Source of the DNA: Ignavibacteriota bacterium
GTDB taxonomy: Bacteria; Bacteroidota; Ignavibacteria; SZUA-365
Direction: 5' to 3'
NCBI GenBank assembly: GCA_016218045.1
Contig: JACRFB010000018.1
Location: 1-64,000, forward strand
Length of the DNA: 64,000 nucleotides
Made by a program: the position numbers and the translations under genes. Every line of letters starts with the position of its first letter. Positions within the stretch are counted from its first letter, which is position 1. Positions 1 to 64,000 of the stretch are shown here, in pieces. The notes beneath the pieces were generated by a model. That model ran no database searches. It worked only from the letters and a program-made list of their open reading frames with translations, and had not been told where the DNA came from.

Positions 1-40
1 AAATAGGTTGATCGTCAAACGTGGGCTGTGTACGTTGCTG

Positions 41-115
41 CATAGCAAGCCTCCGCGAGGTGTGGATGTTTTTGGGCAAACAGAAATCTAAACACCACGT
101 GCGAGGCTTGCTATG
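41..115. repeat. Inverted repeat, 13-bp perfect arms
   Basis: CATAGCAAGCCTC at 41-53 is exactly complementary to GAGGCTTGCTATG at 103-115, with about 50 bases between. It lies downstream of the glycosyltransferase stop codon. It could be a terminator-like structure or a small non-autonomous element. No target-site duplication is obvious. Confidence 0.6.
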
Positions 116-128
116 TTAAACATCGGGT

Positions 129-190
129 CTCTCCCGCTCTCCCGCTGTCCCGCTCTCCCGCTGTCCCGCTGTCCCGCTGTCCCGCTCTCC
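129..190. repeat. Tandem CCCGCTSTC minisatellite
   Basis: Iterated CCCGCTCTC and CCCGCTGTC words run right up to the stop codon of the minus-strand glycosyltransferase. On the mRNA-sense strand this reads GGGACAGC/GGGAGAGC, giving many evenly spaced GGG runs that could form a G-quadruplex just past the gene. It belongs to the same general class as the other G-run tracts in this window. Confidence 0.7.
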
Positions 191-1300
191 CTACCGCTGC
201 CAGGCGTGCCACTTCTCGGTGATAAACGCAGCCATCTTCTGGCGGTAGATCTCGCGGTCGAAGGTTTCGGCGTGTGCGCGGATGGAGAGGGGATCGAAGT
301 CGGTGCGGGAAAATCTGCGGACCGCCGCGGCGAGGGAGGCCGGCGTCTGTTCATCGAAAAAGAGTCCGCTGAGACGCTCGCGCACTGTTTCTGTGGCGCC
401 GCCTTTGCGGAACGCGATGACGGGTTTGCCGCAGGCCATGGCCTCGACGGGCACGATGCCGAAGTCCTCTTCACCGGGGAAGATGAGGGCCGCGCATTGT
501 GCCATCGCATGCTCGATGCCCGCGTCGTCGACCCAGCCGTCCAGGCGTATTGTCGGACCCGCAATCGCCTCGAGCGTGCGCCGCTCTGGTCCGTCACCAA
601 TGACACGCAGCGGGAGTGCCAGCTCGTTGAAGGCGCGTATGGCAAGGTCGACACGTTTGTAGGGCACAAGTGCCGACACCATCAGGAAGCCGCCGTCGGA
701 ATCGTGCGACACATGAAAACGCTGTGTGTCGACGGGCGGATAAATCACCGCCGCTTCGCGCCCGTAGAAACGCTGAATGCGTCCGCGTACGTATTCGGAA
801 TTTGCGATGAAGTGGTGCACGCGCGGACAGCTCCGCACGTCCCAGGCGCGCAGACGCGTCGCCGCGAGACGGGCCACGGCGCGTTTCACACGCCCCACCT
901 GTTCGCGGCTGAAGTACTGATCGAACATGTCCCACACATACCGCATCGGCGTGTGCACGTACGAGATGTGCAGCGCTCCCGGATCCGTCCGCACACCCTT
1001 CGCCACCGCATGACTCGAGGAGATGACGAGGTCGTGTCCGCGCAGATCGAGCGACTCGATCGCGCGCGGAAACAGCGGCAGGTATTGCCGGTACATCGTC
1101 CGTGCCTTCGGCATCTTCTGCAGGAAGCTGCTGCGTATGTCGTGCGACGCGATGGTGTCGGAAACGGCGTCCTTGTAGCCCAGCAGCGTGTAGATGGGCG
1201 CATCCGGAAACAGCTCGCATAGCACCTCGAGGCATTTCTCCCCGCCGCGCATGCCCGTGAGCCAGTCGTGCACCAATGCGATATTCTTTGCGCCGTCCAT
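191..1300 (-). CDS. Glycosyltransferase family 4 (GT-B) protein
   Basis: A 369-residue cytoplasmic GT-B glycosyltransferase, expected to move a sugar from a nucleotide-sugar donor onto a glycan or lipid acceptor. The N-terminal acceptor half begins with the strand NIALVHDWLTGMRGGEK (residues 6-22). It also has YVHTPMRYVWD (114-124) and IANSEYVRGRI (165-175), which are typical of WbaZ/RfaB-like GT4 enzymes. The C-terminal donor-binding half holds VSALVPYKRVDLAI (208-221) and the E-x7-E element, E278 to E286, in EDFGIVPVEAMACGKPVIAF. Length is normal. No strong Shine-Dalgarno precedes the start, but the first residues fit the family. Acceptor and pathway (O-antigen or exopolysaccharide) cannot be told; no other glycan genes are in view. 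Confidence 0.9.
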   Translation of the reverse strand: MDGAKNIALVHDWLTGMRGGEKCLEVLCELFPDAPIYTLLGYKDAVSDTIASHDIRSSFLQKMPKARTMYRQYLPLFPRAIESLDLRGHDLVISSSHAVAKGVRTDPGALHISYVHTPMRYVWDMFDQYFSREQVGRVKRAVARLAATRLRAWDVRSCPRVHHFIANSEYVRGRIQRFYGREAAVIYPPVDTQRFHVSHDSDGGFLMVSALVPYKRVDLAIRAFNELALPLRVIGDGPERRTLEAIAGPTIRLDGWVDDAGIEHAMAQCAALIFPGEEDFGIVPVEAMACGKPVIAFRKGGATETVRERLSGLFFDEQTPASLAAAVRRFSRTDFDPLSIRAHAETFDREIYRQKMAAFITEKWHAWQR

Positions 1301-1365
1301 TCAGTGCAACATGCCGAATACTCTGTATTGGATCAAGGTCGCCGCCGCCTCCGGTTTGTTTGTTC

Positions 1366-1900
1366 CTCACACTCCCGTGAGGATACAGGAGAAAGGAGAC
1401 AGGAGACAGGTTTCGAATCAACCCATGTCTCCTGCCTCCTGTATGCTTCCTCCTCACACCCGCATGAGGATACAGGAGAAAGGAGACAGGAGACAGGCAT
1501 CGAATCAATCCGTGTCTCCTGCCTCCTGTATGCTTCCTCCTCACACCCGCATTAGGATACAGGAGAAAGGAGACAGAAGACAGGTTTCGAATCAACCCGT
1601 GTCTCCTGCCTCCTGTATCCTGTCTCCTCACACGAACAGAAAAGACCGATCTACCTCCTCCTCACACTCCCGTGAGGATACAGGAGAAAGGAGACAGGAG
1701 ACAGGTTTCGAATCAATTCGTGTCTCCTGCCTACTGTATCCTGTCTCCTCACACGAAAAGAAAAGACCGATCTACCTCCTCCTCACACCCCCGTGAGGAT
1801 ACAGGAGAAAGGAGACAGGAGACAGGTTTCGAATCAACCCATGTCTCCTGTCTCCTGTATCCTGTCTCCTCACACGAACAGAAAAGACCGATCTACCCAT
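1366..1900. repeat. Array of five long palindromic G-word repeats (family A)
   Basis: Five near-identical units lie at about 1381-1446, 1467-1532, 1554-1630, 1675-1750 and 1796-1871. Each has a left arm built of GGAGACA-type words (GGATACAGGAGAAAGGAGAC...), a conserved loop TTTCGAATCAA, and a right arm TGTCTCCTGCCTCCTGTAT, so each folds into a long stem. Small stems CCTCAC/GTGAGG join units. A trailer CAGAAAAGACCGATCTACC follows units 3, 4 and 5. The array sits in the divergent 823-base gap between the glycosyltransferase and kor start codons; 1901-2123 holds CTACC-rich DNA and no gene. Frames that cross the array give low-complexity peptides and are not counted as genes. Confidence 0.9.
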
Positions 1901-2123
1901 CTACCATCTACCAACTACCCACCTACTCCCACCCCCGCGATTTGTTTCCTCGTCCGCAAACCGATAACTTGTTGAACCTACGAAGCACCTTTTCTATCAC
2001 GTAGTACCTACTCCCTCCTGATTTGTTTTGAACCTCTTCCTTCGATTCTTCTCTTCCGTACATGCCGCGCCCCGCAAGGCGCAGGGATATATCTTATAGT
2101 CCACCGTAAACATGGAGTGAATC

Positions 2124-2429
2124 ATGCCGTCCATTCGTGGCACCATCGATATCGCCATAGAAAAATGCAAGGGATGTGAACTGTGCGTGGTCGCCTGTCC
2201 GCAGCAGTCGCTTGCCATGGCGAAGGATATCAACAAACAGGGGTATCACTACGCCGTGCTGGTCGAGGACACCTGCACAGGGTGCACCAACTGCGCGCTC
2301 GTGTGTCCCGACGCCGTCATCACGGTGTACCGCGAGGATAAAAAGACAAAGGCGAAGATCCCGGTCGCCGAAATCCGCAACGTGACGTCCGACATCAGCG
2401 TCAAGGTCGGCGAAACACCGGCCAACTGA
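2124..2429 (+). CDS. korD: 2-oxoacid:ferredoxin oxidoreductase, ferredoxin-like delta subunit
   Basis: A 101-residue protein with two [4Fe-4S] motifs, CKGCELCVVACP (residues 15-26) and CTGCTNCALVCP (53-64). It should pass electrons from the catalytic subunits to a soluble ferredoxin. It is first in a four-gene cluster with the alpha, beta and gamma subunits, which is the standard context of KorD/VorD/PorD. GGAG sits about seven bases upstream of the ATG. The assignment as the delta subunit rests on its position. The 2-oxoglutarate substrate for the complex is inferred from similarity to Kor-type subunits; a branched-chain or other 2-oxoacid is possible. Confidence 0.88.
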   Translation: MPSIRGTIDIAIEKCKGCELCVVACPQQSLAMAKDINKQGYHYAVLVEDTCTGCTNCALVCPDAVITVYREDKKTKAKIPVAEIRNVTSDISVKVGETPAN

Positions 2430-2474
2430 CCCCGCCTCCCACCGACACAACGAAGAACCTCAGGAGATATCTCA

Positions 2475-3545
2475 ATGGGTGAGCTGCGACTCATGAAAGG
2501 CAACGAGGCCCTTGCCGAAGCCGCGATCCGCGCCGGCATGGACGCCTATTTCGGGTACCCGATCACTCCGCAGTCGGAAGTGCTCGAATACCTCACACGC
2601 GAAGCGTGGCTGCGCACAAAGGCCTCGATCCTGCAGGCCGAGAGCGAAGTCGCCTCGATTAACATGCTCTATGGCGCAGGCGGCGCGGGCGGCCGCGTCA
2701 TGACCTCGTCCTCGAGCCCCGGCATCAGTCTGATGCAGGAGGGCATCTCGTACATCGCCGGCGCGGAAATCCCGTGTCTCATCGTGAACGTCAATCGCGG
2801 CGGTCCCGGTCTCGGCACCATTCAGCCCTCGCAGGGCGACTACTTCCAGTCCGTCAAGGGCGGCGGCCATGGCGATTACCGCCTCATCGTGCTTGCCCCC
2901 GCAACGGTGCAGGAGATGGCCGACTTTGTGCTCGAGGGATTTGAACTCGCGGAGAAGTACCGCAATCCGGTGCTCATTCTCACCGACGGCGCCCTCGGCC
3001 AGATGATGGAAAAGGTGGAATTGCGCGATCAGGTGGACCGTGCCGCGCGGAAGATCCCCGGCTGGGCGACCACCGGCAAGACGCCCGACCGCGCCGCGAA
3101 TGTGCTCACATCGCTGTTTATTCAGCCCGAGGAAATGGAACAGGTGAACCTGCGCCTGCAGGAGAAATACAAGGTCATCGAGCAGAACGAGATCCGCTAT
3201 CAGACGATACAGGTCGAGGATGCCGACATGGTGCTCGTGGCCTACGGCCTCTCGGCGCGCATCTCGCGCAAGGCGATGGAAATCTGCCGCGCACACGGCA
3301 TGAAGGTGGGCGTCATCCGTCCCATCTCGCTGTGGCCCTATCCCTCGCAGGTCATCACCGATGCGGCGCAACACGCCAAGGCCTTTCTCGCCGTCGAACT
3401 CAACGCCGGCCAGATGGTGGAGGACGTGCGCCTCGCCGTCAACGGCCGCTGCCCGGTCGAACACTACGGCCGCATGGGCGGCATCATCCCCTCGCCCGAG
3501 GAGATCGTCACCGTCATCGAAAAATTGTACTCACAGGTTTCATAG
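2475..3545 (+). CDS. korA: 2-oxoacid:ferredoxin oxidoreductase, alpha subunit
   Basis: A 356-residue alpha subunit of the CoA-dependent oxidative decarboxylase (2-oxoacid + CoA + oxidised ferredoxin to acyl-CoA + CO2 + reduced ferredoxin). The N-terminal pyrimidine-binding domain shows GYPITPQSEVLEYL (about residues 27-40), the family signature. The transketolase C-terminal-like domain covers the last third (MVLVAYGLSARISRKAM). A strong AGGAGA lies eight bases before the ATG. It follows korD by 45 bases and precedes korB by 11, so the genes are co-transcribed. In anaerobes and Chlorobi-like bacteria this enzyme serves the TCA cycle in the oxidative or reductive direction; direction cannot be read here. 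Confidence 0.92.
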   Translation: MGELRLMKGNEALAEAAIRAGMDAYFGYPITPQSEVLEYLTREAWLRTKASILQAESEVASINMLYGAGGAGGRVMTSSSSPGISLMQEGISYIAGAEIPCLIVNVNRGGPGLGTIQPSQGDYFQSVKGGGHGDYRLIVLAPATVQEMADFVLEGFELAEKYRNPVLILTDGALGQMMEKVELRDQVDRAARKIPGWATTGKTPDRAANVLTSLFIQPEEMEQVNLRLQEKYKVIEQNEIRYQTIQVEDADMVLVAYGLSARISRKAMEICRAHGMKVGVIRPISLWPYPSQVITDAAQHAKAFLAVELNAGQMVEDVRLAVNGRCPVEHYGRMGGIIPSPEEIVTVIEKLYSQVS

Positions 3546-3556
3546 GGGCGCCTGCC

Positions 3557-4354
3557 ATGGATAATCCGAAGATCGACATCGATTTGGACCACGAAGAACT
3601 CGACGTGGTGTGCGAGCGTCCCGACACGCTGAAGGACGCGCGCATGCACTACTGCCCGGGCTGCGGCCACGGCGTCGCGCACCGCATCATCATGGAAGCG
3701 GTGGCGGAGCTGGGCATACAGGACAAGACGATCGGCGTCGCGCCGGTCGGCTGCTCGGTGTTTGCGTATCACTACATGAACATCGACATGCAGGAAGCGG
3801 CGCACGGCCGGGCCACCGCCGTTGCCACCGGCATCAAACACATCCTGCCCGATCACTACGTGTTTACGTATCAGGGCGACGGCGACCTCGCCGCCATCGG
3901 CACGGCCGAGACGATTCATACCGTGAACCGCGGCGAGAATCTGCTCATCGTGTTTATCAACAACGCCATCTACGGCATGACGGGCGGACAGATGGCGCCG
4001 ACCACGCTGTTCGGACAGAAGACCTCGACCTCGCCCTACGGCCGCCAGCGCGAATTCAACGGCAATCCGCTCAAGATCACCGAACTGCTCGCGCAGTTGC
4101 CCGGCGCATTCTATGTGACACGTCAGGCGGTGAACAATCCCAACGCGGTGCGCAAGGCGAAGAAGGCCATCATCAACGGCTTCAAATATCAGGAACTCAA
4201 GCGCGGCACAAGCTTCGTGGAAATCGTCTCGAACTGTCCGACGAACTGGGGCCTGCCCCCCGTGAAGGCCAACGAATGGCTCGTCGAAAACATGCTTCCG
4301 TATTATCCGCTGGGTGACATCAAGGTGCCGTCGAAGGAGGATTTGCAACCATGA
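3557..4354 (+). CDS. korB: 2-oxoacid:ferredoxin oxidoreductase, beta subunit (TPP-binding)
   Basis: A 265-residue beta subunit that binds thiamine diphosphate and Mg. It shows YCPGCGHGVAHR (32-43) with the conserved cysteines C33 and C36, and the TPP motif starting GDGD (107-110) and ending in NN (135-136), followed by IYGMTGGQMAPTT. The ATG at 3557 was chosen although the frame is open upstream to 3332. It lies 11 bases after the korA stop and gives the normal family length; the upstream part is a shadow of korA. The stop overlaps the korC start (ATGA), so the two are translationally coupled. Confidence 0.92.
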   Translation: MDNPKIDIDLDHEELDVVCERPDTLKDARMHYCPGCGHGVAHRIIMEAVAELGIQDKTIGVAPVGCSVFAYHYMNIDMQEAAHGRATAVATGIKHILPDHYVFTYQGDGDLAAIGTAETIHTVNRGENLLIVFINNAIYGMTGGQMAPTTLFGQKTSTSPYGRQREFNGNPLKITELLAQLPGAFYVTRQAVNNPNAVRKAKKAIINGFKYQELKRGTSFVEIVSNCPTNWGLPPVKANEWLVENMLPYYPLGDIKVPSKEDLQP

Positions 4355-4902
4355 CTGAAGAAGTAATTTTTGCGGGCTTCGGCGGACAGGGCGTCCTGTC
4401 CATGGGCCAGGTGCTTTCCTATGCCGGCATGATTGAAAACAGGGAAGTGTGCTGGATGCCGTCCTACGGACCCGAAATGCGCGGCGGCACGGCGAATTGT
4501 ATCGTGCAGGTGTCCGACACCGACATCAGCAGTCCGATCATCGGCAAATTCGATACGGTGGTGGCGCTGAACCAGCCCTCGCTCGACAAGTTCGAACACG
4601 CCGTGAAACCGGGCGGGACGCTGATCTACGACAGCACCAACATCATCGAACCGCCCACACGCACCGACATCGATGTGGTGCCGGTGCCCGCGAGTGAAGA
4701 GGCGGTAAAGATGAAGAACACAAAGATCATGAACATGATCGTGCTCGGTGCCTTCCTCGAAAAACGCAAGACCGTCGATATCGAGACCGTGCTCAGCGCA
4801 CTGCGCAAAGTCCTTCCCGAGCGGCACCATCATCTTATTCCGCTCAACGAACAGGCGCTGCATCGCGGCCAGGAACTCGCCCGCGAAACGGTAACTGCGT
4901 AA
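4351..4902 (+). CDS. korC: 2-oxoacid:ferredoxin oxidoreductase, gamma subunit
   Basis: A 183-residue gamma subunit. It begins with the family signature EEVIFAGFGGQGVLSMGQVL (residues 3-22), and MPSYGPEMRGGTANC lies near residue 40. The gamma domain binds the CoA part of the substrate. The gene overlaps korB by four bases, and the preceding AAGGAGG-like stretch (tcgaaggaggatttgcaacc) is a good ribosome site. Last gene of the operon; a family-A repeat block begins about 50 bases downstream. Confidence 0.9.
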   Translation: MTEEVIFAGFGGQGVLSMGQVLSYAGMIENREVCWMPSYGPEMRGGTANCIVQVSDTDISSPIIGKFDTVVALNQPSLDKFEHAVKPGGTLIYDSTNIIEPPTRTDIDVVPVPASEEAVKMKNTKIMNMIVLGAFLEKRKTVDIETVLSALRKVLPERHHHLIPLNEQALHRGQELARETVTA

Positions 4903-4954
4903 CCTGCCATACACGATACTCTCGTTTCATCCGCGTCTGCGATGCAGCGCGGTG

Positions 4955-5135
4955 TAAGGACACAGGAAACAGGAGACAGGAAACACGGTGCGACACCGTT
5001 CCTGTCTCCTGTCTCTTTTCTCCTCACAATCGCGTGAGGATACAGGAGACAGGAGTCAGGAGACACACGCTCACACGATTGCATCCTGTCTCCTGTATCC
5101 TGTCTCCTCACACGGACAGAGTAGATCGATCTACC
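4955..5135. repeat. Two more palindromic G-word repeats (family A)
   Basis: Two hairpin units lie at about 4957-5033 and 5034-5115. They are built from AGGAGACAGG/CCTGTCTCCT words like the array at 1366-1900 and share the CCTCAC/GTGAGG connector and the trailer CACACGGACAGAGTAGATCG. The unit at 4957 has a different loop (ACGGTGCGACACCGT), so arms are conserved more than loops. With the upstream array they bracket the kor operon. Bases 5187-5460 contain no other feature I can support. Confidence 0.9.
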
Positions 5136-5156
5136 TAACTACCATCTACACATCCT

Positions 5157-5186
5157 TTGGAACGAATCTTGCACTTCCCGTAGATT
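5157..5186 (+). promoter_or_regulatory. Candidate promoter (TTGGAA-N18-TAGATT)
   Basis: TTGGAA at 5157-5162 and TAGATT at 5181-5186 match the -35/-10-like pair seen at other places in the window. It would start a transcript with a leader of roughly 270 bases before the DUF1573 gene, so it may serve another start or be fortuitous. Confidence 0.35.
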
Positions 5187-5460
5187 AGTGTCTCTCACCG
5201 GAACCACGCCCGACACAAATCCGTTGTGAAAGAATCGACACAAAACGCGAAACAGCAGGAACTTGCGCCATTTTCCATAAGGAAAAATATCACGGCGGTT
5301 ACGTCAGGAAAGAGACGAAAGGATTGTCTTCCAGGGTGTACACTCCCGTCACCCTCACGATACAGACCCTGCGCTTAGAAGCGAGATACCTTCCATGATC
5401 CATGCTGTTCCCGGTAGCACGCGGTTCGCTCTTCGTCCCGTCCGCTTACACTTTGTGCTC

Positions 5461-6222
5461 ATGCGGCCCCTGATGGTGCTGCTTGTTCTTTCCTGTCTTC
5501 TTCCCGGCTACGCGGCGGGACAGGGACTGATTTTCGACTCAACAACGCACGATTTCGGGCGTGTGAAACAGCGCGAGAAGGTGCGCGCCACATTCAGGTA
5601 CACCAACGCCGGCACCGACACGGTGTACCTGCTCGAACCGCGCGCGGGCTGCGGCTGTACGGCCGCACTGCTCAGCGCGCCCATGGTGACCCCCAAAGGC
5701 ACGGGTTCGATGTCGGTGGATTTTACCGCCTACGCCGGCACCTTCGGACATGTAGAAAAACATGTGCAGATGTTCCGGCGGGTGCCGGGCGGAGAACAAC
5801 AAATCGCGACACTCACAATCAAGGCCTTCATCGTGGGGGAAGTGATTCCCGATTCCACGCTGCTGCGTTTTGACGTCACGGAAGGTGATTCGGCCGTGAT
5901 GCATACGGCGTTGCACAATTCCTCCGACCATCCGGTGACTCTCGACAACGTCTCGGCGGCGTTGATGGAGTATGTGGACACCACCGCGGGCACGGCCTAT
6001 CATTCCGATCGTGTCATCGGCCGTGCTGTGCCTGATGTGGTGGTGGCCCTCGCGCGCACACAGCTCGAACCGGGGGAGAGCACGGAACTGAGTATCGGAC
6101 TTCGAACACACGGCAAGGGACAGGTGACCGGCAGCGTGCGGATTGTGCTGCCGCAATCCGAAATCCGCGTACCCGTCGTGGGGATAGTCCGCCGCCTTGT
6201 CCGTGACCCGCGCAGGGAGTAG
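5461..6222 (+). CDS. DUF1573 secreted protein
   Basis: A 253-residue exported protein with a signal peptide (MRPLMVLLVLSCLLPGYAAG) and a DUF1573 Ig-like domain. The hallmark FDSTTHDFGRV (about 25-35) and the conserved cysteine pair in RAGCGCTAAL are both present. DUF1573 proteins are common in Bacteroidota; their molecular role is not established. An in-frame ATG at 5395 would add 22 residues with an unusual N-terminus, so I chose 5461, where the signal peptide starts. Neither start has a clear Shine-Dalgarno. It is followed 78 bases later by a second DUF1573 gene, suggesting one transcript. Confidence 0.8.
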   Translation: MRPLMVLLVLSCLLPGYAAGQGLIFDSTTHDFGRVKQREKVRATFRYTNAGTDTVYLLEPRAGCGCTAALLSAPMVTPKGTGSMSVDFTAYAGTFGHVEKHVQMFRRVPGGEQQIATLTIKAFIVGEVIPDSTLLRFDVTEGDSAVMHTALHNSSDHPVTLDNVSAALMEYVDTTAGTAYHSDRVIGRAVPDVVVALARTQLEPGESTELSIGLRTHGKGQVTGSVRIVLPQSEIRVPVVGIVRRLVRDPRRE

Positions 6223-6300
6223 ATTGTAGTGATGTTCACGACCCGCATCCCTGCATCAGACTGTTACGGAAGAACACATCATTCAAGGAGATACATTCAG

Positions 6301-7161
6301 ATGACATCCATTCGACTTTTCGCCCTTGGCGCCCTTGCGCTGGCGATGACCCTTACCGCGGGCGCGCAGACGCCCGCTAGTGACAACTCCGCCTGTTTCC
6401 AGGTTGTCGGAACCTCCGATTATTATTTCGGAACCATCGACGCCGATCAGACGGTCGAGCACACCTTTGTTTTCAAGAACACCTGCGCCGAAGTGGTAGA
6501 GATCGATCAGGTGCGCCCGAGCTGCGGATGCACCGCGGCCGTGGTCTCGGAGAAGGTGATTCAGCCCGGCGGCGAAGCCAAGATCCAGGTGAAGTTCACA
6601 CCCCCGAAAGGCACGCGTGGCAAGGCGAGCAAGACCGTGAGTCTCTATCTCAAGGGCAAGACCGAAGTGCACACCATGCTCCGCTTCTCGGCCGATGTGA
6701 AGAGTGAACTCGATATTCAGCCCTCGTATCTGCAGCTCTATGGCGGCGAAGTCGGCAAACCCATCACCGGCACCGTGAAGGTGAAGAATGTGTCCACCGA
6801 TCCCGTGGAGCTTCTCGAAATGCCCTTCAGCGCCACGTCCTATGCCGATACGGGCAAGGTCCCGGGCGGCAGCAGTGTTGCCATTCCGCTGAACAACGCG
6901 GTTGTACGTCCGCAGACCGCCACGCTGAAGCCGGGTGAATCCGTCGATGTCGCCATCACCGTGACGCCGGAGTACAAAGGCAACCTGAACGGTTCGCTGC
7001 GCATCAAGACGAAGAAGAGCGAGGCGTATCTGCAGGTGTTCGGCATCATTCGCGGACCCGAAGGCGCCCAGATAGGGACAACCGGCGTTCAGACGGGTAC
7101 ACCCGCAGTGCAGGAGCACGTCATCCGGATAGTTGACGATCCCGCGAAAAAGCAGAAGTAA
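6301..7161 (+). CDS. DUF1573 secreted protein, second copy
   Basis: A 286-residue exported protein: signal peptide MTSIRLFALGALALAMTLTAGA, then a DUF1573 domain with YYFGTIDADQTVEHTF and the SCGCTAAV motif, then a second Ig-like part and a lysine-rich end. The frame is open from 6229, but AAGGAG at 6285-6290 sits ten bases before the ATG at 6301, which also starts the signal peptide. It shares only domain-level similarity with its upstream neighbour, so the duplication is old. Function unknown. Confidence 0.85.
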   Translation: MTSIRLFALGALALAMTLTAGAQTPASDNSACFQVVGTSDYYFGTIDADQTVEHTFVFKNTCAEVVEIDQVRPSCGCTAAVVSEKVIQPGGEAKIQVKFTPPKGTRGKASKTVSLYLKGKTEVHTMLRFSADVKSELDIQPSYLQLYGGEVGKPITGTVKVKNVSTDPVELLEMPFSATSYADTGKVPGGSSVAIPLNNAVVRPQTATLKPGESVDVAITVTPEYKGNLNGSLRIKTKKSEAYLQVFGIIRGPEGAQIGTTGVQTGTPAVQEHVIRIVDDPAKKQK

Positions 7162-7185
7162 TCCCTTCAGCGCAGGACCATTCCC

Positions 7186-7452
7186 ATGAAGCGTGTCATT
7201 CCCGAATACAAAACCCTGGCCGAAGTCCTGCAGGACGCCATCGACAAGGAAAAGGATGCCGAGGTCTTTTATCGCGAAGCCGCGGCCATGGCGCAAGCCA
7301 CCGACATCCGCGAATTCCTGACACAGATGGCCGACATGGAGCGTGACCATTTCGACATGCTCACGCGCCGCCTCGACGCGCTCCGCGCCGATCAGCAGGT
7401 GATGGACGGCATCCTTTCGAGCTACGGCGAGGAGGAGGAACCGGCGGCCTGA
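7186..7452 (+). CDS. Half-size ferritin-like (rubrerythrin-type) protein
   Basis: An 88-residue, mostly helical protein with two predicted helices carrying di-iron-type ligands: E22 and E26 in EKDAEVFYREAA, and E52/H55 in MERDHFDML. A full rubrerythrin or ferritin has four helices, so this is one half and would need to dimerise to form a di-iron site. Rubrerythrin-like fragments usually act in peroxide or iron handling. Encapsulated ferritins have a similar two-helix size, but no encapsulin gene is nearby. It starts 24 bases after the DUF1573 gene and is followed by a clear terminator. Confidence 0.75.
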   Translation: MKRVIPEYKTLAEVLQDAIDKEKDAEVFYREAAAMAQATDIREFLTQMADMERDHFDMLTRRLDALRADQQVMDGILSSYGEEEEPAA

Positions 7453-7478
7453 CGCGCTCGTATCTGTGAGACACACAG

Positions 7479-7506
7479 CGGCGTCCTTCGGGGCGCCGTT
7501 TTTTTT
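7479..7506 (+). terminator. Rho-independent terminator
   Basis: CGGCGTCC (7479-7486), TTCG tetraloop, GGGCGCCG (7491-7498), then eight T. It ends the DUF1573 / ferritin-like transcript. Confidence 0.9.
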
Positions 7507-7656
7507 AGGATGTAGGAGTTAGGATGTAGGATCTAGGAGCTGGGATGTTGGAATTAGTAGTCAAGAGATTGGAGGTGTGACAGTTGTCGGAACTCAGAAC
7601 GCGGAACACAGAGTGGTGAACTCGTTCCCCGTTCCCCGTTCCCCGTTCCCCGTTCA
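7507..7656. repeat. Low-complexity G-word tract plus GTTCCCC tandem repeat
   Basis: 7507-7560 iterates AGGATGTAGGAGTTAGG-like words. 7624-7656 contains four copies of GTTCCCC, i.e. GGGGAAC on the other strand, with G runs spaced for a possible G-quadruplex. It lies between the terminator and the tRNA promoter. No gene. Confidence 0.75.
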
Positions 7657-7666
7657 GAGCGTCGAA

Positions 7667-7695
7667 TTGCATTTTCCACGTGAAAGTGCTAGATT
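7667..7695 (+). promoter_or_regulatory. Promoter of tRNA-Ser (TTGCAT-N17-TAGATT)
   Basis: TTGCAT at 7667-7672, a 17-base spacer, TAGATT at 7690-7695, and the mature tRNA 5' end 20 bases further on. Confidence 0.65.
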
Positions 7696-7714
7696 TAACG
7701 GCTCGATTCAATCC

Positions 7715-7801
7715 GGAGAGGTGGCAGAGCGGTTGAATGCGGCGGTCTCGAAAACCGTTATACCCGTAAGGGTATCGAGAGTTCGAATCTCTCCCTCTCC
7801 G
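7715..7801 (+). tRNA. tRNA-Ser (anticodon CGA)
   Basis: An 87-base class II tRNA. The acceptor stem GGAGAGG (7715-7721) pairs with CCTCTCC (7794-7800), with discriminator G. The anticodon loop CTCGAAA between GCGGT and ACCGT gives anticodon CGA, reading UCG. A long variable arm (TACCCGTAAGGGTA) is typical of serine tRNAs. The T arm is GAGAGTTCGAATCTCTC. The 3' CCA is not encoded. Confidence 0.97.
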
Positions 7802-7817
7802 CGACCTGATACGCCCA

Positions 7818-7849
7818 GGGTAGGTCTGATACGACCTGCCCTTTTTTTT
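7818..7849 (+). terminator. Rho-independent terminator of tRNA-Ser
   Basis: GGGTAGGTC (7818-7826), loop TGATAC, GACCTGCCC (7833-7841) and eight T. Confidence 0.92.
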
Positions 7850-7981
7850 GTGCCTCCCGAATCTCACGATCCGACCTCGCCGGGCTTGTTGGACTCAGAT
7901 CTGGACACGTAATGAACACTACCTCGATCCAGGTGACGTACGGCAGAGAGCAGGTTTTCAAAGATGGATCTGATGTAGGCC

Positions 7982-8347
7982 ATGCTGATGGGCCCCAAGC
8001 TACGGGATCTAGACCATGAACGCTTCAGCGTGCTGCAGCACGACAACCGAGGCTTCGTGATCGAAGAAGTACTTGTGTCCACGGGTACAGCAAACGCGAG
8101 TCTAGCGCATCCGAGGGAAGTTTTCAAGGACGCCGTAAGGATGAGCGCCTGTTCAGTCATTCTCCTCCATAATCACCCAAGTGGCGTTCGAGCACCATCG
8201 AAGGAGGACGGAGCCATTACAAAGCAGCTTCTGGAGGCTGGAAAGATACTGGACATCCCTGTTCGCGATCACATCATTATCTGCAGAAGTGGGTCTGGGT
8301 CCTTAGCTCGGAAAATATTTTACTTTGAAGTGACTGACGTGTCTTGA
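7982..8347 (+). pseudogene. radC: RadC-like JAB domain protein, N-terminally truncated
   Basis: A 121-residue stretch that matches only the C-terminal JAB/MPN part of RadC. The metalloprotease-like motif H63-N-H65-P-S-G with S73 and D76, the GTANASLAHPREVFK block and a late DHIIIC strand are intact. Normal RadC proteins have an N-terminal UPF0758 helical region of about 100 residues. Here an in-frame TAG lies at 7976-7978, two codons before the first ATG, and no RadC-like N-terminus is visible upstream. There is no good ribosome site. RadC-like JAB proteins are frequent on mobile elements, and this one lies directly after a tRNA gene, so it may be a remnant of an insertion. A stand-alone JAB domain protein is possible. 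Confidence 0.7.
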
Positions 8348-8516
8348 TAAATTTAGAATCGGTTTGTTGGTTAGCTCTTGGAATATCATTGCCCTTGCCA
8401 AGGCCAGAATAGCTCCTCCAGGATGAATAATACAACGTAGAAGTGAATATAAGCACGTAACTCGCGTCATTCCACGATAAACGCATGGCATCTGTAACAC
8501 GGGAAAACAGAGCACT

Positions 8517-9536
8517 ATGAAAATTTCGCGATTTATCACGATGCTGCTAATTCTTGCACCATTGATGCAGGTACTCTCTCAAGGGAGCCTTCCATGCGGA
8601 AGGTACCAGAGGTCGTGTTCGCAAACTGCCCCGCCAATACAACTGGACATGAACCCGGAAACGAAAACGACGTATCTGGTTCTTGATTCTCTGTATAAAA
8701 TTAACGACTACGAAGAAGAAGTCTATGAAATAATAAGGCGGCGTGTTAAAAATATGAGCATTGACTCGCTGGGTGTCATTATTAAGCACATTCATTACGC
8801 CACTCAGTACGATCCATTCTTATTTGCAGAATACGTAAATCATGGCAGGCATATCAGCGCGAATTATAAACAGTATATGCCTAGTATCATCGGTGTGACA
8901 AAGGCGGAAATCTCGAATAGAAGCGACATCAACAAATGTGCAGCTATGCTGGCGATCTCAGATGGAGTCTTTTTCATAGAAATAACTGGTTTTTCGATTG
9001 ATAGCTCCGAGAGATTGGCTGGCTATGGGTCAACTGTTGGGCAGGATTATTACTGTTTTACCGGCAGAGTTATGCATATTTTTAAGGGAGCTCAATTTGC
9101 GAACTCAGCAATCGACCCTGAGACAGGAGCTCAGTATCAAGAGATTAGATTTAAAACGAGGCAAGACATAAAACTAATAAATAATCATACGCTTGAAGAT
9201 GCTATTAATCGGGATATTATCGGTGAGTTTGATTCCTCTGGCGTTCGTATTTCGAGTAATCCATACTACATTTCAACGTATGGTGAAACTTACACCTTTT
9301 CAATCGGAATGAGAATAATATTATTCGCTTCAATATTAAACACGGACAAAACAGCGAATTATGTTTATTATCATTTACATCCCAATAACTATCTGCACGA
9401 TGGCGGTGGGATACTTGTAGTTGATGAAGATGTTGTCAATGATAAATATCATTTGCTGAACTCTGTCCAATACATAAATATCGAGGATGCAATCGATATG
9501 ATAGAACAGGCTAAAGTTGCAATTACTCAATATTGA
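8517..9536 (+). CDS. Unknown secreted protein, AT-rich
   Basis: A 339-residue protein I do not recognise. A signal peptide is clear (MKISRFITMLLILAPLMQVLSQG). The mature N-terminus has cysteines C27 and C34; the middle has ITGFSIDSSERL and a YYCFTGRVMHIFKG stretch. The C-terminal half looks like mixed alpha/beta. Codon use and base composition are strikingly AT-rich compared with the genes on both sides, which suggests acquisition by transfer. It sits with another AT-rich secreted unknown (9773) between tRNA-Ser/RadC and the SBBP protein. I see no T9SS end domain. Confidence 0.75.
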   Translation: MKISRFITMLLILAPLMQVLSQGSLPCGRYQRSCSQTAPPIQLDMNPETKTTYLVLDSLYKINDYEEEVYEIIRRRVKNMSIDSLGVIIKHIHYATQYDPFLFAEYVNHGRHISANYKQYMPSIIGVTKAEISNRSDINKCAAMLAISDGVFFIEITGFSIDSSERLAGYGSTVGQDYYCFTGRVMHIFKGAQFANSAIDPETGAQYQEIRFKTRQDIKLINNHTLEDAINRDIIGEFDSSGVRISSNPYYISTYGETYTFSIGMRIILFASILNTDKTANYVYYHLHPNNYLHDGGGILVVDEDVVNDKYHLLNSVQYINIEDAIDMIEQAKVAITQY

Positions 9537-9772
9537 GAAATAGGTGAATAATATACGGCGAACATTAATTGTACTAGATGTGATTAGACGTGACAGAAGG
9601 TGGGTTGGTCGGTCTGATCGAAGTCTTATACGATGTTGGTAATGTTACGAGGAGTTTCTCCTGTGCCGAGAGTCTGATAACGAACCGTACAGCGGACGAC
9701 ATTTTGATAAAATGTTAGAGTTCTTTGATAACCTAAGTTCCTATCGTTATTATTAACAATGCGGAGTCTAAA

Positions 9773-10630
9773 ATGTATCTGGTTGGCGCACGCATGATGA
9801 TTTTAGTTATTGCTGCAGCTATTGGTCTTTGTCCGTTGAATGGTTTATCCCAAGTGTTATTCTCCATCACGCCACTTCAGGACGAATTTGTTTACCCAAA
9901 TCCTGTCTGGGTGAAACTCCGTGTCGTAAACACGTCAGATTCAACGATTTATTTGCACAATATATCAACTCTTAAGTTCCCTTTATTTGAGGTATATCAT
10001 AATGGTATAATCCTGCCTAGTCGTCAGGTGCATATTAACGAACTTCCGAGGCATCTGCTTCCGGGTAGGGTTGATTCAGCATACATTTCTTTAGATACGT
10101 ATGGTTCTGATATGCTATCTTATCGCTATAAAATACTGGATACGGGCAATTACATTATTCGTGCTGGTCTGACTTATGCCGTAGGAAACGGTAAGTCTAC
10201 CCAAAATAATAAGACGCAGGCAGCATTTCGCATTGTAGAAGTGAATCGCCCCATGGCAGGAATCTTAATCGATTCTTTAAGAGCGATGGTAGGTGCTTTA
10301 GACATTGATGTCGTGCGTCGTCTTCTGCATTTATACGAAAACGAAGAGTATGGAATATTTCGAAGTCGAATTACCACGATTCTCGTTAATAAAATGAGAT
10401 ATTCCTCTAAAGATCCATCTCTACTAGAATCTACGGCACGAGTGATTGCACGGAACGGAATTGGGGACCCTACGTGCTTAGAGATAATTCGTAATGCAGT
10501 ATGGACTCTTACAATAAATTTACCTGAAGAGGTTCGTCTAGGAGAAAGTCGCCGCCTTATTACCAGCATTGTTGATGAATCTCATGACACTCTAATTAAA
10601 ACCATTATTACGAGTAAAAACGGGCGCTAG
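9773..10630 (+). CDS. Unknown secreted protein, AT-rich
   Basis: A 285-residue exported protein without a recognised family. The signal peptide runs to about residue 26 (ILVIAAAIGLCPLNGLSQ). The first half reads like an Ig-type beta sandwich (VNTSDSTIYLHN followed by LPRHLLPGRVDSAYISL). The second half is helical and looks like a short alpha-repeat (LRAMVGALDIDVVRRLLHLY, then TTILVNKMRYSS). GGAG about nine bases upstream supports the start, although ATGs at 9794 and 9797 are alternatives. It is AT-rich like its neighbour at 8517 and unlike the rest of the window. The 9537-9772 gap shows no gene. Confidence 0.7.
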   Translation: MYLVGARMMILVIAAAIGLCPLNGLSQVLFSITPLQDEFVYPNPVWVKLRVVNTSDSTIYLHNISTLKFPLFEVYHNGIILPSRQVHINELPRHLLPGRVDSAYISLDTYGSDMLSYRYKILDTGNYIIRAGLTYAVGNGKSTQNNKTQAAFRIVEVNRPMAGILIDSLRAMVGALDIDVVRRLLHLYENEEYGIFRSRITTILVNKMRYSSKDPSLLESTARVIARNGIGDPTCLEIIRNAVWTLTINLPEEVRLGESRRLITSIVDESHDTLIKTIITSKNGR

Positions 10631-10769
10631 GGCCCAATTATTTACCGGTTACCTTCCACGTTATAACGATATCAATACGAAGCAAAGATGATAATAATCT
10701 AATGTTCGGACCCCCACCCCCACATTCCTCATGGGGCATTACACGGAATTCGGACCGCATCATCGTGTT

Positions 10770-10798
10770 TTGACTCTCGCCGCGGTCTTGCGTAGGTT
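10770..10798 (+). promoter_or_regulatory. Promoter candidate (TTGACT-N17-TAGGTT)
   Basis: TTGACT 10770-10775, 17-base spacer, TAGGTT 10793-10798. It implies transcription from about 10805. This makes the GTG at 10805 an unlikely start and supports the ATG at 10874 with a 70-base leader. Confidence 0.6.
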
Positions 10799-10873
10799 TC
10801 GGAGGTGGAATCGCAGGTGCGGAGAAGAAATGCCGAGTCGGCAAAGGGTAGACGCAGCACGAGAAGAGATCCG

Positions 10874-13378
10874 ATGACGGAACCGAGACATAGACGGAAA
10901 TTTGTCTTCCTGGTCGTTTGTATTGCCGCGGGGCTGGCAACGGGCTGGTTCATGCTGGGGATAGACCCGGAGCGTGAGCATCCGGTACGCAATGTGTCGC
11001 TGAGAGACGACCGTCTTCAGGCCATGACCCGCGGCACTCCTGCGACCGGCTTTGAGGCCATCCGAAGCGACGGGGAGGAGTATTTTCGAGCACGCTCTGG
11101 TACGTGGTGTGTGGAGTTTCGTGCGCAGGCGATCGTGTTTTACTCCCTACAGCCCAGTACGGGAACAGCGGCGTCGTACGATCCGCCCACGAGAGATATC
11201 CTGCATCGCAACGAAGTGAAAGGGGGCGGGAGGCTTACCCGTACGCGCGCGAGCTATGAAGTGCGGTACCCTGGCGCAAACACATCCGTTAAACCACAGG
11301 GTGGGGGCTCTGTCTCGCGAAAAACCTCGTATTTTGTTGGCGCGAGGGAAGACGGTTGGAGGCGGAATGTCCCATCCTACGATACTCTTCTGTATCGGAA
11401 TCTGTATGAAGGGATTGATCTGGTGTTCTATTACACAGGCGGCACGTTGAAGAGCGAGTATCGGATCCAGCCAGGAGCTGACTACAGCAAGATCCAGATT
11501 CAGTACTCCGGCCAGGATTCACTTCAAATACAGCAAAACGGGGATCTCGTTGTCACGGCTAGTGGTCGGGAATTCGTGGAAGAACGCCCGATTGCCTGGC
11601 AAATCATTGATTCCAGGAGGGTCGAGAGAAAGGTCGAATACGAACTTGCCTCACGAACAGAATGTCGTTTTAAGGTACATGATTACCTCGACGGCTCCCC
11701 ATTGATAATTGATCCAGTGTTCAGTAGTCTGTTTGGTGGAGATCAAACTGATGGGATTGTCGACATAGATAGCATCGGACCCGGTGCTTATGCAATGGCT
11801 GCTATGACAGAGTCTACTAATCTATTCTCAAGCGATAGCTCATATAATAACATTTATTCCGGCAGTATTGATCTACATATCTCAACATTTAAGCTTGATA
11901 CGTCATTTATCACGCTTTTTTCCACGTACTATGGCGGCAGCAAAGATGAACATGTAGCTTTTCTTAAAAGAAAAGGCGATCGATATTATGTTGTTGGATC
12001 AACAAATTCAAGCAATCTTCCGGTTACAAATGATGCGTATCAAAAGCAATATAGAGGAGGGTACGATATATTTATCGCGATTTTCAATTTGGAATGTACG
12101 GAACTGTTGTACAGCACATACCTGGGTGGCGCTGGTGACGATTTCTGCGAAGATGCCTGTCTGAATGACAACGGTAATATCTATATTACCGGATGGACCG
12201 ACTCCTTCGGCTATCCGAGGACGCCAAATGCGTCACAAAGGCAGTATGGTGGCGGACTCGACGATGCATTCCTGACGGTCATGTCGCCGGATGGCAAGCG
12301 GCTCATATACAGCACATTTCTGGGTGCGTCTGACGCGGATGAGGCGCGGAGTGTGGCTGTGGACGAGCGCGGGCGAATCGCTGTATGCGGTGTAACGCTT
12401 TCAGCGGATTTTCTGACTACGGGAAATGCGATTCAGTCTGTCATGCGAGGGGTTGAATGTGGATTCATGACCGTGTACGATACTTCTGATTATCGACCGG
12501 TCTATTCCTCTTTCTTCGGTGGATGGCCGAACGGCATCATGAAAGAAGTTGCATCCACCGGTGATGGCGGATTTATTTTCGTCGGTGAAACAACATCAAC
12601 GGATCTCCCTGTTACACCCGGTGTTTTCCAGCCAGTAAAGGCAGGCACGAGCGCAACAGATCCATGGGATATGTTCCTGCTTCGTGTGGATTCCAACTAC
12701 CAGAAGGTATGGTGCTCGTATCTCGGTGGGAGCAGTCTTGAGCAGGTTGAAGGTATGGAATATAATTACAATACCATTATTCTTACGGCATATACCTATT
12801 CCGGGGATTATCCTGCTGAAGGAGCATTAAGAACACAGATAAGTGACGTCGACGCCACTCTCACAATTATTGCCGGTAATGGACAATATCTAATATTTAG
12901 TACTTTGTGGGGTGGTGATAAAGGCGACTATCCTAATGTATGTCGAATATTTGACCGAAAGGTGCATGTAGGCGGATTCACTATGTCAACTGACATGCCT
13001 TTGACACATAATGCGTTTCAATGGGTGCGATCTGGTGAAACAGATGGCTGGTTCACGATATTCGATTTGGATGAACTTATCGTTGGTGTGCAGCAGATAT
13101 CATCCGATGCACCTTCCGAAGTTCATATTCTTGGAAATTATCCCAATCCGTTCGATGCAGGAGGCACATCGATACGCTATTTTCTGAAAACCGCACACGC
13201 TGTGCAGATAGATGTCTTTGATGCCCAGGGCCGGACGATTTTCTCACAAATCGTCCAGAACACACAGCAGGGAGCAAACACCTTCCATTATGACAGCCGG
13301 AAAGTGGAGAGCGGCGTGTACTACGTACGTATTTCAGCAGGAAACCATGTCGCGACCAGGAAAATGATACACCTGTGA
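10874..13378 (+). CDS. SBBP-repeat surface protein with T9SS sorting domain
   Basis: An 834-residue secreted protein. An N-terminal hydrophobic segment (KFVFLVVCIAAGLATGWFML) is followed by a DUF7948-like domain (EGIDLVFYYTGGTLKSEY, RIQPGADYSKIQIQYSG). Next come several SBBP-type beta repeats, each centred on STYLGGxxxDE-like strands (FSTYYGGSKDEHV, YSTYLGGAGDDFC, YSTFLGASDADEA, YSSFFGGW, CSYLGGSSLEQV). The last 85 residues are a T9SS type A sorting domain (NYPNPFDAGGTSIRYFL ... ESGVYYVRISAG). The start was taken at 10874, after GAAGAGA and with a fitting promoter; the frame is open from a GTG at 10805. Role on the cell surface or in the medium is unknown. It is the first gene after the AT-rich segment. 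Confidence 0.85.
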   Translation: MTEPRHRRKFVFLVVCIAAGLATGWFMLGIDPEREHPVRNVSLRDDRLQAMTRGTPATGFEAIRSDGEEYFRARSGTWCVEFRAQAIVFYSLQPSTGTAASYDPPTRDILHRNEVKGGGRLTRTRASYEVRYPGANTSVKPQGGGSVSRKTSYFVGAREDGWRRNVPSYDTLLYRNLYEGIDLVFYYTGGTLKSEYRIQPGADYSKIQIQYSGQDSLQIQQNGDLVVTASGREFVEERPIAWQIIDSRRVERKVEYELASRTECRFKVHDYLDGSPLIIDPVFSSLFGGDQTDGIVDIDSIGPGAYAMAAMTESTNLFSSDSSYNNIYSGSIDLHISTFKLDTSFITLFSTYYGGSKDEHVAFLKRKGDRYYVVGSTNSSNLPVTNDAYQKQYRGGYDIFIAIFNLECTELLYSTYLGGAGDDFCEDACLNDNGNIYITGWTDSFGYPRTPNASQRQYGGGLDDAFLTVMSPDGKRLIYSTFLGASDADEARSVAVDERGRIAVCGVTLSADFLTTGNAIQSVMRGVECGFMTVYDTSDYRPVYSSFFGGWPNGIMKEVASTGDGGFIFVGETTSTDLPVTPGVFQPVKAGTSATDPWDMFLLRVDSNYQKVWCSYLGGSSLEQVEGMEYNYNTIILTAYTYSGDYPAEGALRTQISDVDATLTIIAGNGQYLIFSTLWGGDKGDYPNVCRIFDRKVHVGGFTMSTDMPLTHNAFQWVRSGETDGWFTIFDLDELIVGVQQISSDAPSEVHILGNYPNPFDAGGTSIRYFLKTAHAVQIDVFDAQGRTIFSQIVQNTQQGANTFHYDSRKVESGVYYVRISAGNHVATRKMIHL

Positions 13379-13441
13379 GCTTTATGGTATATTCAGCAAG
13401 CTGCCTAAAGAATATGTATCATTACAGCAGTATTTCCGCTG

Positions 13442-13978
13442 TCACGCGCGCCCGATGAACTTCTCCTGAAGTTTTTTCATTTCCTTCAAATATTCAATTT
13501 CCAAGGCGAGACCTTTTAATTGTCTCTCCTTTTCCGAAATCATTTCTTTTGTGACAAGGGGAGTGCTGCCGAATATCGCAGGAAGTTTGGGAGAGGTGGT
13601 CTTGCGCACGGGTTTTGTTTTACCGGAAGAAATATTCTTTGAGGAAACGGTTGATCCGGCTTTGCGGCCCCGGCGTGTCTCTTCGAAGACAACGGCCCCG
13701 GCCTGTACCGCGTCGTGGAGTTTTTTCAACTTTTCGAACATCTCAACGGTAATTTTGCTGAGTTTCCGGTTTTTCAAATCGCCGATGGAAACCGGATTGA
13801 TATTCGCCTTTTTCCCGATTTTCGCCGCATTTGCATGCGGTTGTTCCAGCAGCTCATCAAACATGGAATACGCTGCCGCGAGATTTGGGAGGGTAAGCGG
13901 ACCATCAGGGACTGATTCTGCGCCGCCAAGTGCTTCCTGCTGCAATTTCGCAATTACCGACTGCGTGTTCTTTGCCAT
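13442..13978 (-). CDS. Unknown basic coiled-coil protein
   Basis: A 178-residue cytoplasmic protein I do not recognise. Residues 20-90 are helical, with a segment resembling a small DNA-binding fold (ANINPVSIGDLKNRKLSKIT, then VEMFEKLKKLHDAVQ). The middle is a basic, serine-rich linker (RRGRKAGSTVSSKNISSGK). The last 50 residues form a charged coiled coil (EKERQLKGLALEIEYLKEMK) ending KFIGRA. The frame is open to a GTG at 14032, but GAGGAA lies six bases before the ATG at 13978, which I chose. It is convergent with the SBBP gene, and its 5' side faces a repeat tract. A regulator is possible but unproven. Confidence 0.6.
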   Translation of the reverse strand: MAKNTQSVIAKLQQEALGGAESVPDGPLTLPNLAAAYSMFDELLEQPHANAAKIGKKANINPVSIGDLKNRKLSKITVEMFEKLKKLHDAVQAGAVVFEETRRGRKAGSTVSSKNISSGKTKPVRKTTSPKLPAIFGSTPLVTKEMISEKERQLKGLALEIEYLKEMKKLQEKFIGRA

Positions 13979-14067
13979 TTCGGGTTCCTCGAACAGTGTG
14001 AGCTGCACATTCATCAAACGAAATAAACACACGGAGGCGGAAAAAACAATTACGGTGGGCGTATTAG

Positions 14068-14345
14068 CGTAAAGGGGTAAAGGGGTAAAGGGGAAAGGGG
14101 AAAGGGGTAAAGGGGTAAAAGGGTAAAAGGGTAAAAGGGTGAAGGGGTAAAGGGGGGTAAAGAGGTGAAGGGGTAAAGTAAAAGGCGCCTCCGTCTACCG
14201 ACGTTCCACTTTGCTACCTTGCTACCTGGTACGTGGCTACCTGGTACGTGGCTACCTGGTACGTGTTTACTTGTGACGTGTTTACTTGTCACGTGGCTAC
14301 GAAACACACTCGCAAACAATCCCGCGGTCCAGCGCCAGCACCACT
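14068..14345. repeat. GGGGTAAA tract joined to family-B repeat (right part)
   Basis: 14070-14180 iterates GGGGTAAA and GGGGAAA with GGGG runs, an excellent G-quadruplex pattern. It then passes into GCGCCTCCGTCTACCGACG, TTCCACTTTGCTACCTTGC, a threefold GGCTACCTGGTACGT tandem and ACTTGTCACGTGGCTACG, followed by ACACACTC, CCCGCGG and CCAGCGCC. The part from about 14178 onward has a close relative at 29278-29400. The whole gap 13979-14836 contains no gene I can support; 14593-14836 shows nothing recognisable. Confidence 0.85.
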
Positions 14346-14387
14346 GTCCTAAGCAAATCCCACACCGTTCCGGGAGAGGGTGACTGA

Positions 14388-14460
14388 ATGGTTATATTCG
14401 GTGTTGCGTCGACCTAGATCGTGGAAGTCCACAGGGAAGTGGAAAGTAGAAAAGTGGCAA
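14388..14460. repeat. Family-B repeat, left part (displaced)
   Basis: TTCGGTGTTGCGTCGACCTAG ... GGAAGTCCACAGGGAAGTGG ... AAAGTGGCAAAG matches 29176-29245 closely. At 29 kb this block stands before the CTACCTTGCTAC block; here it stands after it, so the order of the two halves is reversed. Confidence 0.75.
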
Positions 14461-14497
14461 AGAAATGCGGGCAAGTGAGACGACATGGTGTCTCGCT

Positions 14498-14592
14498 GAG
14501 CCCCGGAGGGGCGGCATTCCCCAAGCCACGTCGTGAGGTGTGGGATTCGCGCGCAACAACGGAATCACCCGAGCCCCGGAGGGGCGGCATTC
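14498..14592. repeat. Two direct copies of a 22-base palindrome-containing repeat
   Basis: The 22 bases from 14498 to 14519 recur exactly at 14571-14592, 73 bases apart. Each contains GCCCCGGAGGGGC, a tight stem-loop, followed by GGCATTC. No gene is associated. I have a memory of similar CCCCGGAGGGGCGGCAT elements in other bacterial genomes but cannot confirm it here. Confidence 0.8.
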
Positions 14593-14836
14593 AGAAGTTG
14601 GGTCCTGGAATATCGGTCCTTCGGGGCGCATGTATCCTCACCGATGCACGATCAGAAGGCCTGATTGCGAGATGTTGCTCGTGCTCAAACGGTAGAGGTA
14701 GAATCCTGAAGAGGTACCCGCGCGCAGGGAAGCGGCATCGAATTGCAAGCATCGTGATCTTCGGATCGGCGATTGGGTATCTGCTCTCCCGGAAGAAGAC
14801 GGATGAATAACGGCAGGACAGCGCTCTGCTAATTAT

Positions 14837-15367
14837 TTAATTCCCGTTTTTGGTTGCCCCGAAATTCGTGACTTTTCCGAGGATGCTGCTTCGTTCAATC
14901 GGGCCCAAAATCCTGGAGTCGATCGCTTCTTCTGTGTTGTCACCGAGAAGATAATAGGCAGTAGCGCTCAGTTTGATCTCTTTGCCGCCCGTTGCACCAG
15001 GGGAGTATTTTAGCCCTGTGGGGAGTACGAGCGCCTTTCCGTTTATCATCACGCCGTGCCCGGAGATCGCCATGGATTCTCCGGGGAGTCCGATGATGCG
15101 GCAGACCCAAACACCGAGATCGCTGTCAGGCGGCTGGAAGGCGACAATATCGAAACGACGCGGCTCATTGGATTGATAGGCAGAAAACAGAATGTTGAAC
15201 CGGCTTCCATTCGGGATTGTCGGTTCCATTGACGAGGACTGCAGTGTGTAGTCGCGGTCAGCGCAGGCATTAAATGCCGAGGTGAGAATCAATAAATACA
15301 GTGCGATTTTCAAGACTGTCCTCCACCACTTGTATTCGATCACCTCGAAAATACGTGATTCCAGCAT
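14837..15367 (-). CDS. Signal peptidase I-like (S26) protein lacking the catalytic lysine
   Basis: A 176-residue membrane-anchored homologue of signal peptidase I. Transmembrane segment at about 18-33 (VLKIALYLLILTSAFN); box B SSSMEPTIPNGS with the nucleophile position Ser46; box D VCRIIGLPGES; box E LLGDNTEEAIDSRILG. In active bacterial enzymes box D has lysine immediately before the R of (K)RxxGxPG. Here the codon is TGC, giving Cys89, so the general base is missing. Start codon is uncertain: the frame is open to 15460, where it would overlap the start of the divergent Tat-DUF362 gene; ATGs at 15421 and 15367 are the candidates. It may be inactive, use another base, or bind signal peptides. 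Confidence 0.75.
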   Translation of the reverse strand: MLESRIFEVIEYKWWRTVLKIALYLLILTSAFNACADRDYTLQSSSMEPTIPNGSRFNILFSAYQSNEPRRFDIVAFQPPDSDLGVWVCRIIGLPGESMAISGHGVMINGKALVLPTGLKYSPGATGGKEIKLSATAYYLLGDNTEEAIDSRILGPIERSSILGKVTNFGATKNGN

Positions 15368-15458
15368 GTGTTCAATATTTGCGGCACACGAGCGATTCGA
15401 TGGGGATGTTGTTTCGCACATCCGGAACAGAGTACCTTTGCGCAACGAACCGGTCGCC

Positions 15459-17042
15459 ATGAGTCACCCTTCCTGGTCCCGCCGAAATTTTCTCTGCACA
15501 GCAGGTATCGCGGCGCTCGCGGCTGCCGCACCGCGGGTATTGCCTGCCTCGCGTATGTTCACACCGCATCCCGCGGCGTATAAGTACCCCAATCCGGGGA
15601 GGATTGTGATCGTGCATCATCCGAACGCCGTGATCGGCGCGAACAATGCCGATTACAGCGTTGTGCAACAGATGTTCGATCAGGCCGTGATGCAGTTCAC
15701 CGGCATCACCTCTTCGCCTGCCGCCGCTCTCGCGTCCCTCTTCCCGGGTTTGACTACGTCGAAGAAAATCGCGATCAAACCGAACATCTACAATGCGAGC
15801 GTTCCTGCGCGCAAGGAACTCGCGAAAGCCCTAGTTACGCGGCTCGTACAGATGCTCGGAGGATTTCCCGCCGCGAATATCAGCTTCTACGAACGGCACA
15901 GCTTCGCCGCACCGGGGTACACGGCGGCATACTTTGGGCAGGCGGTGAATTGTGTCACGGACACGGCCTTTCCCGATCTGGGGTATACGATTCACTGCGA
16001 CGGACAGGACAGGCCGTACAGCAGGACGCTGCATGATGCGGACTATCTGATCAATATGCCCGTGCTCAAATCGTGCGCCTGCGGCGTGAATTTTCCCGTG
16101 ACGCTCGCCTTCAAGAATCACATGGGGACAGTCAATCCTGCTGGTCCGCTCGGCATACACGTGAACAAAACCGCCGTGCTCGATATCATGGCAGATCCGG
16201 TTCTGACAACAAAACAATGTCTCGTACTCACGGACTGTCTCTTTGCGATGTACAGCGGCGGACCGAGCGGTCTCCCGCAGGCAACGCCGCAGAAGATCAT
16301 GCTATCGCAGGATCCCGTGACGAGTGATTATCAGGGACTGCAATTGATCAACACACTGCGGGTGGCGAACGGCTATGCTCCGGTTTCCGTGCCATACATC
16401 GCGGAAGCCGCCGCCGCACCGTATGAGATCGGGATCGCCGATCCCGGCTTGATGAACGTCATCACCGTGAATCTGCCGGTCGAGCTGTTGTCGTTCACTG
16501 CCTGCGTGCGCGACGGCTTTGTGCTTCTGGAATGGACCACGGCGCATGAGACGAATAATCTCGGCTTCGAGATACAGCGGCGCGCGGCGGACAGTGAGGA
16601 CTGGCACAGCATCGGCGTCGTGGACGGACGTGGCACGACCAGCACCACGACGACCTACCATTTTACGGACGGGCCGCTGCCCGAGGTCCGCGAGGTGCTG
16701 CAGTATCGACTGAAGCAGATCGACTTCGATGGAACACACAGTTACTCCCACGTCGTGACTGTGCACAGGGAGCAGTCCGTTGCGTATCGTCTCGAACAGA
16801 ATCACCCCAATCCTTTCGGCACCGACACGGAAATCGTCGTCCACTGCAACGAGATGATGCATCTGCGCGTCGAAGTCTCTGACGCGTCTGGAAGGATCGT
16901 CGCGATACTCCGCGATGTCATCACCGACGCGGGTGATACACGCCTGCGCTGGGACGCCTCACGTTTCGCTTGCGGAATCTACACCTGCCGTGCGACTGCC
17001 GGCGCCGCGGCGCAGGAGATTCGCATGACAGTGCTGCGATAG
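15459..17042 (+). CDS. Tat-exported DUF362 protein with T9SS sorting domain
   Basis: A 527-residue secreted protein. It starts with a twin-arginine signal (SRRNFLCTAGIAALAAAA, residues 7-24). It is followed by a DUF362-type domain of about 350 residues (KIAIKPNIYNA, YLINMPVLKSCACGVNFPVTLAFKNHMG) that in other proteins often goes with iron-sulfur or metal sites. Then comes a fibronectin-like strand region (LLEWTTAHETNNLGFEIQRR), and a T9SS type A end domain (YRLEQNHPNPFGTDTEIVVH ... CGIYTCRATAG). The frame is open from 15282; 15459 was chosen because the Tat motif follows at once. A Tat signal on a T9SS cargo implies folding, perhaps with a cofactor, before outer-membrane export. It is divergent from the S26 gene. 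Confidence 0.85.
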   Translation: MSHPSWSRRNFLCTAGIAALAAAAPRVLPASRMFTPHPAAYKYPNPGRIVIVHHPNAVIGANNADYSVVQQMFDQAVMQFTGITSSPAAALASLFPGLTTSKKIAIKPNIYNASVPARKELAKALVTRLVQMLGGFPAANISFYERHSFAAPGYTAAYFGQAVNCVTDTAFPDLGYTIHCDGQDRPYSRTLHDADYLINMPVLKSCACGVNFPVTLAFKNHMGTVNPAGPLGIHVNKTAVLDIMADPVLTTKQCLVLTDCLFAMYSGGPSGLPQATPQKIMLSQDPVTSDYQGLQLINTLRVANGYAPVSVPYIAEAAAAPYEIGIADPGLMNVITVNLPVELLSFTACVRDGFVLLEWTTAHETNNLGFEIQRRAADSEDWHSIGVVDGRGTTSTTTTYHFTDGPLPEVREVLQYRLKQIDFDGTHSYSHVVTVHREQSVAYRLEQNHPNPFGTDTEIVVHCNEMMHLRVEVSDASGRIVAILRDVITDAGDTRLRWDASRFACGIYTCRATAGAAAQEIRMTVLR

Positions 17043-17571
17043 AGGATGAGAGCCGCTGTTGGAGTGTCGGACCGGTTTCGACGACACATCGTCCGGCAGT
17101 AGGATTTGGATACATATGCAGCGAGTGTACGCGCGGGGAAATATCTCTCACATAGGTGGTGAGAAACAGGTCATGCGACGGCCATGAGGGAATCCGCAGT
17201 AATAGATCCATCACAAGATTCAGCGCGTATATATACAGTTGGCCGTAGTTCTTCGGTGCGATTTGAATACGACCGCTATCTTGATCTGCGGAGCTTCATG
17301 CCGTCTGATGAGCGACACTGTCCCTTGAATGGCGCCCGCATTCCAGTTATCGCTCACGAGCACACTAGCATGCGGCCCACCCGCAGGCCGTTCATGCGGA
17401 TCGGCAGCACTGTGTCATTCCGCACATAATCCTCGTAGCCGCGGCCGATTATCATTCCCTGGCGTTTGCATCGAGTCATGGAAACGCACATGCGCTCGCA
17501 GCCAGGCTGTGGTGTCTACGCGGCACGGGAGCGGTGTTTCTGACACAGAGCCGTCAAGAAAACCGACGCTA
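17043..17571. other. Intergenic region, possible decayed coding remnant
   Basis: No intact gene. On the minus strand a short frame near 17490-17360 reads MIIGRGYEDYVRNDTVLPIR and is cut by a stop, with plausible coding-like continuation in another frame (SDNWNAGAIQGTVSLI). This may be the worn-down end of a gene, but I cannot name it. Confidence 0.3.
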
Positions 17572-17727
17572 TTATTCCGCGTGGGTCTTCTCTCTCTTCT
17601 GCAGCTCCCGCAGCGAATCCTCATACTTCGACTTCAAGTGATAATACTTGACGATCGCGATAACGATGATTGCGGTGAAGACAAGGAGTACCGCGGAGGT
17701 GGGTAGAAGTACTTCGAGCAAATTCAT
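17572..17727 (-). CDS. Small single-pass membrane protein (51 aa)
   Basis: A short gene of 51 codons plus stop. The protein starts MNLLEVLLPTSAVLLVFTAI and has one clear transmembrane segment at about residues 6-26. A charged, probably coiled tail follows (KYYHLKSKYEDSLRELQKRE) with end THAE, so about 25 residues lie in the cytoplasm. GGAGA lies six bases before the ATG, an ideal ribosome site, which together with the membrane-plus-coil layout argues that it is real. No family is recognised. It stands alone between the DUF362 gene and the AbgT-type transporter, on the opposite strand from both. Confidence 0.65.
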   Translation of the reverse strand: MNLLEVLLPTSAVLLVFTAIIVIAIVKYYHLKSKYEDSLRELQKREKTHAE

Positions 17728-17936
17728 GGCATTCTCCGACATTCTGCCATTACGAGTTTGTCACACATGCGTACGGGAGCTCCGCACCCCGGCAACTTAC
17801 CCGGGCTCAATAGCTGAAGCAATCGGGATCGAATGCCTTGGATGTAGAATTTGCATCACACGATTCCGTCAGCGTTCTGCGCACCACACGCCGATCCATG
17901 GTTCCGTCACCTGCAGCGAGTGTGCGCACAGCATTG

Positions 17937-17966
17937 TTGTTTTGCACGGTGAGAACCCCGTACCTT
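17937..17966 (+). promoter_or_regulatory. Candidate promoter (TTGTTT-N18-TACCTT)
   Basis: TTGTTT 17937-17942, 18-base spacer, TACCTT 17961-17966, about 58 bases before the AbgT-type transporter start. It fits the pattern seen at other sites in the window. Confidence 0.4.
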
Positions 17967-18024
17967 CGTGCTTTCATCTACATTTCACACGCTGTGTATG
18001 CAGCCAAACGGGGAGTAAACTCCA

Positions 18025-19674
18025 ATGATACGGAAGGGGAGTCTCAACAGGCTGCGGGCATTGTTGTCCGCCGGGAAATCGCGAGGGATTGAGGGGCCAG
18101 AGTTTCATCTGGATGGCGCAGCGGGGAAAGGCCACGCAGTGGCGTCGCACGGGGGAGCGCGAAAGGGCAGTCGAGTGCTCGACCGGTTCGAACGAGTCGG
18201 GAATCGTGTGCCCGATCCGGTGGTCCTGTTTGTCGTGGCCCTCGTTGCGACATGGATCATTTCAGCACTGCTGGCAGGTCGGGATTTCGGACTGACCGAT
18301 CCGCGCACATCGGCGCCACTGCGCATCAACGACCTGCTGACACTTCCGTCGTTCGCGGTCTTCTTCTCGGGCATGACGCAGGCCTTTGTCTCCTTCCCTC
18401 CACTCGGCCTGGTTCTCGTGATGGTGATAGGCGTCGGAGTGGCGGAAAAGTCGGGGCTCGTCGGTGCGATACTTCGTGGTGTGCTTGCGATCGCGTCGCC
18501 GCGTGTGTTGACGCCGCTGGTCGCCATCGCCTCGATCTGCGCCCATCTGCTTGCGGATTCGGCCATCGTGATCTTGCTGCCGCTCGCGGGCGCGTTGTTC
18601 TACGTTTCCGGCAGGCATCCGCTCGCGGGCATCATCGCGGCCTTCGGGCCGCTGGCGGGTGTGATCTTCGCGAACTTTTTTCCTTCTGGTCTTGACGCGC
18701 TGCTTGCCGGCTTCTCGGAGGGGGGCGCACGGATCGTCGATCCCGCCTATCAAGTCGGGCCGTTGAGCAACTACTGGCTGGCGATCGCCACGTCGGTTGT
18801 GGTTGTGCCTCTCACATGGTGGCTCGTTGAGAGAGTGGTGGAGCCGCGCCTGCGCGGTGTGGTGGTCGATGGTGATCCCGCACTCATGCCGACGGCGCCC
18901 GAGGTGACCGCGCAGGAGAGGCGCGGACTCTGGGCCGCGCTCGCAACAGCTCTGGTTTTTGCGGCAGCGATGGTCATCACTGTCGCGCCCGCATCATCAC
19001 CCTTCCGTGCTCCCGACGGTTCGCTGAGCGGCGCCGGATCACCGTTGATGATGGGGCTGATTCCATTACTTCTCGTCGGCACGCTGCTTCCCTCCATCGC
19101 CTTCGGTGTGAGTGCACGCACGTTCCGCGGACACCGCGAAGTGATCGACGGCATGGTCACGACCATGTCGTCGATGGGCGCCTACATCGTGATGGTTTTT
19201 TTCGCGGCCTTGTTCACCAAGGCCTTTGCCGACTCGAATCTGGGCGCGCTCATCGCGTTGAAAGGCGCCGGATTTTTACGCGCGCTCGGCATGCCCCCCG
19301 CGGTGATGATCATCGGCGTGGTGCTTCTCACCGCGTCACTCGACATGCTCGTTCCTTCGGCTTCCGCCAAGTGGGCTCTGCTGGCGCCGATACTCGTGCC
19401 GATGCTGATGAGTGTGGGGATAGCGCCCGAGCTGACACAGGCCGCGTTCCGCCTCGGCGACGGACCGGTCAACGTGCTTACACCACTGATGGCGCATTTC
19501 CCGCTTGTACTCGCGTTCTGCCGGCGCTATGTGACAAAGGTCGGAGTCGGCACACTCATGTCGCTGCTCCTGCCTCTCGGCATAATGTATCTTCTTGTGG
19601 AAATCGTGCTGCTGCTGTGCTGGTGGGGACTGGGCCTGCCGCTCGGGATCGGCTCGCGGTACACGTATCCGTAA
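18025..19674 (+). CDS. AbgT family transporter
   Basis: A 549-residue inner-membrane transporter of the AbgT family, whose characterised members move p-aminobenzoyl-glutamate in or export antifolate sulfonamides. The conserved opening RFERVGNRVPDPVVLFV begins near residue 54, after a long polar N-terminal extension that may be partly untranslated. Internal motifs include MVIGVGVAEKSGL, HLLADSAIVILLPLAGALF and a PVNVLTPLMAHFPLVLAF loop. About a dozen hydrophobic segments are visible. GGGAG lies nine bases upstream of the ATG. Substrate is not determined. The next gene, a DAACS carrier, follows after about 140 bases on the same strand. Confidence 0.88.
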   Translation: MIRKGSLNRLRALLSAGKSRGIEGPEFHLDGAAGKGHAVASHGGARKGSRVLDRFERVGNRVPDPVVLFVVALVATWIISALLAGRDFGLTDPRTSAPLRINDLLTLPSFAVFFSGMTQAFVSFPPLGLVLVMVIGVGVAEKSGLVGAILRGVLAIASPRVLTPLVAIASICAHLLADSAIVILLPLAGALFYVSGRHPLAGIIAAFGPLAGVIFANFFPSGLDALLAGFSEGGARIVDPAYQVGPLSNYWLAIATSVVVVPLTWWLVERVVEPRLRGVVVDGDPALMPTAPEVTAQERRGLWAALATALVFAAAMVITVAPASSPFRAPDGSLSGAGSPLMMGLIPLLLVGTLLPSIAFGVSARTFRGHREVIDGMVTTMSSMGAYIVMVFFAALFTKAFADSNLGALIALKGAGFLRALGMPPAVMIIGVVLLTASLDMLVPSASAKWALLAPILVPMLMSVGIAPELTQAAFRLGDGPVNVLTPLMAHFPLVLAFCRRYVTKVGVGTLMSLLLPLGIMYLLVEIVLLLCWWGLGLPLGIGSRYTYP

Positions 19675-19812
19675 CACGACGCGCCATTGACTCCCGGCGC
19701 GGCGAATAGTCGCGGTGCTACCGGCTGCCGCGGCGCATGTTTCCGGGCAAGAAGAATCTGAGTACTTTCGCCTCACCATCATTCTCCTCCCCACACGACA
19801 TCCCCGCTTCCC

Positions 19813-21024
19813 GTGACTCTGCCCCGACCCTCGCTCACGACTTTGATTTTCACCGGCATGGGGATCGGCCTGGCTATCGGGTGGATCTTTCCCGATGCAG
19901 GAGTCGCGCTTAAACCGCTGAGCACCATTTTCATCAGGCTCATCCGCAGCATCATCGCGCCGCTTCTCTTTTCAACACTTGTTGTTGGAATCGCGGGCCA
20001 TGGCAGTCTGCGCGAAGTAGGCCGTCTCGGTCTGAAGTCCATTGTGTATTTCGAGGTCGTCACAACATTTGCCCTTCTCGTCGGACTGCTTGCCGTGAAC
20101 ATCGTGCGCCCGGGCGACGGCGTGAATCTCCATTCCGTGGCGGCGGGCGACATTGTTGCGAAGCAGCAGACTTTCAGCGACGTGCTCGTTCACATTGTGC
20201 CACAGAGCATCGTGCAGGCGATGGCCGAAGGCGAGGTTCTGCAGATCGTCATATACGCCATTCTGTTCGCGAGCGCATTGTCGCTGGTGCCGTCCGAGAA
20301 GCGCGGGTCACTCGTCGCATTCTTCGACGCCCTGGCGGAGACGATGTTCAAGTTCACCGGCATCGTGATGCGGTATGCGCCGATAGGGGTTGGCGCGGCG
20401 ATCGCGGTGACAGTGGGGCATCGTGGCCCATCGGTGCTGATCAACCTCGGTTTGCTCATACTCACTCTGTACGGCGCGCTGCTGGTATTTGTCCTCGCCG
20501 TGCTTGTTCCGGTCATGGTCATTGCGCGTATTCCCGTGCGCACATTTTTCCGCGCGATCAAGGAACCTGCCATTATTGCGTTCTCCACGACCAGTTCCGA
20601 GGCGGCGCTGCCGAAGGCGATGCAGATCATGGAATCGTTCGGTGTGCCGCGACGTATCGTCGCCTTTGTCCTTCCGACAGGATACAGTTTCAATCTCGAC
20701 GGCAGCACGCTGTACCTGGCGCTTGCATCGGTCTTTGTCGCCCAGGCGGCGGGAGTGGAGATGCCGCTCGCGTCACAGATCCTCATGATGCTCACGCTGA
20801 TGCTCACAACAAAGGGCGTAGCCGGTATACCCCGCGCCTCGCTCGTGATCCTCGCGGGCACCCTTGCCTCGTTCAACCTGCCGCTCGAAGGCGTGGCCGT
20901 CATTCTCGGCATCGACGAGATCCTCGACATGGGACGCACCACGCTCAATGTCATCGGCAACTGCCTCGCAACCGCGGTCATCGCCCGCTGGGAAGGCGAA
21001 CTGCCGCCGAATGGAGCGGGGTAA
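19813..21024 (+). CDS. Dicarboxylate/amino acid:cation symporter (DAACS)
   Basis: A 403-residue inner-membrane symporter of the glutamate transporter-like fold (GltP/GltT/DctA). It has the reentrant-loop serine motif STTSSEAALPKAM, the TM7 motif YSFNLDGSTLYLALASVF, GIPRASLVILAGTL in the second reentrant loop, and the TM8 signature ILGIDEILDMGRTTLNVIGN. The aspartate and arginine in the last bind substrate and cation in known members; R at this place points to acidic substrates such as glutamate, aspartate or C4-dicarboxylates. It starts with GTG and lacks a clear Shine-Dalgarno; no upstream ATG in frame is better. Confidence 0.9.
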   Translation: MTLPRPSLTTLIFTGMGIGLAIGWIFPDAGVALKPLSTIFIRLIRSIIAPLLFSTLVVGIAGHGSLREVGRLGLKSIVYFEVVTTFALLVGLLAVNIVRPGDGVNLHSVAAGDIVAKQQTFSDVLVHIVPQSIVQAMAEGEVLQIVIYAILFASALSLVPSEKRGSLVAFFDALAETMFKFTGIVMRYAPIGVGAAIAVTVGHRGPSVLINLGLLILTLYGALLVFVLAVLVPVMVIARIPVRTFFRAIKEPAIIAFSTTSSEAALPKAMQIMESFGVPRRIVAFVLPTGYSFNLDGSTLYLALASVFVAQAAGVEMPLASQILMMLTLMLTTKGVAGIPRASLVILAGTLASFNLPLEGVAVILGIDEILDMGRTTLNVIGNCLATAVIARWEGELPPNGAG

Positions 21025-21427
21025 CAGGAGAGTCGGGTCTCACGCACCTCTTCCGCAAGAGTACATTAGATCTCACTCCTTGAGGTGTCTTACCTCCGGG
21101 CTCTGTACGAAACAGCGTACGAGCCACCTGTTCTGGCTGTTCAGCATATTTGGATTACGCAGAGGTGTGCGGTATTTTTCACTGTACACGCCCTACGATT
21201 AGGCCACGTGTCCACGGTCGTCGGCGTTTACGGGAATTAGTTTATGTATGATTGGTAACGCGATCACATTACGAGAGGTATTCGCGTATCAAGAGGTAGC
21301 TACGATTGTGAGATAACCACTACACTGAGGAATCTTCGGCGTGAATTCGATACACGTGTCGACTACACCATCGTCCACCACGTTGAAACAACCTCACCAT
21401 GTTACATTCGAGATGGGTACGATCATG
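21025..21427. other. Intergenic region
   Basis: No gene, repeat or clear terminator seen. The short frame from 20864 into this region is a shadow of the symporter. The GTG at 21341 opens the frame of the next gene, but a signal peptide begins only at 21428. Confidence 0.5.
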
Positions 21428-24400
21428 AAAAGCACGTCCATCCTCATCGTTGGTACTATCATCTTCTTATTTTGTTGTACTCCTCACGTTTGGGCACGTG
21501 CAGGATCAGCGGCTGCGCAGGTGCAAAAGCTCATGTCGCCAACCATAGGATTCTGGGAGAACAAGGGACAGGTCCGAAATCAGAATGGTGAGGCACGGCG
21601 TGACCTGCTCTACATCGGTATTCTGCCGAGTGGAAAAGTTCATCTTCGAATGTCTGGTTTTAGCTATGAGTTGGTTTCACATCTGACCAACCAGGCCTGG
21701 ACTCAGCAGGAAGTGAACACTGCCGATGATTGTGTCGCGTTCAAAAGGCAACTGTCAGCGGCAAAGTGGATAAGGTCGCACCGCGTGGATGTGGATTTCC
21801 TCGGTGTGTCGCAATCGGTGAACGTGGAGGGGCTTGATGTCGCCCAGGACGTCAACCACTATTACCTCGACGGTATGCCCGAATCAGGTGTCACAGGTGT
21901 CCGTCGCTTCAACACAGTTGTCTATCGCGATGTGTATCCCGGCATTGATGTACGCTTTATTATGGCCAACTCGGAGAACTTCTCAGGTGGGATCAAGTAC
22001 GAATTTGTTGTCCATCCTGGTGCTGATCCAACTCAAATACGGATGCGCCTCACCGGACAAAGTTCGCTTTTGATCGACTCAAAAGGGAATTTAATTATAG
22101 GGACGAGCAAAGGGACTATCAGGGAAGCTGCTCCAGTAAGCTATATATTACACAATTCGAATCCTCTGATTGGGAGTCGCGAAACTCGAACTATGGTTGT
22201 ATCCGCATTTGATGTGAAGAACGACACATTGAGTTTCTCCATTCGGACGTACGATCGAACAAAAACACTGATAATAGATCCGACCGTTTCGTGGTCGACG
22301 TTTTATGGAGGCAGCGGTACAGATTATTTCTACGGAACCTTTACTGACGGCAGTGGCAATGTCGTGGTAAGCGGCGGCACAACGAGTTCATCGAACATTG
22401 CCACATCTGGGGTGCATCAGGTGACCTACGCTGGGAATGAGGATGCGGTGACCGTGATGTTCGATGTACAGGGAGGCCGGCAATGGGGGACTTATTTTGG
22501 TGGAGCCGCTCAAGATGCTGCATATTACAACATAATCGATAGCAATGGTGACATTTTTGTAGGTGGTACCACCCTCAGTTCGAGTGGGATCGCGACTACA
22601 GGAGCGCACCAAACAAGTTACGGTGGAAGTGGAGATGGTTTCATTCTCGCGCTCAGTCCGTCAGGGACTAGATCGTGGTCCACATATTTTGGCGGTGCAA
22701 GTGATGAAGTGGCCGGCTATCTCGTGAGTGATCAGGGCGAAAGCCGCGCCGTGTACTTTTCAGGCAATACCAGCAGTTCCTCCGGCATCGCCTCACCGGG
22801 AGCCTATCAGACAACGTTTGGTGGAACCTATGATGCGTTCCTCGTGAAACTGCGTGCTTCATCTGGAACAGTAATATGGTCAACTTACTACGGCGGTAGC
22901 GGTGATGATCATGGCCATGGCCTCGCGATCGCAGAAAACAGTGACGTTTTTCTCACTGGTTTTGCCGGCAGTACTTCTGGCATCGCAACCGCAGGAACAC
23001 ATCAGACGAGTAACGGCGGATCGACCGATGCGATGATTGTCCGCTTTGACTCCGCAGGCTCGCGCATCTGGGGTACCTATTATGGCGGGTATGGAGCGGA
23101 CGGTGCCAATGGTATATCCTGCGATGACCACGGCCGGGTCGTCATCCATGGCAATACCACGAGTACATCCAGTATTGCATCATCGGGTGCATTTCAAACT
23201 TCTTACTCGGGGGGGTATGACGGATTCGTTGCGAGACTGTCAGGTACAGGTACCCGTCTATGGGGGACGTATTTGGGTGGTCCGAGCGAGGACAGAAGTT
23301 TTTGGACGGAAACGAATCAAGATTGTGAGATCTATATCAGCGGCTCCACTCAGAGTACAAGTGGTATCGGGACGACGGGAACACCACAGCCCGCACATGG
23401 TGGTGGTGGAAACGACGGGTTCGTAGTGAAGTTTGATTCAAGCGGTGCTCGAATGTGGGGAACCTACTTTGGTGGTAGTGGATGGGAATACGGACGGACC
23501 GTGGCATTGGATGGAAACGGAGGCGTGTACCTCTGTGGAGAGACGCAAAGTACGAGTGGAATAGCGACCTCCGGCGCTTATCAGGTAACAAATGGAGGTG
23601 GTAGTGACGGCTTTATAGTGCGTCTTACGGATGGCAGCGGATCCACGCAGAGGTCTGTTGCCACCTCGGCAGTGAGTGGAAGCCCCTTCTGTCCGGGAGA
23701 CACCGTTATTGTTACATTCACAATCACAGGCACATTTAATGCGGGCAATACTTTTTCCGCACAATTATCCAGTGTTTCAGGCAGCTTTGCCATACCTGTC
23801 ACGATCGGAACAAGGGATTCAATCACAGCAGGGCCGATCATCTGCATCATCCCGATGAATACACAGCCTGGCTCAATGTACAGGATTCGGGTCATCGCAT
23901 CGAATCCATCTGTAATTGGAAGTGACAACGGTAGTAATCTGACAATCGCCGACTTCCCGACCGCCGCCATTAGCGCACTCGGCAATACAACAATCTGTGT
24001 CGGTGATAGCGTGGGATTGCAGGCGAATTCTGGTCCAGGGTATTCGTATCGATGGAAGAAGGACGGTACTACTGTGAGTGGTGCCCTCGGGCAGGTGTAC
24101 CATGCGCGGTATGCAGCCGTATATACAGTGGTTGTAACAAATGCGAGCGGCTGTTCCTCCGAATCATCTCCTGTTTCCGTGTCACATTATCCAGCCGATC
24201 CGACAAGCCTCGTTTGGACTGGTGCAGGTAGCCGGATCTGGAGCACTACAGGGAATTGGGATAATCCATGTGTCATACCAACAACCGGTGATACTGTCAT
24301 TATTCCTCCGCAAACTAATCCTCCTTTGGGCGTTCCTAGCATCACGCTATCGCGCTTTTCATTGGATAATGCAGGAGGGACCACTCTCGAGGGGACACTG

Positions 24401-25534
24401 ACAATTACAGGCACCCTGGAACTTCATGCAGGTAGGATATCTGCCGGATTACACCACATTTATATGTCACAGGGTGCTGAGATATCCGCCTTCGACAGCG
24501 CAGCGTACGTTGTTACCGACTCCACTGGAAGTCTGGTGTACGAGGGGCTTGGATCGGGGGGAACCACTCGCTTTGTCCCGTACCCGGTTGGCTCGCGTGC
24601 ATTCAGCTACACACCCGTGAGTTTGCAGAACACCGGAACACTCGATGATTACTCCATCCGTGTGATGGATGATGTATTGACAGGAGGGGTATCAGGGGCA
24701 GTCATCTCTTCGAATGTTGTCGGAAAAACGTGGATGATTAACGAGGCACAGTCAGGCGGGAGCAATGCATCGTTTTCACTACAGTGGAATGTAGGTAATG
24801 AGCTATCGGGATTCGATAGGACATCGTGTTACATAGCAAGGCATAATGGGGCTAACTGGCAGCGTCGAACGCCGTTTATCGCCGCATCGGGGTCGGATCC
24901 TTATTCGTTGGTGATAATGAATGTCACTGCATTATCACCCTTCGCCGTCGGTGATGCTGGTTCTCCGCTTCCAGTACAGTTCTTGCACATCGCAGCCGAG
25001 AGATACGAATCCGGTGTGCGGATCATATGGCGCACGGCATCGGAACGCAACAACCTGGGCTTCCAAGTCGAAAGACGTGTGGACGACAATTCTGAGTGGA
25101 GTGTCGTTGGATTTGTACCATCGCATGCAACTGCGGAGAATGGAGGCTCATACTCTTATATCGACAGGATGGAATTACGCGACCCAACTATCTATCGATT
25201 GCGGCAACAGGACATGGATGGGACCAGTCAGCTTTCCCCCGAATGTCGTATCACCGCGGAGTACCTATCCGAGACACCGCTACGCTGTGTATTTGCACCT
25301 CATCCTGTAAAAGGGGCGGGTACCGTCCGAATAACTTCGGCCCAACGCGGGAGCGGCCGTTTCATTGTTTACGACGCCTTCGGAAGGACTGTTTTACCCT
25401 TACGGACTCTGGAATTGCGTCCGGGTGAAAATGTTATTGGCTTTGACATGTCATCACAACCGCATGGCCTTTACTGGTATTCCCTCGATTGTGGCGATCA
25501 TCGCGTGACGGGGCACTTCGTTATCGGAGGGTAG
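21428..25534 (+). CDS. Large SBBP-repeat adhesin-like protein with T9SS sorting domain
   Basis: A 1,368-residue secreted protein. Signal peptide MKSTSILIVGTIIFLFCCTP; DUF7948-like domain (FWENKGQVRNQNGEARRDLL, NHYYLDGMPESGV, VYRDVYPGIDVRFI). Seven SBBP-type repeats follow at about 70-residue spacing, each opening W-[SG]-T-[YF]-[YFL]-G-G (WSTFYGGSGTDYF, WGTYFGGAAQDAA, WSTYFGGASDEVA, WSTYYGGSGDDHG and so on). Then an Ig-like region with CPGDTV and CVGDSV, a wide beta domain, a fibronectin-like strand set (RTASERNNLGFQVERR) and a T9SS end (VFAPHPVKGAGTVRIT ... HGLYWYSLDCG). The frame is open from a GTG at 21341; I prefer 21428 because the signal peptide starts there. Function unknown; surface display or release is expected. 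Confidence 0.85.
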   Translation, partial: KSTSILIVGTIIFLFCCTPHVWARAGSAAAQVQKLMSPTIGFWENKGQVRNQNGEARRDLLYIGILPSGKVHLRMSGFSYELVSHLTNQAWTQQEVNTADDCVAFKRQLSAAKWIRSHRVDVDFLGVSQSVNVEGLDVAQDVNHYYLDGMPESGVTGVRRFNTVVYRDVYPGIDVRFIMANSENFSGGIKYEFVVHPGADPTQIRMRLTGQSSLLIDSKGNLIIGTSKGTIREAAPVSYILHNSNPLIGSRETRTMVVSAFDVKNDTLSFSIRTYDRTKTLIIDPTVSWSTFYGGSGTDYFYGTFTDGSGNVVVSGGTTSSSNIATSGVHQVTYAGNEDAVTVMFDVQGGRQWGTYFGGAAQDAAYYNIIDSNGDIFVGGTTLSSSGIATTGAHQTSYGGSGDGFILALSPSGTRSWSTYFGGASDEVAGYLVSDQGESRAVYFSGNTSSSSGIASPGAYQTTFGGTYDAFLVKLRASSGTVIWSTYYGGSGDDHGHGLAIAENSDVFLTGFAGSTSGIATAGTHQTSNGGSTDAMIVRFDSAGSRIWGTYYGGYGADGANGISCDDHGRVVIHGNTTSTSSIASSGAFQTSYSGGYDGFVARLSGTGTRLWGTYLGGPSEDRSFWTETNQDCEIYISGSTQSTSGIGTTGTPQPAHGGGGNDGFVVKFDSSGARMWGTYFGGSGWEYGRTVALDGNGGVYLCGETQSTSGIATSGAYQVTNGGGSDGFIVRLTDGSGSTQRSVATSAVSGSPFCPGDTVIVTFTITGTFNAGNTFSAQLSSVSGSFAIPVTIGTRDSITAGPIICIIPMNTQPGSMYRIRVIASNPSVIGSDNGSNLTIADFPTAAISALGNTTICVGDSVGLQANSGPGYSYRWKKDGTTVSGALGQVYHARYAAVYTVVVTNASGCSSESSPVSVSHYPADPTSLVWTGAGSRIWSTTGNWDNPCVIPTTGDTVIIPPQTNPPLGVPSITLSRFSLDNAGGTTLEGTLTITGTLELHAGRISAGLHHIYMSQGAEISAFDSAAYVVTDSTGSLVYEGLGSGGTTRFVPYPVGSRAFSYTPVSLQNTGTLDDYSIRVMDDVLTGGVSGAVISSNVVGKTWMINEAQSGGSNASFSLQWNVGNELSGFDRTSCYIARHNGANWQRRTPFIAASGSDPYSLVIMNVTALSPFAVGDAGSPLPVQFLHIAAERYESGVRIIWRTASERNNLGFQVERRVDDNSEWSVVGFVPSHATAENGGSYSYIDRMELRDPTIYRLRQQDMDGTSQLSPECRITAEYLSETPLRCVFAPHPVKGAGTVRITSAQRGSGRFIVYDAFGRTVLPLRTLELRPGENVIGFDMSSQPHGLYWYSLDCGDHRVTGHFVIGG

Positions 25535-25606
25535 CGCGGAAATACCCTTCAGTCAGGATCGCCCTCCCTGCGTTGTCATACGACGTATCACAACCAGGAC
25601 GTGTTC

Positions 25607-28600
25607 ATGCGCACGAAGATGCCGGGAGCGGCGGGGTGCATCATCATTGTGCTCCTATGGATGGGAAACGGGGCGGCAGGAGTTGCACAGCCAACATTGC
25701 AAATCTCACGCCTCGTGAACAATTGGCCGACGATTGAACTGTATTACACGGTCTCGTGCGGCGGTGTGCGGCAGACGATTAACGATCCCGCGCGATTCAG
25801 CGTGCGCGAGCAGGGTTTTCCTGTCACGTTCGATACACAGAATTGTCCGGATACAAATGTGCGTTGTCCGCTCTCGATTGCGCTCGCGTTCGATGCGAGT
25901 GAGACCATGGCGGGCGCACGAAACCTAGCCGCGAAGGCGGCGGGGCACCGCTTCATCGATTCGCTGGATGGCAGCACCGACGAGGCCCTTGTCATCTGGT
26001 TCAATGACTCGGTGGCTGTGGCACAGTCACTGACTAGCGATTCGAGTCTGCTCCATAACGCTGTGCGAGGTATTCCGGCAAGCGGGGGGACGCGCTTTGA
26101 GGATGCCGGAATAGTTGCAGCGATGGAACTCGCAGCCGGTGCATCAAATGCATGCACAGCTCTGGTTATCGTGACTGATGGGGGTGGAAACACAGGTACT
26201 ATTTGGCAGAATGTCTTCTTTCCAATTGTTCGAGAAAAGAGAATCCGTGTGTACTCGATTGGAATCGGTAGCGGTGTGCAGATGGCCATTCTTGACAACA
26301 TCTCGATACTGACAGGTGGCAAAAGTTACCTGGTTCTCGATCCTGGTGAACTGCCAGCCGTATATTCTAGCATCGCACACATCTGTCTGCAGAGCTTCCA
26401 GGAATGCTCCTTATCCTACACCGCCGGATGCACGGACGGTTCCATCAGGACGGTGGACCTGGCCGTGTCGGGCATCTGCGGAGGATCGGATACCAAGGTG
26501 AAGTCGTACAAGGCCCCGAAGGATACATCGACGTTCACGACACTTCATTTCGGTATCGGACGTGCTGATGTGGAGGGGGATGGAACGTTCTCCGTGCCGC
26601 TGCTCCTGGAGGACACGGTCGACGGTGTACGGGCCGGCGTGTTCACGTGGTCATTGCTCGTGCCGGACTCGCTTGCTCTGTGTCTCGGCGCGGATGTCCC
26701 GCCGGGGAGCCCCTTCGCGGGACAATCGATCACGATGCAGACAATGTGGAGCGGGAAAGCCGGTAACACACGATATGATTTTTCGACGAACGACACGATC
26801 CTTCTCCAAAGCTCCCGGCCGTCGACGCCCGTGGCCTTGCTTCATTTCCGCGCGACAGACCGGCGCGGAAACGATACGGCATGCGGCACGTTTGATCTGA
26901 TCGACGGGGGCTTTTCATCGGGATGCCTGCGCGCGGCCTTCACCGATGCCGATCTCTGTGTTCGCGCCCGCGCGCCATTTGTCGTCTGTGATGGTGACAC
27001 GCTACCGCACGTCGCGTGGGATACAAATACCGATGCGTACACCCTCACACCGCCGCTTTTCACGACACGCGTGCGCAATGTCGGCGTAATTCCCGCGGAG
27101 ACATATCGTGTCACCATACAGTTCGATTCGCGCGATCTCGTGCTGACAGGGACCTTGCCCCTCACGCAGGCGGGATGGCCCGACACGTTGTTTCCCAATG
27201 AAACCGGCACGGCCTGGTGGGAGGGAGTGCTTTCACCACGTCTTGCGGGCGATTCGGTGCCCATCAGCTTCAGGCAGGAGTTCACGAATCACGCGCCGTT
27301 CTTGTGCGGGGGAAAGATGTGGGTACCCGCATCCGAACCGCGCGTGCGCGCAATCGGCTCGCCGCGTATGTGTGAGGGCGGCAGTGTTATGCTCACGGCG
27401 ACACCGGGATTTGTGCACTATGAATGGTCCGATGGACAAAGCGGTGACACGATCGTTGTACGCATAGGCGGCGCCTATTACTGCACGGTGACCGATACGT
27501 ACGGACGTATGAAGGATACACCGAAATTCTCCGTGGAAGTGGCTCCCCGGCCACGCCCGTATCTCGATCCCGCAGGACCGCTGGTACTATGCGACAGCAC
27601 CCCTGTACTGTTGCGTGTCATGCAGCCCTTCCAATCGTACCGCTGGTCGACGGGAGAAAACACACAATCGATTCTCGCCACACGGCCGGGTCGGTATTGG
27701 GCGGAGGTGACGGATGGCGCCGGTTGCACAGGCATCACCGACACACTGGTGATCACCATACGACGCGGGCCCGCGGCGATTGTGACTGGTCCGGCGCAGG
27801 CCTGCGCGGGCTCCGTTTCGACATGCAGGGCCAATGGTATTCCAGGCGCCCGGTATCGTTGGTTTGTGGAGGGTGCGGATATCCTGCTCGGTCACGACAC
27901 CGATGCCCTCACCGTGCGATGGGGCAGGGATTCCGTTGCGCGCATCGTGCTCGCGCTCACCGATTCGGCCGCACAGTGCACGGCCTTCGATACGCTTCAG
28001 GTGCGGATACTGTCGGCACCCGTCGCTCGAATCACACCGGCCGGTCCCACCGATGTGTGCGCCGGAGATTCCGTGGTGTTGGATGCGGGAGCGGGATATA
28101 CATCGTATCTCTGGTCCACCGGCCATCGCGGACGGCTGCTCACAGCAAAAACCAGTGCCGCGTATCACGCCATTGTGACGGATGCGCGTGGTTGCAGCGT
28201 GTCGACCGACACGGTGCACGTGATCGTGCGCCGTGCCCTGCGTCCGCGTATTGCAGGAACGCAGAGCGTCTGCGCAGGTGCGATGGAGCAGTATTCCGTG
28301 GCCGCCGCGTCGGGACAGTCCGTGCAATGGACCGTGACGGGAGGAGTAGTGCTCGGCGCTGCGGATCAACCCCTTGTGACGGTGCAATGGAGTGGAAGGG
28401 GAGCCGGAGGTGTGCGCGCGGAGCTGACGGACGGTCCCTGCTCGGCACACGACAGCGTACTGGTGCGTATCACCGCTGCAGCGACGCCTGCCATCACTAC
28501 CTCGGGCGCCACATCATTTTGTGAGGGAGATTCGGTGTCGCTCGATGCGGGGAGCGGCTACGCGGCGTATGCCTGGAGCGATGGATCAACAACACGGAGC

Positions 28601-29164
28601 ATCGTTGTGCACCGCGGCGGAGTATATACTGTCGCTGTGGTGGACTCCTCCGGCTGCAGCGCACATTCCGACACGGTGGTCGTCACAGTGTTTACACGAC
28701 CGCCCGCCCCCATGATCACCCGCAACGGAAACATGTTGGCGACACAACCGGGGTACACGCATTACCGGTGGATGCACGACGGCGTCACAATACAAGGCGC
28801 GACACGTGACACACTCACCGTGTTTGTATCGGGAACATATTCGGTGGAAATCGTGGACAGCAACGGCTGCAGCGCGGTGTCGACGCAGTATCCTGTCATC
28901 GTGACAAATGTGGAAACGGCAGCATCCACACGGCCGGTGGTACATGTGTATCCGGAACCGAATCGCGGCTCGTTTGTGGTGCAGATACAGGCGGCGTCGC
29001 GTCTCGAGCGAATATATATATACGACATCCTGGGTCGAATCGTCTATGAAACGGAGTGGCTGCTGCCCGTTACCGCGGCACACATCGATCTACACGATCT
29101 CCCGGACGGACACTATCTGCTGCGCGTGTCGGGAGTGACAAAGCGTGTGACGATCGTGAGGTGA
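25607..29164 (+). CDS. vWA / Ig-like repeat secreted protein with T9SS sorting domain
   Basis: A 1,185-residue secreted protein. Signal peptide near residues 8-28; a von Willebrand factor A domain at about 70-260 with a MIDAS-like DASET (position five T instead of S), SGGTRFEDA and LVIVTDGGGN. A middle beta region follows. The rest holds several Ig-like modules of the type found in gliding-associated proteins, each with G-D-[ST]-V-x-L-x-A-x-x-G-[YF] and Y-x-W-S-x-G (CEGGSVMLTATPGF, CAGDSVVLDAGAGY, CEGDSVSLDAGSGY). The C-terminus is a T9SS sorting domain (HVYPEPNRGSFVVQIQ ... DGHYLLRVSGVTKR). AGGAC seven bases upstream favours the ATG at 25607 over the GTG at 25601. Probably an adhesin-like protein; ligand unknown. 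Confidence 0.85.
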   Translation: MRTKMPGAAGCIIIVLLWMGNGAAGVAQPTLQISRLVNNWPTIELYYTVSCGGVRQTINDPARFSVREQGFPVTFDTQNCPDTNVRCPLSIALAFDASETMAGARNLAAKAAGHRFIDSLDGSTDEALVIWFNDSVAVAQSLTSDSSLLHNAVRGIPASGGTRFEDAGIVAAMELAAGASNACTALVIVTDGGGNTGTIWQNVFFPIVREKRIRVYSIGIGSGVQMAILDNISILTGGKSYLVLDPGELPAVYSSIAHICLQSFQECSLSYTAGCTDGSIRTVDLAVSGICGGSDTKVKSYKAPKDTSTFTTLHFGIGRADVEGDGTFSVPLLLEDTVDGVRAGVFTWSLLVPDSLALCLGADVPPGSPFAGQSITMQTMWSGKAGNTRYDFSTNDTILLQSSRPSTPVALLHFRATDRRGNDTACGTFDLIDGGFSSGCLRAAFTDADLCVRARAPFVVCDGDTLPHVAWDTNTDAYTLTPPLFTTRVRNVGVIPAETYRVTIQFDSRDLVLTGTLPLTQAGWPDTLFPNETGTAWWEGVLSPRLAGDSVPISFRQEFTNHAPFLCGGKMWVPASEPRVRAIGSPRMCEGGSVMLTATPGFVHYEWSDGQSGDTIVVRIGGAYYCTVTDTYGRMKDTPKFSVEVAPRPRPYLDPAGPLVLCDSTPVLLRVMQPFQSYRWSTGENTQSILATRPGRYWAEVTDGAGCTGITDTLVITIRRGPAAIVTGPAQACAGSVSTCRANGIPGARYRWFVEGADILLGHDTDALTVRWGRDSVARIVLALTDSAAQCTAFDTLQVRILSAPVARITPAGPTDVCAGDSVVLDAGAGYTSYLWSTGHRGRLLTAKTSAAYHAIVTDARGCSVSTDTVHVIVRRALRPRIAGTQSVCAGAMEQYSVAAASGQSVQWTVTGGVVLGAADQPLVTVQWSGRGAGGVRAELTDGPCSAHDSVLVRITAAATPAITTSGATSFCEGDSVSLDAGSGYAAYAWSDGSTTRSIVVHRGGVYTVAVVDSSGCSAHSDTVVVTVFTRPPAPMITRNGNMLATQPGYTHYRWMHDGVTIQGATRDTLTVFVSGTYSVEIVDSNGCSAVSTQYPVIVTNVETAASTRPVVHVYPEPNRGSFVVQIQAASRLERIYIYDILGRIVYETEWLLPVTAAHIDLHDLPDGHYLLRVSGVTKRVTIVR

Positions 29165-29166
29165 CT

Positions 29167-29400
29167 GGTTTGTTATGTTCGGTGTAGCGTTGACGTAGAG
29201 CGAGGAAGTGCACAGGGAAGTGGAAAGTAGCAAAGTGGCAAAGTAGCAAAGTTGCCAGCTGCAAGGTGGTAAAGTAAAAGACGCCTCCGTCAGCCGACCT
29301 TCCACATTGCTACCTTGCTACTTGTCACGTGTTTACGTGTCACATGGCTACGAAACGCACTCTCAACCAACCCCGCGGCCCAGCGCCGCGTCCAGCGCGT
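29167..29400. repeat. Family-B repeat with long hairpin
   Basis: Left block TTCGGTGTAGCGTTGACGTAG, AGTGCACAGGGAAGTGG and iterated AAAGTAGCAAAGTGGC; centre ACGCCTCCGTCAGCCGACC; right block TTCCACATTGCTACCTTGCT and TGTCACGTGTTTACGTGTCA. The iterated arms are complementary (GTAGCAAAG against CTTGCTAC), giving a long imperfect stem between two convergent genes. The right end (GGCTACGAAAC, CACTC, CCCGCGG, CCAGCGCC), also found at 14295-14340, runs past the stop codon at 29363 into the last codons of the C_GCAxxG gene. Confidence 0.85.
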
Positions 29401-30226
29401 CGATGATGCGCGCGCATCCGCCATCGCGGATGAACGCCGCGTGCTCGGCCGCATCGTGGAAGGTGCGGCCGGTGATGGCACAGCATTCGAACTGATAGTC
29501 GCTGCTCTCAAGGAAGGCCTCTATCAGCACCTGTACGGCCGGAGTGTTGTATTCCGCGCGCTGTCCTACCGGGATATCTGTGCGCAGGCTCTGCAACCAG
29601 ACGGCCGCACCAAGAGCGCCGCAGGCGCCGCCGCAGAGTCCGATGCCTCCCGCGAATCCCGCCGCCATGATGATCTGCTGCGGCGTCGCACCCACACGCG
29701 CAGCGAGGACTGCGGCACAACTCACCGGACCCGCAGAAGGTCCATCAGCAGGTTTCGCAACGGCAGTGCGTATCGTCTCAAATGCATGGGGCGCATAACG
29801 CGCGGCCATCCGCATGCAGCGCGCGGTGCCGCCCTGAAGCAAAAAGTAGCGAACGAGTTTCCATTTCGAAGATGTCTGATTGATCTGTGTCAGGTCGTAA
29901 CAATCCACTGATCCGTTGTCGCCGCGAAACACATCAACAAGCCGCGCGGCGGTAGCGACGGCGTGCGCTTCCGCGCGCGAACCCTCGCCATAGACGCGAT
30001 GCACTTCGGCACCGGCTGCAAGCACCGCACCCCAGATCTGTCCGCATTGAAATCCGTGCTGCGCGATGCCGCCGGCAAAATTCATCGCGGCCTTTTCCTC
30101 TTTCATCATCGGGTGACCAAAACTGCGATCGAGCACCGTGAGCAGGCAGCCGGAACAGCTCCCTTCCTTGAGAAACGTGACCATGGTGCCAACGGAATTG
30201 AGCGAATACGGCGAACTGTGCGGCAT
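29363..30226 (-). CDS. C_GCAxxG_C_C family redox-type protein, duplicated
   Basis: A 287-residue protein of the C_GCAxxG_C_C family, a putative redox-active cysteine protein of unknown reaction. The C-terminal half carries the signature GFAGGIGLCGGACGALGAA and a later FECCAITGR pair. The N-terminal half has a weaker copy (EGSCSGCLLTVLDRSFG, then FAGGIAQHGFQCGQIWGA), so the protein looks like a tandem duplication of the roughly 140-residue unit. The frame is open to 30322; the ATG at 30226 was chosen because GAGGA lies five bases upstream. Its last codons overlap the family-B repeat, which therefore supplies the C-terminal tail (ALGRGVG) and stop. Confidence 0.8.
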   Translation of the reverse strand: MPHSSPYSLNSVGTMVTFLKEGSCSGCLLTVLDRSFGHPMMKEEKAAMNFAGGIAQHGFQCGQIWGAVLAAGAEVHRVYGEGSRAEAHAVATAARLVDVFRGDNGSVDCYDLTQINQTSSKWKLVRYFLLQGGTARCMRMAARYAPHAFETIRTAVAKPADGPSAGPVSCAAVLAARVGATPQQIIMAAGFAGGIGLCGGACGALGAAVWLQSLRTDIPVGQRAEYNTPAVQVLIEAFLESSDYQFECCAITGRTFHDAAEHAAFIRDGGCARIIDALDAALGRGVG

Positions 30227-30441
30227 GTGCGTCCTCTGTGGAAAAAATGATCTGAGTACTGTCCCTGCGGGGTCGAAAACAAGCAATACGGGACGCATCG
30301 GGCAAAGTTCCGCAAGTATCACAATAAGGACTCGGGGCGCCCCGGACCTGGCAACGGCATCGTGTCAAACATTCGGGCTCCGTTCCAATTCGCGTAAAAT
30401 TCGCGTACCTTTCGATGCCCATTCAATTACAGGAGACGGTC

Positions 30442-31422
30442 ATGTCCTTGTTCCATCGAATCGCCGTGGTATGTGTTGTGCTGGTTTCCACCGTACACGC
30501 ACAGGACATTCTTTTTCAGGAGCGTTTTACGAACGGGACGGCGGAAAACGAATGGGTGGCGGGATTCAACGGCACCGCGCTTGTGCCGTATCAAACCGCG
30601 CTCGCTCCGGGCGACGGCTGGGTGGGGCGGCTCACCAATCTCGCATCGGGTGGAAACGTCGCACAGAGCTCGGCGGCCAGCAGGGACTTTTCGAACTTCC
30701 TCTATGAGGCCACCATCTACATCCCGGTGGATGCGGGCACATATTACGGCATCGAGTTCCGCGTCGATCCCTCCGGCCTGTCGGCGGGGTATCAGTTTGT
30801 TGCCGCCTTCAATCCCGCCGGGACGCAGCGCATGCGTTTCCGCGTGAGGCCATCGAGTAATCCGTCGATTCCCGTGGCGATCAAAGACTGGAATGCGTCA
30901 CAGATCCCCGGCGGCATCCCCACCAGCAGCGGATGGCACACACTCGCCGTCAAAGCCAACGGACCTCATTTCTTCTTCTACTTCGACGGACAGGAGATGC
31001 CCGGAGGGCTGAATTTTGATCAGACGTTTTCGTCGGGCACCGTCGGCGTGTATCTGTGGGACATGTCCTCGCCCAACGAGGAATTGCTGGTGGATAACAT
31101 CAAGGTGACATCGTTGACCACGTCGGCTGTACCGGACGCACAGGCGCAGAGTGACTTCCGGATTTCCTCGGTGTATCCGAATCCGGCGACAGCACGCACA
31201 GCCGCCGCGCAGATCGACGTTCTCGCGGGACGCGCGGGGCGTTTCGAGGCCGTAGTGTATGACGCGTTGGGACGCGCGGTGAAGCATACGGCCGTGGATG
31301 CGCGTGCCGCGGGAGGCACCACACTCAGCATTCCGACCGGTGGTCTTCCCGCGGGAGTGTACACCGTGTCGGTGTCGTCGCACGGGGCGACACGGCAGCA
31401 GCGACTGATCGTGACCAACTGA
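30442..31422 (+). CDS. LamG/jelly-roll-like secreted protein with T9SS sorting domain
   Basis: A 326-residue protein with a signal peptide (MSLFHRIAVVCVVLVSTVHA). It has a beta-sandwich region of the DUF1080/laminin-G kind (FQERFTNGTAENEWVAGFNG, SGWHTLAVKANGPHFFFYFDG, VGVYLWDMSSPNEELLVDN), a short linker and a T9SS type A domain (VYPNPATARTAAAQIDVLAG ... PAGVYTVSVSSHG). Such jelly rolls usually bind or coat carbohydrate; a ligand cannot be read here. CAGGAGA lies five bases before the ATG at 30442; the frame is open from 30415. Convergent with the ars-like operon. Confidence 0.8.
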   Translation: MSLFHRIAVVCVVLVSTVHAQDILFQERFTNGTAENEWVAGFNGTALVPYQTALAPGDGWVGRLTNLASGGNVAQSSAASRDFSNFLYEATIYIPVDAGTYYGIEFRVDPSGLSAGYQFVAAFNPAGTQRMRFRVRPSSNPSIPVAIKDWNASQIPGGIPTSSGWHTLAVKANGPHFFFYFDGQEMPGGLNFDQTFSSGTVGVYLWDMSSPNEELLVDNIKVTSLTTSAVPDAQAQSDFRISSVYPNPATARTAAAQIDVLAGRAGRFEAVVYDALGRAVKHTAVDARAAGGTTLSIPTGGLPAGVYTVSVSSHGATRQQRLIVTN

Positions 31423-31449
31423 ACCGGGCACGCGACCGCTCCACGGCAC

Positions 31450-31890
31450 TTAGCGGCATTGCCGTGCGCGTGCCTCCTCGATACCACGGATCAGCATCTG
31501 CGGAAGGCGGCCGATGTCGCCAAGGGCGTATTCGAACGCCTCTTTCGTGAGATTCAGACAGCCGGCGCAAGTGCAGAGAAAGAGGGCAGAGCTGGAGAGT
31601 TTATACCGTTCGATGAAATCGCGCTCCACCGCCTCGTCGATGTTGACGGTCTGGAACACGATCGTCGAATCGCCACTGTAGGCCTCGCGAACGAGATTGC
31701 GCGTGACTTCCTCGATGCTCAAACAGGTGACGCAGCGCAGAGTCGGGTGGTAATACCGCACGACGATCGATCCCTGCGGCAGGGAGGCGAGCGCCGGATC
31801 GGTGAAGAGCGTGTCGGCACCGGCTTGCGCATGTGCAGTGCAGCACACGACGAGCGATAGAGCGGACAGCATCAGAAAACGACGAAACAT
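31450..31890 (-). CDS. arsF: ArsF-family periplasmic thioredoxin-like protein
   Basis: A 146-residue exported protein: signal peptide MFRRFLMLSALSLVVCCTAHA, then a thioredoxin-like region with VRYYHPTLRCVTCLSIEEVT (C53, C56), TVNIDEAVERDFIERYKLSS, and a second cysteine cluster CTCAGC (C106, C108, C111). This pattern matches proteins annotated as the ArsF subunit of a nitrophenyl-arsenical reductase. Biochemical data for that name are few, and a general thiol-redox role is possible. The frame is open to 32025; 31890 is chosen for the signal peptide. Last gene of the six-gene minus-strand set, about 100 bases after the CcdA-like gene. Confidence 0.7.
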   Translation of the reverse strand: MFRRFLMLSALSLVVCCTAHAQAGADTLFTDPALASLPQGSIVVRYYHPTLRCVTCLSIEEVTRNLVREAYSGDSTIVFQTVNIDEAVERDFIERYKLSSSALFLCTCAGCLNLTKEAFEYALGDIGRLPQMLIRGIEEARARQCR

Positions 31891-31996
31891 CTTGTTCTGC
31901 CGCGTCGGGAATAATGTTGCGATGGAGCGGATCAGCGATGCTGTCCTGTCGTCGTGTTTCGCGGTATTATATACTTTCGACATGATGCGCGGACGT

Positions 31997-32698
31997 TTAA
32001 AAAGCAGTATACACAAAATACACACCGCCGAGGATTACACAGACGCCGGCAACCCGCCGCATCCAGACGGCCCCGCGTGTCTGTTCCGTCCATTGCAGAT
32101 ACCGTTGCACGAGTTGCGCGAGCGTTCCCGCTGCAACGATCACCGCACAATGTCCGACAGCGAACGCACCGATGAGTCCCGCTGCCGCGGCTACATCCTC
32201 GCTGCCGATGCTGAACACAACTCCCAGCACGGGCGCGAGGTAGGCGAAGGTGCAGGGGCCGAGTCCCACACCAAACACGAGCCCCAGCACAAAGGCACCG
32301 ATCCACGGCCGGCCTTCGAGCGGGCGCATGGGCAGTGCGCCCCACGAAAAGGAGATAATTTCCAGGAGGTACAGTCCCACAACAAAAAAGAGGGCCGCCA
32401 CAATGATGTTGCCCCAGATTCCCACATCACCCATCATACGTCCGAGTGACGCGGTGAGCAGACCGAGCCCGGCAATCGTGATCAGTATGCCGGTTGCGAA
32501 GACCAGCGAGATGCCGAAGGAGCGGCGTGTGTTCATCCCCGCCTGCCGGCTGATGTAGCCGATGATGAGCGGGATGCTCGTGAGGTGGCACGGACTGAGC
32601 AAGATACTCGCGATGCCCCACGCGAAGGACGCGGCGAGCGCGACGCCGTAGGAATCCATCATCGCCATCGACAGGGTGGTAAACAGGTCATCCAACAT
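31997..32698 (-). CDS. arsG: CcdA-like membrane protein, ArsG family
   Basis: A 233-residue membrane protein with six hydrophobic segments and the two proline-cysteine motifs of the DsbD/CcdA fold: SPCHLTSIPLIIGYISR (C37) and GLGPCTFAYLAP (C149). CcdA proteins carry electrons from cytoplasmic thioredoxin to periplasmic partners. The ArsG subgroup is annotated as an efflux permease for aminobenzyl-arsenicals on limited evidence. The neighbours here are exactly the partners expected for a redox relay: an exported thioredoxin upstream and ArsF downstream. AGGAGGAG eight bases before the ATG is the strongest ribosome site in the operon. Confidence 0.78.
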   Translation of the reverse strand: MLDDLFTTLSMAMMDSYGVALAASFAWGIASILLSPCHLTSIPLIIGYISRQAGMNTRRSFGISLVFATGILITIAGLGLLTASLGRMMGDVGIWGNIIVAALFFVVGLYLLEIISFSWGALPMRPLEGRPWIGAFVLGLVFGVGLGPCTFAYLAPVLGVVFSIGSEDVAAAAGLIGAFAVGHCAVIVAAGTLAQLVQRYLQWTEQTRGAVWMRRVAGVCVILGGVYFVYTAF

Positions 32699-32818
32699 GC
32701 TGGGATTCTCCTCCTGAATGGAGTGTTCGACGTACAGAGGGCGGATGTGTGCTGTTTCAGCTCACGACATCTTCGAGTGGGTGCTGATCCATGTCGACCG
32801 CGCCGGGGTGCGCAGCGG

Positions 32819-33241
32819 TCAGGAGAGCGGTTTCAAACCGCGCTTGGCGAGGAGTTTGTGTATCTCCTCCTCCGGATAGAAACCCTCATGGCGGAAGAAT
32901 TCTTTGCCCTTGTCATCGAGAAACACCTGTGTCGGGATGAGCCGTATGTTGAAGTTCTTGCTCTGGACTTTCCCGGCATCGGTCCATACATCGTGAAAAA
33001 TCACCTTCACCGTGCCTGCATATTTGCGTTCGATGGCCTTCATCACCGGCTGCATTTTTTTACACGGGATACAATTCACGGATCCCAGTTCCACAAAAGT
33101 CACAAGCGGATGAGTGATTATTTTTGTGCTGTCGTCAGGTGCAGGGTTCGCGGGCTGCGCAGCATGTGCCGATGCAGTGAAACAGAGGGCGCAGACGAGA
33201 TACCCGAGTGTGAGATAGTGGCGGAACATGTTCTTCTCCAT
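32819..33241 (-). CDS. Exported thioredoxin-fold protein
   Basis: A 140-residue periplasmic thioredoxin. Signal peptide HYLTLGYLVCALCFTASAHA; active site CIPCKKM with C57 and C60 after FVELGS; cis-proline region LIPTQVFLDDKGKEFFRHEG. It probably takes electrons from the CcdA-like protein encoded next (120 bases downstream) and reduces a periplasmic target such as ArsF or an arsenical. The frame is open to 33451, but 33241 begins the signal peptide; there is no good Shine-Dalgarno. A TATATATACA stretch just upstream (about 33270) could be an internal promoter. Confidence 0.8.
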   Translation of the reverse strand: MEKNMFRHYLTLGYLVCALCFTASAHAAQPANPAPDDSTKIITHPLVTFVELGSVNCIPCKKMQPVMKAIERKYAGTVKVIFHDVWTDAGKVQSKNFNIRLIPTQVFLDDKGKEFFRHEGFYPEEEIHKLLAKRGLKPLS

Positions 33242-33365
33242 TTGCGGTGCTGCACAGGAAGGAAAGTATGTATATATACAATGGACCCGCGACGGGTGCA
33301 CCGCGGCAGATGGCGCATCACACGAAGCGTGCGTGCGAGTCCACGCGGTTACACGCCCGGAGTAT

Positions 33366-33614
33366 CTAACCCTTCGCCAGGGCGGTAGTGACCCAGGAGA
33401 GTATCTCCGCATCGGTGGGAAGACGTCCGCTGGACTTGACGGATCCGTCAACCACGAGTGACGGGGTCATCATCACACCATACGAGATGATGTCCTCGAT
33501 ACGTTCGACTTTTTCGAGCGTGACGTCGAAGCCGTTGGCGGCGACAAGCTGTTCGACCCGTTGATACAGCGTTTTGCATTTCGGGCAGCCGGTGCCCAGA
33601 ACCTTGATGTTCAT
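33366..33614 (-). CDS. Small cytoplasmic thioredoxin (TM0996/MTH895 type)
   Basis: An 82-residue redox protein with the active site TGCPKCKTLYQ (C10, C13) and the cis-proline MTPSLVVDGSVKSSGRLPT, typical of the short glutaredoxin-like thioredoxins found beside ArsP/UPF0718 permeases. In the arsEFG scheme this position corresponds to ArsE, but I do not assign the name firmly. It starts 28 bases after the permease stop with GGAG seven bases upstream, so it is co-expressed. It likely reduces the permease cysteines or the arsenical substrate in the cytoplasm. Confidence 0.82.
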   Translation of the reverse strand: MNIKVLGTGCPKCKTLYQRVEQLVAANGFDVTLEKVERIEDIISYGVMMTPSLVVDGSVKSSGRLPTDAEILSWVTTALAKG

Positions 33615-33641
33615 GAGGTGCTCCGTTGTGGGAGAGAGGGA

Positions 33642-34733
33642 TTACAGCACGGCGTTGAACAGGTATCCCACAACAAGGATACCCGTGCCGACAACGCCGA
33701 TGAAGGTGAGGATCAATGGCATTTTCAGGACTTTGCGCAGTATGATCATCTCCGGAAGGGAGAGTCCGATCACGGCCATCATAAAGGCGAGCACCGTGCC
33801 GAGCGCCGCGCCTTTGCCGAGCAGGGCCTGCACGATGGGTATAATTCCCGCGGCATTTGCATACATCGGGATGCCCAGCAGCACCGCCACGGGCACCGAC
33901 CACCACACATCGGCCCCCATGATCGACGCCATAAAATTCTGCGGAACGTACCCGTGAATACCGGCGCCGACCGCGATGCCCGCAAGCACATACGGCCACA
34001 CCTTGCCGACTATTTCGCGGACCGCGTCGCGGCCCAGCCGCAGTCTGCCCGACCATCGCAGGGCTTCATCGTCCGCGCCCGGCGCCGCTCCGGGCTGCAG
34101 CGTGTACACCCAGTCCTCCACCCAGCGTTCGAGTTTCAGGCGTCCGATAATCCAGCCCGCGGTGATGGAAATCATCAAGCCGGTCGCAAGATAGAGGCCC
34201 GCCACCTTCCAGCCGAAGAGTCCGAAGAGCAGCACCAGCGCGACCTCGTTGATCATCGGCGCCGCGATGAGGAAGGAGAACGTGACACCGAGCGGCACGC
34301 CCGATGTGACAAAACCGATAAAGAGGGGCACGGCCGAACAGGAACAAAACGGCGTGACTATGCCCAGCAAACCGCCCAGCACATTGCCCGCACTTTCGCG
34401 TCTTCCCGCGAGCACGCGACGCGTCCGTTCCTGCGTAAAGAAGGAACGGACGATGCCCACTCCGAACACCACGATGGTGAGCAGCATGAGAACCTTGGGC
34501 GTCTCGAAGAGGAAAAATTCGATTGCGGCGGCGACATGTGTCCCGGCCGCCAAACCGAGGACGTCGTACGTGACGGTCCTTGCGAATGCCGCGAGTTGTG
34601 TGTATACAAAGTACCACAACACCGCCGCTGCGAGCACCGCCGCGACACGCAGGGTGACACGCGACCGCGGGGAGCGTGTGTGTGTGATTCCCGGAGCTGT
34701 GCTTCCTGCCGTGCTGATGCCCGTGTCTGTCAT
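33642..34733 (-). CDS. arsP: ArsP/UPF0718-family permease
   Basis: A 363-residue inner-membrane permease. It has the family's cysteine motif TPFCSCSAVPLFIGF (C130, C132), the repeated APMINEVALVLLFGLFGWK block, and a second half with GIPMYANAAGIIPIVQALL. Characterised ArsP proteins export trivalent methyl- and aromatic arsenicals; other family members have no known substrate. The N-terminus has a polar extension before the first membrane helix at about 27-47. It follows arsR by 46 bases and precedes the small thioredoxin. Substrate is inferred from the family and the operon, not shown. Confidence 0.82.
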   Translation of the reverse strand: MTDTGISTAGSTAPGITHTRSPRSRVTLRVAAVLAAAVLWYFVYTQLAAFARTVTYDVLGLAAGTHVAAAIEFFLFETPKVLMLLTIVVFGVGIVRSFFTQERTRRVLAGRRESAGNVLGGLLGIVTPFCSCSAVPLFIGFVTSGVPLGVTFSFLIAAPMINEVALVLLFGLFGWKVAGLYLATGLMISITAGWIIGRLKLERWVEDWVYTLQPGAAPGADDEALRWSGRLRLGRDAVREIVGKVWPYVLAGIAVGAGIHGYVPQNFMASIMGADVWWSVPVAVLLGIPMYANAAGIIPIVQALLGKGAALGTVLAFMMAVIGLSLPEMIILRKVLKMPLILTFIGVVGTGILVVGYLFNAVL

Positions 34734-34779
34734 AGGTGCTTTCCGTGATTCGTCGCGAAGGGATACGGGCCGTGTGCGA

Positions 34780-35070
34780 TTACCGCCTGTCGCGCAGAAC
34801 CTGCGAGGCGCAGGTGAAAAAATTCAACACGCAGGGTGTGAGCAGGGAATAATACACCGTGTTGCCCTCGCGCCGGTCGTCCACTATCCCGTGCGCGCGC
34901 AGGACGGCGAGGTGTTTCGACACGGTGGATTGATCCGATCCGATGAGTCCGGTCAATTCCCCCACCGAGCATTCGCCCTCGGCCAGGCGGTGTATGATCC
35001 GCAGCCGCGATTCATTCGCCAGGGCTTTGAGAACCCGCGCCTGTTGCCGAAATATTTCGTCGTCCTTCAT
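34780..35070 (-). CDS. arsR: ArsR-family winged-helix repressor
   Basis: A 96-residue regulator with the ArsR fold: ARVLKALANESRLRIIHRLA, the recognition helix DQSTVSKHLAVLRAHGIV and the beta wing DDRREGNTVYYSL. Cysteines C34 (GECSV), C80 (TPC) and C87 (FFTC) could form a three-thiol site for As(III)-type ligands. The usual ELCVC metal motif is absent, so the sensing site differs from classical ArsR. First gene of the operon, so it should repress itself and the permease and thioredoxin genes. The frame is open far upstream, but the ATG at 35070 gives the normal family length. Confidence 0.85.
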   Translation of the reverse strand: MKDDEIFRQQARVLKALANESRLRIIHRLAEGECSVGELTGLIGSDQSTVSKHLAVLRAHGIVDDRREGNTVYYSLLTPCVLNFFTCASQVLRDRR

Positions 35071-35080
35071 TAGGTGCTTG

Positions 35081-35110
35081 TATGTACATGTTGCATCATC
35101 AATGTATGGC
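35081..35110 (-). promoter_or_regulatory. Candidate ArsR operator
   Basis: The palindrome ATGTACAT (35082-35089) and a nearby ATGTAT lie 11 to 40 bases upstream of arsR, forming an imperfect dyad. This is where an autoregulatory operator is expected; no promoter is obvious. Confidence 0.3.
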
Positions 35111-35149
35111 GAAATGGCCATAAAGGCAAATGTCGGTTGCCACGCGGTG

Positions 35150-35286
35150 CCGAGGTTCAACGATATCCTCTCGACGGCAGTGTGGTTATTATTGATCGAG
35201 GGACATTGCCGCCGGGCTGCTACCTGTGCCGTGTCTATGACGGGAGCGGCCGGCCTGTCGCCAGGAGATCGGTGCTGTTTCTGTAA
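35150..35286 (+). pseudogene. Remnant of a T9SS sorting domain
   Basis: The frame ends LPPGCYLCRVYDGSGRPVAR and then RSVLFL before the stop TAA. This closely resembles the end of a T9SS type A domain (LPxGxYxxRVxxxGxxxxRxxxxL). No start, signal peptide or cargo domain lies upstream, so it looks like the surviving tail of a deleted secreted-protein gene. Confidence 0.45.
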
Positions 35287-35338
35287 CGCCGAATACCTGA
35301 CACCCTCGTGTTTCGGACGGCCTGCTGACAGCCGCGTG

Positions 35339-35893
35339 TTACTTTTTTCCACCCGGTGGCAGGGACGCGGGCGTCGGAACCCAGCCGAGCTGCTGGAGCA
35401 GACCAAGACTGTCCTGACTGATCCACATCTCCACGATCTTGCCGTCCTTGACGCGGAAGATGCTGATGCCCTCGTCCGACACCTTGCGGCCTGTGGGCGG
35501 GCGTCCGATGAATTTCCCCGTGTTTGTAGCGGCGTAGGTCCAGCGTGCAATCACATGGTCGCCGTCGGCGAAGAGATCGTGAATGGTGAAGCGGAGATCG
35601 GGGAAGGCCTCCGTGGCGCTGTTGAACCAGGTCGCGAGATCGGGAGGTTGCGCCGCGGGACCGCCGGGAAAATGAAAAACGAGCGACGGGTCCGATATCT
35701 GCGGGATGGTCGCGCTGTTTTTGGCATTCCACAGATCCTCGAAGTAGCGCTTCACCACGGCCTTGTTTTTCTGCATGGCCGCCTGCGGGGCTTTCTTCGG
35801 CGGATTCTGTGCACGCAGTGTGGCGGGGGAGGGCGGCAGCAGCGTGACAAGTGTGATCACACAGAGAGCGGGGCCGAGGAGGGAACGTCGCAT
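35339..35893 (-). CDS. SnoaL-like / ester-cyclase-type protein, exported
   Basis: A 184-residue protein with a signal peptide (RRSLLGPALCVITLVTLLPP). A SnoaL-like NTF2-fold domain follows (NKAVVKRYFEDLWNAKN, FHFPGGPAAQPPDLATWFNS, DLRFTIHDLFADGDHVIARW, GRPPTGRKVSDEGISIFRVK, KIVEMWISQDSLGLLQQLGW). The middle and end motifs are those of the SnoaL polyketide-cyclase/ester-cyclase group, whose members mostly have no proven reaction. A periplasmic location is unusual for this fold but common in environmental homologues. The frame is open upstream to 36694, which is a shadow of the lipoprotein gene; the ATG at 35893 starts the signal peptide. Confidence 0.8.
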   Translation of the reverse strand: MRRSLLGPALCVITLVTLLPPSPATLRAQNPPKKAPQAAMQKNKAVVKRYFEDLWNAKNSATIPQISDPSLVFHFPGGPAAQPPDLATWFNSATEAFPDLRFTIHDLFADGDHVIARWTYAATNTGKFIGRPPTGRKVSDEGISIFRVKDGKIVEMWISQDSLGLLQQLGWVPTPASLPPGGKK

Positions 35894-36188
35894 GGATGTA
35901 TCCGATATGTGAATTGCAAGGGGAAGAACATCGCGGCCGACACCGCGACATCGCTGCGTGAAAGTACTGTTTCCCGTGTGCGCTATCAACCCAGGCCCGC
36001 CGGATCCATGGGGAGAAACGGCACCGGTGCCGCTACCGGACGTGATTATTCGTTGCCGAAGTGTATAAATGGATGTTGACATTGTTCCACGGAATTGCCA
36101 AGTTGCAGAGTTCATGCAGGCGTCTGTCGTCCTGATTGTGCGACCACACGCCGAAAGATTCCTAACGATTTTAGAGCAGGAGTGTTTT

Positions 36189-37259
36189 ATGCGACAGGTT
36201 CTCCTAGCGGTACTCGCGGTTTTTGCGTTCGCTCTCAGTGCCTGCGAGCAGCAGTCCACCCCCATCGCACCGGCCGACGGGCAGGCACCGGTGGTCTTCG
36301 ACAGCCAGTCCGATTTCTCCGGCGGTTTTGACAGCGACTTACTCGCCGATGATCCGGGAGACCGCAAGCTCGATCCACGCGCCAGCATCGGTGATGCGGA
36401 AGCGATGGCGTGGATCCGCCTCCTTCTGGCGGCGAATCCCGAGATGGACGATGCCACCAAGGCCGCGCTGAAGGAAGCGATATCAGCCTCGAACAAACGC
36501 CGCGCAGAAATTATGCGCGACAGCACCCTGACACCCGAGCAGAAAAAGGCGGCCCTCACCGAGGAGCATCTCGCCCTCATGCGCCGCATCAACGGTTCCG
36601 ATCTCGAACCCGGCATCGTGACTCGCGAGCAGATCGAGAAGGCCAACGCGCTGAAAGAGAAGATCGAGACCGACCGCAAGGAGCGGATGGACAAGATGAT
36701 CGAGGCGCGTATCGATCAGCAGATTAAGGCGTGGACCATTGCGATGAAGCTCACGCCGGATCAGCAGGCGGCGATCAAGGCGGAATTGATGAAGCAGCAG
36801 AAACTGATCGCGGAAGCGCGCATCGAGTTCGGCAAGGATGCAGCGGGCTTCTCGAAAAAAATGCAGGAAATCCAGAAGGCCACCGACGCGGCGATCCGCG
36901 CCCTGCTCCTTCCCGAGCAGCAGGTGATCTGGGACAAGATGCACGGCCGCGTGGTCAAGACCGACACGTCGATCGAGGCGCGCGTCGACCAGCAGATCAA
37001 GGCCTGGACGCCGATGCTCAAGCTCACCACCGAGCAGCAGGCGGCCATCAGGACGGAACTCCTGAACAAGGAAAAACTGATGGCGCAGGCGCGCACCGAA
37101 CTCGGCAAGGATCCCGCGGCGCTCTCGAAGAAGCTCCAGGAAATCCAGAAGGCATCGGACGCGGCGATCCGCGCCCTGCTCACGCCCGAGCAGCAGCAGA
37201 TCTGGGACAAGATGCACGGCGGCGGCAAGACCGGCGGCGTGATCGGCACACGCGGCTGA
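36189..37259 (+). CDS. Lipoprotein with two LTXXQ-like helical repeats
   Basis: A 356-residue lipoprotein: lipobox FALSAC with Cys19 as the acylated residue. A long helical body follows, rich in lysine, glutamate and glutamine. It contains three LTxxQ-type elements (LTPEQKKAAL, LTPDQQAAIKAEL, LTTEQQAAIRTEL) and ends in LTPEQQQIWDKMHG. Such motifs occur in Spy/CpxP-type periplasmic proteins that bind unfolded protein or metal, so a chaperone or stress role is a fair guess. AGGAG six bases before the ATG at 36189 fixes the start; the frame is open from 36069. The C-terminal half is a direct tandem duplication. A perfect hairpin follows the gene. Confidence 0.8.
   Translation: MRQVLLAVLAVFAFALSACEQQSTPIAPADGQAPVVFDSQSDFSGGFDSDLLADDPGDRKLDPRASIGDAEAMAWIRLLLAANPEMDDATKAALKEAISASNKRRAEIMRDSTLTPEQKKAALTEEHLALMRRINGSDLEPGIVTREQIEKANALKEKIETDRKERMDKMIEARIDQQIKAWTIAMKLTPDQQAAIKAELMKQQKLIAEARIEFGKDAAGFSKKMQEIQKATDAAIRALLLPEQQVIWDKMHGRVVKTDTSIEARVDQQIKAWTPMLKLTTEQQAAIRTELLNKEKLMAQARTELGKDPAALSKKLQEIQKASDAAIRALLTPEQQQIWDKMHGGGKTGGVIGTRG
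36699..37220 (+). repeat. In-gene tandem duplication, 273-base period
   Basis: Residues 171-261 and 262-345 of the lipoprotein are near-copies (IEARIDQQIKAWT and IEARVDQQIKAWT starts; IWDKMHG ends). The DNA is also similar, so the duplication is fairly recent. Confidence 0.85.
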
Positions 37260-37285
37260 CACCGCGCTCCCGCGATGAATGACAG

Positions 37286-37310
37286 GGCCCCGTCCGCAGA
37301 GGACGGGGCC
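37286..37310 (+). terminator. Hairpin terminator after the lipoprotein gene
   Basis: GGCCCCGTCC (37286-37295), loop GCAGA, GGACGGGGCC (37301-37310): a perfect 10-bp stem 26 bases past the stop codon. Only a short T-rich tail follows, so termination may be weak. Confidence 0.7.
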
Positions 37311-37430
37311 TTCCCATTCGGGGTCAGCATCGTTGCGCGCGGCCAAGGATGCAAGAATACGCGATGGGTTATTGATGACAACATGTGGAGGCGTCATCAA
37401 TATAGGAATATGTGGTCTTTTACTTAAATT

Positions 37431-37459
37431 TTGAACGCCGTTGGTGTTTTCGCTAGATT
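37431..37459 (+). promoter_or_regulatory. Promoter of OmpA-type gene (TTGAAC-N17-TAGATT)
   Basis: TTGAAC 37431-37436, 17-base spacer, TAGATT 37454-37459, 57 bases before the ATG. It shares the TAGATT box with the tRNA-Ser promoter. Confidence 0.65.
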
Positions 37460-37515
37460 CGTGGTTGCAACGGCGAACGCCGTGCACAGAGTGTACACCA
37501 GAGCCGGGGGATCCA

Positions 37516-39051
37516 ATGCGTTCCATACTCGTGGTTCTCTTCGTGTGTGTTCCCTTCATTGCCGCAGCACAGCAGGAGGGTGGAAATGCTGAGCGGCTGG
37601 GCGCATCAGTCAATTCCTCCGCGTCCGAATTGTTACCTATAGTGTCTCCGGATGGAAAATCACTCTACTTCGTCCGAGGTGGTCACGCGAAGAATCTCGG
37701 CGTTCGCATCAGAGAGGAGGACCAGGACATATGGTGCTCCACACTGAGGTCGGACAACACGTGGGGCGAGGCGGTGAATCTTGGATCACCGATTAATAAC
37801 GAATATCCGAACGCCCTCCTGGGCATCACCGCCGATGGCACCCAGGCGGTTGTTCTCGGATATTATGAAGACGGTGAATTAACCGCACGAGGGTTTTCGC
37901 TGGTTACGCGGACAAAGAATGGTTGGTCGGATCCTGTGGGGATGGACATAGACGGATATGAACAGCTGAACAAGGGAGGCAGCGTTACTGGATGTCTCTC
38001 TGGTGACGGCACGATTCTGTTGATTTCCTTTTATCCGACCGCTGACGAAGAGGATGATGATATATATGTATCGACGCATCTGTACGGCAACCGCTGGTCA
38101 CAACCGAAACCGCTGCTCGGAATCAATACGCGGCGATCCGAAGCATGTCCCTTTCTTGCCGCAGACGGTCTCACATTGTATTTCTCCGCCGACAGACAGG
38201 ATGGATTTGGAAATGCGGATGTCTATTTGTCGCGACGCCTCGATTCGACATGGCAGAAGTGGTCCACTCCGGAAAACCTCGGACCGTCCATTAATACACC
38301 GCGCACAGAGATGTATTACACGATTCCGGCATCAGGTGCATACGCGTATTTTGCCTCCTCACAACCACCGTCGGGAGAAGGTGACATTTACAGAATTCCT
38401 CTCCCGGAAAAGGCACGCCCACAACCCGTCGTCATTGTGAAGGGAATGATATATGATTCGAAGACCAAAAAGCCGATCGAAGCTCATGTGGAATACCAAT
38501 CGCTCTCAAGCAGACTGAAAGTGGGTGAGGCACGATCACATCCCGCAACGGGAGAGTACCAGATTGTGCTCGTGCGCGGTACGAAGTATGGATTCTTCGC
38601 GAGGAAAGATGGGTACTACCCCTTGTCGGAAAACCTCGATCTCGAGGCACTTGCGACCTATAAAGAGATTGCGAGAGATTTGTATCTCACACCTATCGAA
38701 GAAGATATCACCGTCCGATTGAACAATGTCTTTTTTGATTTTAATCAATTCACGCTCCGAGACGAGTCGATCCCCGAATTGCAACGGTTGATTGATCTCC
38801 TCCGCACGCATCCGTCGATGACCATTCAAATCCAAGGGCACACGGATAATGTCGGTACACCCTCGTACAATCACGTGCTCTCGGAGAACAGGGCACGGGC
38901 GGTACGCGATTACATCCATGAGACCGGAGAGATCACTGCCACGCGACTATCGTACCGTGGATTTGGTTTCACTCGACCCGTATCCGCGAACGAATCCGAG
39001 GAGGGCCGGCAGCTAAATAGACGCGTTGAATTTAAAATCGTTCACAAATAA
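37516..39051 (+). CDS. OmpA-family protein with PD40-like propeller
   Basis: A 511-residue cell-envelope protein: signal peptide MRSILVVLFVCVPFIAAAQQ, then WD40-like PD40 propeller blades (LPIVSPDGKSLYFVRGG, CPFLAADGLTLYFSADRQDG, MYYTIPASGAYAYFASSQ). A carboxypeptidase regulatory-like beta domain follows (VKGMIYDSKTKKPIEAHVEY). The protein ends in an OmpA peptidoglycan-binding domain (NVFFDFNQFTLRDESIPEL, IQIQGHTDNVGTPSYN, LSENRARAVRDYI, NRRVEF). This order is common in Bacteroidota, including proteins such as PorE of the T9SS, so a link to envelope anchoring of that system is possible. The ATG at 37516 starts the signal peptide; the frame is open from 37441. Confidence 0.9.
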   Translation: MRSILVVLFVCVPFIAAAQQEGGNAERLGASVNSSASELLPIVSPDGKSLYFVRGGHAKNLGVRIREEDQDIWCSTLRSDNTWGEAVNLGSPINNEYPNALLGITADGTQAVVLGYYEDGELTARGFSLVTRTKNGWSDPVGMDIDGYEQLNKGGSVTGCLSGDGTILLISFYPTADEEDDDIYVSTHLYGNRWSQPKPLLGINTRRSEACPFLAADGLTLYFSADRQDGFGNADVYLSRRLDSTWQKWSTPENLGPSINTPRTEMYYTIPASGAYAYFASSQPPSGEGDIYRIPLPEKARPQPVVIVKGMIYDSKTKKPIEAHVEYQSLSSRLKVGEARSHPATGEYQIVLVRGTKYGFFARKDGYYPLSENLDLEALATYKEIARDLYLTPIEEDITVRLNNVFFDFNQFTLRDESIPELQRLIDLLRTHPSMTIQIQGHTDNVGTPSYNHVLSENRARAVRDYIHETGEITATRLSYRGFGFTRPVSANESEEGRQLNRRVEFKIVHK

Positions 39052-39076
39052 CCTGTATCACCACGTTGGAGATCCA

Positions 39077-41914
39077 ATGCACCTCGCACGAATGTTCGTT
39101 TGTGCCATCCTGTTACTTCTGGCGGCCGCGAGCAGCCTGACGCACGCGCAGGAGCCGTCAAAGCCCGTCGTAAAATCGCTGTCGCTCGGCAGCGCCATAC
39201 CCTTGAATCCCGCGCTCCGCACGGGGACGCTGCCCAACGGCCTGCGCTACTTCATCCTGAAAAACGGCAAACCCGAAAACCGCGCCGAGCTGCGCCTGGC
39301 GGTCAATGCGGGCGCGGTACAGGAGACCGACGAGCAGCGGGGCCTCGCGCATTTCTGCGAGCACATGGCCTTCAACGGGACGAAGCGGTTTAAAAAGGAT
39401 GAACTCATCCGGTATCTCGAATCCATCGGCACACGTTTCGGCAACGATCTCAACGCCTACACGAGTTTCGACGAGACGGTGTACATGCTGCAAATCCCGA
39501 CCGACAAGCCGGGCCTGCTCGACAAGGGCCTCGACGTGCTGGAGGACTGGGCGCACAACGTCAGTTTCGAGGATGCTGAAATAGACAAGGAGCGCGGTGT
39601 GATTCTCGAGGAACTGCGCCTCGGCAAGGGCGCGGGCAAGCGCATCATGGACAAGCAGTTCCCGGTCATGTTCCACAACTCGAAGTACGCCGACCGCCTG
39701 CCCATCGGGAAGGAGGAGATCCTGAAGTCGTTCACGTACGAGACGCTCAAGTCCTATTACGCACGTTGGTACAGGCCCGACAACATGGCGGTGATCGCCG
39801 TCGGCACCTTCGATGTCGACGAGATGCAGCGCAAGATCACCGAGCGTTTCGGCGCGATACCGAAACCCTCGACACCGCTCGACCGTGCCGTCGTGCCCGT
39901 CCCCGATCACGCCGAGGTCTTGTATTCCATCGTCACCGATCCCGAGGCCCCCGGCACCGAAGTGACCGTGATGTCGAAACGACCGCCGCGCGTCGAGCGC
40001 AAGGTGATGGATCTGCGCACGTCGATGATCATCAGTCTGTACACAACCATGTTCAACGCGCGGCTCGACGAGCTGCGCCAGAAGGGTGATCCGCCGTTTC
40101 TGTACGGCTACGGATACACGGGCCGCTTCGCGCGCGCGAAGGACGCGCTGTACCTCGCCGCGCAGGTGCAGAACGACGGAGTCGAGACAGGGTTCCAGAC
40201 GCTGCTGACCGAGGCGCTGCGCGCGCAGAAACACGGATTCCCGGCAAGCGAACTCGAGCGCGCAAAGACAAGTCTGCTGCGCCGCTACGAGGAGAGTTAC
40301 AAGGAACGTGACAAGACGCCGTCTGAGCGCTATGCCAGTGAACTCGTGCGTCATGTGCTGACCGAGGAACCCGTTCCAGGCATCGAACTCGAATACGAAC
40401 TGCACAAGAAATATCTGCCGGGCATCACCGCGTCGGAAGTGAACACGTACGCCGCGTCGCTGCGCTTCGACCAAAACCAGGTCGTGACCGTGAGCATGCC
40501 CGAGAAGAAGGATCTGCGCGTTCCGTCGCGCGATGATCTCGAGAAGGTGTTCGCCGCGGTGCAGAAGAGCACCATCGACCCGTATATCGACGAGGTGTCG
40601 AACGCGCCGCTGGTCGAGGTTCCCGCCTCGTCGACCACCATCACCGAGACAAGCGAGGTGAAGGAGGTCGGACTCACGGTGTGGAAACTGTCGAACGGCG
40701 TGCGGGTGGTCATCAAACCCACGGACTTTAAAAACGATGAAATCCTCTTCGCCGCGTATTCGCCGGGCGGACTCTCGCTCGTCCACGACAGCGTGTACAT
40801 GTCGGGATCACAGGCGGCCGACATCGTGAACGAAAGCGGACTTGGCGACCTCGACGCGGTGCAGCTCACAAAACGGCTCACGGGCAAAATAGCCAACGTG
40901 TCCCCGTCGCTGTCCGAACTCGAGGAGGGATTCCGCGGGAACGCCGCGCCACAGGATCTCGAGATCATGATGCAGATGCTGTACATGTACTTCATGAGTC
41001 CGCGCAAGGACACCACTGCCTTCCGCTCGATGATGACACGCATGAAGACGATGTACGAAAGCATGATGGCGTATCCCGAGTACACCTTTGTCGATTCCGT
41101 CACCGCGTTGATCACGAAGGGGCATCTGCGCGGGCGCATGATGAATCCGAAGCGCCTCGAGGAAGTGAAGCTCGAGAGCGCCTTCCGACAGTATCAGGAG
41201 CGTTTCGCCGACGCGAGCGACTTCACGATGTTCTTTGTGGGCAACATCACACCCGAGGCGCTCAAACCGCTCGCACTAAAATACATCGGTGCGCTTCCCG
41301 TCACACATCGCGTGGAAAACTGGAAGGATGTCGGTCCGCGCATGCCCGAGGAGAAGCTCGAGAAGACGGTGTACAAGGGACTCGAGAAAAAATGTATGGT
41401 GGTGATGATGTTCAACGGGCCGTTCGAATGGACGTATCAGAACCGTTACGACCTCGTGTCGCTGCAGGAACTCCTGAACATCAAGCTGCGCGAAGAAATC
41501 CGCGAGGAGAAGGGCGGTACCTACGGCGTCGGAGTCAACGCGCGTCCGATGAAGACGCCGCGTTCCGAATACGTGATAACCATCCAATTCGGCTGTGATC
41601 CCGACCGCGCCGAGGAACTGATGAACACCGTCTATTCGGTGATGAAGAAGGTGATCGACGGCGGCGCCTCGGCCGAGGATGTGCAGAAGATACAGGAGAT
41701 CCAGCGCCGCGAGCGTGAGAAGGCCCTCAAGGAAAACAGCTTCTGGCTCGAGCGGTTGAAACAGGATTTCTGGCTCGGCGAGGATCCCGCCCAGGTGCTG
41801 AAATACGAAACCTTCGTCAGCGGTCTCAGTTCCAAAGCCCTGCAGGATGCCGCGGCGAAGTACTTCACCTTCGACAGGATGAAGAAGTTTGTGCTGATGC
41901 CCGAGAAGAAATAA
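39077..41914 (+). CDS. M16-family zinc metallopeptidase
   Basis: A 945-residue exported peptidase of the pitrilysin/M16 type with two tandem M16 units. The first carries the inverted zinc motif H92-F-C-E95-H96 and the downstream EIDKERGVILEELR with the third ligand; the second half (KEVGLTVWKLSNGVRVVIKP onward) lacks the motif and is the usual inactive partner. Signal peptide near residues 5-24. GGAG seven bases upstream fixes the ATG at 39077. The gene follows the OmpA gene after 25 bases, so they are likely co-transcribed. It probably degrades peptides in the periplasm or outside. Confidence 0.92.
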   Translation: MHLARMFVCAILLLLAAASSLTHAQEPSKPVVKSLSLGSAIPLNPALRTGTLPNGLRYFILKNGKPENRAELRLAVNAGAVQETDEQRGLAHFCEHMAFNGTKRFKKDELIRYLESIGTRFGNDLNAYTSFDETVYMLQIPTDKPGLLDKGLDVLEDWAHNVSFEDAEIDKERGVILEELRLGKGAGKRIMDKQFPVMFHNSKYADRLPIGKEEILKSFTYETLKSYYARWYRPDNMAVIAVGTFDVDEMQRKITERFGAIPKPSTPLDRAVVPVPDHAEVLYSIVTDPEAPGTEVTVMSKRPPRVERKVMDLRTSMIISLYTTMFNARLDELRQKGDPPFLYGYGYTGRFARAKDALYLAAQVQNDGVETGFQTLLTEALRAQKHGFPASELERAKTSLLRRYEESYKERDKTPSERYASELVRHVLTEEPVPGIELEYELHKKYLPGITASEVNTYAASLRFDQNQVVTVSMPEKKDLRVPSRDDLEKVFAAVQKSTIDPYIDEVSNAPLVEVPASSTTITETSEVKEVGLTVWKLSNGVRVVIKPTDFKNDEILFAAYSPGGLSLVHDSVYMSGSQAADIVNESGLGDLDAVQLTKRLTGKIANVSPSLSELEEGFRGNAAPQDLEIMMQMLYMYFMSPRKDTTAFRSMMTRMKTMYESMMAYPEYTFVDSVTALITKGHLRGRMMNPKRLEEVKLESAFRQYQERFADASDFTMFFVGNITPEALKPLALKYIGALPVTHRVENWKDVGPRMPEEKLEKTVYKGLEKKCMVVMMFNGPFEWTYQNRYDLVSLQELLNIKLREEIREEKGGTYGVGVNARPMKTPRSEYVITIQFGCDPDRAEELMNTVYSVMKKVIDGGASAEDVQKIQEIQRREREKALKENSFWLERLKQDFWLGEDPAQVLKYETFVSGLSSKALQDAAAKYFTFDRMKKFVLMPEKK

Positions 41915-41920
41915 CGCATG

Positions 41921-41985
41921 CGGTAAACGGAAAACGGTGAACGGCTCCAGATCTCGCGCCGTTCACCGTTCCCCGTTTTCCGTTA
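41921..41985. terminator. Bidirectional hairpin of ACGG-type words
   Basis: AACGGTGAACGG (41933-41944) pairs perfectly with CCGTTCACCGTT (41959-41970). The outer arms (GGTAAACGGAA and TTTTCCGTTA) extend the stem past a CCCCG bulge. It lies between convergent genes and its right arm includes the minus-strand stop codon. It is the simplest example of the iterated-word hairpins in this window. Confidence 0.75.
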
Positions 41986-42978
41986 CTTCAGCTTCTCCTC
42001 GAAAAGCGCGCGCTGTATGGCGGCGAAGAACGTGTTCTGAATGCCGCTTTCTATTGTGGGGACGTCGGAGGCATCGAAGCCGCCGATCACGCCGCCGTCC
42101 TCATATTCGTAGTGCACCCAGAAGTTGTGCAGCTTTGTCACCTTGTTGAGGTAGTTGTACTGGATGCCGAATTTGAAGGTGGTCACCTTCTGTCCGTCCT
42201 TGAGCACCGTCATACGGCCGTCCTTCACACCCTTCTGTTCGACGGGCATGACATCGATGACATAGCTCCAGGCGAGCAGGGGATTCGTGGATTTTTCCAC
42301 TTCGATGGTTGCGGCCGCGAGAGGTTCGGTGTCGACGTATTCGAGCGGAATCATCCAGCGCAATTCCGCCTTGTCGTAGTACTTGAGTTCGGGAGCGTCG
42401 CGTGTGTATCCCGCGACATGCATCACATAGATCTTCCACCCGGGCCGCGCCTTCTTCAGCCACGACACCAGCGCGGTAAAATTCGAGCGGTCTTCACTCA
42501 GCGTGAAGCGGCTCGATTTCCAGCCCGTCGCGGCACTGAGTTTTGTTTCGTTGACGCAGATTTCCTTCCACGCGGGACGGTCGGCGAGCGAGGACGGCCA
42601 CACCGCCGCAACATGGCTTCCCGCCTCGTCATGCGAGACATAAAACAGCGTGCGGATATACTCGGCCTTGAGCGTGCCGACCTTCTTGGCCGTCACCTTT
42701 TTTAACGCGGCGACATGCTGTCCGTACGTTTTCCCATCCTTCAAGAGGAAGCGACAGTGCAGCTCCGCATCCTCCCCCGCCGTAATAAGGGACTTGCCGC
42801 TCTTGTAATGAAACAGATTCGCATCGAATGCGGTCAAGCCCGGGGCCTTGTCCTGCGCGACGGCAATACCACCCCAACCGAAGGTGCTGATATATCCCGG
42901 ATCGGGATCCTGCGCGAACGCGACGGCGGAAAGACAGACCGCCAACGTGGACGCGAATAACGCAAGTCTGCGAGCCAT
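41983..42978 (-). CDS. Unknown secreted protein
   Basis: A 331-residue exported protein without a recognised family. Signal peptide MARRLALFASTLAVCLSAVA; the mature part is mixed alpha/beta, with GYISTFGWGGIAVAQDKAPG at its start, LKKARPGWKIYVMHVAGYTR in the middle and IQYNYLNKVTKLHNFWVHYE near the end. GGAGGAAG upstream of the ATG is a strong ribosome site. No T9SS end. It is convergent with the M16 gene, with the ACGG-word hairpin overlapping its stop codon. Confidence 0.75.
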   Translation of the reverse strand: MARRLALFASTLAVCLSAVAFAQDPDPGYISTFGWGGIAVAQDKAPGLTAFDANLFHYKSGKSLITAGEDAELHCRFLLKDGKTYGQHVAALKKVTAKKVGTLKAEYIRTLFYVSHDEAGSHVAAVWPSSLADRPAWKEICVNETKLSAATGWKSSRFTLSEDRSNFTALVSWLKKARPGWKIYVMHVAGYTRDAPELKYYDKAELRWMIPLEYVDTEPLAAATIEVEKSTNPLLAWSYVIDVMPVEQKGVKDGRMTVLKDGQKVTTFKFGIQYNYLNKVTKLHNFWVHYEYEDGGVIGGFDASDVPTIESGIQNTFFAAIQRALFEEKLK

Positions 42979-43200
42979 AACCGGCTTCCTCCAAAAGTGG
43001 ACGGTTCAAGAGCACTTGGTACGGCCGCAAAAAGCGTACTGCGGAAACAAAATGCAAGATAATTTTATCTTATATGTATGTTGATTTCCCGTTCAGTATT
43101 GAGTGGCAGTCCCTGCAATACCTGCAGGGTGTGTCGCATACGGGAAGCACCCCGCCGCGCCGTTCCGAGCGACAGTCGGGCGCGGCGGGGTCCGCGCTCA

Positions 43201-43824
43201 TCAGTGCAGAACGACAAGGCGTCGCGACAGCGCATAGGGAGCCGCGTCGAAGCGATACGTGTACACGCCCGTCGACAGAGTGCCGACGTCGAGATCCGCC
43301 GAGTACGATCCGGCGGAAAAGAATCCATCCGCGAGTCGCATGACCTCGCGACCGGATTCATCATAGAGTACAACACGCACGGATCGGGGAACATCAAGAG
43401 AAAAAGTGATGCGTGTACGTCCTCGCGCCGGATTGGGAAAGTTCTGTCCCAATGTCAGTGAAGCGGGCACAGCGTCGACACGTTCGACGGCAAGCGGGAC
43501 TCCACTGAGACCGGGCCAGAAACCGAAGTTCGCGCGTTCGGTCGCCGACGATGTCGGTCCTGCCAGAGTCTGACCGACCGAACCTGCGAGCCGGGTGGTC
43601 CCGTTTCCAGCCGCCGCGGCGCCCGAGCTGATCACGGCGCGAAGCAGGCGCGTCTGCGCAGTGGCCGGACTTGCACCGTGGAGCAGCAGCACGAGCAGAG
43701 AGAAGAACGCGAGCAGCGTGCCGCTCGTCACGGATATGCGCGACGACGGGGAGGATTCGGACCGCGGCGATTGCTGCAGTATCGCCGGCGTCGCTGCGGG
43801 GATTGTATAGATGGACCGTGTCAT
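43201..43824 (-). CDS. Small secreted protein with T9SS sorting domain
   Basis: A 207-residue protein. A long N-terminus leads to a hydrophobic segment at about 35-55 (SGTLLAFFSLLVLLLHGASPA). A short glycine/alanine-rich region follows (LLRAVISSGAAAAGNGTTRL, FGFWPGLSGVP) of the kind that precedes sorting domains in many Bacteroidota. A T9SS type A domain closes it (LGQNFPNPARGRTRITFSLD ... STGVYTYRFDAAPYALSRRL). There is almost no cargo, so it may be an adaptor or partner. Its ATG overlaps the stop of the fibre-like gene upstream (ATGA), indicating coupled translation and a joint role. Confidence 0.8.
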   Translation of the reverse strand: MTRSIYTIPAATPAILQQSPRSESSPSSRISVTSGTLLAFFSLLVLLLHGASPATAQTRLLRAVISSGAAAAGNGTTRLAGSVGQTLAGPTSSATERANFGFWPGLSGVPLAVERVDAVPASLTLGQNFPNPARGRTRITFSLDVPRSVRVVLYDESGREVMRLADGFFSAGSYSADLDVGTLSTGVYTYRFDAAPYALSRRLVVLH

Positions 43825-45866
43825 TGTTTTATCACCAGGACGTTGAACTGCGCATTGTTTGGTATCGCCACATTGTTCTGGTTGAAGATTTCCCACTTGC
43901 TGCGGATCGTGTTGTAATACACGCCGATGGGACTGTTGTTATATACAATACCGCTCGGATTCAGCTTCTGCGTTACAATGAGTATGCAGGTGGCGTCGCC
44001 GTTGCACATGGCGTTGTCGATATCGGTGCCGTTTGCGCTCAGTTTATTTGCCGCGGTTGCGGTATGGATAAAGGCCGCCTTGTTGACCCCCGATACACGG
44101 ATGGCTCCATTGTCGAGCTCGAGCGCGGTGCCCACACCCGAACCGGAATACTTCGCCTCGACCGCAACGCCGTTGCTCGAGAACGTTTCACCACGGACAC
44201 CCGACGAGGCAGACGAGCTGTTTGTTGTGAGGCCATACACACCGAAGCCGCTCGGGGTTTCTCCGTACACACCCCAACCGCTGCCCGCCTGATAGCCGAT
44301 GACACCGATGCCCGTACCGCCCGTGCCGTTGTTTATACCGCGCACGCCGGCGGAGTACCCTCCTGGTGTTGTTGGTGTGACAAGTCCGAAAACACCGGTC
44401 ACTCCTCCTGTCGCACCGACGCCGTGTGATGTGGATGCCGCCTCGCCTCGCATGCCGAATGTGGAGCCGGTGGTCGCGGAATTCTGTCCCAGAATGCCCG
44501 GACCACTGCCGGAATTCACGATTTTCACCGCTTCGAGTGAAGAACTTGTGCTACCCGCGTACGGGAGCGTGATACCCGATGACGGTGTTGTCCACACGAT
44601 ATCGGTGCCGTTGTAGCCCAGCACCTGGCCGTTCGATGCGCCACTTTTGCTGAGCTTCGGCAGTGTGACGGCCTCGTTTGCGAGTTGCAACGTCGAGATG
44701 CCGTTGTCCTTGACGTTCACTGTGGTTGCGGGTCCGGTCGGATTCGTGACATCGAGCGTGCCGTTGCTGTTCGTTATCGATTTTACGGCGTTTTGTTCGA
44801 CCGCGGAAATCGTCACGGTTGTGCCTGCCGCGGTGACGTTGACGTTTGCCCCTGCCGCGAGAGTGACATTGTCATGCAACTGCGAGGGTCCGACGACCAG
44901 AGTTTTCACCACGGCCCCCGGCGTGATGTTGCCCGCGTCGACAGCATTGACCGCGATGGTGGGATTTGGATACTGACCCGCCAAATCGCCGCCGGCGGAC
45001 GAACCGACGGAGAGAAAGTTCAGCGTGCTGGGTATGACACCCGGGGCGATATCATTGGCGGTGATGCTGCCGTCCTGTATTTCGATGCTCGAAACGGCAT
45101 CGGGCGCGATGCCGGGATTGGGATACGATCCGTTCAAATCACCTCCTGCGAGCGACCCCACGGCGATAAAATTGGCAACACCGGGCAGCACTCCCGGTGC
45201 AAAATCATTCGCGGTGAGGGATCCGTCCTGAATCCTGTCGGACGTGATGGCATTTGGAGCAATGCCGAGGTTTGCCGTCGGACCATTCGGATTTGTGACA
45301 CTGATCATGCCATCCACCGATTGGACTCCTTGAATGCCGGTACCGCCTCCACCACTCGATGAAATGGTGATGGTGTTTCCGCTATTGGTGACGGTGGTGC
45401 CGCCCGAGCCCTGCAACGTCAGCGCTCCGCTTTGATTATTCACGCGGGTCACAACGCCGCTGGCGGAGGGGGAGAGGGATTCCGCCACATCAGCGACGGC
45501 GGCGCGCAGGGCATAGGGTGCCGCGGTGAGCGCCGTACGCGGCGACAATTCCGTTCCGCCGCCCACACGCACACCGAGGAAATACGCCCGGTCGAAACCC
45601 AGACTCGCCGGGAGAGGTGTAACGCTGCCGATGATCACGTTAAACACGCCGCGCACCACCGGCACTGTCTGTGTCTCGGTGTACAGGGCCGTTCCTCCGG
45701 TGGCCGTCTCGTACAGTGACAACGTCAGACCGGTATTGCCATCGGGAAGCAGATTGCCAGATGCATCGGCGAGAACACCCTGGAAACTGATGACACGTGG
45801 AACCTGTGCCTGCACCGTCAATGACAGCAGGAGCGCCACGACAATGAGTGCTGAAGAAAGTCGCAT
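43821..45866 (-). CDS. Fibre-like secreted protein with GDLxGxYPNPxIA repeats
   Basis: A 681-residue exported protein. Signal peptide MRLSSALIVVALLLSLTVQA. An N-terminal domain starts VISFQGVLADASGNLLPDGN, as in many Bacteroidota proteins with tail-fibre-like bodies. The middle holds repeats GGDLNGSYPNPGIAPDAV and GGDLAGQYPNPTIAVNAV with IQDGS[LI]TAND. The C-terminal part is glycine-rich with GVxGxxxGxGxGVYG-type repeats (GIGVIGYQAGSGWGVYGETP). Such proteins form trimeric beta fibres. AAGGA seven bases upstream supports the start. It lacks its own T9SS domain but overlaps a gene that has one. Possible surface filament; target unknown. Confidence 0.75.
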   Translation of the reverse strand: MRLSSALIVVALLLSLTVQAQVPRVISFQGVLADASGNLLPDGNTGLTLSLYETATGGTALYTETQTVPVVRGVFNVIIGSVTPLPASLGFDRAYFLGVRVGGGTELSPRTALTAAPYALRAAVADVAESLSPSASGVVTRVNNQSGALTLQGSGGTTVTNSGNTITISSSGGGGTGIQGVQSVDGMISVTNPNGPTANLGIAPNAITSDRIQDGSLTANDFAPGVLPGVANFIAVGSLAGGDLNGSYPNPGIAPDAVSSIEIQDGSITANDIAPGVIPSTLNFLSVGSSAGGDLAGQYPNPTIAVNAVDAGNITPGAVVKTLVVGPSQLHDNVTLAAGANVNVTAAGTTVTISAVEQNAVKSITNSNGTLDVTNPTGPATTVNVKDNGISTLQLANEAVTLPKLSKSGASNGQVLGYNGTDIVWTTPSSGITLPYAGSTSSSLEAVKIVNSGSGPGILGQNSATTGSTFGMRGEAASTSHGVGATGGVTGVFGLVTPTTPGGYSAGVRGINNGTGGTGIGVIGYQAGSGWGVYGETPSGFGVYGLTTNSSSASSGVRGETFSSNGVAVEAKYSGSGVGTALELDNGAIRVSGVNKAAFIHTATAANKLSANGTDIDNAMCNGDATCILIVTQKLNPSGIVYNNSPIGVYYNTIRSKWEIFNQNNVAIPNNAQFNVLVIKQ

Positions 45867-46164
45867 GGGTATATCCTTTCTGCAACCGTGGCATCAGCAA
45901 TTCACCGCGCACCGGCTGCCGGGTAAAAAAAGAGATGAGGGGAGTTTCTACCCTAACCTCCCGCCATCCGTATTTGTTCCCAAAGTCAAATATTAATTAA
46001 TGGCACGGACGTCGCCGGACGGCCGCTGACCGTGCAGTGGTTCTGCCTGCGCTGCAGACCCGACAGACACAGGAGTTGCAGCGCAAGGACGCTCACAAAG
46101 GGAGTTTCAAGGCATGAGGGGATAGGGGGTTGATGCGGATAGGCCGGAGGAGGATCTGGGCGCG

Positions 46165-48144
46165 CTAATCAGAAGGGACGGTGGATACACGGCGTGCGCG
46201 ATAGATACCATGCGTACTGCCAAATAGGAATTGCCCATCCTTTGTCTGAAGGCATGATGTATAGTAGGAGTGAACAGAGCCGCTCCTGAAATTGACAGCT
46301 TCCCATGACGCGCCGCCGTCTGTCGAGAAGTAGTGCAGTCCGCCGTACGGGTCGGAGACGGACACGAGGCCCGTCCCTGCTGACTGGAAGCGGAGGGAGA
46401 TGCCTTGGTCCGGCATCTGCAAGAAGGTTGGCAGTTCGACGGTCTGCCACGACACCCCACGATCGGCACTGCGGAGGATTGTGCGACCCTCATGAATACA
46501 GAGCATCGTATCATCCGACCACATGCCATAGACTGGGCCTGTGTGTATACAGCGCCAGTGTGTGCCGCCGTCATCGGAGCGCAGCACGGAGTCCGGCAGC
46601 ACTACTTCACGCGCGCGACTTCCCTCACTTTGTGCCGTAACGGATGCGAAGACTGTGCCGTCGGCGGGCGAGTCCAGAAAACGCGCCCGCGCGAGCAGCG
46701 GGACGGTGGACCACCGCGCGCCCGCATCGCTGCTGTAATTGTTTTCCCTGGTGTTCGTGTAATATCGGAATCGTGAATCCGATACTATCGATGTACACCA
46801 GGTGTTTTCCTGTGTCTTCCACGAGCTGCCGTCGTCCGTGGTCCACGCGGGGCTGCCGCTGGGCAGGTGAGAGTCGATTGGATATCCGGGGAAGGTCTGC
46901 CCTAGGTGGCTGAGGGTTACCCCCTCAGAAGCTCTCGTAATAGCGGTGATGCCGCCGGTTTCCCTCGCGATGCCGAAGTGTACATCCATCCCGTCGAGAC
47001 CACGGGGCTGCCATGACCGCCCGGAATCACGAGATACATACAGCCCTCCCGCTCGAGTTCCCGCAAACACCGTTCCGTTCGGACTGGAAAAGAGAGCCGT
47101 AACTTCACGTGCCGGCAAGCCGCGATTCAATTCATTCCATGTGCGCCCCTCGTCTGACGAGGCGTACACACCGGCATGTGTCGCCGCCAGGATACGACCC
47201 CGTGTATCGACACAGAGGTCATGCACGATGTGATTGTTCAGCCCAGCGCGCCACCGGAAGCGCATCGAATCGCGCGCGATCCACACACCGCGCGCGCCGT
47301 TGGGACCTCCGCACATCAGTGTGCCGTCGGACAACCGGACAATACGATCGGGCCAGCCTTCGTATCGTATCGTCGCATTCGAGATTGAATCCTCCAGCAC
47401 CCACGAGAATCCCGCATCCGTGCTCCGCCGGATGAGATATGCTCGTGATTTCGAGCTGTACGATCGTATGGACACGATGCCGCGCTCGTCGTCCACTGCA
47501 AACGGCGTCACCAGTCTCTCGATATCTGTTGACGACCACGTGGCACCCTGGTCGGTCGATCGTGACACGGTATTCGCCCATACAAGGACGACGGAGTCGG
47601 AGACGAAGGTGAAAATCGTCTGACGAAATCCTTTGGAAAAATCAAGTTGTGGTGGTGTGCTGACTACACGCCAGGTGAAGCCGTCGTCGTCTGATCGACA
47701 GAATCCCTTTGCAGAAAGGGAAAAGAGCGCGCCGCCGTGTGCGACCATGTGACTATACCCGATGTGATTCCGAGCGGCACTGTCGACCACCACCCATGTG
47801 CTGCCTCTGTCGGTGGAGCGAAGCAGTGGGAGAGTACCAGATCCGAAGGTGCTGAAGGCGTACACCGTTCCATGCGGACCCACAATCAGAGGCCACAGTA
47901 TCTGCACTGTTAGCCGGTGCATTTCCAGCGGTATCGAGGCCTTCGTCCAAAGTGTTCCGCCGTCGCGAGAGATGTACAATCCGTATTCATCTGTCGATGC
48001 GTATAGCGTACCAGCGCTGTCGCAGGCCAGGCCATAGACGGCACAGCCCTCGGGTGACGGTACTTTCTCGAGTTCGTACTGCGCACACAGATGTGTCGTG
48101 ATGAGCGCGAGACCAAGGAGGATCGATGCGGAACGTACCTTCAT
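46165..48144 (-). CDS. ASP-box beta-propeller secreted protein
   Basis: A 659-residue exported protein: signal peptide MKVRSASILLGLALITTHLCA. It then has a propeller-type body with ten ASP-box motifs S-x-D-x-G-x-[ST]-W or close variants (SRDGGTLW, STDRGSTW, SDDDGFTW, STDQGATW, STDAGFSW, SSDEGRTW, SRDSGRSW, SDDGGTHW, SADRGVSW, STDGGASW). Ten boxes suggest two propellers or one large sialidase/YCF48-like fold. ASP boxes are structural and do not show glycosidase activity; I see no sialidase arginine triad or FRIP motif. The C-terminus has no T9SS domain, so export beyond the periplasm is uncertain. Confidence 0.78.
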   Translation of the reverse strand: MKVRSASILLGLALITTHLCAQYELEKVPSPEGCAVYGLACDSAGTLYASTDEYGLYISRDGGTLWTKASIPLEMHRLTVQILWPLIVGPHGTVYAFSTFGSGTLPLLRSTDRGSTWVVVDSAARNHIGYSHMVAHGGALFSLSAKGFCRSDDDGFTWRVVSTPPQLDFSKGFRQTIFTFVSDSVVLVWANTVSRSTDQGATWSSTDIERLVTPFAVDDERGIVSIRSYSSKSRAYLIRRSTDAGFSWVLEDSISNATIRYEGWPDRIVRLSDGTLMCGGPNGARGVWIARDSMRFRWRAGLNNHIVHDLCVDTRGRILAATHAGVYASSDEGRTWNELNRGLPAREVTALFSSPNGTVFAGTRAGGLYVSRDSGRSWQPRGLDGMDVHFGIARETGGITAITRASEGVTLSHLGQTFPGYPIDSHLPSGSPAWTTDDGSSWKTQENTWCTSIVSDSRFRYYTNTRENNYSSDAGARWSTVPLLARARFLDSPADGTVFASVTAQSEGSRAREVVLPDSVLRSDDGGTHWRCIHTGPVYGMWSDDTMLCIHEGRTILRSADRGVSWQTVELPTFLQMPDQGISLRFQSAGTGLVSVSDPYGGLHYFSTDGGASWEAVNFRSGSVHSYYTSCLQTKDGQFLFGSTHGIYRARRVSTVPSD

Positions 48145-48244
48145 CCTGTACCTTTCCCGGGATGTGGTTGGACATCACAAACTAGAAAGATGGTGAAGAA
48201 GAGACAAGGGGCGACAGTGCGGCGCACTACTCAGGTGTCGATGT

Positions 48245-48273
48245 TTGTTTCACGGCAGGGGAATGTCTACCAT
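48245..48273 (+). promoter_or_regulatory. Promoter candidate (TTGTTT-N17-TACCAT)
   Basis: TTGTTT 48245-48250, 17-base spacer, TACCAT 48268-48273, 27 bases before the SLC13 start. Confidence 0.5.
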
Positions 48274-48299
48274 CGCACAATATCAGCGAGAGGTTGCGG

Positions 48300-49883
48300 A
48301 TGGCGGAAGGCACTGCGGCGGGAACAACGTTGAAACGAGCGGGATTCTTCACAGGAATACTGCTTCTGGCGCTCTGCATTTGTGCGCCCGTGCTGCCCGT
48401 GTTTCACGATGCGGCAATGTCTGTGCTCGCGGGTGCAGCGGAGCCGGACTCCTGGGAACTTGCGCGCAGTATGCAGGCCGCGGCCGGACTCTTCTTCATC
48501 ATGATCGTGTGGTGGATCACCGAGGCAGTGCCGCTGCCGGCCACGGCCTTGCTGCCCGCCGTGTTGCTGCCCGCGTTGCATGTGGTCGGCTTCGGCGCGC
48601 GCGGCGCGGTGGAGTTCACACCGAAGACGGTGCTTGCGCATTACGCCAATCCGGTGATATACCTCTTCCTCGGCGGTTTCCTTCTGGCGGCCGCGATGCA
48701 GCGGTGGGGACTCGACCGCCGCCTGACGCTGTGGCTGCTGTCACGCGGCCGTGTGGCGGACAATCCGCGCAGCATACTGCTGGGCGTGATGGCGGTGACG
48801 GCCTTCCTCTCGATGTGGATATCCAACACCGCGACGGCCGCGATGATGCTGCCCATCGGACTCGGCATTCTCACGATGCTCGCGCTGAAGCCGGGCGATT
48901 CACCCTACGGCACGGCGATGATGCTCGGCATCGCATACGCCGCGTCCATCGGCGGTGTGGGCACCATCATCGGCACGCCACCCAACGGCATCGCGCTGGG
49001 CATCCTCGACACGGCGATGGCGGGCCGAGCAGGATTCGAGTCCATAGGTTTTCTCGAATGGATGGTCATCGGTGTGCCCTTTGTGGTGCTGATGGTGCCG
49101 ATGACGTGGCTGTTGCTCCTGCGATTAAATCCGCCCGAAGTCGCGCACATTCCCGGCGGCAGGGAACGCCTGCGCGCGGAGCACGCGGCGTTGGGTCCGA
49201 TGTCCACAGGGGAAAAACGTGTGCTCGGCATACTCGGCTGCGCGGCGATACTGTGGATCTCGAATCCCTTCTGGGGCGACATCCTTCCCGATGCAATCGC
49301 GCAGCGGCTCGCCTGGGTCGACGAATTCCACATCGGACTCTGCGCGGGTGCGCTCTGTTTTTTCGTGCCCGTACATCTGCGCAGGGGCGAGTTTGTGCTG
49401 CGCTGGGACGACGCCGCGTCGGTGGACTGGGGCACGCTGATGCTGTTCGGTGGCGGCATCGCGTTGTCGGACGCACTGTTCCGCACGGGGCTCGCGCCGT
49501 GGGTCGCCTCGTCGGTGATCGCGGCCATTGGCACACCCTCGACGTTTGTGCTTGTGGCGGTGATCGTGGTGTTTGTCGATTTCCTGACCGAGGTCACCTC
49601 GAACACTGCGGTCACATCGATGATGGTGCCGGTAGTCATTTCGATCGCCGCCGCAACCGGAGCCGATCCGGCGGCGCTGGCCGTCGCAGCCGCGATCGCC
49701 GCGTCGCTCGCCTTCATGCTGCCCGTCGCAACACCTCCCAACGCGCTCGTGTACGGCACGGGATACGTGCCGCTTCGCGCGATGGTGCGCAACGGTTTTG
49801 CGCTCGACATACTCGGGTGGCTGCTGGTGATAGGACTGCTGCCGCTTTTCGGCGACATGTTGTTCGGGCTGTTCCGCTTCTAG
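48300..49883 (+). CDS. SLC13/DASS family anion:sodium symporter
   Basis: A 527-residue inner-membrane carrier of the divalent anion:Na+ symporter family, which takes up succinate, citrate, sulfate or similar anions. Both sodium/substrate motifs are present: ISNTATAAMMLPIGLGI and VTSNTAVTSMMVPVVISIA (SNT at each). The opening WWITEAVPLPATALLP and the GGVGTIIGTPPNGIAL loop are also typical. GAGAGG six bases before the ATG at 48300 decides the start over the TTG at 48294. The GH3 gene follows after 134 bases on the same strand. Substrate cannot be fixed from sequence. Confidence 0.9.
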   Translation: MAEGTAAGTTLKRAGFFTGILLLALCICAPVLPVFHDAAMSVLAGAAEPDSWELARSMQAAAGLFFIMIVWWITEAVPLPATALLPAVLLPALHVVGFGARGAVEFTPKTVLAHYANPVIYLFLGGFLLAAAMQRWGLDRRLTLWLLSRGRVADNPRSILLGVMAVTAFLSMWISNTATAAMMLPIGLGILTMLALKPGDSPYGTAMMLGIAYAASIGGVGTIIGTPPNGIALGILDTAMAGRAGFESIGFLEWMVIGVPFVVLMVPMTWLLLLRLNPPEVAHIPGGRERLRAEHAALGPMSTGEKRVLGILGCAAILWISNPFWGDILPDAIAQRLAWVDEFHIGLCAGALCFFVPVHLRRGEFVLRWDDAASVDWGTLMLFGGGIALSDALFRTGLAPWVASSVIAAIGTPSTFVLVAVIVVFVDFLTEVTSNTAVTSMMVPVVISIAAATGADPAALAVAAAIAASLAFMLPVATPPNALVYGTGYVPLRAMVRNGFALDILGWLLVIGLLPLFGDMLFGLFRF

Positions 49884-50017
49884 CCGCACGCAAAAGCGAC
49901 GCCCGTTCTGCAGAGGAACTGCGCGGCATCTTTTCGCATACACCGCCGTTGTATCTTGCAGCAGCTCCGGAATCCAATCCCGCGGGATCACCGCCCCCAC
50001 CACTCGCACACGCCGTC

Positions 50018-52213
50018 ATGTCCACAATTCCGAGTATCGGATCCGTATTTCTTCTGATCTGCGCCATGTGTGCGCCTCTTGCGGCGCAGGACGGCACGCC
50101 GCCGTTCCGCAATCACGATCTTCCCGTTGCCGATCGTGTCGCCGATCTTGTGGGGCGTCTGACACTCGAGGAGAAGATCGCGCAGATGCAGCATGAAGCG
50201 TCCGCGATCGAGCGGCTGGGCATTCCGCCGTACACGTGGTGGAATGAGGCCCTGCACGGCGTGGCCCGCGCGGGCACCGCCACCGTGTTTCCCCAGGCCA
50301 TCGGCCTCGCGGCATGTTTTGATGCGGATCTCCTGCACAGCATCGCGACGGCGATAGGTGTCGAGGCGCGCGCAAAACATCACGAGGCGCTGCGGCAGGG
50401 ACGGCACGGCATCTACGAAGGACTGACCTTCTGGTCGCCCAACATCAACATCGCGCGTGATCCGCGCTGGGGCAGGGGACAGGAGACCTACGGCGAGGAT
50501 CCATGGCTTGCAGGCACACTCGGCGCCGCATTTGTGCGCGGACTGCAAGGCGACGATCCCGCGCATCTGCGCGCCGTGGCCACGCCCAAACATTTTGCGG
50601 TGCACAGCGGTCCGGAACCCACACGCCACGCATTCAACGCGTCGGTGAGCGAGACCGATTTGCGTGACACCTACCTGCCCGCATTTGCGCGCACCGTGCG
50701 CGAGGCAGGCGCCGCCTCCGTCATGTGCGCATACAACCGGCTGTACGGCGATCCCTGCTGCGCGAGCACGCTGCTGCTCGACAGCATCCTGCGCGCCGAG
50801 TGGGGCTTCGACGGGTATGTCGTGTCGGACTGTTGGGCGGTGAGCGACTACGTGAACTTCCATCACAGCGACACGTCGATGGTCGAGGCCGCCGCGCGCT
50901 CAGTGAATGCGGGATGTGATCTGACCTGCGGACCCGAGTACGCCGCGCTGGGTGAAGCCGTGCGCAGAGGACTCGTCGCGCCGGCAGTCATCGACAGGGC
51001 CGCGCGCCGGCTCTTTACGGCGCGAATGCGGCTCGGCATGTTTGATCCGCCCGGACGCGATCCATACGCCGCGATACCATATTCGAAGAATGCGTGTGAG
51101 AGACACGATTCGCTCGCGCTGCATGCCGCGGAGCGGTCGATCGTACTCCTGAAAAACAACGGAGGCACACTGCCGTTGTCTCGCGATATCCGGCGTATCG
51201 CGGTGCTCGGGCCCGCAGCGGACGATTCCACCGTGCTGCTCGGCAATTACAACGGCACACCGCCGTACGCCGTCACCCTGCTGCGCGGTCTGCGCGCGCG
51301 CGCCGGATCGGACGTCGCAATCACCTACACGCGTGGATGTGATCTCGCCGAGGGCAGACACACGGATTCCTCGGCCGCCGCCGCGGAGCAGCTTCTGATC
51401 GACGCACAGAAGGCCGCCTCCGATGCCGATGCCGTGATTGTAGTGCTCGGCCTGCATCCCTGGCTCGAGGGCGAGGAATTGCGTGTCGCACTCGACGGGT
51501 TCCGCGGTGGCGACAGGACCACGATTGAACTTCCCGCCCCGCAGGAGCGTCTGCTGCGCGCAGTACAGAAACGAGGCCGGCCATTGATCGTGGTGCTGTT
51601 GTCGGGCTCGGCCATCGTGTCATCGTGGATGAGCGAATCCGCAGACGCGATTCTTGCGGCCTGGTATCCGGGGCAGCGCGGAGGTGATGCGGTCGCACAC
51701 GTGCTGTTCGGCGATGTGAATCCCTCGGGACGTCTGCCCGTGACCTTCTATGCAAGCACACGGGACCTGCCACCCTTCGAGGATTACTCCATGCGCGGAC
51801 GCACGTACCGCTTCTTTCACGGCACACCCCAGTACGCCTTCGGACACGGACTGTCGTACACGGAATTTGCATACTCCGATCTGCGTGTGAGCGCGGATTC
51901 ACTCGCGGACCACGAGGAACTGACCATACTTGTGACAGTCGAGAATACCGGTCAGTTGGACGGTACGGAGATCGCGCAGCTCTACATCCGCGATACGGAC
52001 GCGCCCGCCGGCGCAGCGCTCCGCACCCTGCGCGGGGTGCGGCGTGTGGACCTCGAGCGCGGCGGCAGGCGGCGTATCGCGTGGACACTCACGGCGGACG
52101 ACAGGCGGTTCTGGGACGCGACATCGCGCTCCTTCCGGCATCCGCGACGTCTCAATATCATCGTGGGATCCTCGTCGGCCGACGAGCGGCTCCGAACTAC
52201 CGTGCGTTTCTGA
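50018..52213 (+). CDS. GH3 family beta-glucosidase/beta-xylosidase
   Basis: A 731-residue exported glycoside hydrolase of family 3. Signal peptide MSTIPSIGSVFLLICAMCAP. The (beta/alpha)8 domain has WWNEALHGVAR, ARDPRWGRGQETYGEDP, and the nucleophile in GYVVSDCWAV at Asp271. The alpha/beta sandwich has AERSIVLLKNNGGTLPLS and the acid/base region LEGEELRVALDGFRGGDRTT. A fibronectin-like C-terminal domain closes it (VTVENTGQLDGTEIAQLYIR). The WWNEALHG and GRGQETYGEDP motifs resemble beta-xylosidase-type members, so action on xylo- or gluco-oligosaccharides is likely. The frame is open far upstream, which is a shadow of the SLC13 gene; 50018 starts the signal peptide. Confidence 0.9.
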   Translation: MSTIPSIGSVFLLICAMCAPLAAQDGTPPFRNHDLPVADRVADLVGRLTLEEKIAQMQHEASAIERLGIPPYTWWNEALHGVARAGTATVFPQAIGLAACFDADLLHSIATAIGVEARAKHHEALRQGRHGIYEGLTFWSPNINIARDPRWGRGQETYGEDPWLAGTLGAAFVRGLQGDDPAHLRAVATPKHFAVHSGPEPTRHAFNASVSETDLRDTYLPAFARTVREAGAASVMCAYNRLYGDPCCASTLLLDSILRAEWGFDGYVVSDCWAVSDYVNFHHSDTSMVEAAARSVNAGCDLTCGPEYAALGEAVRRGLVAPAVIDRAARRLFTARMRLGMFDPPGRDPYAAIPYSKNACERHDSLALHAAERSIVLLKNNGGTLPLSRDIRRIAVLGPAADDSTVLLGNYNGTPPYAVTLLRGLRARAGSDVAITYTRGCDLAEGRHTDSSAAAAEQLLIDAQKAASDADAVIVVLGLHPWLEGEELRVALDGFRGGDRTTIELPAPQERLLRAVQKRGRPLIVVLLSGSAIVSSWMSESADAILAAWYPGQRGGDAVAHVLFGDVNPSGRLPVTFYASTRDLPPFEDYSMRGRTYRFFHGTPQYAFGHGLSYTEFAYSDLRVSADSLADHEELTILVTVENTGQLDGTEIAQLYIRDTDAPAGAALRTLRGVRRVDLERGGRRRIAWTLTADDRRFWDATSRSFRHPRRLNIIVGSSSADERLRTTVRF

Positions 52214-52219
52214 CGAGAA

Positions 52220-52810
52220 TCATTTCCACGACCACAGGTCCATCGACGATCCGGACGGCTGATTGCAGCTCGCGGTCAGAATGTCCGTACGCCCGTCGCC
52301 ATTCGCGTCGAAGAGTCCGATGAGGATGGCGATGATGCCGAGCGGCTGCGTGGTCTGCAGCGTGTACGACGAGATTACAACGTCTTCAAATGTGACCTTG
52401 AACCCCACATCGCCGCGTGCGGAAGCAAACACCGGCTCCTTCGGATTCCCGTTGTCGACGATGCCATCGAGGTTGTAATAGCCGATAAGCCGATGCGAGT
52501 ACGGCTTCCGTGTCGCACCGGACCAGAGTGTGAATTCCCAGCGTCGTGTCGGTGTCGCACCATCGACGACGACCAACTTCTCGGTCAGGCCGTCGGCCTC
52601 AAAGTAGAAACCCTGATCGGGGATGCCATCGCCGTTGATGTCGAGGGCGCTCCGTCGATCGCCCGCGCTGGAGAAGCCGTCGCGCAGGCGTGGTGTGTTC
52701 GTTGAATCGGGACAGCCGGGCACGCTGCGCACGATGGACATCATCTGGTCCTGTGCCTGGAGTGCGAACACGGTGGCAAGAAGAAAGAACAGAATCATGG
52801 AGAAACGCAT
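52220..52810 (-). CDS. Secreted Ca-binding-loop protein (FG-GAP/dockerin-like loops)
   Basis: A 196-residue exported protein with signal peptide MRFSMILFFLLATVFALQA. It carries two calcium-type loops, DINGDGIPDQG and DANGDGRTDIL, of the DxNxDGxxD kind seen in FG-GAP/VCBS and dockerin modules. Between them is NLDGIVDNGNPKEPVFASA. GAGGTGA just before the ATG is an excellent ribosome site. It starts nine bases after the stop of the larger FG-GAP gene, so the two are one operon. It ends seven bases from the convergent GH3 stop. No T9SS domain. Confidence 0.75.
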   Translation of the reverse strand: MRFSMILFFLLATVFALQAQDQMMSIVRSVPGCPDSTNTPRLRDGFSSAGDRRSALDINGDGIPDQGFYFEADGLTEKLVVVDGATPTRRWEFTLWSGATRKPYSHRLIGYYNLDGIVDNGNPKEPVFASARGDVGFKVTFEDVVISSYTLQTTQPLGIIAILIGLFDANGDGRTDILTASCNQPSGSSMDLWSWK

Positions 52811-52819
52811 GATGTCACC

Positions 52820-54163
52820 TCAGCGGATTCGAATGACGGGGAGCGCGCGGAGCATCACACCCGATGTGGCAATGATCTGATACGTGCCGCTCGCAAGCCG
52901 CGCGCCTGTGTCGTCAGCGCCGTCCCACGGGATGAGATGCATGCCGGCACTGACGGGGCCGTCGTGCAGAACGCGGAGCGTGCGACCCGCGGCGTCGGTC
53001 ACCGCGACGCGCAAGGGAGCGGACGACCGCAGGGTGACGGGAAGCAGCGTCACACTCGCGGAAGGATTCGGATAAGCGGGGTGAAGTGTGAGCACGTCGG
53101 GCATCACCGGCGCCGCGGCCACGCCGGTCGGGGCTGATGTTCCGTACACCACGAGTGTGGTGTCGCGCAGGCGCAGCGCGAGGATGTCCGTGCGCCCGTC
53201 GCCGTCGATGTCGGCCAGCGCGAGGGTTGTGATGCCGGGTGCGATCGTGTGCACGGCGCCATTGGTAGTCAGGGCAGCGTTTGTGCCGGCGTACAGTTCC
53301 TTGATCCCATCCCCGTCCACATCCGCGAAGCCGTGCACGTCACCACGCAGCGCCGCCGCCTGCCCGCCCGTGAGCGGTATGGTCAGCAGTTCCTTCAGGT
53401 CGTCGCCGCTCACGACCACGAGGCCCTTCGGATCTCCCGAGGATGTGTCGTTGCGGAGCAGAAGATCCGACACTCCGTCGCCATTGAAATCCGCGCGCGC
53501 CTCGTCGGAGAAATCGCGCGGCGAGAAGGCGAGACGCAGACCGGGCGGCGCAGCGTACTTGAGCTGGACGTCGTATCCCACCATTCGCGCGGGCTGCGGC
53601 GCGGACATGCCGCCCCCGTCGCCACCGCGCACGCCATTCTTCTCGCCGATCACGAGCACGCCGCGGCGACCGGACAGACAGAGCACGTCGCGCCCGTTGC
53701 TCCGATGCAGGACCACGATATTCAGGGACATCGTCTCCGTGGGGATCGCGTCGCCCTCAGCACGGAATACGACGCCGTTCGACGCGGCGTCGCGGATGAC
53801 GAGGGCCGCGCTGCTGCTCACACGTTCAAGGAACATCACACTGACCGGGCCGTTCTGTCCGTTAAAGCGGGCGAAGCCGAGAAGCCGGCGCGACGTGTCG
53901 CCCGACACAGCCTGGAAGGTGTAGAGCGGCGTCAGCGTCAGCGCATCGAGCACGGTCACGGTGCTGCTGCTGCGTGTGACGATGTCTGAAAAAATGTCTC
54001 CGTTATAGTCGCCGACGACGGTCTGTTTGACTTCCTCGAAATTGAGCGACATGGCACTCCGCGGTATCTGTGCAAGTTCCTGGATCTGCGCGGGAAGCGG
54101 CGCGATGGTGCACAGGAACACGGCGCAGGCCGGGAGCAGGGAGTGAATGCATGTACGGAACAT
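52820..54163 (-). CDS. FG-GAP repeat protein with T9SS/FlgD-like end domain
   Basis: A 447-residue secreted protein. Signal peptide near residues 8-25; propeller-like FG-GAP units with calcium loops (GDYNGDIFSDIVTR, ADFNGDGVSDLLLRND, ADVDGDGIKELYAG, ADIDGDGRTDILAL). The last 90 residues form a FlgD-like/T9SS type sorting domain (LHPAYPNPSASVTLLPVTL ... IPWDGADDTGARLASGTYQI). GAGGAC upstream supports the ATG. It lies 22 bases after the dihaem cytochrome gene and nine before the small calcium-loop gene, so the three form one transcript. FG-GAP propellers bind ligands or proteins; the partner is unknown. Confidence 0.82.
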   Translation of the reverse strand: MFRTCIHSLLPACAVFLCTIAPLPAQIQELAQIPRSAMSLNFEEVKQTVVGDYNGDIFSDIVTRSSSTVTVLDALTLTPLYTFQAVSGDTSRRLLGFARFNGQNGPVSVMFLERVSSSAALVIRDAASNGVVFRAEGDAIPTETMSLNIVVLHRSNGRDVLCLSGRRGVLVIGEKNGVRGGDGGGMSAPQPARMVGYDVQLKYAAPPGLRLAFSPRDFSDEARADFNGDGVSDLLLRNDTSSGDPKGLVVVSGDDLKELLTIPLTGGQAAALRGDVHGFADVDGDGIKELYAGTNAALTTNGAVHTIAPGITTLALADIDGDGRTDILALRLRDTTLVVYGTSAPTGVAAAPVMPDVLTLHPAYPNPSASVTLLPVTLRSSAPLRVAVTDAAGRTLRVLHDGPVSAGMHLIPWDGADDTGARLASGTYQIIATSGVMLRALPVIRIR

Positions 54164-54185
54164 GGGGCGTCCTCGGAGAAGATGA

Positions 54186-55082
54186 TCAGTCGTTAGTCGC
54201 CAGCGCGGGCTGTGCGCGCAGGTACAGCCAGAGTGCGGTGAGTTCGTTGTCGGTCATGCGACCGAACTGATCCCACGGCATAAACGCGGCCTGCAGCGGA
54301 CGCCGATCGGGAGTGAAGCCGGTGCGCAGCGTGAGGAGGAAGTCCTCGCGCGTCCAGGATTTCAGCGGTCCGCCCGGTGTGAGGTTCGGGCTGGGAGGTG
54401 CGTGAGGATTGGGATCCTTGCCTCCCGCGAGATTCTCGCCGTGGCAGGTGCGGCAGCCGCCGGTGTTGACGAGGTACTCGCCGTAGGCGGCTGTCACGTC
54501 GCGCGGCGGGGCGGGGGGACGCACGTCGTGCTGAATATCCTCGACCGAGAGTATGCTGCCGAAGGCGCCGAACGCCGCGAGGATGTGAGAAAGGAATGTC
54601 AGTTCATATCCCGCGGTTGTCTTATCGACGGGCGGAAGGCTCTTGATGTAGGAGATGATTGAGCCGAGATCCTCGTCGGAAAAATAATAGTACTCCCGCG
54701 ACGGCATGATGAACAGGGCCTGCCCCGACGGCCGCACGCCGTGCCGTATGCTGCGCACCCAGTCGATGTCGGATGCGTACGCGCTCGCAACACCGCCGCG
54801 ACCGCGCGTGAGATTCGGCGCGTCGATGGATCCGATGTCGGGATCCTCGAACATCCGCTTGCCCGCGAGATCCGGACCGTGGCAGCCGGTGCAGTACACG
54901 TCGACCCAGTGACGACCGCGCGCGATCGTCGCCGTGTCGTTGGGCACGAGCACCGCGCGGGGTGTGATCTCGTAGGTGCTGTTCAACCGGCTGCGCGTCA
55001 TGAAGTAGATCACGACGACGGTGAGGACGACGACACCGACGAGGGAGCCGAGGACGATGGCGATGCGCTTGAGAATCTTCAT
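54186..55082 (-). CDS. Dihaem cytochrome c
   Basis: A 298-residue membrane-anchored cytochrome. An uncleaved N-terminal helix (IAIVLGSLVGVVVLTVVVIYF) is followed by two cytochrome c modules with haem sites CTGCH (C64-C67-H68) and CRTCH in NTGGCRTCHGENLAGG. Methionines in FIMPSREYYYF and AAFMPWDQFGRM are probable distal ligands. It probably shuttles electrons in the periplasm; similar dihaem proteins accompany alcohol or sugar dehydrogenases and cbb3-type branches, none of which is visible here. The frame is open to 55136; 55082 starts right before the anchor helix. First gene of a three-gene set with two secreted FG-GAP-type proteins. Confidence 0.85.
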   Translation of the reverse strand: MKILKRIAIVLGSLVGVVVLTVVVIYFMTRSRLNSTYEITPRAVLVPNDTATIARGRHWVDVYCTGCHGPDLAGKRMFEDPDIGSIDAPNLTRGRGGVASAYASDIDWVRSIRHGVRPSGQALFIMPSREYYYFSDEDLGSIISYIKSLPPVDKTTAGYELTFLSHILAAFGAFGSILSVEDIQHDVRPPAPPRDVTAAYGEYLVNTGGCRTCHGENLAGGKDPNPHAPPSPNLTPGGPLKSWTREDFLLTLRTGFTPDRRPLQAAFMPWDQFGRMTDNELTALWLYLRAQPALATND

Positions 55083-55312
55083 CGGAGTGGAGGCCTGACT
55101 GTGAGGGGAATCCGTTTTGGCCGATGTGACAAACACATCCGCACACGACCTGCGCTGTGCGGGACAGAATGATCAGACACGGTTCCCTGAAGCGGGAATC
55201 GCGAGGTGCTCTTGCGGATGTGGGAAATCGGACAAGTAAAATCTACATATCGGAAATGTCAGTGTCAAGCAAAAAACGGCATGTGCATCCGGCCGCGATG
55301 CGGCTTCGGCTC

Positions 55313-55341
55313 TTGAATACCGCGAAAACGCGCCATATATT
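55313..55341 (+). promoter_or_regulatory. Promoter (TTGAAT-N17-TATATT)
   Basis: TTGAAT 55313-55318, 17-base spacer, TATATT 55336-55341. It is the only clear signal upstream of the final three genes, which probably form one operon. Confidence 0.65.
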
Positions 55342-55382
55342 ACGATAGACACTATCCGTAGTACCCAACCCGCCGCCGCGTT

Positions 55383-57167
55383 GTGAATGGAGGATTCATT
55401 CGCTCCGCGCGGTTCGCTTCGCGTCCACTTCATGTGAGTCATTTGATCGTGCGACACAGCCCCTTGCTTTTTCTTTGCGCCGCCGCGTTCCTCGCGCTAC
55501 CGGTCCCGTATGCACGGGCGCAGGACGGCGGCGGGGGAGAGCGGCCTCCCGTGCGCCTCAGCGGATCGGCGGCGGCCACCGCCGACGTGTACGGCTTCTC
55601 CGCCAACGACAGCACGCTGCAACCGCGGCGCCCCTCGTCGCTGCTGCGCCTTGTTCTCACACCCACACTGGCATTCGGCGATCACATCACGCTGCCCTTC
55701 AACATCATGCTGTCGTCGCAGGAGACCAATGTTGTGACGCCGAATGCAAAGAATTCGACGTTCCTGCAATTCATACAGAATCCGTTGAACAACCTCGGCT
55801 TCCTGAGTGTCGCGCCGCGCATCGGCTGGTTGCAGGCCTACCTCGGCACACACGTGCCGCGGTACTCGGAACTGTCGGCGGGGGATGAACAGGTATTCGG
55901 CGCCGGTGTGGATCTGACACCCGGACTCTTCCGTTTTGCGCTTTCGGCCGGCAGCGTGCAGCGCGCCATCGAGGCCGACAGCGCCAACAACGTGCGCGCC
56001 GCGTACGCGCGCCACGTGGTGCTGGGCAAGATCGGGTATGGCGACGAGAACGGCACCTTCGCGCATCTCAACCTCGTGCGCGCGAAGGACGATGCCGCGT
56101 CGCTCGCGCGCAGGCCCGCCGGACTCGCGCCGCAGGAAGGCGCCCTGGCGTCGCTCAATTTTCGGATAGGTGTATCCGAAACAGTGGGCCTCAGCGGCGA
56201 GGCCGCCGCATCGGCCTTCACACGCGATCTCAATGCCGATCCGGTGGACTTCAGCTCGCCGCTTCCCGCCTCGATGTACCGCCAGAACGTTTCCACACGC
56301 AGCGACTACGCGGGCACACTGGCGCTGGCCTGGGACGAGGGCGATTTCGGCGTAAAGACCTCGGGCAAATACATCGGCGCCGGCTATGTGTCGCTCGGGT
56401 ATCCGTACCTGCAGCCCGACCGGCTCGAATTCCTGCTCGCTCCGCGCGCGCGTTTCTTCGACAAGAAGCTGTCCCTCAACGCGTCGATCGGACACCGCAC
56501 AAACAACTTGTCGAGCACCAAGGGCGCAACATCGACACAGATCATCGGATCCGCCAACGCCTTTGCGCTGATATCCGAGGAATGGTCCGTCGCTTTGCGC
56601 TACGCCAACTTCGGCGTGCGCAACAACGTGAGCAACGACACGCTGCGCGTGGAAACCGTGTCGAACGCGTTTTCGGTGGCGCCCACCTACACGCTGCGCG
56701 CGCAGGCCGCCACACACACCATCACGGCCAGCTACGCGCTCGACGCGTTCACCGATCACAACGTCGTGTCGGGAGCGCAGGGCAGCAACAATACGCAGAG
56801 TGTCATGCTGATGTATCTCGGCACGTGGACGGAGACCCCGCTCTCGCTCACGGCCTCCGTCCATCACATGACAAACGATCTTCCCGCGGGCGCATTAAAC
56901 ATGAACACGCTGTCGCTGGGCGCGGGCACGACGCTGTTCGAGGGCGCTGTCGCGCCGTCGGTCACCGTCACCTACTCGAACAATCGCCTCGCGTCCTTCA
57001 CCGCCGACAGACAGGTCGGCGCGCGCGCCGGCGTGCAGTGGCGCATCGCGGACGGACTCACGCTCAACTCCGCCGTATCGGTGAACGACTACCGCTACGG
57101 CTCCGCAAAACCCGGCGCGTTTTTCCGGGAGACACTTTTCGAATCGGCATTGACCACCACGTTTTAG
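55383..57167 (+). CDS. Predicted outer-membrane beta-barrel protein
   Basis: A 594-residue protein with a signal peptide ending near YARAQDGGG. A body of alternating polar/hydrophobic strands is separated by turns (LRLVLTPTLAFGDHITLPFN, LAPRARFFDKKLSLNASIGH, TYTLRAQAATHTITASYALD). The C-terminus ends in an aromatic residue (ESALTTTF), the classic barrel ending. I recognise no family. The start is uncertain: GTG at 55383, or GTGs at 55434 and 55449 that would give a neater signal peptide. The 1,628-residue exported protein follows after 27 bases, so it may be a pore or anchor for that protein. Confidence 0.7.
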   Translation: MNGGFIRSARFASRPLHVSHLIVRHSPLLFLCAAAFLALPVPYARAQDGGGGERPPVRLSGSAAATADVYGFSANDSTLQPRRPSSLLRLVLTPTLAFGDHITLPFNIMLSSQETNVVTPNAKNSTFLQFIQNPLNNLGFLSVAPRIGWLQAYLGTHVPRYSELSAGDEQVFGAGVDLTPGLFRFALSAGSVQRAIEADSANNVRAAYARHVVLGKIGYGDENGTFAHLNLVRAKDDAASLARRPAGLAPQEGALASLNFRIGVSETVGLSGEAAASAFTRDLNADPVDFSSPLPASMYRQNVSTRSDYAGTLALAWDEGDFGVKTSGKYIGAGYVSLGYPYLQPDRLEFLLAPRARFFDKKLSLNASIGHRTNNLSSTKGATSTQIIGSANAFALISEEWSVALRYANFGVRNNVSNDTLRVETVSNAFSVAPTYTLRAQAATHTITASYALDAFTDHNVVSGAQGSNNTQSVMLMYLGTWTETPLSLTASVHHMTNDLPAGALNMNTLSLGAGTTLFEGAVAPSVTVTYSNNRLASFTADRQVGARAGVQWRIADGLTLNSAVSVNDYRYGSAKPGAFFRETLFESALTTTF

Positions 57168-57194
57168 GACGTCCGGGATACACGGAGACGCAGC

Positions 57195-60100
57195 ATGATC
57201 ACGACACGACAGACCTTCCGGCATATTCTCCTCGCCCTCTGTTTCAGCGCGGCCGCGCTTTCCTCTGCGCGGGCGCAGGGTGTGAGCGCCACGCTGAACG
57301 TATCGCCGCGTCCGAATCCCTACCTCTCCGAATGGGCGGCCCGCAAGGAGACAGCCATGCTCACCACCACCGTGCCGCCTGGCGGCCGGCCCGTGCAGGT
57401 GAAGTTCTCCGTCGAGGTGAAGAAGGACGGCGCGGTGCAGGCGCGCACCAAGACCGAACAGATGAGCATCGTGACCCTGCCGCCGGGAGTCAGTGTGTAC
57501 TACGCCGAGGCCCTCATCCCGTTCCGCGCCGTCGACTTTGTGGGCGGCGCCAAAAACACCGCGGCAAAGACCGGCATGCTGCCCGCGGGCGACTATGAAT
57601 TCTGCGTCGATCTTCTTGATCCACAGACGGGGCAGAGCATCATCGGCGCGCCCATCTGTCGCGGTTTTTACGTTACCGGATATGACGCTCCGAAACTCCT
57701 TTTTCCAGACAACGGCAGCGCGCTGCAGACGGGCGAGAGGCCCATGTTCCGCTGGGCACCCGTCACGCCGCAGCCGCAGGGGTTTGTCACCTACCGCGTG
57801 ATGGTGTTTGAAGTACTGCAGGGCCAGCGGGCGATGCAGGCCTTCCGCGGCAACCGCCCGATTCTCGACGTGCCCGTGCGCGGCGTCACGCAGCTCCTGT
57901 GGCCGCCCGAGTATCCGCTGCCGGGACGTGTGCCGGAGTATGCTTGGACCGTCCGCGCGCTCGACGAACGCGGCACGCCGCTCGGCGAGACCGACGGCTA
58001 CGCGCAGCCCTTCACCTTCACGGTCGCCGCGGCCGCCGAGCGGCGCGCCACGGCGGGCGAGACCGCAACGATCGAGCGGCGGCAGGGCAATGAGGCACTG
58101 CGCACACAGCAGCCGCCGGCTCCGCCCGTGGATGTGGCTCCGGGACCACTCATGACGGCGCAGAAGGCGGTGAAGGCCGGTCCGGGCGACAACAACGTGC
58201 AGCAGCCCGACACGACACAATACGGCAACGGCAATCCGCAGCCCGCGCCGAGCGGATGCCAACCCGCGGGTGTCACGCCGCCCCCGGTGGTGGATCAGAC
58301 CCCTTCGACCAAGGCCGCCGCCGCGTATGTCGACAGTGTCGTGACCGTCGGGTATTTCCCGATGAAGATACTCGAGGCGACGGGCACGGGCGCCGGACTC
58401 ACCGGCAAGGGCTCCATTCTCGTCACCTGGCTGCGCACGCCCGTCGCGGTGCAGTTTACCAACATCAAGATCAACACGGCGGGACAGGTGTACAACGGCG
58501 ACGTGGTGGCGCGCATCGACGCCACGCCCGACCCGTATCAGACGCAGTGGCTTACGAATGTTGTCGGCGGACTGCCGTGGACAAAAACTCGCATCAAAAA
58601 TCTCGAGACCTGGCTGAAGGCGAACTTCGGCAAACTCACCAAGGACCTCGATCTCAACACACAGATCGCCAACGCGACGAATTCGCCGGTGCTGCTGCCG
58701 CTGGGCATCACGAATCTCAAGGGCTACACCGTGGCCATCGCCGAAATGAAATGGAACGCAGCCGGCGCCGAACTCGTGGGTGTGATGTCGCTGCCCGTGC
58801 TCGAACACAACGACGATCTCGGCTTCAAGACCAGCGGACTCGCGTTTGCTCCGTCAGGTCCGTCCTTCCAATCCGGCTCCTTCGGCCTGCTCGGCGACGT
58901 CACCTTCTCGCCCGACACCGCCACTTGGAGCGTCACCTTCAAGGCGCCGACCGACACGGCGAACGGCACCTTCATCGACTGGGACTGCGACGGCTTCCGC
59001 CGCGCGCAGGTGGACATGGACTTTGCACTCCCGCGCGCGTGGGTGACGCCGAGCCCCGACAACGGCCAGAAGGTGAAGACCAACGTCAAGGCGTGGATCA
59101 GCGACTGGGACGACTGGATCGTAAACGCGACACTGCCGAAGAGCACCATCACAAACACCAACGGCACCGATCTCGAAGTCACCAACATGGCCTACGATCA
59201 TTCCGACATCCGCAATCCCTCGGGCATCACGTTTCCGGCGGGATACACGGGTGATCAGACCATGGCCTTCCAGGGCTTCTTCATCAAACAGGCGAAGTTG
59301 CTGCTGCCCGAAAAACTCACGACGTTCGACGATCCGACAAAACGTGTCACCATCTTTGTCAACAACCTGATCGTGAACAAGACCGGCGTCACCTGCGCCA
59401 TCGGCGCGGCGAACATCATACAATTCCCGAAGGGCAACATCGCGTCGCTGGGCGCGAGCATCGATTCGCTCAAGATTTCGCTCGTGAACAGCTCGGTGAA
59501 AACCGCGTATCTGCGCGGACTCATCACGCTGCCTGTGGCCGATTCGACACAACAGAACGCGCTCGATTACAAGGCGCTGTTCCAGAACGGCGACGGTTTC
59601 CAGTTCACGATGACACCCAAGGGTCCGATCCGCTCCTCGTTTTTTGCCGGCGGAGAATTCACCTTGAAGCCGAGTTCCTATCTCAAGGTGGCGCTGAAGG
59701 ACAAGTCGTCGTTCGACATAAAACTCACGGGCGGATTCGGTTGGAACGATGTGAGTGTGGGTCCGGTGAAAAATGTCACTCTCACCGCCGACTTTCAGAA
59801 CATGGCAATGTCGTGGGTCGAAGGCGGGAGCTTCGGTTTCAACATCGGCACATGGAGTTTTGCGAGTCCGCAGAAAAAGGTCGCAAAAATTCCCGTGACC
59901 ATCGACAACATCAAGTACGTATCGAAGCCGGCGCAGCCCGGCGAGGTGCTGCGCGGCGCGGTGAACTTTGAAGTGATCGTGAACCTCAACGAAAAATTCG
60001 CGGGGCGCACGAAGCTCGAGGTGACGGGCGCCATCGAGCGGCCCGCAGCTCGGCGCTTCAAGCCGAAGTACATCGATGCGCGCATCGATTCCATCGGCCT

Positions 60101-62081
60101 GTACATCAAGACCTCGGCAGTGATTGTGGATGGCTTCGTGAAGTTCTTCCAGGACGATCCGATGTACGGCAACGGATTCAGCGGGCGCGTGAAGGCCTCG
60201 TTCACATCGGCGCAGACCGAGGTCACCGCCACGGCGCGATTCGGCACAACGAGCTACAACGCGGGATCGCCTTACAGGTATTGGTATGTGGACGCCAAGG
60301 TGATACTGCCGCCGCCGGGCATCACCTTCCTTCCCGGCTATGCGCTGTACGGCGCGGGTCTTGCGGCGTGGCAGCGCATGAACGTGTCGCCCATGCCGGC
60401 GCTCAACGCGGCGCAGGTGGCCAGTACAAACACCCCGCAGCAGGCCACCGCATCCGGCGCGACATTCACGCCGAGCACGGGCATCGGCTTCGGCTTCGCG
60501 ATCACGGGTGTGCTGGGCACTGCGCCCGATCCCAAACGCTTCAACGCCGACGTGACATTTGCGGGGCAGTTCTCCCCGAGCGGCGGACTCGTGACGCTGA
60601 GTATTTCCGGCGAGTTCTGGGGCATGGCCAAATTGACCGAGCGCGCGACGGCGCCGATAAAGGGCGCCGTGAGTCTGCAATACACACATCCGACACGGGT
60701 GTTCCACATGACCGCGCTGGCCCATATCAACAAGGATCCCGTGGTCAGCGGACCCGCGGGTGTCGGCATGGTTGTGCATGTGGAGGGAAAGACCGGCATC
60801 TGGTACGTGAAAATCGGCGAGCCGTCGAACCGCAACGTGGTGAAGGTGTACGGCGTGAACACCGAGTCGTACGTCATGTTCGGCAAAAACATCACCGCGC
60901 CCGCGGGATTCAGTTCCGCGACGAATGCGGGTCTTGCGAGTGTGGGTGTGAGTCTGGCCGCGCCGCCCTCGTCGGTGATTGCGAATGCCGTGTCGGGCAA
61001 CGGCGTTGCGCTCGGCGTCGGAGCATATTTCGACACGGGTCAGCGCAACCGGCATCTCTTCGGCCGTGTGTATCTGCGCTCGCGCGCAAGCGGCGGCTTC
61101 GAACTCAATCTCTCCGCGCTGCGGTATCCCGACAACGCCGTGTGTTCCGGCGGGGCGGGGATCGAGGGATTGAATCACTGGTACATGCAGGGCAATGTCG
61201 CCGCGTGGGTCACCTTCAACGTGCAGATCTTTGTCGAGATGAAAGACGGCACGATTTCGAATCCGTGCCTCTTCTGCTGCAAGAACAATCATCCGAACGG
61301 CTGTCCCTTCGACCTGGTCGACATCAAGATCGGCGGCGCGCTGCAGGGCGGCTTCCCGAAACCGACCTGGCTGCAGGGCTCCGCTGCAGGCACCTTCAAT
61401 TTCTTCGATGGCAATGTGTCCGGTTCCTTCCAGGTGGACGTCGACTACGGCACGCCGTGCTGGCCCGTCGGCGGACCCGAGGCGGGTCCCGCGGGTGTTG
61501 CGGAAGACGCCGCTGCAGCGCAGGAGGCCGCGCTCATCAAGTCCGCGTACCCGGCGAACAATTCGAACAGCTTCGACGTGAAGGACCGTCCGCGCCTGCT
61601 GTACGGTTTCACACCGAATCAGACGTTCGATGTGGTGGAGAGCCAGGGCGACGCGGCGGGCACGACCGTACATCGGACGTTCCAGGCCCGCTACACGGTG
61701 ACGATGCGCAAGCAGGGTCCGAACGGCTTCGGCAATCCGCTCACGATACAGACCGCGGCGAACACGCTCGGCGAACACCTCGTGCTGCTGAAGGGCAACA
61801 TGGTGAACATGGCGCAGCCGAAAAACAACATGTCGAACGACGGCGAGGGCGGACCCAAACCCGCGATGGATCTGGGGCCCAACCTCGACTCGGCCAGCGT
61901 GTACAAGGTGAGTGTGACCGCAACACTCTACGAACTCAAGACGAACAATTACGGGTGGACCATCGCCCGCAAGAAAAACAACGATCCGGTGACGGAGACG
62001 GTGGAAACACAATTCGCCACCGTTGCGCCGCCGCTGAAACCGAAGCTCATGAACGAGAACAAAAAGCAGTCGGGGAATTGA
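57195..62081 (+). CDS. Very large exported protein, TANFOR-like N-terminus
   Basis: A 1,628-residue secreted protein. Signal peptide TFRHILLALCFSAAALSSARA. The first 270 residues (SATLNVSPRPNPYLSEWAAR, YYAEALIPFRAVDFVGGAKN, GDYEFCVDLLDPQTGQSIIG, FRWAPVTPQ) look like the domain I remember as TANFOR, found at the N-terminus of secreted proteins in Bacteroidota/Chlorobi; this is from memory. A proline-rich linker follows (to about 375), then a very long beta-rich body with few repeats and a cysteine cluster FCCKNNHPNGC. CGGAGA before the ATG is a good ribosome site. No T9SS domain at the C-terminus (MNENKKQSGN). Role unknown; probably part of a cell-surface structure with its two neighbours. Confidence 0.75.
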   Translation: MITTRQTFRHILLALCFSAAALSSARAQGVSATLNVSPRPNPYLSEWAARKETAMLTTTVPPGGRPVQVKFSVEVKKDGAVQARTKTEQMSIVTLPPGVSVYYAEALIPFRAVDFVGGAKNTAAKTGMLPAGDYEFCVDLLDPQTGQSIIGAPICRGFYVTGYDAPKLLFPDNGSALQTGERPMFRWAPVTPQPQGFVTYRVMVFEVLQGQRAMQAFRGNRPILDVPVRGVTQLLWPPEYPLPGRVPEYAWTVRALDERGTPLGETDGYAQPFTFTVAAAAERRATAGETATIERRQGNEALRTQQPPAPPVDVAPGPLMTAQKAVKAGPGDNNVQQPDTTQYGNGNPQPAPSGCQPAGVTPPPVVDQTPSTKAAAAYVDSVVTVGYFPMKILEATGTGAGLTGKGSILVTWLRTPVAVQFTNIKINTAGQVYNGDVVARIDATPDPYQTQWLTNVVGGLPWTKTRIKNLETWLKANFGKLTKDLDLNTQIANATNSPVLLPLGITNLKGYTVAIAEMKWNAAGAELVGVMSLPVLEHNDDLGFKTSGLAFAPSGPSFQSGSFGLLGDVTFSPDTATWSVTFKAPTDTANGTFIDWDCDGFRRAQVDMDFALPRAWVTPSPDNGQKVKTNVKAWISDWDDWIVNATLPKSTITNTNGTDLEVTNMAYDHSDIRNPSGITFPAGYTGDQTMAFQGFFIKQAKLLLPEKLTTFDDPTKRVTIFVNNLIVNKTGVTCAIGAANIIQFPKGNIASLGASIDSLKISLVNSSVKTAYLRGLITLPVADSTQQNALDYKALFQNGDGFQFTMTPKGPIRSSFFAGGEFTLKPSSYLKVALKDKSSFDIKLTGGFGWNDVSVGPVKNVTLTADFQNMAMSWVEGGSFGFNIGTWSFASPQKKVAKIPVTIDNIKYVSKPAQPGEVLRGAVNFEVIVNLNEKFAGRTKLEVTGAIERPAARRFKPKYIDARIDSIGLYIKTSAVIVDGFVKFFQDDPMYGNGFSGRVKASFTSAQTEVTATARFGTTSYNAGSPYRYWYVDAKVILPPPGITFLPGYALYGAGLAAWQRMNVSPMPALNAAQVASTNTPQQATASGATFTPSTGIGFGFAITGVLGTAPDPKRFNADVTFAGQFSPSGGLVTLSISGEFWGMAKLTERATAPIKGAVSLQYTHPTRVFHMTALAHINKDPVVSGPAGVGMVVHVEGKTGIWYVKIGEPSNRNVVKVYGVNTESYVMFGKNITAPAGFSSATNAGLASVGVSLAAPPSSVIANAVSGNGVALGVGAYFDTGQRNRHLFGRVYLRSRASGGFELNLSALRYPDNAVCSGGAGIEGLNHWYMQGNVAAWVTFNVQIFVEMKDGTISNPCLFCCKNNHPNGCPFDLVDIKIGGALQGGFPKPTWLQGSAAGTFNFFDGNVSGSFQVDVDYGTPCWPVGGPEAGPAGVAEDAAAAQEAALIKSAYPANNSNSFDVKDRPRLLYGFTPNQTFDVVESQGDAAGTTVHRTFQARYTVTMRKQGPNGFGNPLTIQTAANTLGEHLVLLKGNMVNMAQPKNNMSNDGEGGPKPAMDLGPNLDSASVYKVSVTATLYELKTNNYGWTIARKKNNDPVTETVETQFATVAPPLKPKLMNENKKQSGN

Positions 62082-62085
62082 GACC

Positions 62086-64000
62086 ATGAACACCACACGC
62101 TTTCTTTTTGCGGCACTGGTGCTCATCGTAGCGGCCCGCTGTTCCGCGCAGGACGCCATTCCCGCGGATCTCGACGAGGCGCTGCGCGCGCGCATACACG
62201 TGCTTGCGCGCGGCGGCGACGACGGCGTGATACTCCGCTGGGCGGTGGACAAGGCCGTGGTCTGGAAGAAGGCGCGCACGACGGGATTCATCGTCGAGCG
62301 CGCCGAGGCCGACGCGCGCGGTGCCGCGCCTGCAAACGCGTTCCGGCCGCTGATGGACGGTCCCTTGCTGCCGTGGACCGCCGCCCAGTGGCAGGCCTAT
62401 TTCTCCGCCACGCCGCGGCCGCCCGAAGGTGTCACCGACTACCCGCTCGCAGCGGCCGCTCTTACCGAGGGAGCCGAAACGGGCGCCCGCATCGATCCGG
62501 GCGATCTTGCCGCGCTCACCGAGGCGCGCACTCGCGAGGACATGCGCTTCGGCTTTGCGCTGTATGCCGCCGACCGCAACGCGTCCGCCGCCGAGGGTTT
62601 GGGACTGCGCTATGTAGACCGCACAGCCACGCGAGGCAAGACCTACGTGTACCGCGTGCGGCTAGCCGCGGCGGCCGCACCGTATCGTGTGGATACGGGA
62701 CGCGTGACAGTGAAGAATGATCCGTATGTGCCGAAGCGGAATGCGTTGCTCCGCGCCACCGAGAACGACGGATGGATACTCCTCACCTGGCCGCGCACCG
62801 TGTACTCGTCCGCGCGTGTCGAGCGCTCGACCGACCGCGGCGCGACCTTCACAGCGCTGACACGCACGCCGCAGATGACCGTCCGCGCGCCGGGCGCACC
62901 CGACGAGCCCGAGGCATTCGCCGACACGCTCGTCACGAATTACCGGCCGTATGTGTACCGCGTGTACGGCTCCACGGCCTTTGCCGACGAGGAGCTGATA
63001 GGCGAAGTGTCCGCGATGGGGCGCGACCGCACAGCTCCGGGCGCGCCGTTTGTGCCGGGTGCGAAGCACACGGCGGCGCGCGCGGTGCGCATCACGTGGT
63101 CGATGGAGGAACCGGTCGCGGCGGATCTCGCCGGATTCAGGGTCCTGCGCGATACGAAGGAGGACGGACCGTACAGCGCGATCAGTCCCGTGCTCGGCCC
63201 CGGTGCGCGCGAGTTCATCGACACCACTTTCAATGATGCCGACGCGAACTACTACATCGTGGCGGCGCGCGACACGGCGGGCAATATCGCGCGCTCGCTG
63301 CCGTCGTATGTCGCGCTTATCGACTCGACGCCGCCCATGGCGCCGCGCTGGGTTCGCGGCAGCATGGACAGCACGGGCCGTGTCACACTCACGCTGCGCG
63401 TCAATCCCGAGCGCGATGTGATGGGCTACCGCATACTCCGCGCCAACGCGCCCGAACACGAGTTCTCGTCCATCCTCGAACGTTTCGGCGACGGCCTCAG
63501 CAGCGCCGCGCGCGACACGGTGGTGTACGACACGGTCGAAGTGCGCACGTTGACGAAGAACGTGTACTACCGCGCCACCGCGCTCGACATGAATTTTAAC
63601 GAATCCGATGTGTCGGACATGCTCGTTGTGCCGCGCCCGGATCTCGTTCCGCCCGTCGCTCCCGTCATCACCGACGTGGATGTGACCGACTCGCTGGTGT
63701 TCCTGCGCTACACGCCCGGCGGCAGCGACGATGTGGCCGCGCATGTGGTGTTCCGTCGTACCGCGGGTGAAGCAGAGTGGACAACGCTGCGCCGTCTCGG
63801 TCCTGCCGACACCGAGCTGGTCGATCGCGACGTGCAGGCAACCGTCACGTACGAGTACACCCTGCAGGCAGTGGACAGCGCCGGTAATCGATCGGAACTT
63901 TCGATGAGCGTCCGCGCGCGTCCCTACGACAGCGGCGTGCTGCCGACTCCGCGTGATCTGCAGGCGGTGTACAACAAGGAGACGCGGCGTATCAGTGTGC
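62086..64000 (+). CDS. Fibronectin type III-like secreted protein, 3' end outside window
   Basis: At least 638 residues; the frame is open to the window edge. Signal peptide MNTTRFLFAALVLIVAARC with a following SAQD. Repeated fibronectin-like modules follow, each with W-x-x-x or R-I-T-W strands and Y-x-Y-R-V/Y-Y-I-V-A-A endings (TYVYRVRLAAAA, PYVYRVYGSTAF, AVRITWSMEEP, ANYYIVAARDTAGNI, YYRATALDMNFNES, YEYTLQAVDSAGNRS). The ATG lies four bases after the previous stop codon, so it is in the same operon. The end of the protein, and whether it has a T9SS domain, are not seen. Confidence 0.8.
   Translation, partial: MNTTRFLFAALVLIVAARCSAQDAIPADLDEALRARIHVLARGGDDGVILRWAVDKAVVWKKARTTGFIVERAEADARGAAPANAFRPLMDGPLLPWTAAQWQAYFSATPRPPEGVTDYPLAAAALTEGAETGARIDPGDLAALTEARTREDMRFGFALYAADRNASAAEGLGLRYVDRTATRGKTYVYRVRLAAAAAPYRVDTGRVTVKNDPYVPKRNALLRATENDGWILLTWPRTVYSSARVERSTDRGATFTALTRTPQMTVRAPGAPDEPEAFADTLVTNYRPYVYRVYGSTAFADEELIGEVSAMGRDRTAPGAPFVPGAKHTAARAVRITWSMEEPVAADLAGFRVLRDTKEDGPYSAISPVLGPGAREFIDTTFNDADANYYIVAARDTAGNIARSLPSYVALIDSTPPMAPRWVRGSMDSTGRVTLTLRVNPERDVMGYRILRANAPEHEFSSILERFGDGLSSAARDTVVYDTVEVRTLTKNVYYRATALDMNFNESDVSDMLVVPRPDLVPPVAPVITDVDVTDSLVFLRYTPGGSDDVAAHVVFRRTAGEAEWTTLRRLGPADTELVDRDVQATVTYEYTLQAVDSAGNRSELSMSVRARPYDSGVLPTPRDLQAVYNKETRRISV

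What the first reader, a model, noticed from the sequence alone, without database searches (positions are those of the whole stretch)
14837..15367. Signal peptidase I homologue with cysteine in place of the catalytic lysine
All other S26 boxes are intact, including Ser46 and the DSRxxG box, but box D reads VCRIIGLPGE, with Cys89 where the general base lysine should be. Either the protein is a pseudo-protease (binding or regulating signal peptides) or it uses a different base. It sits divergent from a Tat/T9SS cargo gene, so it could act on that cargo.
Basis: partly seen in the sequence, partly recalled or inferred. Interest (0 to 1): 0.6.

Follow-up and report, generated by a model that had tools for sequence, protein, structure and literature searches.

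The report
Signal-peptidase lookalike missing catalytic lysine
This gene makes a protein with the fold of the enzyme that trims signal peptides, but it and its few relatives have lost the lysine the enzyme needs and that lysine's supporting serine, so it most likely binds exported proteins without cutting them, as the streptococcal pilus helper SipA is thought to do.

Summary
The ORF at 14837-15367 (-) is an S26 protein (Pfam 90.5 bits; model pLDDT 87) with TGC/Cys where LepB has Lys145, and an intact nucleophile Ser. AAR to TGC needs three base changes, so a single-base error cannot explain it. Cys is not a conserved new base: the protein belongs to a small clade (6 proteins in 5 of 591 genomes searched; support 99/90 with the motif columns removed) whose base position reads C, H, H, F, N, Q. 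All six have Ala for Ser278 (GDNTx[DE]AxDSR), and one has also lost the nucleophile. Of 180 S26 sequences compared, 166 have Lys plus Ser278; all 7 with Ala278 lack Lys. E. coli LepB K145C is reported inactive. The best structural match is SipA, a known non-proteolytic homologue. Likeliest reading: a membrane-anchored (perhaps lipid-anchored) pseudo-signal peptidase; two canonical enzymes are encoded elsewhere in the genome. A Ser-His enzyme remains possible for the two His members. The link to the neighbouring Tat/T9SS gene is unsupported: the two are not co-inherited, and these genomes each hold at least 150 T9SS tails.

The parts
14837..15367 (-). S26 signal-peptidase-like gene, 176 aa (in-frame upstream ATG at 15460 would give 207 aa)
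   Evidence: ORF and Pfam/NCBIfam matches; the length from 15367 fits the relatives, 161-176 aa
15101..15103 (-). TGC, Cys89 (120 of 207) at the LepB Lys145 general-base position
15230..15232 (-). Ser46 (77 of 207), nucleophile position (SSSMEPT), retained
14924..14926 (-). Ala148 (179 of 207) at the LepB Ser278 position, which stabilises Lys145 in active enzymes
   Evidence: role of Ser278 from PMC4049620
14912..14944 (-). box E, GDNTEEAIDSR, in the clade form GDNTx[DE]AxDSR
15263..15265 (-). Cys35 (66 of 207) after the hydrophobic N-terminal segment: possible lipobox Cys, weak here (FNAC), good in four of the relatives
   Evidence: helix 2-35 in the model
15459..17042 (+). divergent neighbour: DUF362 protein with a Tat-like signal (RRNFLC) and a T9SS-type C-terminal tail; context only, not shown to be linked

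Best explanation
A pseudo-signal peptidase. The protein keeps the S26 catalytic-domain fold and an N-terminal membrane anchor (perhaps a lipid anchor), with the domain outside the inner membrane. It has lost the Lys general base and the Ser278 that steadies it. Shown here: the substitutions, their clade-wide pattern and the predicted fold. Inferred: it cannot carry out Ser-Lys catalysis, and it uses the retained substrate cleft to hold an extended peptide of an exported protein without cutting it, as a chaperone, adaptor or decoy in the manner proposed for SipA. The client is unknown. Ordinary signal-peptide cleavage is left to the two canonical S26 enzymes encoded on contig C13.
For: Six-member clade with C/H/H/F/N/Q at the base position, Ala at Ser278 in all, nucleophile lost in G068; clade support 99/90 with those motif columns removed. 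In 180 S26 sequences, all 166 with Lys and a readable box E keep Ser278, and all 7 with Ala278 lack Lys; the RDD-fused L044 shows the same double loss outside the clade. LepB K145C is inactive and is rescued only by turning the Cys into a lysine analogue (Paetzel 1997 as told in PMC10531186). Best fold match is SipA 4n31, Z 17.0, 2.2 A over 131 residues, which lacks both catalytic residues and shows no peptidase activity (PMC4049620). Two canonical S26 genes with Ser, Lys and Ser278 are in the genome.
Against: The nucleophile Ser is kept in five of six members, and two members have His, which serves as base in Sec11. SipA's high rank may partly reflect its compact size. No client or conserved gene neighbourhood was found, so the binding function rests on analogy.
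Confidence: 0.7

Rival explanations
1. An active protease with another base: Ser-His as in Sec11 for the two G033 proteins, and in this protein the Cys thiolate, an acidic residue of the GDNTx[DE]A loop, or the substrate itself.
For: Ser kept in five of six; His in two (WCHR, like Sec11-type boxes); a conserved acidic residue in box E.
Against: Phe, Asn and Gln in sister proteins cannot serve as base; no alternative Lys or His is conserved; LepB K145C is inactive; G068 has lost the nucleophile while keeping the clade's box E.
Confidence: 0.17
2. A decaying relic of a duplicated signal peptidase under relaxed selection, without a function.
For: Rare (5 of 591 genomes), patchy, long branches, degenerate active site.
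Against: All six ORFs are intact across two orders; the fold residues and the clade-specific GDNTx[DE]AxDSR box are kept; G033 keeps two copies.
Confidence: 0.11
3. A sequencing or assembly error at the Lys codon.
For: Only one assembly was seen; reads are not available.
Against: Three substitutions in one codon with no frame change; Ser278 is lost too; the relatives also lack Lys.
Confidence: 0.02

Closest known systems
SipA of Streptococcus pyogenes (pilus assembly factor; PDB 4n31)
   Same: S26 fold without the general base; Ser278 position also changed (Arg in SipA); best structural match; small single-anchor protein
   Different: SipA lacks the nucleophile as well (Asp) and has Gly at the base position; it sits in a sortase pilus cluster. 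Here Ser is kept, the base position is Cys, and there is no pilus cluster next to the gene
SpsA of Staphylococcus aureus
   Same: Inactive S26 paralogue that lacks catalytic residues, next to an active SpsB in the same genome (PMC12445088)
   Different: SpsA lacks two catalytic residues; here only the base and its partner serine are lost in this member
Signal peptidase I (LepB, SpsB; TIGR02227)
   Same: Fold, family score above cut-off, nucleophile Ser and most boxes
   Different: No Lys base, no Ser278; shorter C-terminal end
Sec11 / ER-type signal peptidase (S26B)
   Same: Two clade members have His at the base position, as in Sec11
   Different: Box E is of the bacterial type (GDN...DSR); the window protein has Cys; Sec11 is a weaker fold match (7p2q Z 7.9)
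E. coli LepB K145C (laboratory mutant)
   Same: The same Lys-to-Cys change, reported inactive
   Different: The mutant keeps Ser278, so a lysine analogue made from the Cys restores activity

Membership tests
Peptidase family S26 (PF10502) by homology | Family profile score above the curated cut-off, and fold | tested here: met
   90.5 bits against a cut-off of 22.9; LepB and SpsB at Z about 15, SipA at 17
Active signal peptidase I (Ser-Lys dyad) | Nucleophile Ser in box B | tested here: met
   SSSMEPT, Ser46
Active signal peptidase I (Ser-Lys dyad) | General-base Lys in box D | tested here: not met
   Cys89
Active signal peptidase I (Ser-Lys dyad) | Ser278 that stabilises the Lys | tested here: not met
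   Ala148
Active signal peptidase I (Ser-Lys dyad) | Cleavage of preproteins | not testable with these tools
   Needs an enzyme assay
Sec11-type (Ser-His) signal peptidase | His at the base position | tested here: not met
   Cys in the window protein; His only in L005 and L015
SipA-type pilus factor | S26 fold without the base | tested here: met
SipA-type pilus factor | Nucleophile also lost | tested here: not met
   Ser kept
SipA-type pilus factor | Lies in a sortase and pilin gene cluster | tested here: not met
   Neighbours are T9SS cargo-like and transporter-like ORFs
Lipoprotein | Lipobox with Cys after a hydrophobic segment | tested here: inconclusive
   Good in four relatives, borderline in L021, weak here (FNAC); LspA present in all five genomes

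The most novel reading that the evidence does not exclude
A lipid-anchored clade of S26 proteins that has swapped the Ser-Lys dyad for variable chemistry (Ser-His in some, a Cys in this one) and works on exported proteins, perhaps T9SS cargo, outside the normal signal-peptidase pathway.
Probability: 0.1. Interest if true: 0.65.

Novelty: new variant of a known kind. Interest (0 to 1): 0.38.

Why it matters
The pseudo-signal peptidases found in the papers read here are from Gram-positives (SipA, SpsA). This would be a separate lineage, in bacteria rich in T9SS cargo, in which the base is lost together with its partner serine while the nucleophile is mostly kept. It is a natural counterpart of the LepB K145C mutant and gives a direct test of what the S26 cleft does without catalysis. 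The curated model TIGR02227 scores it above its cut-off as signal peptidase I, so automatic annotation would be misleading.

Tried and rejected
Single-base error: rejected (three changes; relatives also lack Lys). Another Lys as base: no conserved Lys in the clade; distances could not be measured, as no model coordinates are handed out. Cys as a conserved new base: rejected, seen in one protein only. Link to the Tat/T9SS neighbour: no co-occurrence, T9SS tails very common. Shared neighbourhood: none across the clade; two f12 members lie near a ribonucleotide reductase gene recognised by eye. Genome contigs, viral contigs, plasmids and phages gave only distant S26 relatives; of these only L016, L017 and L058 were read, and they have Lys. 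The box D pattern scan gave otherwise chance or unrelated hits. Promoter scan: nothing above chance. Paper searches for S26 proteins with Cys at the base position found no natural case.

Full report
Observation. The minus-strand ORF 14837-15460 contains a nearly complete S26 domain (Pfam PF10502 90.5 bits, TIGR02227 82.5 bits). From the ATG at 15367 it is 176 aa, the size of its relatives. HMMER alignment to solved signal peptidases puts a Cys (codon TGC, 15103-15101) on the catalytic Lys and an Ala on the box E serine equivalent to LepB Ser278. AAA/AAG to TGC needs three substitutions, so a simple read error is not credible.

Genome. Two canonical S26 genes lie on contig C13 (34104 and 35291), both with Ser, Lys and Ser278. 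By eye they sit between a LepA GTPase-like and a HemW-like gene. This ORF is the third S26 copy.

Relatives. Profile searches over 591 genomes (294 of the class; 395 of the phylum, overlapping, at a stricter cut-off) found close relatives in four other genomes only: G006 (same family), and G033 (two copies), G068 and G098 in another order. The base position is Cys (window), His and His (G033), Phe (G006), Asn (G068) and Gln (G098). All six have GDNTx[DE]AxDSR, so Ser278 is Ala throughout. G068 has also lost the nucleophile (GEAM). The six form one clade: support 95/92, and 99/90 with the nucleophile, base and box E columns removed. The tree tool warned of long branches (window with G006), so the inner order is unsure.

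Lys and Ser278 together. In 180 S26 sequences (from a Pfam search of 90 class genomes plus the earlier hits; some partial), 166 have Lys with Ser278 and none has Lys with Ala. Ten lack Lys, seven of them with Ala. Fisher p is 1.3e-10 counting sequences and 7e-4 if the clade counts once. The set is enriched for relatives of this clade, so the frequencies are not estimates for the phylum. The RDD-fused L044 (Asp at the base, Ala278) shows the same double loss outside the clade. PMC4049620 states that Ser278 is involved in stabilising Lys145.

Structure. AlphaFold2 on 19 aligned sequences gave pLDDT 87.2, with an N-terminal helix and the S26 beta domain. VIA-align ranks SipA first (Z 17.0, 2.2 A over 131 residues), then LepB and SpsB at about 15; Foldseek agrees on the family. 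SipA is compact, which may favour its score. No coordinates were available for measuring distances, but no Lys or His column is conserved in the clade.

Mechanism. The closest experiment is E. coli LepB K145C, reported inactive and rescued only when the Cys was converted to a lysine analogue (Paetzel 1997 as described in PMC10531186). With Ser278 gone, the base position free to vary, and one member without the nucleophile, loss of catalysis is the best reading. Binding of exported peptides in the cleft is inferred by analogy with SipA (PMC4049620). The Ser kept in five of six and the two His members leave room for an active variant.

Anchor. In all six a Cys follows the hydrophobic N-terminal segment, 10-16 residues before the SxSM box; in four it reads as a good lipobox, in the window protein as a weak one. 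All five genomes have LspA. Lipidation is a hypothesis.

Context. The divergent gene (15459-17042) is a DUF362 protein with a Tat-like signal and a T9SS-type tail. Orthologues at 53-56% identity occur in most relatives that lack the S26 gene, and G006, which has the S26 gene, lacks one. Each of the five genomes has at least 150 T9SS tails (the search stops at 150), so a neighbouring T9SS gene is not surprising. In G006 the S26 gene follows a subtilase with a T9SS-like tail on the same strand. A role with T9SS cargo is not excluded but has no positive support.

Verdict. A real and rare protein in a clade of degenerate S26 proteins that I did not find described in the papers searched; pseudo-signal peptidase with a probability of about 0.7.

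Noticed in passing
L044:967-2013 (G359): RDD-domain protein fused to an S26 domain with Asp at the Lys position and Ala at Ser278 while Ser is kept: an independent double loss outside this clade.
   Followed up: partly
L024 (G074), L045 (G314), L220 (G027): Other S26 proteins with both the nucleophile and the Lys lost (Asn/Gly, Asn/Gln, Ala/Glu) but Ser278 kept: degenerate signal peptidases seem to have arisen several times in this phylum.
   Followed up: partly
L016:4875-5432 (Omnitrophota): S26 homologue with Lys and Ser278 but Ala at the nucleophile position (TTAMEPT).
   Followed up: no
window 14069-14300: Tandem repeats downstream of the S26 gene: an 8-bp unit GTAAAGGG (about 14 copies) and 15-bp units.
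   Followed up: no
G033 C1:389651-391799 (L046): Two tandem copies of the clade, both with Cys-His (WCHR) in box D, separated by about 1.2 kb that holds an opposite-strand lipoprotein-like ORF matching DUF3108_like.
   Followed up: partly
window 13442-14032 (-): 196-aa ORF without a Pfam or NCBIfam match at E 0.001.
   Followed up: no
   Followed up: no
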